A DNA stretch of 34,313 nt from a virus. This document shows positions 1-34,313 of this stretch, in pieces; position 1 is the stretch's first letter, and every line of letters starts with the position of its first letter. The position numbers and the translations under genes are program-made. The stretch covers positions 1-34,313 of the IMG/VR virus record IMGVR_UViG_3300025450_000071; one strand, given 5' to 3'. Below the pieces are notes generated by a model that had not been told where the DNA came from, did no database searches, and saw only the letters and a list, made by a program, of their open reading frames with translations.

Positions 1-579
1 GTGGTTGGGGTCAACGGCGTAGTTGTTGATGGCAGCTTCGAGGACCGTGATCAAACGGGCGTCTTCCTGCATCATGATTGCCTGCTTGGACATGTCCTGG
101 GCGTACTCCACGATGTTTACGCGGAGGTACCACAAGTCTTCCTTCTTGATCTGAGGGAAGGTAGCGATACGGAACAAACGGACTGGAACCTTCTTACCTT
201 CGAAGGGTGTCACACGGACTTCACCTTCGTTACCGGAAAGAATGTAAGCCTGGCCGTACTCGTCGAGGACGTCGTACATGACAGGTACACCAGGGGTAAG
301 CGGGTCTTCCAGGAGGACGTTACGGGTCATACCTTGGTAACGGAGCTTCAGCTGGATGGGACCGATCATACCCTGGCCCAAACGGACCATGTAGTTGTCC
401 TTGTCGGCCAGAACACCGGCGAGGCGACGCTGCTTCTCTTCACGAGTAGCAGTTACGCGGCCAGTTGCAGTCTTAAGACGGTCCTGAGCCTCAATGATAC
501 CGGCGACGTAGTCGTCCGACTTCTTGGCTGTGCGGGGAGCGAGGTGCTCAGCGACAGCGCCATTGGGAGTGATTGACAT
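1..579 (-). CDS. Probable major capsid protein, C-terminus cut off by the window edge
   Basis: Only the first 193 codons lie in the window; the frame is open to base 1, so the protein continues beyond it. The ATG at 579 is preceded by a GAAAGGAAAT ribosome-binding site. The visible part is soluble, mixed alpha/beta, without signal or membrane segment. It starts MSITPNGAVAEHL, has charged helices, a middle part rich in beta-type residues, and a helix with QEDARLITVLEAAI near the cut. It is last in the order portal, protease, scaffold candidate, small protein, which is where phage head operons place the major capsid gene. The call is inferred from position and general character; no capsid motif is unique enough to prove it. 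It could be another abundant head protein. Confidence 0.55.
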   Translation of the reverse strand, partial: MSITPNGAVAEHLAPRTAKKSDDYVAGIIEAQDRLKTATGRVTATREEKQRRLAGVLADKDNYMVRLGQGMIGPIQLKLRYQGMTRNVLLEDPLTPGVPVMYDVLDEYGQAYILSGNEGEVRVTPFEGKKVPVRLFRIATFPQIKKEDLWYLRVNIVEYAQDMSKQAIMMQEDARLITVLEAAINNYAVDPNH

Positions 580-603
580 TTTCTATATTTCCTTTCAAAT
601 ACC

Positions 604-1131
604 TTAGGCAGTTGCGCCGAATGGAACGAGACGGACAACAATTTGCGTGGGGCTGATGACATCGATCAACTCAGCGACAGGAATGGCGTTCAAGGCACCA
701 ACAGTGGCACTTGTACCCGAAGACGAAGTCAGCTGACCAGTACCTGAAGCGGTGTACAGCAAGGTACGAGTACCGTTCGTAGGAACGTTGTAAGCTACCG
801 TCGTGTCGAAAGCAGGGGCGGTGATGGTGAAGAAGGCGTTAGAGCCACCCAACCATACTGACCATGCGTTGACGCCAACCTGAGTTACGTCGTCAATGTT
901 AGGGTTACGGTCAAGAGCAGAAAGACCAAATGGCTTTGCACCTGAAGCAGTAGCCGTAGCAGCATTGGCAACGGTGTCGGGACCTGTACGGTACATGACC
1001 ATACCTGAGTAGATGTTCGTGGTGTCCGTGGGATCCAGGAACGTGTTGTAAGGTGTAGCCTCGTACTTTTCGTACAGTGGGGTGCACGTACGGTGAACCC
1101 CAACGTTAGCTACGCTATTAAGTTGCAGCAT
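604..1131 (-). CDS. Small virion protein, candidate capsid decoration or head-fibre protein
   Basis: A 175-aa protein rich in Thr, Ser, Ala, Val and Gly with alternating hydrophobic residues, typical of an all-beta extracellular or virion protein. There are no Cys clusters or membrane segments. The ATG at 1131 follows a good AGGAG site in a 32-nt gap. It sits directly before the probable capsid gene, separated from it by 24 nt. Small beta-rich proteins next to the capsid gene are often decoration (cement) proteins in tailed phages. That placement and composition are the only basis; I do not recognise a specific family. The final residues are hydrophobic (IVVRLVPFGATA), as in a protein that ends in a beta strand. 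Confidence 0.4.
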   Translation of the reverse strand: MLQLNSVANVGVHRTCTPLYEKYEATPYNTFLDPTDTTNIYSGMVMYRTGPDTVANAATATASGAKPFGLSALDRNPNIDDVTQVGVNAWSVWLGGSNAFFTITAPAFDTTVAYNVPTNGTRTLLYTASGTGQLTSSSGTSATVGALNAIPVAELIDVISPTQIVVRLVPFGATA

Positions 1132-1163
1132 ATTTTCTTTCTCCTGTTAGTAGGGGATTTGGG

Positions 1164-2624
1164 TTAAAGTGTCATCAGCCAATCGTCAGACATAACGTCC
1201 TGACGAGTAACTGTTGAGGCCGTTGTCAACCGACCCATTTCTGGCAAACGATTACTTCCGCTTGCCACTTTCTGGCTCCGGGGTTGACGAGCCCCAGACT
1301 CTTCAAACATGTCGATGGAAGCTACAAAACCTGCCAGCTTAACATCAGACATTTGTTCAAACTTTGCGATGTGCTTAGCACGATCTTCGTGTTGGATCAT
1401 GCTCATCTTTTCGAGACGATCTACAACTTGGATAGCAGCGAAGATCTTTTCACGGCTAGCCTGTACAGCGGCAACAGTGCCTGCGTAAGGAGCCAGGGCA
1501 GGGTTGGTGCCATCTTCGAAGTCGATTCTGCCGTGGCTAGGGCCGTGCAGTTGGTCATCAAGGATTCCTGTCTCGGTACCATCGTTGTAGAATGGTACGT
1601 AACCAGCGTCTTCACCGTTTACTTCCTCAGGAACGAGTGCGTTGGTCTGGTGGTCAGGCTGCATTACGCGCTGACGGTCCCAAACACCAGCCTGGTCATC
1701 AAGGTCACGGACATCAACAACCTGGAGGCTCTCCTGGTTACCGTTAGAAGCCTCCTTAGGCTCCTTCTTGCCATCGCAGTTCTTGGTCTTGCAACCAGGG
1801 CCACTGCACCACTCGGTGCGAGCAGACTTCTTCTTCTTCAAGAAAGCAGGCTTGTCGTCGTCGTCTTCGTCATCATCGTCTTCGCAGTCTTCGCAGCCCT
1901 TACCCTTGCAGTTCTTGCAGGATGACTTCTTGCTCTTAGACTTAGTCTTCTTCTTAGCGGCAGTCTTCTTGTCGTCTGCATCGTCATCATCGTCGGCACC
2001 GCCATCCGAGTCGCTGTCGTCGTCTGTGGCAGCAGTCTTGATCTCTTCCAAGAGGCCCTCAAGAGCCTTCAGGTCGACAGAAGCTTGACGGTAGTCACCG
2101 GTAACAACAAGGTCGTTCTCGATGTCAGTTACGATGCTTGCAACGGTACCAACAACCTGGTTGAGGTCATCGTTAGTGCTAGCAAAGCGCAGAACGGTTG
2201 CAGCGTCATTCGAAGCAGTGATAAGGTTATTGAAGTCGAAGTCAACTTCGTCACGGATAGCATCGCGTACTTCACGGCTAGCCTTGTAAACCTGGTACAG
2301 ACTCTCGTCAATAGGGTTAATGCTTGCGTACATTGGGCCACCTTCAGAGTAAACGGCACTCGAGCCAGGACCACCGATGATTTCGCTTCCATCGTCAACG
2401 CCAGTGAAGTCACGGACATCAAGTTGACGTGTCATTGGCTGGTTAGCAATCCAGTCAGCTACTTCTTCAGTAGGAGCAGGAGCTTGCTCAGGCCAACCGC
2501 CTGAACCAAGACTGTCGACCTGGTCGTATGGTTGCACTCTTGGAGTGGTAGTCGTTCCCGACATGCCTCTTTGTTGGAAAGCATTTTCTGCTTGCTTAAT
2601 CATCTCGTCATCAAAACGGCTCAT
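1164..2624 (-). CDS. Candidate head scaffolding protein with charged and cysteine-rich middle
   Basis: A 486-aa protein between the protease module and the capsid genes, the usual place of a scaffold gene. The first 190 residues are acidic and partly helical. The middle (about 195-290) alternates runs of Asp/Glu and Lys and carries close-set cysteines: CKNCKGKGCEDC, a DnaJ-like CxxCxGxGC pattern, then CSGPGCKTKNC. The C-terminal third returns to helical segments and ends in DDWLMTL. The ATG at 2624 overlaps the preceding stop by 4 nt (ATGA) and has a strong GAGGAG site. Scaffolds are usually helical and charged, but metal-binding-like cysteine clusters in one are unusual. The function is inferred from position only; it could be another head-assembly or internal protein. 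Confidence 0.4.
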   Translation of the reverse strand: MSRFDDEMIKQAENAFQQRGMSGTTTTPRVQPYDQVDSLGSGGWPEQAPAPTEEVADWIANQPMTRQLDVRDFTGVDDGSEIIGGPGSSAVYSEGGPMYASINPIDESLYQVYKASREVRDAIRDEVDFDFNNLITASNDAATVLRFASTNDDLNQVVGTVASIVTDIENDLVVTGDYRQASVDLKALEGLLEEIKTAATDDDSDSDGGADDDDDADDKKTAAKKKTKSKSKKSSCKNCKGKGCEDCEDDDDEDDDDKPAFLKKKKSARTEWCSGPGCKTKNCDGKKEPKEASNGNQESLQVVDVRDLDDQAGVWDRQRVMQPDHQTNALVPEEVNGEDAGYVPFYNDGTETGILDDQLHGPSHGRIDFEDGTNPALAPYAGTVAAVQASREKIFAAIQVVDRLEKMSMIQHEDRAKHIAKFEQMSDVKLAGFVASIDMFEESGARQPRSQKVASGSNRLPEMGRLTTASTVTRQDVMSDDWLMTL

Positions 2625-3334
2625 GATTGCTCCTCGCTAGTTTCTTCGTTTTTATTTTGTGCATCAATCTCTGCGGTGCCCTTGAGCAGGTCCCACATTC
2701 TTGTGGTACCATCCATGGCTGCATTCATTGAGTCATCTTGAAGAGCTCCAGGATTCATACCCTTTGCACTCTTCTTTTTAAGCTTCTTCTTATTCTTTTC
2801 GATCTTTTGTGATGCTGGACTTAGGAAATTACGCTTGATGTTTTTTCCTACCTCAGGATCTATACCCAGGAACTTGGGTCTTTTAAATCCTAAAGCTCCA
2901 GCAATTTCGTGTCCGCAGGCAGGATTTTCACAAGAACCTGACAAATCGCCCTTTTTCATCGAGTCATTAACGAATGTACGCTGCTTACAACGAGGACATT
3001 CAGCCTTACCACTTGATGTACCGCTAAGGTCGAGACCTTCAAAGTCTGGTGAAACAATGTCTACAAAAGACAAGCTTCTGTAGGCAGCTTTAGCATTAGG
3101 GTTCTGCTCTGCAAGACTCTGCTGCTGCTTTACAACCTGTTGGATGCCCATCGCATCTTGCCATTCTTGAATAGCTTCTTGTACCCGAGGGTCAATATAG
3201 CTACAGTCTGGACAAATGCCATCTCTGTAACCATTACCTTGACACTGCGGGCAATCACCAAGAGGTGAAATGGATACCCTGATTACTTCCAGTGCATACT
3301 TCTTAATATCGCTAGATACCTTGAGGACAGGCAT
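2621..3334 (-). CDS. Zinc-ribbon phage protein of the head module
   Basis: Unrecognised 237-aa protein with two zinc-binding-like cysteine groups. Near the N-terminus is CPQCQGNGYRDGICPDC, which fits a DnaJ-type or rubredoxin-type knuckle. In the middle is CPRC, followed about 18 residues later by CENPAC. The C-terminal part is Lys-rich and then acidic. I chose the ATG at 3334, just after the protease stop at 3337; a TTG 30 nt upstream is open but inside the protease gene. The stop overlaps the next start by 4 nt, so it is likely translated together with the scaffold candidate. It may help head assembly or bind nucleic acid, but nothing in the sequence shows which. Confidence 0.6.
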   Translation of the reverse strand: MPVLKVSSDIKKYALEVIRVSISPLGDCPQCQGNGYRDGICPDCSYIDPRVQEAIQEWQDAMGIQQVVKQQQSLAEQNPNAKAAYRSLSFVDIVSPDFEGLDLSGTSSGKAECPRCKQRTFVNDSMKKGDLSGSCENPACGHEIAGALGFKRPKFLGIDPEVGKNIKRNFLSPASQKIEKNKKKLKKKSAKGMNPGALQDDSMNAAMDGTTRMWDLLKGTAEIDAQNKNEETSEEQS

Positions 3335-3336
3335 TG

Positions 3337-3996
3337 TTAGTAACGCTTCTTTTGCAACAACCAAGCTGATTCGTCTGCTGGCTCAAATACAAAGCTCAGC
3401 TCGAAGAAGTTAGGTCTGATGCAACTTTCGAATACAAGGCTCTCAATACGCTTGCCAGCCTTGTAAACAGTAACGGTGCGTCCCTTAAGACGAGGAATGT
3501 GTGTGCAGTACTCAGCAGGCTTGCTGGCAACCTTGCCGCAGGCACTGCATTGTGTGCAATCGACGTCAGCACCCATGCTGACAGCGTTCAAGCTACCTTC
3601 CATAATGGAGTTGGCTAGCTTAGGAAAACTTTGTGCATCTACTTCCATCAGGCAGTAAACACTTCCGTCTGTTGCACCGGAGGCGAGCTTGCTCTCACGG
3701 TAAACAGCATCGAGAATAACCCCACGAGCACGATCAGGATCTGAGTTGTTGTGCTCAACGTAGATAGGCCGACCAACAAAAGTCTTGTAGCTTTGCTTGA
3801 TTTGGTCTACAGGCCAACCATCATAATTAGCGTTTACTCTGGAGGAAATGGCTCTAGAAACAGCGTAAACATAACCAGGTTCTGGCTTAAAGTTAAAATC
3901 GTCAAAGGTTACATTGTGCAGCTCAATTGGCTGACCGACGCCAGCAAGAGTCTCTCTACCTTGTAGAGCAATTGAGGGAGCACCAAATTTTATCAT
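3337..3996 (-). CDS. Prohead maturation protease (assemblin-type serine protease)
   Basis: 219-aa protein with the layout of phage prohead proteases of the herpesvirus-assemblin fold. A candidate catalytic His is H82 in YVEHNNSD and a candidate nucleophile Ser is S140 in NAVSMGADV. The serine is followed directly by a cysteine-rich insertion (CTQCSACGK, then EYCTHI) that probably binds zinc. It would cut scaffold and capsid N-termini inside the procapsid. The ATG at 3996 has an AAAAGG site; the frame is open to an upstream TTG at 4044, which I reject. It sits after the portal and before the scaffold candidate, as expected. The family assignment is inferred from the His/Ser motifs, length and context. 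The third catalytic residue is not assigned. Confidence 0.7.
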   Translation of the reverse strand: MIKFGAPSIALQGRETLAGVGQPIELHNVTFDDFNFKPEPGYVYAVSRAISSRVNANYDGWPVDQIKQSYKTFVGRPIYVEHNNSDPDRARGVILDAVYRESKLASGATDGSVYCLMEVDAQSFPKLANSIMEGSLNAVSMGADVDCTQCSACGKVASKPAEYCTHIPRLKGRTVTVYKAGKRIESLVFESCIRPNFFELSFVFEPADESAWLLQKKRY

Positions 3997-4014
3997 CTTC
4001 AGAACCTTTTCTGT

Positions 4015-4060
4015 ATTAACATATATTTTACATCGTTGTAACAATTAAAACTATGTTAAT
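4015..4060 (-). promoter_or_regulatory. Long AT-rich inverted repeat upstream of the protease gene
   Basis: The 63-nt gap before the protease ATG (3997-4059) holds a 9-bp perfect inverted repeat, 4015-4023 against 4052-4060 (ATTAACATA/TATGTTAAT). A 5-bp inner stem follows (4026-4030 against 4046-4050), leaving a 15-nt loop. On the minus-strand transcript it folds as one long interrupted hairpin in the leader of the protease mRNA. No uridine run follows it, so it does not look like an intrinsic terminator. It could be an operator, a 5' mRNA stabiliser or a processing site. Confidence 0.45.
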
Positions 4061-4455
4061 TAGTGATGTAAGTTAATTTCGTCTTCGAGAGCATCAACGA
4101 GATTGTGTACTTCTTTGCTTTGTTCTTGCTCGAGTTCAAGGATCTCATTGATCTTTACAAGCAATTCTTGGATGGTTGTAAGGCTTTCACGCAATACTTT
4201 AGCATCTGCTCGAGTCTGCTCAAACATACTGATACCAACAACAGACTCAATGAACAGTGCCATGTAGGAAGCCCATACATTCCACCAGCCAATAACGTTG
4301 ATGTCAATTGTTCCCCAAGCAGCGCAGAACAAAGTAATAAACGTAATTGTCCCAATGAAATACCAATTACGAATAGAAAACTGAATCTTCCAAGAAATAT
4401 GCTTGCCAAGACCGATGGGGTCGCCCGTAATAGGGTGTCTAAATCTCCTGGCCAT
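4060..4455 (-). CDS. Small membrane protein with two transmembrane segments and a coiled-coil tail
   Basis: 131 aa. Residues 1-25 are basic and polar. Two hydrophobic segments follow at about 31-50 (WYFIGTITFITLFCAAWG) and about 54-76, and then a long Glu/Gln-rich helix of coiled-coil character runs to the end. The start overlaps the stop of the preceding gene by one base (TAATG), so it is coupled to the other membrane protein at 4455-4829. The plan of two membrane helices plus a charged tail would suit a holin or a membrane anchor. It also loosely recalls small bacterial two-helix proteins such as the low-affinity iron permease-like group, but I see no diagnostic motif. The function is unassigned. 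Confidence 0.55.
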   Translation of the reverse strand: MARRFRHPITGDPIGLGKHISWKIQFSIRNWYFIGTITFITLFCAAWGTIDINVIGWWNVWASYMALFIESVVGISMFEQTRADAKVLRESLTTIQELLVKINEILELEQEQSKEVHNLVDALEDEINLHH

Positions 4456-4829
4456 TATTCCTCGTTTTCGTGCGCTGCTCTGAGTCCTTCGTGGTAGCCA
4501 AGGTGTCTATCAATAGACTGTGTAAGCTTGTCTACGTGCTGTTCGATACCCATCAAGTGGTCAACCTTTGTCTCTAGGCGATTCCACTGGTCTTTAGGGC
4601 TCGAGCCACCGTTAGTCTTGAACTGGCTGAACAAGCGTTCAAACTTCTCGTCTTGATCAATCTTGCTTTCAATGATTGACTTCTCAAGCTCATCCATCTT
4701 TTTGTCGCTATGGCGCACAATAAGCTTGTAGATGAAACGTGCCACAGTTGCAAAACCAGCTGCAGCAAAGAAGAAGTTAGAGATATAGCTAAACCAGGTA
4801 TTGCTTGAATTAAAAAACGTGCCGAGCAT
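4455..4829 (-). CDS. Small membrane protein with one transmembrane segment and a coiled coil
   Basis: 124 aa with a single hydrophobic segment at about 13-37 (WFSYISNFFFAAAGFATVA) and then a basic stop-transfer stretch (KLIVRHSDKK). A long charged helix of heptad character fills the rest. Its stop and start each overlap a neighbour by one base (TAATG on both sides), so three small genes form one coupled unit. The architecture is common in phage holin-like or spanin-like accessory proteins, but their usual place is near the lysin, and this gene is inside the head module. I do not assign a function. Confidence 0.5.
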   Translation of the reverse strand: MLGTFFNSSNTWFSYISNFFFAAAGFATVARFIYKLIVRHSDKKMDELEKSIIESKIDQDEKFERLFSQFKTNGGSSPKDQWNRLETKVDHLMGIEQHVDKLTQSIDRHLGYHEGLRAAHENEE

Positions 4830-5017
4830 TATGCATCAATTTTTTCATAGATGCTATTTGACAAATCAAGCTTGTGGGCATTTCGGCACTTAATGCCTTC
4901 TCCCTCTTTGATAATGTCAAGCTTAACTAGGGGGCTAACTACGTCAAGAAAGCTCTTCTTATTGAAGGCAGCTTTTGGTAGAAGACGAGGAGTCTCATTA
5001 TTAAAAAGAGTGCTCAT
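4829..5017 (-). CDS. Small phage protein of unknown function
   Basis: 62 aa, soluble, with no recognisable motif; one Cys in the middle (KCRNAH). The ATG at 5017 has a clear GGAG site and lies 58 nt after the portal stop, making it the first gene after a regulatory-looking gap. Its stop overlaps the ATG of the next gene by one base. The middle part (about 22-50) alternates hydrophobic and charged residues like a small folded domain, possibly a winged-helix-like piece, but this is too short to call. Confidence 0.5.
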   Translation of the reverse strand: MSTLFNNETPRLLPKAAFNKKSFLDVVSPLVKLDIIKEGEGIKCRNAHKLDLSNSIYEKIDA

Positions 5018-5036
5018 GGATGTCTCCGTTGATTAA

Positions 5037-5080
5037 ATATTACACGTTCTACTAATTAGTGCAATATCTATTGTGTTATA
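5037..5080 (-). promoter_or_regulatory. Promoter-like hexamer and dyad between portal and downstream small genes
   Basis: Reading the minus strand, the portal stop region contains TATAAC at 5080-5075, five of six matches to a -10 box. Seven bases later comes a dyad: 5037-5045 pairs with 5059-5067 (ATATTACAC/GTGCAATAT, one G-U pair in RNA, 13-nt loop). Inside it is a perfect 10-bp palindrome, ACTAATTAGT at 5051-5060. A second possible arrangement is TTGCAC, 16 bases, TAATAT within the dyad itself. No convincing -35 box lies upstream of TATAAC. A promoter or operator here is plausible but unproven. Confidence 0.35.
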
Positions 5081-7457
5081 AATCTTCCTTTGGAAGATCT
5101 GGGTGATAATCTCCGCTAATAGCAGGTGCACTGATCGCACTATCTCCACCCATACTGTTGCCACCGGCCATATCAGCGATAGGGTTACCAGTATCTTCAG
5201 GGTTAGTAGGAGTAGGGATCATTGAGCTATCACCGTCAAGAGCATTAGCAAGATGTTGCTTAAATGCCTCTTCGTCAAACTTCTCATAGCTATTGTCAAC
5301 AATAACCTTCATACCAGTAGCAAGCTTCATACGCTTACGCTTCTTCTGCTCAAATGGTACAGCGAACTTCATACGGTCACCGTATTCAACGCGACCACTA
5401 AAGTCATCGTAATCATCTTCGTCCCAACCAGATACGGATGCAGTCTTCTTCTTAGGTCCATTCTTAGGACCCTTCTTAGAAGGCTTAGGTTGGCTCTTAC
5501 GCTGTTCGTAGCTTTCTTCTGGACGTTGACGTTGCTGAGCAGCTTCTTGGTTGATGCTTGGGTATACTTGTGCACCAGCAGCAGCGTCACTGTTGCCTGC
5601 GGCATTACCAGTCATATTGGGTGCGCTAGGTGGAGCTACAAGACCAGCCATAGCACCTGGGGCAAGCTGTGCACCAAGCGATGGGTCTTCCATCATCGCT
5701 AGGTAGGCCTGGTATTCCTGTACATATTCTGGTGGTACTGGCAATTGCAGAACCATCAAACGGTTGAACAGTTCCTTCTTGAATTGCTGTTCAGCAACAA
5801 CCGTCTTAATCTTCTCTTCCTTACGTGCATCAATCTCGTCATCGAAGTCGATTGGGATATTGACAGCAAGTGTGCTGAGGGAGATGGGGAAGCCTGAGGC
5901 GCTGAGCTGCTGGAGGAACCCACGCTCAACTGTCTCATCTCTGAGGTTCATCGAACGGAATCTTACCTCTGGAATGGCCAGCTTGGGTCGTTCTTCAACA
6001 TATTCAGCACCAGTCTCTTCATCAACCATGAGAACAGTTTCCATAACAGGTACCATTTGGCCACCCACGTTACGCATCTCATAGTGACCTTGTCTTTCTG
6101 CTACTGGCTCCATACGGGAACGGATAAACTTCTCGATCTTGTGCTGGTAAGTACTAAGCATCTGAGTAATAAGCTCTCGGTTCAAAGCACCTGAAGCATA
6201 GGTACCACCCTGGCCACCCTGAATAAGGTCAGCACCGATACCGAATACACCCATGAGGTTTGTCTGTACACGCATGAAATCTGTGTCAAGACGAGGCATG
6301 CTTTCACGTCCAAAGGCGTTCTGGATCTGCAAACCGTGGTGGTATGTCATCAGACGGAAGTCTGAGTTAATAGCCATGGCCAAGTCGTCACGCAAAGACT
6401 GGAGCTCCATAGCATCTGGGATCCATGGACCGTCCTGGTCTACGTCAGGAAGTCCCAAGGTAGCAAGGATAAGGGGAGAATACAGACGGTCAGCAATAGC
6501 GTCTTGAGCGGAGTTGAGGGACTCCTCAAGCATAAGAGTGCGAAAGGCACGAAGAAGAATAGGAGTACCATGTTCGCTCCACGGGTTGGTAGAGAACTTG
6601 ATCTGCTTCATGATTACATCAGAAACAGGGATTTCCTTATCTTGTCTAGCCCAAGCCACAACGTCTGGATAGAGCTGCATAAGCATTGCATACTCTTGTG
6701 GAGGATCACGACGTTCGATAAGACGCTTGATCTCTTCAGGTACCTTAACGTGGAACTGGTATGTTCTAAGAGCACGGTTCTTAGCGACGATAACGTCGTT
6801 AGGGTTGATGATCTCATCTTCTTCCCATGCACCAATACCATCGTGCCAAGAACCCATGGCGAACACTTCACCAACGGTCCAGTGCTCACGACCAAGGTCA
6901 TAGAGGAAGTCTTGGTAATTAAGACCATCAAAGAACAACTCATTATAGAAGTCAGAGATGCGCTTGTCGGGGTGTACTAGCTCGATGTCCAGCAAGGGGA
7001 AACGAGTATAGATGTCAATAAGACCAGGTACCAAGTGGTGAGTGGTGTAAAGAAGGCGAGCCCAGTCACGTATCTTACGAGTCTGCTCATCTGGGTCTTC
7101 CATGTTGAACCACCACGTGCGCTCACGCCAGTATTCAAATGGGTCGTGTAGCTTAGGAAGTGCCCACTGGGCATCTGATCCTGTAGCAGCAGCAGTTCTG
7201 CGGTTAGACGTTCTAGCCATGCCGTTCTCAGCAAGGAAGTCAGAACCTAACTTATTAAGACGTTGTCTACCCTCTGGAGGTCCACCCATTGCAGTAGCCA
7301 TTGGACCAATGTCATTAAGCATTGATCCTGGCGTAGAAGCCCTATTGAGCATGTCACGTGCAGCGACACGCCCAGCAATAGGGTTCTTAGGAAGGGTGAT
7401 ACCAGATGTCTTCATGCGGCTAAATTCCGCAGAAGCACTCCAGTCGTTGGTAGCCAT
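5076..7457 (-). CDS. Portal protein
   Basis: 793-aa soluble protein of the size and character of large-phage portal proteins. Features are an N-terminal disordered part, a Trp/Tyr-rich segment near 105-150 (FEYWRERTWWFNMEDPDE), a central alpha/beta core with HLVPGLIDIYTRFP and NDVIVAKN-like strands, a long helical stem region, and a disordered C-terminus rich in Pro, Gln, Ser and Lys. Portals form the dodecameric ring at the capsid vertex through which DNA enters. I chose the ATG at 7457; the TTG one codon earlier is less likely. The position before the protease and scaffold candidate supports the call. The family is inferred from length, core pattern and gene order; no single catalytic motif exists for portals. 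Confidence 0.75.
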   Translation of the reverse strand: MATNDWSASAEFSRMKTSGITLPKNPIAGRVAARDMLNRASTPGSMLNDIGPMATAMGGPPEGRQRLNKLGSDFLAENGMARTSNRRTAAATGSDAQWALPKLHDPFEYWRERTWWFNMEDPDEQTRKIRDWARLLYTTHHLVPGLIDIYTRFPLLDIELVHPDKRISDFYNELFFDGLNYQDFLYDLGREHWTVGEVFAMGSWHDGIGAWEEDEIINPNDVIVAKNRALRTYQFHVKVPEEIKRLIERRDPPQEYAMLMQLYPDVVAWARQDKEIPVSDVIMKQIKFSTNPWSEHGTPILLRAFRTLMLEESLNSAQDAIADRLYSPLILATLGLPDVDQDGPWIPDAMELQSLRDDLAMAINSDFRLMTYHHGLQIQNAFGRESMPRLDTDFMRVQTNLMGVFGIGADLIQGGQGGTYASGALNRELITQMLSTYQHKIEKFIRSRMEPVAERQGHYEMRNVGGQMVPVMETVLMVDEETGAEYVEERPKLAIPEVRFRSMNLRDETVERGFLQQLSASGFPISLSTLAVNIPIDFDDEIDARKEEKIKTVVAEQQFKKELFNRLMVLQLPVPPEYVQEYQAYLAMMEDPSLGAQLAPGAMAGLVAPPSAPNMTGNAAGNSDAAAGAQVYPSINQEAAQQRQRPEESYEQRKSQPKPSKKGPKNGPKKKTASVSGWDEDDYDDFSGRVEYGDRMKFAVPFEQKKRKRMKLATGMKVIVDNSYEKFDEEAFKQHLANALDGDSSMIPTPTNPEDTGNPIADMAGGNSMGGDSAISAPAISGDYHPDLPKEDL

Positions 7458-7469
7458 CAATTAGTCTTT

Positions 7470-7652
7470 CTATAGCCCGCATCCGCAAGACTCAATGCCA
7501 GGGATTGCTTGGCAACCACATGCATAGTTGACGCTTCGGGTAGACTTAATGATACCACCAGATTTGTTCTGAATGATAGGGTTTCCGTTAAAATCAAAGT
7601 TGGCACCAACGCGGCGGATAGATGCCTGTCTAATGTTTTGCTGTCTTTCCAT
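7470..7652 (-). CDS. Small cysteine-ended protein of unknown function
   Basis: 60 aa, beginning MERQQNIRQASIRR and ending with closely spaced cysteines (ACGCQAIPG, then SCGCGL). The ATG at 7652 is preceded by an excellent AAGGAT site. It lies between the large structural protein and the portal. Four cysteines near the end could bind one zinc ion. A longer open frame at 7457-7732 overlaps it but lacks this ribosome-binding site and reads like a shadow. I do not recognise the family. Confidence 0.6.
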   Translation of the reverse strand: MERQQNIRQASIRRVGANFDFNGNPIIQNKSGGIIKSTRSVNYACGCQAIPGIESCGCGL

Positions 7653-7661
7653 AAGTTATCC

Positions 7662-10600
7662 TTAAGCTTGAGGTTCGTTCCAAGAGATACGACCCAAAAG
7701 CTGCACACCAACACCATTAAGGTTCTGGGCAACTAGAGTCAATGTATCTGGACCATCTGGGTAGATGTTCTTATCAGGTGTAGCGAGTGCTGCAACAGTA
7801 GAAGTACCACCGTTGAGGACACTGTTACCAAGGTCGCGGACACCGGCAACGTTAACTTCCTGTGTGGTGTCTACAAAGAAACCACCGGTAACTTCACCAG
7901 CAGCCAAACCACTAGCAACCGTAACACCATTGGGTACAGAAGAGTAGTCAGCAATCTGGCTAAGCGATGAGTTCGGGCTGTTTGTACCAGCGACGACGTT
8001 TGTCCACTGTGGCAATGTTCCACCATTGATAAGCTGTGGCACGCCATTCAAGTAAGCCTTGATAAGCACGTTACCGGCACCAACCCCCTGTGTACCAGTA
8101 ACCGTAACTGACACGTCAAGCGTCTGCAGCTGCAACTGAACTCGGTTAGCCAGTTCGTGTGATCCAAGGATAGAACTTGTTTGGCTGTTGTCAACGCTAG
8201 GGGCAATACGAATCGACATCAGAGCCTTGGTCTGACCAGAAGCCAACGTAATTGGAGTAGTCTGACCATAGGTGAACAAAAGGTTGGCGTCAGGCGAGAA
8301 ACCACCATCCATTGTTACTGCAGTACCCCAGTGGCTAAAGTATGGGCTGTGCGTAGGCATTGCCAACTCAACCGTAGTGGGTGCGGTAGCAGAGTATGAG
8401 AATGCAGTTCCTGCAAGTCCCATAGCCTGCACTGGAACCGTTGCGCTGGCGTTAGTCGATACAGAAGCATTGCTAAACGTAATGAAGTTACCGCTGATGG
8501 AAGCAACGTATGTGTTGTCGGGGAACAACGTCGGTGCAGTAACCTTAGAACCAATTGCAACACCGGTAATAGTTCCGCTACCAATTGGGCTACCAGACGT
8601 TAAAGAAAGCGTCAGGGAAGCAGGGGTAGCAATACCACGTGTCAAACCACCGAAGCTGCTAGCAGTTACAGTTGTGTAATTAACGTATTCAACACCAGTC
8701 GTGGCGTTCTTGATCGCAAGAGTGCCTGATGCAGGGAATGCGCTATTGCCAGCTGGATTCAGCGTATTGTTAACATAGATTGTGGTGTCTGTTGCACCGA
8801 TGCCAGATGTGGTAGTGGTAATTGGTGGGATCGTAGATGTTTCGTAACGACCCGGCAAGTTACCAGAGCGCATGTAGGCAGTGGTGTTGATGTTGTTGTT
8901 AGCCAGCTTGTGGCAGAACATGATGTTACCATCAGTAGTTCTCAGGCCCCAACGCACGAAACCAGCTCCGTACCACGAGTAGTCAAGGTACCACATCTGC
9001 ATCTTGGTAAGGTCAAGCTTGTAACCGCTAGGTCCAGTTCCATCAAGTTTGTCGATGTTCCATTGCGACTGTGGCACACGGTTGTCGACAGTGGCTGTAA
9101 CAGTCACGTAGTTGGCAGTAATACCACGGTAAGCAGGGCTAATGGTGATCTGCGTATCGCTAGCGATATCAGTAACACGGTAAGAGCTACCACGGATAAC
9201 AATGTACTGACCAGGGGTCAGCTGCTTGCTAAAGATGGTTGGGAAATTGCCATCGGTTGCAGTAACCGTTGTGCTACCGTTTGTTACAGTTGCACGACCA
9301 GCAACCTGCTTAATTGAGCTACGAAGAACAGCGTAAAGCTGCTGACCATCGTACTCGAAGAACATGCCATTTTCTTGGTTGAAAAGACCCATTCTCTGTA
9401 CAGCACCGTACCAACCATTAACTGTGCAAATAAAGTTTGCAGGATAATCAGATGGTGAAGTATTGCCAAGAGTACCAGTAGCAGTAATAGTGAACTGAGT
9501 GGCATTAAGAATGTTGGCAATAGGGTATGTGCCGTTGTAACCACTAGTAATTACACCAGCGATATTTACACTTGTACCAGGGGTAAGGTTGTGCTGTTCA
9601 CGAGTTGTTACGGTGATCGTCGAACCAGGAGTTGTGCCAGTGGCAGAAATACCATCAACAGTGAATGCAGTGTTAAGGATCGTACCGGTGGCCATTTCAA
9701 GACCCTTACCAGACTGGTAGTGGAAGTTACGACGGGTTTGACGAATAGCAGATTGGTGGTTGCTCAAGCTTTGTGGTCCGAACAGCACACCACCGTCAAA
9801 TGGACGCTGAGCGAACAAAGATTGGTTGCGAGGAGTGATTGAACCACCGGTAGGAGTACCACCAGGTGCGCTCAATGCATAGTAGGTAAGACCGCTAGCA
9901 CTGGTAATACCAGTTACATAGAAGTTACCATTCGCAGCAGATTGGCTAGTACCGCTAACGCTAATTTCATTACCAATGCTCAGGCCATGAGGAACGGTTG
10001 TCGTTACAGTAATCAAGTTACTTGAGTTGGTAAACGTTGGTGTACCGCCGATAGCAGCACCGGTGTAGTACTGCTGCTGCCAGACCTGAGTCTTAAATGG
10101 GTCAAAGAAACCCGAAGTACCACTAGGAGTACCAAATGTGTTTACTGTCTTGGCAGAGTAAGTGAACGAGTTTGTGCCGCTTGTTTCTACGATGAAGTTA
10201 CCGTTGGCTGGAGCGAAGAAAGCATCTTGCACAGAGAATGGTGTGCCTGTGGCAAGGCCGCCACCACTTGTAAGAACAGTCACTGTCTTGCTGTTGGCAC
10301 TCATAGTCATACCAGTTACGGTAAGACCATTAGTAGCCAGCGAAATTGGTGGGTACATGTTATAACCAGCAGGGTGCCAGTTAGTTGTGCCGAGAGCTTC
10401 CCACTTAGAAGTCTGGTTACCATACTCAAAGTCGGTGTCAATCATCGACTGAGGTGTAGAGACGCGTTGCTTACCCACTGGGTCGTAAAGCTCTTCCACA
10501 GGAACTGTGCGTTGAGCATATTCATCAACTGTGATAGTGATCTTGTCGGTGGCAAGCATGCCAGATGTACCGCCGTTGAACACAACAGTAGTTACACCCT

Positions 10601-10826
10601 TGCTAGAAGAAGTAGGAAGATTAGTAGTGCTAGAAACCTGGTTAGAAACTGTAGCAGTAAAACCAGCTAGAGTAAATACAGGGTCACCAATTTTAAACAA
10701 TGTTACGCCACGTGTAGTGTTTACTACGGATACAAGACGTTCCTGTGGAATATACTGGTTGATTACGAGAGTTGAAGTACTCGGTGTAAATACGTAATTA
10801 TCGTAGTACGATGTTGTTTGTGCCAT
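7662..10826 (-). CDS. Large virion structural protein with repeated beta modules
   Basis: 1054 aa, rich in Thr, Ser, Gly, Val and Asn. At least four related beta modules of about 60-70 residues can be picked out at about 166-228, 262-318, 388-450 and 508-565. Each follows the rough plan strand, GL..G..v, NG.f.V, T.ft. Between them lie a conserved-looking RRNFHYQSGKG at 365-375 and a Trp/Tyr-rich part at about 590-662 with LDYSWYGAG and AYMRSGNLPGRYE. I recall similar segments in uncharacterised structural proteins of T4-like and marine phages. The ATG at 10826 has an AAGGA site overlapping the previous stop. Likely a tail, neck or fibre component exposed on the virion. The exact role is not visible. 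Confidence 0.65.
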   Translation of the reverse strand: MAQTTSYYDNYVFTPSTSTLVINQYIPQERLVSVVNTTRGVTLFKIGDPVFTLAGFTATVSNQVSSTTNLPTSSSKGVTTVVFNGGTSGMLATDKITITVDEYAQRTVPVEELYDPVGKQRVSTPQSMIDTDFEYGNQTSKWEALGTTNWHPAGYNMYPPISLATNGLTVTGMTMSANSKTVTVLTSGGGLATGTPFSVQDAFFAPANGNFIVETSGTNSFTYSAKTVNTFGTPSGTSGFFDPFKTQVWQQQYYTGAAIGGTPTFTNSSNLITVTTTVPHGLSIGNEISVSGTSQSAANGNFYVTGITSASGLTYYALSAPGGTPTGGSITPRNQSLFAQRPFDGGVLFGPQSLSNHQSAIRQTRRNFHYQSGKGLEMATGTILNTAFTVDGISATGTTPGSTITVTTREQHNLTPGTSVNIAGVITSGYNGTYPIANILNATQFTITATGTLGNTSPSDYPANFICTVNGWYGAVQRMGLFNQENGMFFEYDGQQLYAVLRSSIKQVAGRATVTNGSTTVTATDGNFPTIFSKQLTPGQYIVIRGSSYRVTDIASDTQITISPAYRGITANYVTVTATVDNRVPQSQWNIDKLDGTGPSGYKLDLTKMQMWYLDYSWYGAGFVRWGLRTTDGNIMFCHKLANNNINTTAYMRSGNLPGRYETSTIPPITTTTSGIGATDTTIYVNNTLNPAGNSAFPASGTLAIKNATTGVEYVNYTTVTASSFGGLTRGIATPASLTLSLTSGSPIGSGTITGVAIGSKVTAPTLFPDNTYVASISGNFITFSNASVSTNASATVPVQAMGLAGTAFSYSATAPTTVELAMPTHSPYFSHWGTAVTMDGGFSPDANLLFTYGQTTPITLASGQTKALMSIRIAPSVDNSQTSSILGSHELANRVQLQLQTLDVSVTVTGTQGVGAGNVLIKAYLNGVPQLINGGTLPQWTNVVAGTNSPNSSLSQIADYSSVPNGVTVASGLAAGEVTGGFFVDTTQEVNVAGVRDLGNSVLNGGTSTVAALATPDKNIYPDGPDTLTLVAQNLNGVGVQLLGRISWNEPQA

Positions 10827-10834
10827 TGTTTTCC

Positions 10835-11590
10835 TTAGCCGAAGTAGTTATGGTTGTTGTCAACACTTGACAATGGTGTTGGGTTCTCGTTGTAGTTAGT
10901 AACAACACCACCAGAGATAGTTAGTTGATCAGAGTCAGCAATATTAGGTTGACCAATACTACCATCAACCCATGTTGCTTCTTGGCCAATACTAACGGCG
11001 CTAAGGTCAACAAACAATCCAGGCAATGCCCAGTCAATAATACCTGTGCCACCTGATGCTGTCAATCTATAAGCAGTATAAAATAAACCATCTGCGATCG
11101 GAATAGAAATCAGTGTTGGTGTAGAAGCAGCGGTAATGGTTGTTGTGGCTAAAGTTGCCCAGTTTGTTGAGCTGTATGAGCTAGCCGACGATGTGTAGTA
11201 AGCATTGGGCGTATAACGGTCATATGTGCCTTGCAATCTGATTGTTGCTGTACCAGTCCAACCAGCTTCTGCGCTAAGCACAGCAGTAATTGATTGCAAG
11301 TCTTGAAGTGTTACAGAAGCATCAGGTGCGCAAATGATACTAATATCAACTGCACCATTGCCATTAACATTAAGATTAAGACCAGGGTTAACTGAGCCAG
11401 GTTGCGCGTATGCGACATTACCACTCGTTGTCATGTAGCCAACTGCTCCATTGCTGAATTGAGCAGCGTAGGCCACTGCAGGAGGGTACACCGCACCAGG
11501 TGTCCCATCATTACCATAATTGGTAACAAATTGACCCAATGGCCATGTCTTCTTTTGTTGCTTTGGGCCTTTACCTTCTGCGATGTTCAC
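10835..11590 (-). CDS. Beta-rich virion protein, candidate fibre or neck component
   Basis: 251 aa, rich in Thr, Ser, Ala, Gly and Tyr with alternating hydrophobics, no cysteine cluster or membrane segment. A GTG start at 11590 is chosen because AAGGAG sits at ideal distance before it and no ATG in frame is near. The N-terminal stretch GKGPKQQKKTWPLGQF is basic; the remainder looks like a beta-sandwich or adhesin-type fold (for example TATIRLQGTYDRYTP). It ends with Asn-rich HNYFG. It precedes the large structural protein with an 8-nt gap, so both probably belong to one appendage. I do not recognise a specific family. Confidence 0.55.
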   Translation of the reverse strand: MNIAEGKGPKQQKKTWPLGQFVTNYGNDGTPGAVYPPAVAYAAQFSNGAVGYMTTSGNVAYAQPGSVNPGLNLNVNGNGAVDISIICAPDASVTLQDLQSITAVLSAEAGWTGTATIRLQGTYDRYTPNAYYTSSASSYSSTNWATLATTTITAASTPTLISIPIADGLFYTAYRLTASGGTGIIDWALPGLFVDLSAVSIGQEATWVDGSIGQPNIADSDQLTISGGVVTNYNENPTPLSSVDNNHNYFG

Positions 11591-11599
11591 AATGTCTCC

Positions 11600-12280
11600 T
11601 TAAAGACTCATATAATCTATGCCTAGATCCGGCGTATCTGATTGCTGGAGAAACTTCATAGCATTCATGCTAATGTCATCATCTGCAACGCTCATAGCCG
11701 GTGCATCAGCCATTGGTACTGACTGAACTGTCTGTGGCCTTGGAGCAGGAGCAGCTTGCACAGGAGTTTGTGCTGGTCTTGCCGTAATCGCCTTGTCTAA
11801 CTTACCTTCAAGGTTCTTAAAGGAGTTAGCAACTGGGTTCAATGAGTTCTTTATTGCTGATTCAATTTTGCTTATTGCTTGTTCGATCTGTGGACCAATT
11901 GGCTCTTCAGCCTTAGTTGACTCCGGCTTGATAAAGTACTTGTGTAGGACATCATTGCAAAGGTCCCAAGTTAACTTATCAACTCTTTTGCCAACAAGAC
12001 GCATGATCCTTTTTGCCTTGTCATCCCATTGGTATTCATATTGATTGCCATCGTAGTCAATCAACTTTCCCCAACGGAACTCATCCTCAACCTGATCAAG
12101 GGTTAAGAACTCTATGTTAGCAATCTGATAAAGCTCGGGCTCTTCGTCTTCCCAGACTTCTTCCCAAGGGTCTTCATCTTCCCAATCCTGATCCCATGTG
12201 GGCTCAAACATTGGCTCTACAACCTCAAGGACCTCTTCTACAGGAGTAGAAACGATCTTAGTTTTTCTAGATCTGAACAT
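11600..12280 (-). CDS. Acidic phage protein with Trp-rich N-terminus, unknown function
   Basis: 226 aa. Residues 15-50 are extremely acidic and Trp-rich (EPTWDQDWEDEDPWEEVWED). A folded-looking middle follows at about 53-110 (IEFLTLDQVEDEF, then WDLCNDVLHKYF), then a helical linker, a Pro/Ala/Gln-rich stretch, and a short C-terminal motif (SDTPDLGIDYMSL). The ATG at 12280 lies 3 nt after the preceding stop and has no clear ribosome-binding site, so translation is probably coupled. The layout of acidic disordered arm plus small domain resembles assembly chaperones or tail-assembly proteins, but this is only an analogy. Confidence 0.5.
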   Translation of the reverse strand: MFRSRKTKIVSTPVEEVLEVVEPMFEPTWDQDWEDEDPWEEVWEDEEPELYQIANIEFLTLDQVEDEFRWGKLIDYDGNQYEYQWDDKAKRIMRLVGKRVDKLTWDLCNDVLHKYFIKPESTKAEEPIGPQIEQAISKIESAIKNSLNPVANSFKNLEGKLDKAITARPAQTPVQAAPAPRPQTVQSVPMADAPAMSVADDDISMNAMKFLQQSDTPDLGIDYMSL

Positions 12281-12283
12281 GAG

Positions 12284-12847
12284 TTATTGGGCAATCACCA
12301 ATTCGTAGTCGCCCTTGCGCTCTACAGAGGCAGTGCGGTCGTCCCAAACAACAGCGAACTCAGCATCACCAACGGCAATAACCGTACCGGCGATCTTCGT
12401 AGTGGGTGTCTCAGCAACGACTCGAGCATTGACCAAAGAACCAGTCTTAGCGTTAGCTACAAGACCAAGTGTGAAGTCAGGGTGAGCTTGGTTGGTACGG
12501 AAGCCACTGGCTTGGCTAGCAAGCTTGCTGGCAGCCTTAGCAGGGGCAAGTTGCAAGTCTTGTGTGCCAGCAACCTCGGGCTCCATAACCATGAGAGCAC
12601 GGTCCTGAGCAGGGTTAGACAGGTCATTGCCCTGCATACCTTCATCAACATAACGCTGGATCTGGTCGCCCAGGCCCTGACGCTGCTGCATGTAGGCGTC
12701 CATGTTCTTCTCGAAGTGGTTGCTGTCCTGGTCGATGAAGTCACCAATCCATTGCTGGCTAGGGTCCATAAAGTTAACATCGGGGTTGGCATCGGCTGCT
12801 GTCTTGTCGAACAGTTCAGCTACTTTAATATTCAAACGGGGTTCCAT
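12284..12847 (-). CDS. Phage protein of unknown function, probable virion or assembly role
   Basis: 187 aa. Residues 1-75 are acidic and helical (FMDPSQQWIGDFIDQD, Met- and Gln-rich). A middle linker rich in Ala and Ser follows, then a C-terminal beta domain from about 125 that looks like a small barrel (ARVVAETPTTKIAGTVIAV, then FAVVWDDRTASVERKGDY). The last part recalls SH3-like or KOW-like beta barrels, but I see no specific signature. The ATG at 12847 has a very strong AGGAG site and follows a 59-nt gap with a hairpin, so this gene probably begins a separately controlled translation unit. Confidence 0.5.
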   Translation of the reverse strand: MEPRLNIKVAELFDKTAADANPDVNFMDPSQQWIGDFIDQDSNHFEKNMDAYMQQRQGLGDQIQRYVDEGMQGNDLSNPAQDRALMVMEPEVAGTQDLQLAPAKAASKLASQASGFRTNQAHPDFTLGLVANAKTGSLVNARVVAETPTTKIAGTVIAVGDAEFAVVWDDRTASVERKGDYELVIAQ

Positions 12848-12866
12848 TGGTTTCTCCTGTGCGTGG

Positions 12867-12888
12867 ATACATACACTACGGTATGTAT
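12867..12888 (-). promoter_or_regulatory. Perfect 8-bp stem-loop in the leader of the 12284-12847 gene
   Basis: ATACATAC at 12867-12874 and GTATGTAT at 12881-12888 form a perfect inverted repeat around a 6-nt loop. On the minus strand a -10-like TGTAAT (five of six matches) lies at 12902-12897, eight bases upstream of the stem. TAGACA at 12909-12904 followed by 16 bases and TACATA is another weak promoter reading. No uridine run follows, so it is not a typical terminator. It may be an operator or an mRNA 5' hairpin. Confidence 0.4.
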
Positions 12889-12906
12889 TGTTGATAATTA
12901 CATTGT

Positions 12907-13377
12907 CTACTTGCTAGGCGGATTCGGCGCACCTGTGTTATCAGCGTCATATTCCTCTGATTTATTAACACGGCTTGCTTCTTCTACAGCAGGCGATTTC
13001 TTCATTTTTGTTAAGCCATTTGGCTCTGGGTGAGCAAAATAACGCATTTTCGATGCAAAAGCCCAAACATCATCATCTTCTTGAACGCTGGCAGTCATCA
13101 CAGGCTGTTCAGTGTGTGCAGATAAATTATCTGAGTATGGACTACGAAGATCTTTGGTAAGCAAATTCTGCAATGAGAAGTCATAGTTATCTTGCTTAGC
13201 ACCACCTGAGTTCATCAGGCAATATCCGTGTGAGTACAGTGGGCGCCTACCATCGACTGCAGTACCGTCCACAAGTACCTTACCCAAACCATCAGTGAAT
13301 GATGGCATATCACAGAAACGGCAAGGTACTCCTGCAGGAGCGTCTTTTGGCTCTACGTAGCTTCTTTTACGGTTCAT
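12907..13377 (-). CDS. Phage protein with a short CxxC motif, unknown function
   Basis: 156 aa with one CRFCDMPSF motif near residue 20 and a further Cys in HGYCLMNSGG about 35 residues on. This could be a small zinc site. The rest is polar, with a Trp-containing patch (DDVWAFASKMRYFAHPEPNG) and an Asn/Pro-rich end. I chose the ATG at 13377, which follows a strong GAGGGAT site and the preceding stop region; another ATG at 13395 is in frame but overlaps the previous gene more. The function is unknown. It shares the cysteine theme with its upstream neighbours. Confidence 0.5.
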   Translation of the reverse strand: MNRKRSYVEPKDAPAGVPCRFCDMPSFTDGLGKVLVDGTAVDGRRPLYSHGYCLMNSGGAKQDNYDFSLQNLLTKDLRSPYSDNLSAHTEQPVMTASVQEDDDVWAFASKMRYFAHPEPNGLTKMKKSPAVEEASRVNKSEEYDADNTGAPNPPSK

Positions 13378-13378
13378 G

Positions 13379-15784
13379 TTATCCCTCGTCTTCATCTTCT
13401 ACATCAAACCCAGCAGCTCTCATACCACCATTGATGTGACCTTCGTTGTGGATGCCATCCGCAACATTCTCTTGCTCTTCGTGGCTCATGTTACGGCCAT
13501 TCTTCTTAAAGAATTGCTTGTTGACCGTGTCAACCATGCCATCAACGTCTCTATCTGAAATCTCTGGTGCTGCGCCACGGTTGAGTCGACCAGGCATTTG
13601 TGCAGACATTGGTGCGTCAAAGCTAGGACTTTCAACAGACTTCTTGTAAGGAGCATCAGCAATGATAAATCTCTGCTTGTCCTTCTCGCTTACATTGCCT
13701 GATGGGATACTGCGTATTTCTGGTGGAATCAGGTTGTAAGGGTGGTGCTCTGGTACTCCATACGTGTCTTCAAACTCGTGACCAAGACTTCTAAGTCGTC
13801 GTCTAGCTTCATTGTTAGGCGTAGTGAGCATGTGGTGCTTGATACCCTCAGTGCTCAATCCTGTTGGCTTAACGTGCTTAACGATAACCTGGACCTTTGA
13901 TTCTGGGTTGCTAACGTAATTGCGAGTACCATCTGGGTTTTTGCTGTCGCTTGTTAATAGATCTTTCTTTTGCATAGTTGTCTGGACATCGCCCACAACT
14001 TGAACGTGTTGTGAGTTAAGACGGTCCATTCTTGCAACCTGGCTAATGTGACAAGCGAAAGGAACTGCAGTTGTTCTTCTTGCGGTAGATCTTTCACCAA
14101 CGATTGGTTGAATGCTATCAAGCGCATCAGAGATGTGGTTCTGCAAAGGTCCTCGGACAGCTTTGTCACGCTGACTACTGAATGTACTGTTTACAGTTGC
14201 GCCCTTTGAGAACATGGTCTTACGACGACCGCCGTATTGCCCCTTAAGCTGTTCTCTGAGGGCATCACGCTCATCTTTAGCAGTGGTTCCCCAGTGAACA
14301 CCTTCGACGTATTGCCCATCGTGGCTAACGTTTGTGACAACACCAAATACGTGCTTGCCTTGGAAACCACCACTGCTAGCAGACTCATCACGCTTGAGTC
14401 TTTGTCTGTTCGGGCTCTTTGTAAAGTTCTTTTGTTCACGGATATTATTAGCAGCTTCTACCTGGTTTGTCCAGTCTTCGTAGTCCTGCTTAAATTGCTC
14501 ATCGTGAGCACCATTCTTGTACTTAGAATCACCAGGAGTAGGCATGCCTGGCACGTGCACGGTTGCACCCCATTGAGGTGCCTTATACATCGTGTTAGGG
14601 ACAGCCTTCTCACCAGGTGCTGTCTCGTATGCAGAATCTTGAGGCTGCTCAGCATGTAATGCGGCATTTGGCTCATTCGTATCCCAACCAAGGTGCCAGA
14701 TAGGAGTACCACGTCTGATCTCTTGTCTAGGGTGACCACCCATAATCTCCAAGGCAGGAGCGATGTTATCCTTTTCACCAACCACTGCTCTATAGGCAGC
14801 AAAAGCCATGGTATTTGGGCTTGACTTGCTACCCGCGAACGCTACGTGGCGTGGGATCTTAGGGTCTGTGCACTTTTCGCAACCATTAGTACAGTCGCAG
14901 TTATCACGAACAGAATCAACATACTTGCCACGTTCAATGTCAGCAGCACCCATTGGGCCGCCTTCACCGGTCTCAAAGTCACCTTGTCCTAAGTGGTGAT
15001 CACAACCTGATTGACAATGCCAATCCTTGCCTTCATCGAATGTTTGTTCGTGTCTACAATTAAAGTCGGTGCATTCACTCTCAGGGTGGCAAGCCTTCTC
15101 TACGATGTTGCCATTCTTGTCTTTTTTATCTTTTTTGTGATTAAGAACTGCCTTATTAACAGGACAATTAGTATCGCACATTCCAGCCAAGCAGTGAGTG
15201 TTGTGCCAGTTAACAGCATCATTGTGGCGCCTAGTCTCTTCGTTGACATTTGTCATTCTATCGAAGGTGCCAGCATGTTCTCTTGGCTCATGATAACCTA
15301 AGTTGCCACAAGTAATGCATTCAATCTGATCGTGAGATCTATCTGCTGGAGCCTCTGGGAAGCCGCCGTGCATCTTGCCCTTACAAGTAGGGCATGGGAA
15401 TGCTGAGATTGCTGTAAGCACAGGAATCTTCATAGCTGCTTTGATGTAATTACGGTTGCTCAAATGGTCGCTTGGTACAACTGCAGTCTCCTGCAACTTT
15501 CTTGACTCTGGTGAGTTCTCAACGAACTTAACCTTCTGGCCCTTTGGGACTCTGATGCTCTTTTTGTCCTCAACGGTTCCTGGAGTGTGATACGTAAGGT
15601 CGCCAAACTCTTCTTGCTTCTTAGTCTTCTTCTTTTCCTTTTCCTTGCGCTGTCTAGCAACAGGCTCAGGCTCATAGGAAGAGAAGCCAGAATCACCGAG
15701 CTGTTCAGGGGTCAATGCACTGTATTCACCATACTCATCCTCGGGGAAAGAAGCAGTCTTTGAGTTGAAGATTGGTCTATTCAT
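13379..15784 (-). CDS. Large cysteine- and histidine-rich protein of unknown function
   Basis: 801 aa. Residues 1-120 are polar with a Lys/Glu-rich patch (45-60). Residues 131-305 hold about 16 cysteines in groups: C131/C134 and C156/C159 (a CxxC-x21-CxxC ribbon), then C198/C203/C207, C232/C238/C243, C257/C261 with DHH, and C296/C298/C302/C305. Histidines are interspersed, so several metal sites are likely. After 310 cysteines almost vanish and the protein is polar with alpha/beta patches (HVFGVVTNVSHDGQYVEGVHWG). The start overlaps the previous stop by 8 nt. I do not recognise the family. Size and place suggest a virion or internal protein rather than a regulator. The paired gene upstream has the same character. 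Confidence 0.6.
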   Translation of the reverse strand: MNRPIFNSKTASFPEDEYGEYSALTPEQLGDSGFSSYEPEPVARQRKEKEKKKTKKQEEFGDLTYHTPGTVEDKKSIRVPKGQKVKFVENSPESRKLQETAVVPSDHLSNRNYIKAAMKIPVLTAISAFPCPTCKGKMHGGFPEAPADRSHDQIECITCGNLGYHEPREHAGTFDRMTNVNEETRRHNDAVNWHNTHCLAGMCDTNCPVNKAVLNHKKDKKDKNGNIVEKACHPESECTDFNCRHEQTFDEGKDWHCQSGCDHHLGQGDFETGEGGPMGAADIERGKYVDSVRDNCDCTNGCEKCTDPKIPRHVAFAGSKSSPNTMAFAAYRAVVGEKDNIAPALEIMGGHPRQEIRRGTPIWHLGWDTNEPNAALHAEQPQDSAYETAPGEKAVPNTMYKAPQWGATVHVPGMPTPGDSKYKNGAHDEQFKQDYEDWTNQVEAANNIREQKNFTKSPNRQRLKRDESASSGGFQGKHVFGVVTNVSHDGQYVEGVHWGTTAKDERDALREQLKGQYGGRRKTMFSKGATVNSTFSSQRDKAVRGPLQNHISDALDSIQPIVGERSTARRTTAVPFACHISQVARMDRLNSQHVQVVGDVQTTMQKKDLLTSDSKNPDGTRNYVSNPESKVQVIVKHVKPTGLSTEGIKHHMLTTPNNEARRRLRSLGHEFEDTYGVPEHHPYNLIPPEIRSIPSGNVSEKDKQRFIIADAPYKKSVESPSFDAPMSAQMPGRLNRGAAPEISDRDVDGMVDTVNKQFFKKNGRNMSHEEQENVADGIHNEGHINGGMRAAGFDVEDEDEG

Positions 15785-18233
15785 TTGCTGGCTCTTCTAC
15801 CTTCGCTGGGCTAATGGACCAGCTATCCGTTTGGTGTGTTGGGAACTTAGAAACAGATTGCTTAAAAGTTTCTTTTGCTGCGGGGCCACTGAAACGTTCA
15901 ATCTGTTCAGCTAACTTATTTGATGCCTTTGTAGCTTCTTCCATGTTTCCATGAGAAATGTGCTTGTACAATTCATCCTTAGTTTGATTGTAACGTCCAG
16001 TTGATGCATCTGGCAATGAGTTAACAGTCTTTTCTACAGAAGATACACCTTCACGCATGTGCTCCGGGAATGCTTCAGGGTCGTGCTGGAACGTGGGCTG
16101 AGCAGCTCTCATCTTACGCTCGACTTTGTTGCTCATGTATGGAGGCAGCAAGTCAGGGAATGTACCGAACTCTTTAGACACTTCCTTAACAAGAGCAAGG
16201 TCTTTTGATGGTGCTGTGTAATGAGCATTCGGTGCTTTCCAGTGCTGCTCACTTTGACGAACAATCTGGTTCATACGCTCTTCAGGAATGTCAATACCAT
16301 TCTTCATCATTCCGCTAACAAGGCGCTGATCAAGTGGTGCATCGCTCTTCATGTCTTCTACACTTGAACCAAGCTTGCCCTTGTATGTTTCCATAGTGGT
16401 CTGGCCAGTTGATGGGTCAATGTAATTAGGGAAGTGATCAAAACTGTGAGGGTTATCTGCTGTTCCTAGGCCACCGTATTGATTAGCAAACACTGCTTGT
16501 ACGTGTCTCTTAGGCAAGTAGAACCCTGGTTTGCCACCCTTTGTCCTAGCACCATGGATGATGCGAGTGCCTGGGGGCAATGTGTTTGGGTCTGCGGCGC
16601 TTCTGATGTGACATGGGCATGGCAAGTTAGTAGGTTTGCCATCCTTATCGAACATCTCCTGGTCGTCATGCTCGCAGTTCTTGCAATCATCACGTCTCAA
16701 GTGTGAATAGTGGTCAACACCAGTATTACCAACACCAGTACCAGAAAGTGGCATGTTGATCTCTGCGTTGCCATAGAAATCATCTGCGTATCCGTGCGTA
16801 GGAGGCTTCTTCTTCTTAATTACCTTTGGACCATCTACTGTCTTATCGATCAGAGTACCATCGCAGTGTGGGCAAACGTTATCAGGTGTCAAGGCAATGC
16901 TTGAGTCATCTGAGTGGCAGTTGTCGCAACTGATAGCGGAAGTATCATGTCCAGTAGCGTTGCAAGCAACACATGGGGTTGACTTTGCACCATCTTCGGT
17001 GAACTTATCACCCTTGCAAATCTTGCAAAGAGGTGCATCTTCTGGATTAACGTACTTTTGCTTACCGCCACCAAGGCCAATAGTGTGAGGTACCAAGATG
17101 GGGTTACCAGCACTGTCCGTGCTTTCCTTCATGTTAACATTGCCCTTGAAACAGCAACGGCAACCTACGATGTTATCATTCTGGTTGGAATTGATTTTAC
17201 CATCACCACATGCGCACGAAGGGTGCTCCTCATGTGTAGTAGTTTCCCAGTCTCCAACAGTCTGCTGACCAGCTTTAAGCGTCTCATATCTGGTGTAACG
17301 CTTTACATGATCTCCGCCAGGCGTAAAGTGGATCATAGGCATATAGGTGCCTTCTGGGCCACCTTCATCGAATGCATGAGCTAGCTCTACACTCTTTTGA
17401 CCCTTGCCGTTATCTACTTCACGATATGCTTTAAGTAGCGGGTTCTGCAGGAGTCTTTCCTTGTAGCCGGGTGTTGTGCCATGAACCATCTGTGGCAGCT
17501 GCTCTGGTTCCTTGCCTTTAGGACCGTGTGGGACTTCACAACCGTTCTCTGAGTCTCCGCCACAAACACAAAGGCTTCCACCTCTTTTGTATGGACCGGT
17601 GCCGAGAGCCATTGACATAAGGTGGTCGATTGCATCACCCTTGTGTGTAGCAATCGTATTTGCTACCGAATCAGGGTCTAGACTTTCAGTTTCTGCTCCA
17701 ACACCACGTGCTCTTTGCTTCCTACCTTGCGCATTGGCACGTAATAGCTTATCAGTAGCAGTGCTAATGTTTTCGCCTTTTGCTCTGCGTCTGAAACCAA
17801 TCATGCCATGCGGAGCAAGCTCGAGAAGCTTGTCAGCGTTTTCGTGTTGTGAGTACTGTGATCTAGGAATTCTAATCATCTTGTATTCACCACTGCGCAT
17901 CAAGTCTTGCTTGAGCTCACGGGCGTAGTCACCACCACGTTCATTTTCACCTGAATACTTAGGCAAGTCTTTGTGGATGAATTCGTAACGCTTAGGTTCT
18001 GCAGTTGGGTTGTTAATGGGGTGGTAGTCGTTGTCACCAAATTGGATAGCAAAAGGGGCGTCATTGAATTCTTCAGCCTGGGTACGTCGCTTTTCGACAG
18101 ACTTGCGCTTCTTTCTTGCTTCACTCTCAGCCTTTTGATATTCTCTCTGCTTCTTGTTTACAAAGATGCGATCATCGTTACTGGCGGAAGTCTTAACGTA
18201 TTCTATGTTCTTATTAAAAACAAACTTATTCAT
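15777..18233 (-). CDS. Large cysteine-rich protein with tandem zinc ribbons, unknown function
   Basis: 818 aa. The N-terminal 60 residues are basic (Lys/Arg/Glu helix). Cysteine groups are C222/C224/C232; C340/C342/C358/C360/C361; C403, C406, C421, C424, C436, C439, C454, C457; and about C518/C521/C540/C542. The third group is regular: CxxC, 14 residues, CxxC, 11 residues, CxxC, 14 residues, CxxC, which reads as two tandem zinc ribbons. The last 250 residues are helical and polar, without cysteines. It overlaps the next gene by 8 nt. No enzyme motif is visible. It could be a structural, internal or nucleic-acid-binding protein. Known protein families with DnaJ-type CxxC repeats have different spacing. 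Confidence 0.6.
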   Translation of the reverse strand: MNKFVFNKNIEYVKTSASNDDRIFVNKKQREYQKAESEARKKRKSVEKRRTQAEEFNDAPFAIQFGDNDYHPINNPTAEPKRYEFIHKDLPKYSGENERGGDYARELKQDLMRSGEYKMIRIPRSQYSQHENADKLLELAPHGMIGFRRRAKGENISTATDKLLRANAQGRKQRARGVGAETESLDPDSVANTIATHKGDAIDHLMSMALGTGPYKRGGSLCVCGGDSENGCEVPHGPKGKEPEQLPQMVHGTTPGYKERLLQNPLLKAYREVDNGKGQKSVELAHAFDEGGPEGTYMPMIHFTPGGDHVKRYTRYETLKAGQQTVGDWETTTHEEHPSCACGDGKINSNQNDNIVGCRCCFKGNVNMKESTDSAGNPILVPHTIGLGGGKQKYVNPEDAPLCKICKGDKFTEDGAKSTPCVACNATGHDTSAISCDNCHSDDSSIALTPDNVCPHCDGTLIDKTVDGPKVIKKKKPPTHGYADDFYGNAEINMPLSGTGVGNTGVDHYSHLRRDDCKNCEHDDQEMFDKDGKPTNLPCPCHIRSAADPNTLPPGTRIIHGARTKGGKPGFYLPKRHVQAVFANQYGGLGTADNPHSFDHFPNYIDPSTGQTTMETYKGKLGSSVEDMKSDAPLDQRLVSGMMKNGIDIPEERMNQIVRQSEQHWKAPNAHYTAPSKDLALVKEVSKEFGTFPDLLPPYMSNKVERKMRAAQPTFQHDPEAFPEHMREGVSSVEKTVNSLPDASTGRYNQTKDELYKHISHGNMEEATKASNKLAEQIERFSGPAAKETFKQSVSKFPTHQTDSWSISPAKVEEPANE

Positions 18234-18235
18234 TA

Positions 18236-19018
18236 TTAACTTTCGTCTTCCTCGAGGTCATTAACATCGAACATTCTTTGTACCTTTGCCCCAGGTATAT
18301 TAACTGTTGGTGTATTAGATGGTTGGTTACTTGGTGGCGTAGCTTCAGGAACTGTTTGAACCTTACGCTCTCTTCTCTTTGGCGTAGGTGTTTCATCGAC
18401 TGGTGTCGTTGATTCCTCAGAGTTATAACCCTTAACCTTTGACTTCGGCATCTTAATATCATGCTTTGGTGCTTCATCATCGGCAGATAAATAAGTAACA
18501 CCTGTAGTTACTGTCTGATATGGTGTTGGTGTTGTAACTGGAGCATCGCTGTCTTGTATACCACGAGTTCTAGAACGTTCTTTGTTCCTAACAACTCGTC
18601 TCTTCGTTTCGCTCTTCAAGCTACTTACAGCACGCTCAGTCTTGTTAATGTTCCTATTTTCAATGCGTTGATCTGTCTTACCAGATTCGCCTGGGTTCAG
18701 ACCAGATGGACGCTGGTTAGCAACAGCATGTTCCATCTCAACGATTTCATTACCAACAAAAAGAGCATGGTTTGCGCATGTGTGAACCTGTGTCACTCCA
18801 GATGGAGTGTAAATGAATTCACCATCTTTGTTCTCTGCTACGCCACCACGCTCGTAGCTCTTAGCACCTTTTGCTCTAGCTTTCAAAGCTTTCCTAGAAG
18901 AACGCTGGATGCTATCGCACGGGCCCAGAGAATCATATTTCTTCGCTTGTTCTGGAGCTAAGCTATCTCTAAGATCAGCTATGCAGCAACGCTTTCCCAT
19001 ATTAACATGCGTATCCAT
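18236..19018 (-). CDS. Basic, Pro/Thr-rich phage protein of unknown function
   Basis: 260 aa. The N-terminus has CCIADLRDSL and a Lys/Arg-rich helix near 40-60. A short folded-looking patch follows (FIYTPSGVTQVHTCANHALFVG). Residues 120-160 are strongly basic, and the rest is low-complexity Thr/Pro/Glu with an acidic end (DVNDLEEDES). The ATG overlaps the previous stop by one base (TAATG). An alternative ATG lies six codons later. The overall pattern suggests a mostly disordered protein that could bind nucleic acid or join larger assemblies. I recognise no domain. Confidence 0.5.
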   Translation of the reverse strand: MDTHVNMGKRCCIADLRDSLAPEQAKKYDSLGPCDSIQRSSRKALKARAKGAKSYERGGVAENKDGEFIYTPSGVTQVHTCANHALFVGNEIVEMEHAVANQRPSGLNPGESGKTDQRIENRNINKTERAVSSLKSETKRRVVRNKERSRTRGIQDSDAPVTTPTPYQTVTTGVTYLSADDEAPKHDIKMPKSKVKGYNSEESTTPVDETPTPKRRERKVQTVPEATPPSNQPSNTPTVNIPGAKVQRMFDVNDLEEDES

Positions 19019-20247
19019 TATTGATCTCCCTTGCAGCGGTAAGACTCAGCAATAAATTTGTCAACACGGTCAAATTTATTGCCAGGGTAGCTATCTGGAA
19101 ATGGAGCGGTTTTGATTTTAGCGATGCCACTCTTGTAATCATCACTTTGCTTAATCTTGGAGATGTTTTCTGGTGTTTCAAAGCCTCTTCTTTTTTCACA
19201 ACCACAAAAGACGTGTGACTCTTGCTTAGTAGGCGTTGAGGGTGTAGACGCAGGAAGCAATGCTTGCTCTTCTCTTTTTTGCCTTATTTGCTTTATTTCG
19301 TCGAAAGTGTCTTTGAAGGCACCTGCGTAACCAGTACCTTCTTGCTCTCCGCGTCTTACAAGCATCTTATTGATAGATTCAATGTTTTGACGACCCTTCA
19401 TTGCAAGCACTCGGTCTTGACCCTGCACACCGTGTTCGGGGATAGCAATGGTAGTCTTACGTGATGGTTTGCTAGCAGGCACTCTAGAAGTTCCAGAAGA
19501 CGCGCTTGAGTCATCGTCTTCAAAGTCTTCTAACTCTGGTACGTGTTCTTCTGGGGTTTCATCAGTGGGAGCAGACTTTGTCTTATTGAACTTCTTATTG
19601 ACAGGTGGCAATGCCTGGATAGGAATACCCTTATCTTCTTCCTGATCACCTTCATGTTCTTCTTCGTGAGAAACATTCTCTGGGATTTCTTCTTCAGCTT
19701 CTTCAGCTTCGTGAGGAGATTCTTCTTCTGGGTGTCCAGGAAGCGTTTCAGGATCGTAAGTGAACTTACCTACTTGTTCTTCTTCAGCTTTCTCTTCATC
19801 ATTGGGTTCTGTATCAACTTGTTCTGGCTCTTTGTCTTCAGTTGCATCAGACCATTCTTCCTGCTTGCCTTCGTAGTCATCAGGATCGTAATCGTCGCTA
19901 GAAGCGTTGAAAAGCATTTTGAATGTGGCTGTCTTGCCCAAAGATGGCAATGCAATAATATTTGCTTTTTTCAAGAACTCAATAGATTCAGGAGAATATT
20001 TGATCGTGCCAGGCGTTTGGCCCTGCTTATTCAAAATGTCTTTAAGAGCGTCTTCTTCGCTGGTATAAAGCTTTTTAGGCGTTGAAACTGACGTAGGAGC
20101 AGTAGGGTGCTCTGTTCTCTTATATTTTCTAGGCCCTGGTTCTTTTTGCCCTGATTGTGTGTTATCTTTTCTCAAATACCACTCAGGGTCTCCATTACTA
20201 ATGGCACCCGTACCCGAAGAGTACTTAGAATTAAATGTTTTAGCCAT
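19018..20247 (-). CDS. Highly acidic, largely disordered phage protein
   Basis: 409 aa. The N-terminal third has a short helical domain with SEEDALKDILNKQG. Residues 115-260 are dominated by Glu and Asp with few hydrophobics. A basic linker follows, then a C-terminal part with helical segments (IESINKMLVRRGEQ, TFDEIKQIRQKREEQ) and a small Cys group (FCGCEKRRG). Acidic disordered segments of this length occur in phage scaffold-like, internal or DNA-mimic proteins, but none of these roles can be shown here. Its start codon and ribosome-binding site lie in a 10-bp inverted repeat that touches the preceding stop codon. Confidence 0.5.
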   Translation of the reverse strand: MAKTFNSKYSSGTGAISNGDPEWYLRKDNTQSGQKEPGPRKYKRTEHPTAPTSVSTPKKLYTSEEDALKDILNKQGQTPGTIKYSPESIEFLKKANIIALPSLGKTATFKMLFNASSDDYDPDDYEGKQEEWSDATEDKEPEQVDTEPNDEEKAEEEQVGKFTYDPETLPGHPEEESPHEAEEAEEEIPENVSHEEEHEGDQEEDKGIPIQALPPVNKKFNKTKSAPTDETPEEHVPELEDFEDDDSSASSGTSRVPASKPSRKTTIAIPEHGVQGQDRVLAMKGRQNIESINKMLVRRGEQEGTGYAGAFKDTFDEIKQIRQKREEQALLPASTPSTPTKQESHVFCGCEKRRGFETPENISKIKQSDDYKSGIAKIKTAPFPDSYPGNKFDRVDKFIAESYRCKGDQ

Positions 20248-20278
20248 ATCAACCTAACGATTCAACAAAGGTTGATAT
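20246..20278 (-). promoter_or_regulatory. 10-bp inverted repeat burying the start of the 19018-20247 gene
   Basis: ATATCAACCT at 20246-20255 and AGGTTGATAT at 20269-20278 are perfect reverse complements around a 13-nt loop. In the minus-strand mRNA the 3' arm contains the ribosome-binding site (AGGTTGAT) and the AT of the ATG at 20247. The 5' arm begins at the last base of the preceding stop codon (20280-20278). Translation to that stop would open the stem, so the likely effect is translational coupling: the acidic protein is made only when its upstream neighbour is translated. A DNA operator role cannot be excluded. Confidence 0.55.
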
Positions 20279-20883
20279 TACTTGTTGTATTGATCTGGGT
20301 AGTTCTTGTGAAAAGGATTGTGCTTCATAGGGCTCGTAAACTTGTCGTGCTCTTGAGTGGGCTCAGGGTTGTTAAACTTCTTCCTGGAGTCATCAATGCC
20401 CTTGTCAACTCTGCTACCAATGCAATTGTGAAGGCCACTAGCACCACACTTCTTACAACGATCATCCTCACGTGGCTCATAGTGTTTGTGGTAATCGTTA
20501 GGGCCAGACTTAGGATTGTACTGTGGAGGAGTCTTCTTATTAGCATTGTTGGGGTCATCACCATTACCACCAGCAAATGTGGTTTCAGCAGCAATCTTGC
20601 AGAATTGGCAAGATGCGTGACGGAGCTGCCACTCTTCGTGTACAGCGCGTACGAGTTTAGCCTTGGAGTCACTGACGTTGGCGAGTCTGCGGTGTGCAGT
20701 GCGCTCGATGTCCTCTTCGACCATTTGCATGCGGAAAGCAAGCTCCTTATCGCTGTGAGCCATGAACAAGAAATCACCTGTGTTGGTAAGCAGCTCGTGC
20801 TTAGCAGTGACAAGCTTCTTACCAGCAAGCTTGGCATCAAATGCCATATTTACTGAGTCATCGTAATCGAACATCGAGGTCAT
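20278..20883 (-). CDS. Zinc-ribbon phage protein of unknown function
   Basis: 201 aa. Residues 1-95 form a helical, charged domain (LVTAKHELLTNTGDFLFMAH, then IERTAHRRLANVSDSKAKLV). Cysteine pairs follow: CQFC at about 94-97, then CKKC and a further Cys in GLHNC, which together fit a zinc site. The C-terminal 50 residues are polar and His/Asn/Lys-rich. The ATG at 20883 has an AAGGAG site in an 89-nt leader after the tRNA cluster, so it is the first protein gene of the next transcription segment. The family is unknown. Confidence 0.55.
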   Translation of the reverse strand: MTSMFDYDDSVNMAFDAKLAGKKLVTAKHELLTNTGDFLFMAHSDKELAFRMQMVEEDIERTAHRRLANVSDSKAKLVRAVHEEWQLRHASCQFCKIAAETTFAGGNGDDPNNANKKTPPQYNPKSGPNDYHKHYEPREDDRCKKCGASGLHNCIGSRVDKGIDDSRKKFNNPEPTQEHDKFTSPMKHNPFHKNYPDQYNK

Positions 20884-20901
20884 CGTGTTACTCCTTATAC
20901 T

Positions 20902-20915
20902 GTTCCCTTAGGAAC
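20902..20915 (-). promoter_or_regulatory. Small hairpin in the leader of the 20278-20883 gene
   Basis: GTTCC (20902-20906) and GGAAC (20911-20915) flank a 4-nt loop, just upstream of the AAGGAG site and ATG. It is short and may be chance, but it lies in the leader together with the larger palindrome at 20925-20941. Confidence 0.25.
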
Positions 20916-20924
20916 GCTGGACAG

Positions 20925-20941
20925 TAGGCAATATATGCCTA
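20925..20941. promoter_or_regulatory. 17-bp palindrome, operator-like, between tRNA-Tyr and the next gene
   Basis: TAGGCAATATATGCCTA has 6-bp arms around a 5-nt centre. On the minus strand a -10-like TATAAC (five of six) lies at 20953-20948, six bases upstream of it; no good -35 box is visible. It matches 14 of 17 bases of the palindrome at 28084-28100, and two of the three differences are a paired change that keeps the symmetry. It looks like a shared protein-binding site or RNA hairpin. Confidence 0.5.
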
Positions 20942-20972
20942 ATACCTGTTATAAGATAGAGCATGTTTTAAA

Positions 20973-21056
20973 TGGTCGATGGGGAGAGATTCGAACTCCC
21001 GTACCCGAAGGATCTGGTTTACAGCCAGACGCGATTGGCCACTCCGCCACCCATCG
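20973..21056 (-). tRNA. tRNA-Tyr (anticodon GTA)
   Basis: A full cloverleaf can be folded: acceptor CGATGGG with CCCATCG, anticodon stem TCTGG/CCAGA with loop CTGTAAA, a moderately long variable arm, and a T arm with GTTCGAATC. The 3' CCA is encoded (20973-20975), unlike in the other tRNAs of this window. The anticodon reads TAC/TAT codons and is not a stop suppressor. It is last in a row of four tRNA genes. Confidence 0.9.
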
Positions 21057-21061
21057 ATTTG

Positions 21062-21132
21062 CTGAGGGAGAAGGACTCGAACCTTCAACAAAAGCTCCAA
21101 AGGCTCCCGTGTTGCCATTACACCATCCCTCA
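21062..21132 (-). tRNA. tRNA-Gln (anticodon TTG)
   Basis: Acceptor TGAGGGA pairs fully with TCCCTCA. The anticodon stem GGAGC/GCTTT (two G-U pairs) carries the loop CTTTGGA, anticodon TTG. The T arm is GAAGG TTCGAGT CCTTC. No CCA is encoded. Five nucleotides separate it from tRNA-Tyr. Confidence 0.88.
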
Positions 21133-21154
21133 ATGTTTATTGCATGGCATGCAG

Positions 21155-21241
21155 CGGAATGAGTAGGATTCGAACCTACGGAGGCTTTGATACCTCGCCG
21201 GTTTAGCAAACCGGTGCTTTCGACCACTCAGCCATCATTCC
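21155..21241 (-). tRNA. tRNA-Ser (anticodon GCT)
   Basis: Acceptor GGAATGA pairs with TCATTCC. The anticodon stem CCGGT/ACCGG carries loop TTGCTAA, anticodon GCT. A long class II variable arm (CGAGGTATCAAAGCCTC) follows, as expected for serine. The T arm is GTAGG TTCGAAT CCTAC. No CCA is encoded. Confidence 0.9.
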
Positions 21242-21246
21242 TTATG

Positions 21247-21318
21247 CTCCCAGGGTAGGGATCGAACCTACGACCGAGCGATTAACAGTCGCTTGCTCTG
21301 CCGCTGAGCTACCTGGGA
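21247..21318 (-). tRNA. tRNA-Asn (anticodon GTT)
   Basis: Acceptor TCCCAGG pairs with CCTGGGA. The anticodon stem AGCGA/TCGCT carries loop CTGTTAA, anticodon GTT. The T arm is GTAGG TTCGATC CCTAC. No CCA is encoded. It begins 8 nt after the stop of the cupin gene, so the four tRNAs probably derive from the same transcript as the sugar operon. Confidence 0.9.
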
Positions 21319-21326
21319 TTGTAAAA

Positions 21327-21683
21327 CTAGTCTCCTTTGACCACTCTGATACTATCATAGTCGAAGTGTTGGGTAGAGAACTCAAATACGCGTGAATTCT
21401 CTAGACCAATGATTCTGTGACGTAAACCGACAGGTACGTGGAAAAGGTCTCCCGCATTAAGCACCTTTTCCTGTGCGAGCTCGATATCGTCTGTCTCACC
21501 GTAAAGTACGATGACCTTACCGTTCTCTACGTAGAAGGTTTCGTCCTTGATGTTGTGATAATGGTAAGAAAGCTTCTTACCCTTATTCATGTGCAAGATC
21601 TTGGCGCAGTACTTCTCAGAGTTACAAAGAATCTCTTCATAACCCCAGCCCTTTTCTACAAATTCCTTATTCAAAGAAGTCAT
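21327..21683 (-). CDS. Cupin-fold sugar-operon protein, possible sugar-phosphate isomerase
   Basis: 118-aa single-domain cupin. The N-terminus has EKGWGYEEIL, similar to the KPWGxE element of type II mannose-6-phosphate isomerase domains. Metal-binding residues follow in SYHYHNIKDETFYV (HxH and E) and in a later FHVPVGLRHRI (H). It overlaps the preceding HAD gene by 17 nt. I chose the ATG at 21683; a GTG one codon earlier is slightly better spaced from the AAAGGA site. Cupins in sugar clusters act as isomerases, epimerases or oxygen-independent tailoring enzymes. Because no GmhA-type isomerase is present, this protein is a candidate for the aldose/ketose step, but that is only an inference. 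Confidence 0.7.
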   Translation of the reverse strand: MTSLNKEFVEKGWGYEEILCNSEKYCAKILHMNKGKKLSYHYHNIKDETFYVENGKVIVLYGETDDIELAQEKVLNAGDLFHVPVGLRHRIIGLENSRVFEFSTQHFDYDSIRVVKGD

Positions 21684-21984
21684 CACTGTTTATTCCTTTG
21701 TCATCGATGTAAAAATCAGCAGAAGGTTTACCCATGATTAGATGATGGTACTTACAACCCCATTGCTTAAGCTGACGCTCCGTAATGTCACGGAAAAGTA
21801 TTTCTACAAGCTTTGGGTCATTATTTGTCCTATGCATACCTCGAGCCGTAAAATAAACGACTGTATGACCCTCTGAATAAAGCTTGTTTATCTGATCAAT
21901 ACGTTCTTGAACAGGCAGTGCATTTTCATACTTACCATCAGTAAGTGTGCAGATGGTGCCATCAATATCTACAACGTATCTCAT
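21667..21984 (-). CDS. HAD-superfamily phosphatase, capsule-type
   Basis: 105 aa. The N-terminal DIDGTICTL is HAD motif I with nucleophile D6 and acid D8. VVYFTARG is motif II (Thr). The C-terminal KPSADFYIDDKGI gives the motif III Lys and motif IV Asp pair. At this size it has no cap domain, as in the small phosphatases often found in capsule and LPS loci. In this operon it would most simply fill the GmhB role, removing the 7-phosphate from heptose-1,7-bisphosphate, although it is not a classical GmhB by length. It overlaps the nucleotidyltransferase gene by 4 nt. Confidence 0.8.
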   Translation of the reverse strand: MRYVVDIDGTICTLTDGKYENALPVQERIDQINKLYSEGHTVVYFTARGMHRTNNDPKLVEILFRDITERQLKQWGCKYHHLIMGKPSADFYIDDKGINSDDFFE

Positions 21985-22370
21985 CGTTCTAAGATCCTAG
22001 TGGTTGAATAAGGCTCAAGTCTAGTGAAATAATCAATCTTCTTTGCGTACTCTTTACCAGGGAAGTCCTTGCCGAACCAGTCAGCACCAGCAAACCAGAT
22101 ATCTGGGGATAAAGCCTTGACGATATTGATCAGTTCTTCATCTGAGTCAAAGAGTAGCGTTTGATCAACATACTTAAAAGCATCAATAACAAATTGTCTA
22201 TCATACTGATTATGGAAAGGTCGATCAGAGCCTTTCTTCTCTTTTACACGCCTATCAGTGTCGATAGCAACAGTTAGGGTGTCACCATGCGATTTGGCAT
22301 GTTTTAGAAGTGCTACATGGCCTTTATGAATGACATCAAACGTGCCAGTTAAAAAGATCTTCTTATCCAT
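21981..22370 (-). CDS. hldC: Heptose-1-phosphate nucleotidyltransferase (HldE C-domain/RfaE2-like)
   Basis: 129-aa single-domain cytidylyltransferase-fold enzyme. GTFDVIHKGHVALL contains the HxGH motif (H15, H18) that binds the nucleotide phosphates. The C-terminal YSTTRILER corresponds to the (S/T)STxI element of the family. Such enzymes attach AMP or CMP to a sugar or alditol phosphate. Because the kinase and epimerase next to it match the heptose pathway, ADP- (or another NDP-) heptose is the likely product; glycerol-3-phosphate cytidylyltransferase is the main alternative. In Escherichia coli this domain is fused to the kinase; here the two are separate genes with the epimerase between them. 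It overlaps the epimerase gene by 8 nt. Confidence 0.75.
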   Translation of the reverse strand: MDKKIFLTGTFDVIHKGHVALLKHAKSHGDTLTVAIDTDRRVKEKKGSDRPFHNQYDRQFVIDAFKYVDQTLLFDSDEELINIVKALSPDIWFAGADWFGKDFPGKEYAKKIDYFTRLEPYSTTRILER

Positions 22371-23148
22371 TTAGATACTCGTCTACAGTCTTGAATTTGT
22401 AGTCACCCCACTCTGGCTTAGCACAGGTATACGTCTGATACTTGCCAACCAGGTGTTCTGGGAACGGTACATATTCTATAGCACCGTTATAAAGGTATGC
22501 AACTGACTCAGCAACGTCTTTAAAGCTAATTGGGTTGCTTGTGCCAAGATCATAGATGCCAGAAGGCTTATCGTTGTTGAGAACGATTTCAACAAGGTCA
22601 TCAACGCAGACAAAGTCTCTCTTGAAGTTCTCTGAGCCTTCAAACAGCTTTAGAGAGCCTGTCTCTTTAATTTGGGCTGAGAACTTGCTAACAGGGCTTG
22701 CCTGGTCACCTTTACGGCCTTCATAATCACCATATACGTTGAAGTAACGAAAACCTTGGATAAGAGAGAACTTATCCATGTTATCTTGCACCCAGTAGTC
22801 AACTGTCAGCTTTGACATAGCATATTGGTTCTTAGGGTTAGGAATACCCTGCAAATCGCCATAAACGGAAGCAGAAGAAGCATACTTAACAGGGATACCA
22901 AAAGAGATAGCAATCTCAAAGAGGTCTATCGTGTATTCAACGTTCCAGGCATACAGTTTCTTAACATCCTTTTCAGTAGTGCTGGAGATAGCACCCTGGT
23001 GCAAAATAAGATCAACTTTATCCCATTCTTTAAAGTTATAAAGGAAGTGATAAGCATCTTCTTTATCAATAGGCAATAAAGGCTTGTTAGAAAGAACCTT
23101 GCTAAAGTTTCTACCAATGAAACCTTCTGAACCAGTCAAAATGATCAT
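22363..23148 (-). CDS. hldD: NDP-heptose 6-epimerase-like SDR enzyme (HldD-like)
   Basis: 261-aa extended short-chain dehydrogenase. The NAD(P) motif is GSEGFIG (6-12), and the catalytic pair is Y109xxxK113 (YAMSK). Several stretches closely match bacterial HldD: HQGAISSTTE, SSASVYG, GFRYFNVYG, LFEGSENFKRDFV, SGIYDLGT and EYVPFPEHLVGKYQ. HldD converts ADP-D-glycero-D-manno-heptose to the L-glycero form by oxidation and reduction at C6. The protein is about 50 residues shorter than the E. coli enzyme, missing pieces between motifs rather than a catalytic residue. It overlaps the kinase by 4 nt. It may act on a related NDP-heptose rather than exactly the LPS substrate. Confidence 0.85.
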   Translation of the reverse strand: MIILTGSEGFIGRNFSKVLSNKPLLPIDKEDAYHFLYNFKEWDKVDLILHQGAISSTTEKDVKKLYAWNVEYTIDLFEIAISFGIPVKYASSASVYGDLQGIPNPKNQYAMSKLTVDYWVQDNMDKFSLIQGFRYFNVYGDYEGRKGDQASPVSKFSAQIKETGSLKLFEGSENFKRDFVCVDDLVEIVLNNDKPSGIYDLGTSNPISFKDVAESVAYLYNGAIEYVPFPEHLVGKYQTYTCAKPEWGDYKFKTVDEYLNG

Positions 23149-23873
23149 ATCGTTGTAACCCCTCTATGCTTTACCACTTCAGAAGCGCATTTATTAGCAT
23201 ACTCAATGCTTTTGATGATATTGCCGCAATTAGCATACTCAACGACAAGTGCTGCCATGAAAGCATCGCCTGCACCTGAGGAGTCCTTGACTTCTACCTT
23301 GTCAACGTGATAACGGTTACCGTTGTACTCGCAACCATCTCCACCCATCGTATGGATGATCTTCTTCTTGAAAGATTCTGTAACTTTGGGGTCAGAGTTC
23401 TTGTATTCGTAATCGTTGATCTTAATGATGAAAGCCTTTTTGGCCCACTTCCCTAGCTTCTTCTTAGTATCGAGGAATACACGTGGGTGTGACTTACAAA
23501 TATCTTTGATGTCGTCTTCTGTTAGATAACCTTTGTTATAGTCAGAAATAACTACAATGTCATATTCGCTGTAATCGATATCGTTTTTAAACCTACCATA
23601 GTTTGGCTCTGTATCGACTCTAATAAACATGTGGTTAGTTGCTTCATGAACGTATCTTGTCTTAGTAATAGACCGCCAATTATGGTTGGTTCTAATGTTG
23701 ACGTCATCCGCAAACTTTTTGATGTTGTTTAACACGTTCAGTGCCATACCAGGATTCTTTACCTCATGCATGGCGTTTAGCACAGGTACTGGAATATCGG
23801 GTGCAAGACGCATTGCATCACAATAAACAAATACGTCCATGCAACTTTCACCTATTACTAAAATTTTAGTCAT
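23145..23873 (-). CDS. hldA: PfkB-family heptose-7-phosphate kinase (HldE N-domain/RfaE1-like)
   Basis: 242-aa ribokinase-fold protein. It matches the heptose kinase domain of HldE in order: GESCMDVF at the start, LAPDIPVPVLN, SITKTRYV followed by FIRVDTEP, VVISDYNKGYL, DTKKK, the catalytic DSSGAGDAF (GAGD 200-203) and the C-terminal VVKHRGVTTI. It would phosphorylate D-glycero-D-manno-heptose-7-phosphate at C1 to give the 1,7-bisphosphate. It is shorter than the usual 315 residues, with the central lid strands reduced. Its start overlaps the transketolase-C stop by one base (TAATG). A different hexose or heptose phosphate substrate remains possible. Confidence 0.8.
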   Translation of the reverse strand: MTKILVIGESCMDVFVYCDAMRLAPDIPVPVLNAMHEVKNPGMALNVLNNIKKFADDVNIRTNHNWRSITKTRYVHEATNHMFIRVDTEPNYGRFKNDIDYSEYDIVVISDYNKGYLTEDDIKDICKSHPRVFLDTKKKLGKWAKKAFIIKINDYEYKNSDPKVTESFKKKIIHTMGGDGCEYNGNRYHVDKVEVKDSSGAGDAFMAALVVEYANCGNIIKSIEYANKCASEVVKHRGVTTI

Positions 23874-24355
23874 TAGAAAATAGGTAAGCCATCTTTTTTA
23901 AGATAGATCATGGCAGGGGCCTTGATCAAATATGCATCAATCATAGCCTTTTCTGTAGCTTCACGGCTAGTAGGAAAGTAACTTTGTACATTTTTGAATA
24001 CCGTAGCTAAGCGTTCAGGGTTGAGCGGACGGTGAGTAGGACCATGCGTTGGATAATCAGAATAACCAACCAACATAACAGGCAAGTTTTGTTCATCAAT
24101 ATCAATTTTGACTTGCTCATAAGGTCGTTCGATTACAAAAGGAGTAATTGAATAAACTACTGGACGAAACCCATCGATAGCAAGACCAGCAGCCAAGCTA
24201 GTAATTGATTGCTCAGTGAGACCAAGGTTGAAGAACCGTTCAGGAAACTTTTCTTTGAACTCAGTCATCTCTTGCTCTACGTCGCCTGTAATCAATACGA
24301 TGCGATCATCTTTTTCAGCGAGCTTAACGATTGTCTTACCGAATGCTACTCTCAT
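23873..24355 (-). CDS. Transketolase pyrimidine-binding subunit (split enzyme, C half)
   Basis: 160 aa corresponding to the pyrimidine-binding domain of transketolase. GLTEQ (E48) is the conserved Glu that activates thiamine diphosphate. VIERPYEQVKIDI and GPTHRP match the following family elements (FxxRAxxQ, GxTH). The usual third C-terminal domain of about 130 residues is missing: the gene ends soon after the last strand of the Pyr domain. The ATG at 24355 is chosen because it overlaps the stop of the N half by 4 nt. Together with the next gene it should form the thiamine-dependent active site. It would move two-carbon units between sugar phosphates, supplying sedoheptulose-7-phosphate or a related ketose. 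Confidence 0.85.
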   Translation of the reverse strand: MRVAFGKTIVKLAEKDDRIVLITGDVEQEMTEFKEKFPERFFNLGLTEQSITSLAAGLAIDGFRPVVYSITPFVIERPYEQVKIDIDEQNLPVMLVGYSDYPTHGPTHRPLNPERLATVFKNVQSYFPTSREATEKAMIDAYLIKAPAMIYLKKDGLPIF

Positions 24356-25077
24356 GCCAGTTCCTCCAATGCTTGCTTTTCTAGGTCTCCACCTAGCCAA
24401 TTTGAGTGCCATTTAGGTTGGTTTTCCATAAAGCTTACACCCTTACCCTTGATTGTGTTTGCAACAATCAAAGTAGGAGATACTGCAGCTTCAAAATTGA
24501 TGTTGATAAGATCATCGTTGTGACCATCAATTTCATGCACTTCCCAACCAGCAGCTTGTGCAGCAGCAATAAGAGCACGGTCTACGGGCATGATTTCGTC
24601 AACGTACCCAGAACCCTGGATCTTATTGTTATCTACGATAACAACCAAGTTATTGAGCTTTAGGCGTGCAGCAATAAGAATTGATTCCCAAGTAGTGCCT
24701 TCTTGGCATTCGCCATCACCCATAAGAACAAACACTTTTTCATTTGAGTTGTTGAGCTTACGAGCAAGAGCCATCCCCATAGACACTGGGAAACCATGTC
24801 CCATGCTACCTGCGGTGCAATAAATGCCATTCTCAGGCTCATAATGAGGGTGACCTTCAAGGGTGGGGTTATAACCTTGTTCACGCAAAAGCACATAGTA
24901 TGACCAGCAGCTGTGCCCCTTGCTCAAAACAAAACGGTCATTCTTTCCCATGATTTTATCAAAAAGATTGATCAGAATTTCAGTACAACTAAAGCTACCG
25001 CCATAATGATAACCACCATTAGCTTTGCTAATCTCAATAGCATCTCTGCGTACTTGCTTTGATCTTTCGTTTAACAT
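24352..25077 (-). CDS. Transketolase thiamine-diphosphate-binding subunit (split enzyme, N half)
   Basis: 241 aa corresponding to the PP domain of transketolase. SKGH (52-55), the GSMGHG loop (90-95), and the thiamine diphosphate/Mg motif GDGE (120-123) ending in NN (150-151) are all present. IKGKGVSFMEN near the C-terminus is the typical last element of this domain. The ATG at 25077 overlaps the methyltransferase stop by one base. Split transketolases occur in archaea and in some capsule or nucleotide-sugar loci. The two halves here total about 400 residues against about 660 for the full enzyme. The substrate is inferred from the heptose genes downstream. Confidence 0.88.
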   Translation of the reverse strand: MLNERSKQVRRDAIEISKANGGYHYGGSFSCTEILINLFDKIMGKNDRFVLSKGHSCWSYYVLLREQGYNPTLEGHPHYEPENGIYCTAGSMGHGFPVSMGMALARKLNNSNEKVFVLMGDGECQEGTTWESILIAARLKLNNLVVIVDNNKIQGSGYVDEIMPVDRALIAAAQAAGWEVHEIDGHNDDLININFEAAVSPTLIVANTIKGKGVSFMENQPKWHSNWLGGDLEKQALEELA

Positions 25078-25643
25078 TAATTGGCCTTTCCAGATAGATT
25101 GCAAATTAGAATTTTTTTATCTTCATCGTAATCAAACTCACATGCGTTGTCATACTCTTTAATATAGTTAATTAATTTTTGCTTTGTAGTTTCTTCATCA
25201 CCAAAATCAAGAGCCATACCACTAGAAGAATCACCAAGCAGATCAATATCATCAATCAGAATAGTGTGAGCTTTGCGAGGGCGAGCAAAGATTACGTTTA
25301 ACTCATCCATCAAAGGAACTGCTGGGTGTTCTACATTCGGGTCACCGCTTGCGCTGTGAGCATCGAGCCAGAAATCTAGCGGGACATCATAAGGCTCAAT
25401 CATCTCTGATAATTTTTCTTTTGAGTCGCCTAGAAATAACACTACTCTGTTGTCATTATCAAACTTGCTACAACAATTATCGTAGAAAGATTTATTGAAC
25501 TCAACAGTTATAACCTTTTCATAACCAAGACCAAGTGCTATTTCTACTGTATAGCCATGTTGTGTACCAGTTTCTACAAAGATATTATTTCTCTTATATT
25601 TAGAGAACATCAATGTCATTGCTTCTGTGCTTCTATCTGCCAT
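25077..25643 (-). CDS. Class I SAM-dependent methyltransferase, sugar-operon type
   Basis: 188 aa. The N-terminal strand and loop VETGTQHGYT (23-32) is a motif I variant (E/DxGxxxG), followed by VITVEF, the acidic end of strand 2. FWLDAHSASG in the middle and ILIDDID later resemble the FkbM/Methyltransf_24/cephalosporin hydroxylase-like group, which often sits in polysaccharide loci. It is likely to methylate a sugar hydroxyl, but the acceptor cannot be read from sequence. It overlaps its neighbours by one base on both sides. The C-terminal third is acidic and may be less well conserved. Confidence 0.7.
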   Translation of the reverse strand: MADRSTEAMTLMFSKYKRNNIFVETGTQHGYTVEIALGLGYEKVITVEFNKSFYDNCCSKFDNDNRVVLFLGDSKEKLSEMIEPYDVPLDFWLDAHSASGDPNVEHPAVPLMDELNVIFARPRKAHTILIDDIDLLGDSSSGMALDFGDEETTKQKLINYIKEYDNACEFDYDEDKKILICNLSGKAN

Positions 25644-26653
25644 TATTCCATCTCAATCATTATTCTACCGGCAATGCCGCTTCTAAGTGTATCAAATGCT
25701 TCATTTACTTCGTCAAGTTTATATCTGTGAGTAATGAACTCATCAATATAAAGCTTCCCAGCCTTCTCGAGCTTAACATAACGCAAGATATCGTTAGAAG
25801 GATCTGTCTTGCCACCCTGGGTAGCCTTGATACTAAGACCATTACCATTAAAGAAGCTGAGTGCATTGACGATTTCAAGTGACGTTCCTGGCTTGGGTTG
25901 ACCCACAAGAATCATTCGGCCATTGTTAGATAGATAGCCAAAGCTCTTCTTAATAACATCGACGTTTCCAGTCGTATCAATAACAACGTCTACTTTACCT
26001 TCAAACTCTGTTTCTGAAGTGTTGTAAAAGAAGTCAGCACCAGCCATGAATGAAAGGTCGCGCTTGCTTTCATTGTTGTCAATAGCAACAATTGGGCTAA
26101 GGCTACGCATAGCTGCACCTTGGATGAGGTTAAGCCCTACACCACCCGTACCGACAACTGCAACGCTTTCACCAAACTTAAAATCGCACTCATTGTCGAT
26201 AATACCTAGTGCGGTAGTCAAACTGCATCCAAGGAGCGCAGCGAGGTCATTAGGGGTCTCTGAAGGGACTGTAGTGAGTCGGTTCTCTGACACGATAGCC
26301 CACTGAGCAAGAGTATTTACCTTGCCACTACTAAAAGTCTTGTCACCAAGGGTGTACTGAGGAAACGCAGCATCGATACCAGTACCTGGTCGCCAGTGCA
26401 TAACAACCTTGTCACCTACTTTAACAGTGGTTACTCCAGGGCCAATGTCTTCTACAATGCCACAACCCTCATGACCCATAAGGTGAGGAAGGAACTTGCC
26501 ATTACCCTTGTTGCCATTGATCTCGTGTAGTTGTGAGCCACAGATACCGCTGACAAGGACACGAACCTGTACTTGACCCACTTGGAGCTCAGTAAGGCCA
26601 ACATCTTCAATAGAAAGAGGAGCGTTGAGCTCTTTGAGAACGGCAGCCTTCAT
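25643..26653 (-). CDS. Zinc-type alcohol/sugar dehydrogenase of the MDR superfamily
   Basis: 336-aa medium-chain dehydrogenase. Catalytic zinc ligands are visible as C38 (GICGSQ), H61-E62 (GHEGCG) and C143 (LGCSLTTALG). The nucleotide motif is GTGGVG (168-173). The loop that normally carries four cysteines for the structural zinc (after about residue 88) contains none, so only the catalytic zinc is expected. The acidic residue after the GxGxxG strand (VAIDNNESKRD) favours NAD. I recall related dehydrogenases beside split transketolase genes in capsule-type loci. It might oxidise a sugar or sugar-nucleotide hydroxyl, but the substrate is unknown. Its ATG overlaps the glycosyltransferase stop by one base. 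Confidence 0.85.
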   Translation of the reverse strand: MKAAVLKELNAPLSIEDVGLTELQVGQVQVRVLVSGICGSQLHEINGNKGNGKFLPHLMGHEGCGIVEDIGPGVTTVKVGDKVVMHWRPGTGIDAAFPQYTLGDKTFSSGKVNTLAQWAIVSENRLTTVPSETPNDLAALLGCSLTTALGIIDNECDFKFGESVAVVGTGGVGLNLIQGAAMRSLSPIVAIDNNESKRDLSFMAGADFFYNTSETEFEGKVDVVIDTTGNVDVIKKSFGYLSNNGRMILVGQPKPGTSLEIVNALSFFNGNGLSIKATQGGKTDPSNDILRYVKLEKAGKLYIDEFITHRYKLDEVNEAFDTLRSGIAGRIMIEME

Positions 26654-27501
26654 TAGATCAACTCGTACAATGACTTGACGGTGCTGAACTTCTTATTGAT
26701 GTCAAATGTTCTAGCCATATCACGGTAAGGAACATTTGTATTAACTCGGTCAAGCAGAGAGATGAACTCACCAACCGTTTCCATGCTCCACTTGTTAACA
26801 GCAGCAATGAAAGGTGCATTTGGTACGCCAACAACTGCCTTACAACGCTTAGCTAGCTTACCAATATCAACCAAAGTCAAATTGTGATCTTGAGTGCTGC
26901 GGTAGCCTTCCACCTTGACAGTAGTAATGACTTTCTTACCCTCATCGGTCAAGTATTGCAGCAATGCAGCAAAGTTCTTGTCTTGTTCTTCTCTAGACAT
27001 AAGAAGGACTGGGCTAACAGGGTATCCATTAATTACTAGGCAGTCAAACTCTTCGCCATCGAGTACATCCTCGGCAAAGCACTCTTCATCAAGTACAACA
27101 TCATCAATAGAGTTGAATGGCTTGTTTAGGTGAGGCAAGTTGTACTGGTGCAGGTAGTTACCCATTTCATATACCCACATTGAGTAGCTGCTAAGGGTGT
27201 TGTCCTGCTTCGAGTAGTGGATAGGATCATAAATGCTATCGCCAAGCAAAGCGTGGCACCACAAGTCAATTGAATAACGTGGGTGTGGTGCATCAATAAA
27301 GCTTACGTTTGTATCTTGGATCAGCTCAACAAGTTGAGAACGATACTGAGCAGGAATTAAGATGTTGCATTTAATTTGTTTGTTGTTTTCACACAACTTC
27401 TTCAAAACATGCAATGCAACAATGCAATCACCATGGCCTTTATCACAATGGAAGTAAAGGTCGTTAGTCATTAACATATCTAAGTTAATTGATTTATTCA
27501 T
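26653..27501 (-). CDS. Glycosyltransferase-like protein, GT9/heptosyltransferase type
   Basis: 282 aa. The N-terminus has a Gly-rich strand-loop (HCDKGHGDCIVALHVLKKL) like the first element of GT-B enzymes. The middle has a Rossmann-like strand (DCLVINGYPVSPVLL). The C-terminal part LTLVDIGKLAKRCKAVVGVPNAPFIAAV matches the GT9 pattern of a Leu-rich helix followed by a strand and a donor-binding loop. This suggests transfer of a heptose-like sugar, fitting the operon. Similarity is by pattern only and a non-catalytic relative is possible. The ATG at 27501 lies 2 nt after the tRNA-Asp 3' end, and the tRNA's AAGG forms the only visible ribosome-binding site. A second ATG at 27471 has no better site. 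Confidence 0.55.
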   Translation of the reverse strand: MNKSINLDMLMTNDLYFHCDKGHGDCIVALHVLKKLCENNKQIKCNILIPAQYRSQLVELIQDTNVSFIDAPHPRYSIDLWCHALLGDSIYDPIHYSKQDNTLSSYSMWVYEMGNYLHQYNLPHLNKPFNSIDDVVLDEECFAEDVLDGEEFDCLVINGYPVSPVLLMSREEQDKNFAALLQYLTDEGKKVITTVKVEGYRSTQDHNLTLVDIGKLAKRCKAVVGVPNAPFIAAVNKWSMETVGEFISLLDRVNTNVPYRDMARTFDINKKFSTVKSLYELI

Positions 27502-27503
27502 AG

Positions 27504-27577
27504 CGACCTTGATGGGACTCGAACCCACGACCCCCACCGTGACAGGGTGGTGCTCTAACCAACTGAGCTACAAGGCC
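27504..27577 (-). tRNA. tRNA-Asp (anticodon GTC)
   Basis: Acceptor GGCCTTG pairs with CAAGGTC (one G-U pair). The anticodon stem CCACC/GGTGG carries loop CTGTCAC, anticodon GTC. The T arm is GTGGG TTCGAGT CCCAT (one mismatch or G-U pair at the stem end). No CCA is encoded. It lies between the holin-like gene and the first sugar gene, 10 nt after the holin-like stop. Confidence 0.9.
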
Positions 27578-27586
27578 TAAACTGCG

Positions 27587-27901
27587 TTACTTCTTAGGCG
27601 TAGCCTTCTTGACAGCAGGAGCCTTCTTAGCAACGGGTGCTGGCGTAGGTTCTACGACAACAGCAGCAGTCTTAGGCTGAGGAAGGGTACCAAGCAACCA
27701 ACCAAGATTGGGGTACTTCTTCTCCAAGGCAGTGATAGCCGTGTAGTACAGGCCAGAAGCGACAGGTGTCAACGCAGCGAACGTACCGGTGTTGAACTTA
27801 CCCCACTTGGTTGCACCCCAAGCGATAAGAGCACCAACGATAGCAGCAACAAAGGCACGGCCTATAGCTCTAGTTGTTGTTGTGTTAATTGGATCTGACA
27901 T
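27587..27901 (-). CDS. Holin-like small membrane protein
   Basis: 104 aa. Two hydrophobic segments at about 13-30 (FVAAIVGALIAWGATKW) and about 39-58 (TFAALTPVASGLYYTAI) are followed by EKKYPNLGWLLGTLPQP and then an Ala/Pro/Lys-rich basic tail. This plan, with the Ala-rich first helix, the LYY helix end and the YPxLGxLLG element, is typical of small holin-like proteins in actinobacterial phages. Its ATG overlaps the stop of the preceding small ORF by one base and has a GGAG site. The neighbouring papain-like protein at 28114-28662 could be its lytic partner. The role as holin is inferred, not shown. Confidence 0.6.
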   Translation of the reverse strand: MSDPINTTTTRAIGRAFVAAIVGALIAWGATKWGKFNTGTFAALTPVASGLYYTAITALEKKYPNLGWLLGTLPQPKTAAVVVEPTPAPVAKKAPAVKKATPKK

Positions 27902-28071
27902 TATTTATTCTCCTTGTTGTTTTGGAACTTCACCGACACCTGTACGCCATTAACTTGGGTTCGCAAGCTATTCAAAAGACCAGCCATTGTTTCACTGATT
28001 TCTTGGCTTGCAAGCTCATCGCTCTGAGCGTCACGAGGGTCATAACTGATTGTAATGACTGCTTTTTTCAT
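27901..28071 (-). CDS. Small 56-aa ORF coupled to the holin-like gene
   Basis: Encodes MKKAVITISYDPRDAQ and continues to a total of 56 aa, ending in FQNNKENK and TAA at 27903-27901. The stop overlaps the ATG of the holin-like gene by one base, and the last codons contain that gene's GGAG site, as in other coupled pairs of this genome. The protein has a short beta start, a helix with Glu and Leu and a final strand (VQVSVKF). There is no clear ribosome-binding site of its own, but it is the first frame after the promoter and palindrome. The function is unknown. Confidence 0.55.
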   Translation of the reverse strand: MKKAVITISYDPRDAQSDELASQEISETMAGLLNSLRTQVNGVQVSVKFQNNKENK

Positions 28072-28083
28072 AACTTTATGATA

Positions 28084-28100
28084 TATGCAATATTTGCATA
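28084..28100. promoter_or_regulatory. 17-bp palindrome just downstream of a promoter
   Basis: TATGCAATATTTGCATA has perfect 7-bp arms around a 3-nt centre. On the minus strand it begins 9 nt after the -10 box at 28110-28115, so it would lie at about +3 to +19 of the transcript. It shares 14 of 17 bases with the palindrome at 20925-20941. No uridine run follows, so it is not a normal terminator. It could be a repressor operator or a hairpin protecting the 5' end of the mRNA. Confidence 0.55.
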
Positions 28101-28109
28101 AATCAAGCT

Positions 28110-28137
28110 ATTATCAATTATTTGGCAATTCTGTCAA
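28110..28137 (-). promoter_or_regulatory. Sigma70-type promoter driving the lysis/sugar segment
   Basis: On the minus strand TTGACA (28137-28132, perfect -35) is followed after 16 bases by GATAAT (28115-28110, five of six matches to TATAAT). The -35 box overlaps the end of the papain-like gene. Transcription would begin near 28103 and run into the 56-aa ORF, the holin-like gene, tRNA-Asp and the ten sugar genes. This is the only site in the window with a good -35 and -10 at normal spacing that I noticed in a gap. Confidence 0.55.
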
Positions 28138-28662
28138 AATATTGAAAGAAGCAGCAAGATCAGCTGGCATCATTTGGTAAGGGTTGCGGTCGAATACAAT
28201 GCCGCCTGCCCACAAGGATTGTGCTACTACGGCACTACAAATCATGGTGTTGCTATTTGTGAACTGCATCTTAATACCAGTCAGCAACTCCAAGGCAATA
28301 CTCAAGATGGTTAGGAAACCATACTTATCCTTAATGAAGCTCTTGCAAGCAGAAACCGTTTGATCACGGCTTTGCTTGTTAAGCTTTGTTGTAACGTAGT
28401 AATACTCTACGTCTTTGTATTCACTAATGTTGCTTACGATAACACCACGGCCAACAGCCTCAACGATGGTTCCACCTTCATCGATGATCATAGCTGCATG
28501 GTTCCAATGAGCAAAAGGCTTCATCTTTCCGTGGTAACGGATGAATTGACCAAAACGAATGAACTTAGCTAGAATGCCCTTAGATGAAACCAGGATGAAG
28601 TCACCTGGTACATACTTTGTTGGGTCTTGTCCTGCGGCATATACCTTATATGTCGTAGTCAT
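28114..28662 (-). CDS. Permuted papain-like hydrolase (NlpC/P60, YiiX type), candidate lysin
   Basis: 182 aa. The likely catalytic set follows the permuted NlpC/P60 order: H55 in WNHAAMII, E68 in IVEAVGRGV and, late in the chain, C142 in ICSAVVAQSLW. The opening YVPGDFILVSSKG is also typical of YiiX/YaeF-type members. These enzymes cleave amide bonds, in some cases in cell-wall peptides. It lies next to the holin-like gene, so a lytic role is possible, but it lacks a wall-binding domain and a signal peptide. The ATG at 28662 has an AAGGTGA site and overlaps the preceding gene by 17 nt. Confidence 0.65.
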   Translation of the reverse strand: MTTTYKVYAAGQDPTKYVPGDFILVSSKGILAKFIRFGQFIRYHGKMKPFAHWNHAAMIIDEGGTIVEAVGRGVIVSNISEYKDVEYYYVTTKLNKQSRDQTVSACKSFIKDKYGFLTILSIALELLTGIKMQFTNSNTMICSAVVAQSLWAGGIVFDRNPYQMMPADLAASFNILTELPNN

Positions 28663-29707
28663 CTACATCACCTTCATATCCATATGTTTCATTCAAACCA
28701 AAGTGATTACTGGCGAACCAGCCCTCTACTGCACCACCATCTGGCACAGACTGACCACCACCACGTGCTTGTGGCAGGTCAACAGCACTTTCAACGTCTT
28801 CTTCGATTGGCTCATCTACAGTTCTGCTACCAACGGCAATGTTCCCGAATGGAGCAGCTGAAGCATCGCTTTTGACTCGCTCAGTACCCAAATCTGTACC
28901 TTGTTCGTTCCCAGGTTGCGTTACGTACCAGCTAGCACCACTAATTGGAGCTCCACCACCAATACCAGTAGCTGGAGTGGCTTCTTGGTGAAGCCCACCG
29001 TCTCGAGGAGCATCATTGACACTCTGGAACTCGTTTGGTCGGTTAAGAGTGAAAGCACCACCAGTATCGCTGTCAATAGCAACGATCTTGAAACCCATAA
29101 ACAGTTTTGGGTGATTCTTAGCTGGTGCACCACCGTCTAGAGGGGTAGCTCCATCACTATCCATGTCAGTAATGTCACTTGGGGTGTCTTCGTCAACAGG
29201 TTGGCTTTCTTCAGCACCTGGACCATAGACAGTTGGCAAGATTTCACTGGTTGGGTCAGCGTAGTGTACGCTAGCATGCCAACCAAGCGATCCGTCTTCA
29301 TTAGGACCGATCGTGTATTGTGGATCGTGGTCTAGTGGTACGTTAAGCTTCTCATCAACACCAGAATCACTGCCGTGTGGCCCCCAGGCGCCTACGGTGC
29401 CCTCATTCTCTTTGCCAGCCTTAGGTAAACGGATGATTTGTATCTTACGGATGGCATCAGCAGCAGTTACGCTCTCTACGAACTGGTTCCAGAGAATCTT
29501 GTCTCTTGCCATCGTAGCTGAAAGGTTATCACCAAGTTGAAGAGATAGGATAAACCCATCATCCATCAAAGTAACTTCAGGATCAGCAAAGTATCCTTCG
29601 AACTGCGACATGATTGAACGAACGACTGCGTCCTTGTTATATTCTGAGACATAACGGTTAAAGACGCAGCGAAAGTTCTTGCGCTGAGGAGTATTTGCAG
29701 ATGCCAT
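28646..29707 (-). CDS. Phage protein of unknown function with a small N-terminal domain
   Basis: 353 aa. Residues 1-97 look folded (FRCVFNRYV, then FEGYFADPEVTLMDDGFILSL and helices). The remaining part is polar, rich in Gly, Asp, Pro, Thr and Ser with few hydrophobics, except for a short strand group at about 203-215 (LFMGFKIVAID). It ends in DVDDYDI. No enzyme motif, cysteine cluster or membrane segment is visible. The ATG lacks a clear ribosome-binding site and follows the phosphoesterase stop by 3 nt, suggesting coupled translation. A virion-associated role is possible given the composition. Confidence 0.5.
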   Translation of the reverse strand: MASANTPQRKNFRCVFNRYVSEYNKDAVVRSIMSQFEGYFADPEVTLMDDGFILSLQLGDNLSATMARDKILWNQFVESVTAADAIRKIQIIRLPKAGKENEGTVGAWGPHGSDSGVDEKLNVPLDHDPQYTIGPNEDGSLGWHASVHYADPTSEILPTVYGPGAEESQPVDEDTPSDITDMDSDGATPLDGGAPAKNHPKLFMGFKIVAIDSDTGGAFTLNRPNEFQSVNDAPRDGGLHQEATPATGIGGGAPISGASWYVTQPGNEQGTDLGTERVKSDASAAPFGNIAVGSRTVDEPIEEDVESAVDLPQARGGGQSVPDGGAVEGWFASNHFGLNETYGYEGDVDDYDI

Positions 29708-29710
29708 ATA

Positions 29711-30577
29711 CTACATACGCGGATACTTGAGCTTTTTAAACCGTTCGAGGCTCATTCCCTCATATCTACGGCACAAAGAGTCAAGTGAAATCTGCTGGAT
29801 GTCATAACTACCGTTTTGGACACCATGCTTAACGACAATACCTCTAAAGTGAGCATTGCCTTGTGGTCCCTTGTAGTTTTCATCGTGCAGGTAACAAGCA
29901 CCGGCTACAAGGCCATGCTGTGAGAACGCATCATTCTCATCTCTTCCACCATTTACGTAACGCATGCCATAAAGGAACGTTTGTTGGTGACCCATAGTAA
30001 ATGAGTGGCCGATATTCTTCAGACGAGCATCAATCGTACCACCATAGGGGTTTCCCGTCATAGGGTTATAAAAGAAGTGACTGTAAGCTACACCATCAAG
30101 CCAAAGAATGTGCTTGAATGGGCTAACTCTCCAACCGCTACGGGCATAGTCAAGGTCATCTGTGCTAAATAGGCCATCAATCTGTGCATCCATCTCTGTT
30201 GCACGGTTGATACGATCTTCGTGGTTACCAAGAAGAATGTGACGCTCTGGGTTCCAGATAGCATGCTTAGACTTACGCTTGTTTTCGTTATAGTCATAAA
30301 GAGGCTGGTTTAGGATGTGCCAGTGTTCATTGGCAGCTTCAATGTCTGCTTTGACACGACGACCCTCCATGCTCTTCTTACCCTTATCGTACATTGAAAG
30401 GGCTGGCATATCAGCGTGGTCACCAAGGTGAATGATCTTCACATCTTGGTTGTGGAACTCTTCTACAATATAGTTACCGATCCAAGTGAGGTGGTCGGTT
30501 GGGACCCCATCTTTAGCTTGGGTGTCCGGGATAACGATGTGTGTTGCTGGGTCTTTCTCGACAGAGCTATTCGTCAC
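29711..30577 (-). CDS. Calcineurin-like metallophosphoesterase
   Basis: 288 aa with the metal-binding motifs of the family in order: IPDTQ (D18, with Gln in place of the usual His), HLGDHAD (D53), GNHED (N118, H119), YSHF (H167) and GHQQ (H197). These bind two metal ions and hydrolyse phosphomono- or diesters. Related genes are common in phages, where substrates are mostly unknown; nucleic acid repair or nucleotide turnover are typical guesses. GTG at 30577 is chosen because AAGGA is well placed before it and there is no nearby ATG. The replacement of His by Gln in the first motif may shift metal choice or activity. Confidence 0.8.
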   Translation of the reverse strand: MTNSSVEKDPATHIVIPDTQAKDGVPTDHLTWIGNYIVEEFHNQDVKIIHLGDHADMPALSMYDKGKKSMEGRRVKADIEAANEHWHILNQPLYDYNENKRKSKHAIWNPERHILLGNHEDRINRATEMDAQIDGLFSTDDLDYARSGWRVSPFKHILWLDGVAYSHFFYNPMTGNPYGGTIDARLKNIGHSFTMGHQQTFLYGMRYVNGGRDENDAFSQHGLVAGACYLHDENYKGPQGNAHFRGIVVKHGVQNGSYDIQQISLDSLCRRYEGMSLERFKKLKYPRM

Positions 30578-30585
30578 ACTATTCC

Positions 30586-30750
30586 TTAGTTCTGGTCCTC
30601 TGCATCAAGATCCTGCAAGTCTCTATAGTTCTCGCTAGGCTTATCTTCATCATTAAGACCAGCTACGTCCTTAGTTGTCTTAATTGTTGAAGTAGGGCTA
30701 TCTGTGATGACGCGGGCATTCTTATCTGGCTTGTTGCTGTATCTAATCAT
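30586..30750 (-). CDS. Small polar phage protein, unknown function
   Basis: 54 aa beginning MIRYSNKPDKNAR and ending in an acidic stretch (LQDLDAEDQN). The ATG at 30750 is supported by an AAGGAAAGG site and an 8-nt overlap with the previous stop. The frame is open upstream to 30786 but without a good start. Probably disordered; no motif seen. Confidence 0.45.
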   Translation of the reverse strand: MIRYSNKPDKNARVITDSPTSTIKTTKDVAGLNDEDKPSENYRDLQDLDAEDQN

Positions 30751-31039
30751 TGCTATGCCTTTCCTTGTGTTTATCAAGTTTTGCAATGAGAGTCTCGTTG
30801 ATCATTTTTATGCATCTAACGCGATCCTTTGGCAAAACGTTCTTCCACAGGATAATTTCACTAGGTAACGTTTTTACGATACCTTCGTGCTTGTTATTAA
30901 TTGTAACGAGTGAAGCTTGAAAATGCAAGTCACATACGTTACATTTTGTATCATTTACAACTTCGTTTACAAATTCTAGTTCTATTTCGTTAGAAATATT
31001 ATCGTTGTACGTAATACCTTCAGGTAATTCTAATGCCAT
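30743..31039 (-). CDS. Small phage protein with a CxxC motif
   Basis: 98 aa. An acidic N-terminus (ISNEIELEFVNEV) precedes CNVCDLHF at about 33-40, which gives a CxxC with a following His. A later Cys sits in RVRCIKMI, and HKERH lies near the end. These could make one zinc site of CxxC...H...H type, like a degenerate zinc finger. Weak ribosome-binding site; the start is 2 nt after the preceding stop. The role is unknown; DNA binding is one possibility. Confidence 0.5.
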   Translation of the reverse strand: MALELPEGITYNDNISNEIELEFVNEVVNDTKCNVCDLHFQASLVTINNKHEGIVKTLPSEIILWKNVLPKDRVRCIKMINETLIAKLDKHKERHSND

Positions 31040-31041
31040 AT

Positions 31042-31272
31042 TTAGTTAGCTTTGTAAGCTACAAGTGCCAAGTTCTTTAGGCACTCTTCTGGGGTGATCC
31101 CATTTACGCTTGATAGTTTATTGATAAACACCATCATAACACCAGCAAGTGAGCTGAAGAGTTGGATGGGATCACTCTCGAGGACCATTTCATAAGCTAG
31201 TTCCTCTTGGCCGCTGATGATTGCTGTCATCAAAGCGACTACGTTGCCAATGTTCTCTGTTACAGAATCCAT
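31042..31272 (-). CDS. Small helical phage protein, unknown function
   Basis: 76 aa starting MDSVTENIGNVVALM. It is mostly helical with hydrophobic stretches (VVALMTAIISG, LAGVMMVFINKL) that are too short and interrupted for certain membrane segments, and it ends in ECLKNLALVAYKAN. The ATG at 31272 overlaps the Dps stop by one base (TAATG); an upstream GTG or TTG frame inside Dps is rejected. It may be a partner of the Dps-like protein or an independent small protein. Confidence 0.5.
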   Translation of the reverse strand: MDSVTENIGNVVALMTAIISGQEELAYEMVLESDPIQLFSSLAGVMMVFINKLSSVNGITPEECLKNLALVAYKAN

Positions 31273-31793
31273 TATGCCTCGGTAGACGCCTTCAAGAACC
31301 AACTCCACTTTTGGTGTTGATCAATGCGTTCAGCAATGAAGTTTGCAATACCTTGCTCGTTATCTTTGTCAGCAAGAACAAAGACCTTTTTAATGTGATC
31401 AATGTATTCGTTATTCATATCTAAGAATTGCTTAGCAAGATTACGTGCATCATCATCGTTAGAACCTACTTCTTTAATTCTACTAAGTCCAGACAATTGG
31501 CTCATTACAAAAGGAGCTTTAGCATCAAGCTTTCTGATGTTTTCTGCAATTGGGTCAATGTTTTCGTAGATATCATCTACGATCTCATCAAAGAACTTGT
31601 GATATTGATAGAAGTCATTACCAACAACATTCCAGTGGAAACCATGAATAGTGTGATAGAGAACGTATGCTTCAGCAAGCATTCTTTTCAGAGCAGTGAC
31701 CAAATCACTAACATCTTCTTCATATTCTGGGTTTCTAGTGTCGTCTTCTACTTCTGTTGCACTGACGACTCTAAAGCCATTCCAATTGTCCAT
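31272..31793 (-). CDS. dps: Dps-type ferritin-like protein with intact ferroxidase site
   Basis: 173 aa with a four-helix ferritin-like pattern. The ferroxidase residues H53 (in HGFHWNV), H65, D80 and E84 (in DPIAENIRKL) have the same spacing, 12, 15 and 4, as H51, H63, D78 and E82 of E. coli Dps. Dps proteins form 12-subunit shells that oxidise and store iron and often protect DNA from peroxide. The N-terminal 25 residues are acidic rather than the Lys-rich DNA-binding tail of E. coli Dps, so the iron role is better supported than DNA binding. Genes on both sides are phage genes, arguing against a misassembled host fragment. Confidence 0.85.
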   Translation of the reverse strand: MDNWNGFRVVSATEVEDDTRNPEYEEDVSDLVTALKRMLAEAYVLYHTIHGFHWNVVGNDFYQYHKFFDEIVDDIYENIDPIAENIRKLDAKAPFVMSQLSGLSRIKEVGSNDDDARNLAKQFLDMNNEYIDHIKKVFVLADKDNEQGIANFIAERIDQHQKWSWFLKASTEA

Positions 31794-31795
31794 TG

Positions 31796-32506
31796 TTACA
31801 GCCAGTTAAGGCCATCTCCGAACGACTCATCAATTGATTGCTCAACAAGGCGAGCAGACAGCTTGTTTGCGCTAGCACTCTTGATGCTGCGGAAGCCTGC
31901 ACCCTCGTTCTTAGCACGACGGCAAATCTCTACATTGTCAACAAAGTTTTCAATGATAGATGCACGCTTTACAGTGTCAAGGATAGGAAGCGTCTTACGC
32001 TCTACGTAGTAAACAGCAGCTTCACGTGTGTCAAGCTGGCTGCCCAGAAGGCGGTTGTGTTGGTCTTCGACCCAAACCTCAGCACCAGCGGTAACGAAGT
32101 TGATCCAGTCAGCTGACTCAAACTCGTTCTCAATGCCAGCAGCTGTACGGTACAAAAGGCTGCCATCGTCTTCGCCAAGGTCACTTGTGCCAGCACTGCT
32201 AACGCGATATTCCTTAGCAATTGTGCCACCAGGCAAGCTATTGAGGTAGTCCTCAGTGTCAAAGTCAACGTACTCTGAAGCCAGCTTCTCGAGCGATTCC
32301 TTCTCAGCACCAAGCTCGGTGATGATGTTAGCATAGCGCTCGATCTCTCTTTGACCAACGTTAGGGTTGCTAGCAGCCATACGAGTCTTGTCCAGAATGT
32401 CCTGCAGCCTGTCAAGACGTGTCAAGATGCTCTCTGAGGTACCATTAAACCAGCGTGCATCAGCAGCTGCGGTCTTGGCTTCAATCTCAATATTTTCGTA
32501 GTTCAT
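31796..32506 (-). CDS. Phage protein of unknown function with coiled-coil N-terminus
   Basis: 236 aa. Residues 20-80 are helical with heptad character (ILTRLDRLQDILDKTR, then IITELGAEKESLEKLASEY). A mixed domain follows with FVTAGAEVWVEDQHNRLLG and REAAVYYVERKTLPI. The C-terminus is basic, then acidic (SFGDGLNWL). The ATG at 32506 is chosen over a TTG at 32530. The ribosome-binding site is only moderate (GAAAGA). No enzyme motif is seen. Length and structure would suit a minor virion or assembly protein. Confidence 0.5.
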   Translation of the reverse strand: MNYENIEIEAKTAAADARWFNGTSESILTRLDRLQDILDKTRMAASNPNVGQREIERYANIITELGAEKESLEKLASEYVDFDTEDYLNSLPGGTIAKEYRVSSAGTSDLGEDDGSLLYRTAAGIENEFESADWINFVTAGAEVWVEDQHNRLLGSQLDTREAAVYYVERKTLPILDTVKRASIIENFVDNVEICRRAKNEGAGFRSIKSASANKLSARLVEQSIDESFGDGLNWL

Positions 32507-32533
32507 AATGGAATCTTTCTTTTTCCTCAAACA

Positions 32534-33184
32534 CTATTGCGCGTTACGGCTATGATTACATTCATCGTGTGTCATATGTTCTGTGCAAAAACTAGGGCCC
32601 AACTCTTCTGAAAGCAACTCGGCTAGCTTCTTGCTAGCAGTAGTACCACTATTCAATGGGTTAGCACCATTCAGCTCACCGGGTTGAAGGTCATTGGGAG
32701 CAGTAGCTTGGCCAATAGGACTTTGGTTAGTGGCAGAAAAATCTTGTGATTTTCCCGAAGGAGGAGCTGGGTTAGGACCGTTGTTGGCAAAGTTCTGTGA
32801 GCTTGCTGCCTGTGGGACAATCAGATCGGGAGCACCTTCAAAATAAGCAAGTGCGTTAACGATCTTTGATGCACCCTTGCGGTGTCTCCAAGAGTAAACT
32901 GAATCAGCTGCCTTATCAAGTGCATCTTCTTCACTTTCCTTTTGACCAGGCTCGTATGGGTGACACTTGGCTCTGTCTCCAGGACCCTTCCAGCCAGGCT
33001 TAGTGCCTTCTGCAGTTTCAATAGTGCATTCTCTCAGCTCGTTCTTAATATTGGCAGCAGTGATGCTAAAACCAAGATATGAGCTAAGAATTACGCGGCG
33101 GCAACCATTGCAATAGATTTCTGGGCCAGCCTTGCTAGATGTTCTAACAAGCTCACCCTTTCTGCATATAAAACATTTTTCCAT
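32534..33184 (-). CDS. Phage protein with N-terminal zinc ribbon, unknown function
   Basis: 216 aa. The N-terminus has CFICRKGELVRT, followed by YCNGCRRVI, a CxxC-x17-CxxC-type ribbon at residues 4-26. A helix-rich middle follows (SEEDALDKAADSVYSWRHRKG), then a Pro/Asn/Gly-rich linker and a C-terminal helix ending with a Cys/His group (FCTEHMTHDECNHS). I chose the ATG at 33184, right after the preceding stop at 33186; the frame is open further up but inside the neighbour. Together with that neighbour it forms another pair of zinc-ribbon proteins in this genome. Confidence 0.55.
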   Translation of the reverse strand: MEKCFICRKGELVRTSSKAGPEIYCNGCRRVILSSYLGFSITAANIKNELRECTIETAEGTKPGWKGPGDRAKCHPYEPGQKESEEDALDKAADSVYSWRHRKGASKIVNALAYFEGAPDLIVPQAASSQNFANNGPNPAPPSGKSQDFSATNQSPIGQATAPNDLQPGELNGANPLNSGTTASKKLAELLSEELGPSFCTEHMTHDECNHSRNAQ

Positions 33185-33185
33185 A

Positions 33186-34313
33186 TTAGAACCTAAAGAA
33201 CTTTTCGAGAACATCAACGGGGAGACCGATAGATGAAGTTCTTGCAGCAGGTGGGTTCGTTGGGTCTTTTGCCCAAGCTGCTCTAGAAGCAACATCTGCA
33301 TTGTTTTTAGCTTTGTTGTAGTTCATGCCAGTTCCAGGAGTCGCTATAGCTTTTCCATGTGCTTCTGCTGCATCCATGTGTGCGAAGTAAGCTTCTCTGT
33401 GATCAGGGTTGTTACCATGGAAAGTATCAGCACCATGAAACTCTGGAGAACCATCGGAGTTTGTTCTTCCTGTCCATGGAGTGTTACCCTGCAACTTGTT
33501 AGCAGCATTGAGGTGATTATCACGCAAAGTTGCATGATAGTTATTGGTATCATCCTTTTGGGAGTCTTTACGATCCATGAACATGTGTGCAGCATCATAC
33601 ATACCGGCTTGCTTGGATGCAGTGGCGTGACCAAAACCATCAGTCAGCTCAAGAGGACCACGATCAGCTTCGCCAGGTGTCATATCGTGTGAACGAGGAA
33701 TTAAGTTGCTATTTGGTTTAATGTCATACAAGCTTTGACCTTCGCTCTGCTGAGGGGTCTTGTTGTAGAACTTGTATTGTGTGTAACCGTTGTAGTAGTC
33801 CTTGCTCAAGAGGGCAAGATCCTCGTCCATTGGCTTACCGGCTTGTGCATCGCCGTAGCCTTGGTAGTAAAGCTCACTGTCGTTAGCTTCTTTGAACATA
33901 GCGTAGAAAGCACCAGCGGCACCCATCTTGGCTTCTTCCTTAACGATGTCACGCCCAGCATCAAGGTCGCCAGCAGTAGGGCCTTCTACTGTTGTAAGGC
34001 TCTCACCCGAGAAGTTATTTTCGCCAATGCCGTGGTCATTAGCAGGCTGGTTGCAACCACAATTTGTGCATGCAATGCGTGTTCCTGGGAAGTATGTCTT
34101 TTCGCAGTGATTACAGAATGGCTCACCATTCTCCATCACGTATGCAATTCTTGCATTCATGCTCATGTTTGCTCCAATAATTGTTGATAGCGATCCTGGA
34201 GATACGCTAGAAAGCCCTTCATTGCTTACAACTGGTGGTTGCCCCTCGAGATCAATTGTATCCTTAGGCTCATCGCCCAAAGCAGTCAATCTCGTAGAGT
34301 TTTCGTCTTCGTT
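33186..34313 (-). CDS. Zinc-ribbon phage protein, 5' end beyond the window
   Basis: The frame is open to the right edge (376 codons visible), so the true start may lie outside. An ATG at 34166 inside the frame has a strong GGAG site and could be the actual start, giving 326 aa; both options stay open. FCNHCEKTYFPGTRIACTNCG is a CxxC-x12-CxxC zinc ribbon. A Tyr/Gly-rich helical patch follows (SELYYQGYGDAQAGKP, then KDYYNGYTQ). The rest is polar, His/Asn/Asp-rich (HMFMDRKDSQ, HMDAAEAHGKA). The C-terminus VDVLEKFFRF is hydrophobic. I do not recognise the family. Confidence 0.55.
   Translation of the reverse strand, partial: NEDENSTRLTALGDEPKDTIDLEGQPPVVSNEGLSSVSPGSLSTIIGANMSMNARIAYVMENGEPFCNHCEKTYFPGTRIACTNCGCNQPANDHGIGENNFSGESLTTVEGPTAGDLDAGRDIVKEEAKMGAAGAFYAMFKEANDSELYYQGYGDAQAGKPMDEDLALLSKDYYNGYTQYKFYNKTPQQSEGQSLYDIKPNSNLIPRSHDMTPGEADRGPLELTDGFGHATASKQAGMYDAAHMFMDRKDSQKDDTNNYHATLRDNHLNAANKLQGNTPWTGRTNSDGSPEFHGADTFHGNNPDHREAYFAHMDAAEAHGKAIATPGTGMNYNKAKNNADVASRAAWAKDPTNPPAARTSSIGLPVDVLEKFFRF

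Follow-up and report, generated by a model that had tools for sequence, protein, structure and literature searches.

A ten-gene operon in a variable slot between tRNA genes

The sequence analysed here (hereafter the window) is a 34,313 bp stretch of a phage known from environmental DNA only. It contains a run of ten minus-strand open reading frames (27501-21327, start codons inferred) in which all nine junctions overlap, by 1, 1, 1, 4, 1, 4, 8, 4 and 17 nt in order from gene 1 to gene 10; these coordinates bear out the coupled chain described in an earlier note on the same DNA. A minus-strand tRNA-Asp gene (27503-27577) lies one base ahead of the first ATG of the operon, and a minus-strand tRNA-Asn gene (21246-21318) directly past its end, with Ser, Gln and Tyr tRNA genes next. 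The slot between the tRNAs varies among relatives.

Scans against Pfam, PHROG and NCBIfam returned matches to Zn-dehydrogenase (Zn-ADH), Transketolase_N, Transket_pyr, PfkB/rfaE_dom_I, Epimerase/heptose_epim, CTP_transf_like/rfaE_dom_II and Cupin_2 families, and weakly to HAD/EcbF-like families. A search for the same gene order, which the earlier note had proposed, showed that further virus records repeat these families in this order: three (L006-L008) have identical versions, and the L247 and L251 groups have diverged ones. The cassette is therefore no accidental string of open reading frames.

The families that the note had named from the letters alone largely stand: dehydrogenase, split transketolase, kinase, epimerase, nucleotidyltransferase and cupin all have matches, as does, weakly, the HAD phosphatase. 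Gene 2 (25643-26653) encodes a zinc-binding MDR dehydrogenase (phrog_2640). The methyltransferase label of gene 3 (25077-25643) is by eye only, with no family match in Pfam, PHROG or NCBIfam beyond AAA at E 0.2; its kin occur in cyanophage glycan clusters. The GT9-like label of gene 1 (26653-27501, 282 aa), likewise given by eye, could not be backed by family models, by a profile search among PDB sequences or by structure prediction: no Pfam, PHROG or NCBIfam match was obtained at E≤0.01, the best Pfam match at E≤10 was unrelated (E 0.08), as was the one PDB match (E 1.4), and the predicted structure had a pLDDT of 42. A more distant relative of gene 1 is present in L168 (128.8 bits).

Similarity of genes 6-9 to nucleotide-heptose enzymes

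Genes 6 to 9 resemble enzymes of nucleotide-heptose synthesis. The short PfkB kinase encoded by gene 6 (23145-23873, phrog_8133) has rfaE_dom_I as its best NCBIfam match (96.6 bits, under the TIGR02198 curated cut-off of 345); it is some 70 residues shorter than that model and contains the PfkB GAGD motif as SSGAGD, aligned with the motif of 4e84. Gene 7 (22363-23148) matches HldD best (TIGR02197, 204.6 bits, short of the 274.6 cut-off), and its best PDB match is E. coli HldD (1eq2, 158 bits), with conserved positions aligned to Tyr140 and Lys178, the catalytic residues of the E. coli enzyme. The nucleotidyltransferase of gene 8 (21981-22370, phrog_7878), HldE-C/TagD-like, matches rfaE_dom_II best (99.8 bits, below the TIGR02199 cut-off of 181.5) and a TagD-type model at 73.7 bits. 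Gene 9 (21667-21984) encodes a short HAD phosphatase with matches to EcbF-BcbF (45.6 bits) and HAD-IIIA (19.7 bits), each below cut-off, and gave no match to the GmhB model TIGR00213 at E≤0.01 in the NCBIfam scan.

These family matches support a heptose-activation cassette of kinase, phosphatase, nucleotidyltransferase and HldD-type epimerase, as the earlier note had proposed; of the pathway steps listed there, C1 phosphorylation, dephosphorylation, nucleotide activation and C6 epimerisation are covered, while supply of sedoheptulose-7-phosphate (S7P) is doubtful (see below). That genes 6 to 10 make a different, non-heptose nucleotide sugar would agree with the kinase, epimerase and nucleotidyltransferase scores below curated cut-offs, with glycerol-3-phosphate cytidylyltransferase as the nearest solved relative of the nucleotidyltransferase, and with a match of the kinase to sulfofructose kinase as well, but the epimerase keeps both HldD catalytic positions. 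Together with the cupin contexts described below, this makes a non-heptose product very improbable, and an activated seven-carbon sugar is the most likely product of the operon.

GmhA is missing from the operon

None of the ten genes encodes a GmhA (SIS-fold) isomerase by Pfam, PHROG or NCBIfam scans, and no SIS isomerase was detected in a 131.9 kb record (G002) whose versions of the cassette proteins searched are identical to those of the window. Among 30 virus records, PF13580 exceeded its cut-off in one and reached E≤0.001 in two; it exceeded the cut-off in none of five complete cyanophage genomes. In the family of a Prochlorococcus record (G026, 61 genomes), a gmhA-like match was present in 17 genomes and an HldE-kinase match in 14, 12 of which had both. 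The earlier reading had passed over the missing GmhA and had named the cupin without giving it a role.

A conserved cupin resembles aldose-ketose isomerases

Gene 10 (21327-21683) encodes the cupin. An 87-sequence profile (87 of the 88 listed cupins, with L214 omitted and the L006 copy swapped for that of the window) matched D-lyxose isomerase 2y0o in the PDB with E 1.2e-9. In the profile alignment, H69, H71, E82, H137, K80 and E150 of 2y0o correspond to cupin H41, H43, E48, H89, K46 and E101, the first four being the metal ligands of 2y0o. Residues H41, H43, K46, H89 and E101 are invariant in all 87 cupins, and E48 is present in at least 90%. D-lyxose/D-mannose isomerases (2y0o; 7nzo-7nzq) and archaeal phosphomannose isomerases (7zvm, 7zvy) have a fold in common with the window cupin, 2y0o shares its metal-ligand, Lys and Glu positions, and their manno-type aldose-ketose chemistry resembles the role predicted here; the cupin differs in being shorter than the lyxose isomerases, in its low identity (about 20-28%) and in its predicted substrate, a heptulose phosphate. 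Against the type II mannose-6-phosphate isomerase family PF01050 it scored 18.8 bits, under the gathering score of 23.6.

Among PDB sequences the profile scored better still against quercetin dioxygenase YxaG, its best match overall (E 2e-10 over profile positions 29-86), than against 2y0o, although YxaG is without the Lys. A dioxygenase role (PHROG label "cysteine dioxygenase") was nevertheless set aside in view of the genes that surround the cupin and of its Lys and Glu positions. The AlphaFold model (pLDDT 96.6) has D-lyxose isomerase with D-mannose as its top Foldseek match, and in fold comparisons the scores of CapF, KdgF and CENP-C cupins are on par with those of the isomerases. Since VIA-align Z values for CapF, Pac13, KdgF and D-lyxose isomerases are tied at about 14.6-15.6, fold was not used to decide the role.

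The cupin co-occurs with heptose genes and excludes gmhA in two orders

Neighbours within 6 kb were tallied for 71 distinct cupins in the best 80 of 600 viral matches, which describe the cupins closest to the query: kinase plus nucleotidyltransferase accompanied 45, HddA plus HddC 3, HAD 54 and SIS none. The SIS model used for this recovered all six GmhA loci that were fetched (L258-L260, L264-L266). Among the matches listed, 100 distinct viral cupins gave 66, 6, 77 and 0, respectively; none of kinase, nucleotidyltransferase, HddA, HddC or SIS lay near 20 of the 100, some of these loci being incomplete. Phages Bellamy and SynMITS9220M01 retain the cupin next to a kinase that resembles HddA (279 and 287 bits); its other neighbour in Bellamy is a nucleotidyltransferase with HddC as best match (62.5 bits). 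The cupin thus persists where the kinase and nucleotidyltransferase are of GDP-heptose rather than ADP-heptose type.

In an archaeal order, kinase and cupin form a single open reading frame in 11 of 103 genomes, and in a twelfth genome of the order GmhB, cupin and nucleotidyltransferase (adenylyltransferase) are fused into one; the fusion partners score at or slightly below the HldE-kinase and GmhB cut-offs. These fusions, and the presence of the same cupin in HddA/HddC-like sets, argue against the non-heptose product considered above. Strong cupins (≥80 bits) occur in 17 of the 31 HldE1-positive genomes of this order and gmhA in 8, with none having both and 6 having neither (Fisher 4e-4, a value that overstates the case because the genomes are related drafts). 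In a bacterial order, 12 of 13 genomes are HldE1-positive; 11 of the 12 have gmhA, adjoining or fused to HldE1 in 8, and the remaining one (G034, = L134) carries the sole strong cupin of its order, adjoining HldE1. Pooled, the 43 kinase-positive genomes comprise 18 with strong cupin, 19 with gmhA and 6 with neither, and the two never occur together; weak cupin matches (43-53 bits) lie alongside gmhA in three genomes of the bacterial order.

The distribution is less tidy elsewhere. A gmhA-like match (E≤1e-5) is present in 13 of 20 cupin-bearing genomes, one of them above cut-off, and such matches accompany heptose-type cupin loci in L094, L096, L097, L111, L130, L162, L087 and L088, some of whose contigs look viral; in L096, cupin and SIS lie within one cluster. 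Of 75 distinct cupins in cellular genomes, 60 lack a nearby kinase, nucleotidyltransferase or HddA, and a GDP-mannose-dehydratase-like gene adjoins 22 of 64 cupins outside heptose sets, which indicates that the family has other substrates. The genome tally leaves out L157 and L160, whose fused reading frames have kinase or GmhB as best label and would count as having no cupin; these two are treated with the fusions above. A cupin tree of 107 rows and 113 columns, in which few forks are resolved, shows clustering of cupins from heptose contexts (21 changes versus 35.0 when shuffled, 0 of 500 shuffles as low), although not as one clade, and near-copies favour such clustering.

An alternative gives the cupin a tailoring role, as an epimerase, ketoisomerase or similar enzyme acting on the nucleotide-heptose, and leaves the GmhA step to the host. 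The CapF-type cupins among the nearest folds, the nucleotide-sugar dehydratases adjoining bacterial family members and the gmhA-like genes of the 13 genomes are all consistent with it; the fusions to early-step enzymes, the exclusion of gmhA in two orders, the retention of the cupin through the change from ADP to GDP route and the residue match to an aldose-ketose isomerase speak against it, and we regard it as quite unlikely. The cupin is instead the best candidate for the GmhA step, as a predicted S7P isomerase, and we consider it probable that the phage carries here, in a variable tRNA slot, an accessory cassette for nucleotide-heptose synthesis in which the cupin fills this role.

In the pathway proposed, for which we infer every enzyme activity, the nucleotide used and the fate of the product, the cupin would isomerise S7P in place of GmhA, the HldE-like kinase would phosphorylate C1 of the heptose-7-phosphate, the short HAD would remove the 7-phosphate of the bisphosphate, the HldE-C-like enzyme would add a nucleotide, probably AMP to give ADP-heptose, and the HldD-like enzyme would epimerise C6. 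Genes 1-5 would probably serve in tailoring or transfer of the sugar.

The split transketolase and the zinc dehydrogenase

The earlier note had proposed that the split transketolase gives the phage its own S7P source. Genes 4 (24352-25077) and 5 (23873-24355) do encode the thiamine-diphosphate (ThDP) and pyrimidine domains (Transketolase_N, 99.5 bits; Transket_pyr, 67.6 bits) and adjoin the cassette, and one virus record (G022) combines a split transketolase with a SIS protein as well as with proteins that, by eye, look like a GHMP kinase and a transaldolase. However, the third, C-terminal transketolase domain gave no Pfam match in these chains of 241 and 160 aa, a Zn-dehydrogenase is near 33 of 41 distinct viral transketolase loci whereas any heptose-set gene is near 16 of 41, and a one-chain E1-type ThDP enzyme (E1_dh+Transket_pyr) occupies the transketolase slot in close relatives and in L166, S-SM2 and P-TIM68. 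Supply of S7P by these genes is therefore doubtful.

The Zn-dehydrogenase and ThDP enzyme may instead act as a module of their own, which would attach a two-carbon unit to the sugar or nucleotide sugar or rearrange one there, a possibility we would place somewhat below even. The pair is found without heptose genes, and Transketolase-type and E1-type enzymes interchange beside the same dehydrogenase; but a short-chain dehydrogenase present in several such loci (by eye, one confirmed by Pfam) is absent from the operon. More speculatively, and in our view rather unlikely as a whole, the cupin would found an S7P isomerase class unrelated to GmhA in phages, Woesearchaeota and some bacteria, and the heptose would be altered by the ThDP enzyme and Zn-dehydrogenase into an undescribed NDP-heptose derivative placed on virions or the host surface, not necessarily on LPS.

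Relationship to known systems

The gene set is less unusual for a phage than the earlier note had supposed. Cyanophages S-SM2 and P-TIM68 have the Zn-ADH, ThDP enzyme, kinase, HldD-like, nucleotidyltransferase, HAD and cupin genes clustered; they differ from the window in the one-chain E1-type enzyme, extra glycosyltransferases, a different order of late genes and membership of another phage group. P-SSM2, S-SSM7, S-CAM1, S-CAM3 and Sf-FS3 share the core of nucleotidyltransferase, kinase, HAD, cupin and HldD-like epimerase (T4-GC 304-308), but have the epimerase on the opposite strand and, across the regions examined, gave no match to ADH or transketolase. Most of this core was already flagged as linked cyanophage "LPS genes" by Sullivan et al. 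(2010; PMC3037559), who did not decide between a function for these genes and filler DNA. Bellamy-type phages share the cupin and HAD families, there beside HddA- and HddC-like genes rather than the HldE-type kinase and nucleotidyltransferase of the window. Relative to the bacterial ADP-L-glycero-D-manno-heptose pathway (GmhA, HldE, GmhB, HldD), the window has kinase, nucleotidyltransferase and epimerase homologs, with kinase and nucleotidyltransferase as separate short proteins, the cupin where bacteria have GmhA and an EcbF-like short HAD where they have GmhB.

The cassette itself thus has cyanophage precedent, and the cupin as a very probable stand-in for GmhA is the main new result; an S7P isomerase role for a cupin was not found in the literature searched, which covered few subscription journals or preprints. 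If the prediction is correct, the cupin would represent a second, unrelated solution to the first step of nucleotide-heptose synthesis, heptose pathways would become recognisable in phages and archaea where a missing gmhA hides or blurs them, and the role of the cyanophage LPS genes would become directly testable. Labels in deposited phage genomes would be corrected as well: across 11 annotated cyanophage regions the cupin is labelled nucleotidyltransferase, hypothetical, cupin or adenylyltransferase-related, and the adjoining HAD phosphatase is often labelled phosphoheptose isomerase.

Gene content of the operon and precedent in phages

Re-examination of the open reading frames on the minus strand of the window (27501-21327) bore out the ten genes and nine overlapping junctions described in the earlier note. 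Profile searches identified a Zn-dehydrogenase (gene 2), Transketolase_N and Transket_pyr domains (genes 4 and 5), a PfkB/rfaE_dom_I kinase, an HldD-like epimerase, an rfaE_dom_II/TagD-like nucleotidyltransferase, an EcbF-like HAD phosphatase and a Cupin_2 protein (genes 6-10), and returned no family match for genes 1 and 3. The kinase, epimerase and nucleotidyltransferase all score under the curated equivalog cut-offs, and are therefore named here HldE-like or HldD-like. On sequence similarity, the epimerase is the firmest assignment of the operon, with 158 bits against Escherichia coli HldD and retention of the Tyr140 and Lys178 positions, which we take to be catalytic in that enzyme.

Against 50,697 phage records, a tblastn search with the kinase found 32 matching entries: 27 from Synechococcus or Prochlorococcus phages or other cyanophages, four of marine single-cell origin and one faecal phage. 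The cupin matched 35 phage records, every one cyanophage or marine. Like the window operon, S-SM2 and P-TIM68 combine the complete heptose set (genes 6-10) with the dehydrogenase and a ThDP enzyme, and this five-gene core is also present in P-SSM2, S-SSM7, S-CAM1, S-CAM3 and Sf-FS3. A passage in Sullivan et al. (2010; PMC3037559) describes T4-GCs 260, 265, 266, 304, 305, 307 and 308 as functionally linked LPS genes co-occurring in three phages; by cyanophage annotation, T4-GC 304 is the nucleotidyltransferase, 305 the kinase, 307 the cupin and 308 the epimerase. Given these named cyanophages and that passage, the operon joins an already known phage gene set, and the earlier suggestion that it is unusual for a phage is not supported; its novelty lies in the cupin as a predicted replacement for GmhA, a testable point.

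A cupin as probable replacement for the isomerase

Synthesis of ADP-heptose requires an isomerase (GmhA), a kinase, a phosphatase, a nucleotidyltransferase and an epimerase. The phage set comprises the last four together with the cupin, and a SIS protein is absent. Among 30 virus records, one had a PF13580 match above the cut-off; the five complete cyanophage genomes had none. The single positive record, G022, encodes a SIS protein and had no cupin match in the loci examined (L067, L073). These loci also carry a split transketolase, along with proteins judged by eye to be a GHMP kinase and transaldolase-like, and may represent a further phage set leading from sedoheptulose-7-phosphate (S7P) to heptose.

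Neighborhoods were counted within a 6-kb radius of the 71 distinct cupins among the matches listed (best 80 of 600) from a cupin-query viral scan. Kinase and nucleotidyltransferase were both present for 45 of these 71 cupins, the GDP-heptose-type HddA and HddC for three, a HAD protein for 54 and a SIS protein for none. The cupin of Bellamy and SynMITS9220M01 is accompanied by an HddA-like kinase and, in Bellamy, by a nucleotidyltransferase with HddC as its best, weak match, together with a GDP-mannose-dehydratase-like gene. The ADP and GDP heptose routes have only the isomerase and phosphatase in common; what phages retain across this switch is the cupin, as well as the HAD protein in Bellamy and in loci L179, L185 and L225.

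Nine residues (W13, G14, H41, H43, K46, G55, H89, E101 and D110) are invariant across 87 cupins. The cupin profile matches D-lyxose isomerase 2y0o (E 1.2e-9) over most of its length, and the positions of the metal ligands, Lys80 and Glu150 line up. A slightly better score (2e-10) goes to quercetinase YxaG, whose alignment is shorter and does not include the Lys. D-lyxose isomerase with D-mannose is also the first Foldseek match of the cupin AlphaFold model (pLDDT 96.6), with other cupins nearly as close. Conversion of D-mannose to D-fructose and of heptose-7-phosphate to S7P is one and the same manno-type aldose-ketose exchange.

A GDP-mannose-dehydratase-like gene lies within 2.5 kb of the cupin in 22 of 64 non-heptose cellular loci versus 0 of 11 heptose-type loci, and a mannose-6-phosphate isomerase role would fit such cupins outside heptose sets. 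In Binatia and Deltaproteobacteria MAGs (L099-L126, L153) this gene is frequently the next after the cupin. At L215 (7092-7958), a NeuB-like gene, recognized by eye, adjoins a cupin and HAD of the studied families, a pair that may serve a different phosphosugar pathway.

Distribution of cupin and gmhA in cellular genomes

A genome scan revealed single open reading frames joining HldE kinase and cupin (Woesearchaeota MAG L157) and GmhB, cupin and adenylyltransferase (Woesearchaeota MAG L160). Within the Woesearchaeota order (103 genomes), the kinase-cupin fusion occurs in 11 and the triple fusion in G041. Among the 31 genomes of this order positive for the HldE kinase domain (HldE1), 17 have a strong cupin (at least 80 bits), eight have gmhA, none has both and six have neither (Fisher 4e-4, a value that ignores relatedness of the genomes). 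In the order of G034, gmhA is found in 11 of 12 HldE1-positive genomes, adjoining or fused to HldE1 in eight, and in the twelfth a cupin occupies its place. Pooling both orders (cupin 18, gmhA 19, both 0, neither 6), the distribution is a pattern of gene replacement.

This exclusion is not general: 13 of 20 cupin-bearing genomes checked with TIGR00441 match at E<=1e-5, one of them exceeding the cut-off, and heptose-type cupin loci occur in several of the 13. Some contigs in these cases are phage-like, and the co-occurrence may reflect a separate cellular LPS pathway. With this and the YxaG match weighed in, we consider it probable that the cupin replaces GmhA as the S7P isomerase. In L157, the gene for a heptosyltransferase-like protein (7464-8627; TIGR02193, 65 bits, below cut-off) directly precedes GmhB and the kinase-cupin fusion, suggesting a possible archaeal heptose glycan.

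The dehydrogenase and ThDP module

S7P supply had been attributed to the split transketolase. Its two domains are present, and profile searches did not find the third. Of 41 distinct viral split-transketolase loci, 39 have the second half nearby, 33 have a Zn-dehydrogenase and 16 have at least one of kinase, nucleotidyltransferase, cupin and HAD; the combined module is found mostly in phages without heptose genes. The same position in L166, S-SM2 and P-TIM68 is occupied by a single chain, 381-406 aa long, that joins an E1_dh to a Transket_pyr domain; these one-chain enzymes, lacking the third domain, adjoin the same dehydrogenase at L166 (4593-5810) and in cyanophage loci L001 (6984-8192) and L002 (7847-8992). 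These counts and E1-type enzymes argue that the ThDP module partners the dehydrogenase. S7P supply is one guess at its role, no likelier than sugar tailoring. The module (window 24352-26653; also L023, L027, L036, L047 and L053) is often accompanied by a short-chain dehydrogenase.

An LPS role for the sugar is not to be assumed, since the host of the phage cannot be named. The virion module is mosaic: the portal protein (5076-7460) has its nearest match in Mycobacterium phages (39.7% over 74%), and a large structural protein (7662-10826) in cyanophages (39%).

Insertion site of the operon

A tRNA-Asp lies one base ahead of the operon start and a tRNA-Asn/Ser/Gln/Tyr group directly past its end, the bounding tRNAs (window 27503-27577 and 21246-21318) delimiting a variable cargo site in relatives L297-L327. 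This slot spans less than 1 kb in L303 and L309, with no match to any family tested, is about 3-4 kb with a different SDR in L300 and L319, and is filled with other content in L307 and L308; the L247 and L251 groups keep a heptose cassette. Because the contents of the slot vary among related phages, the cassette is accessory cargo.
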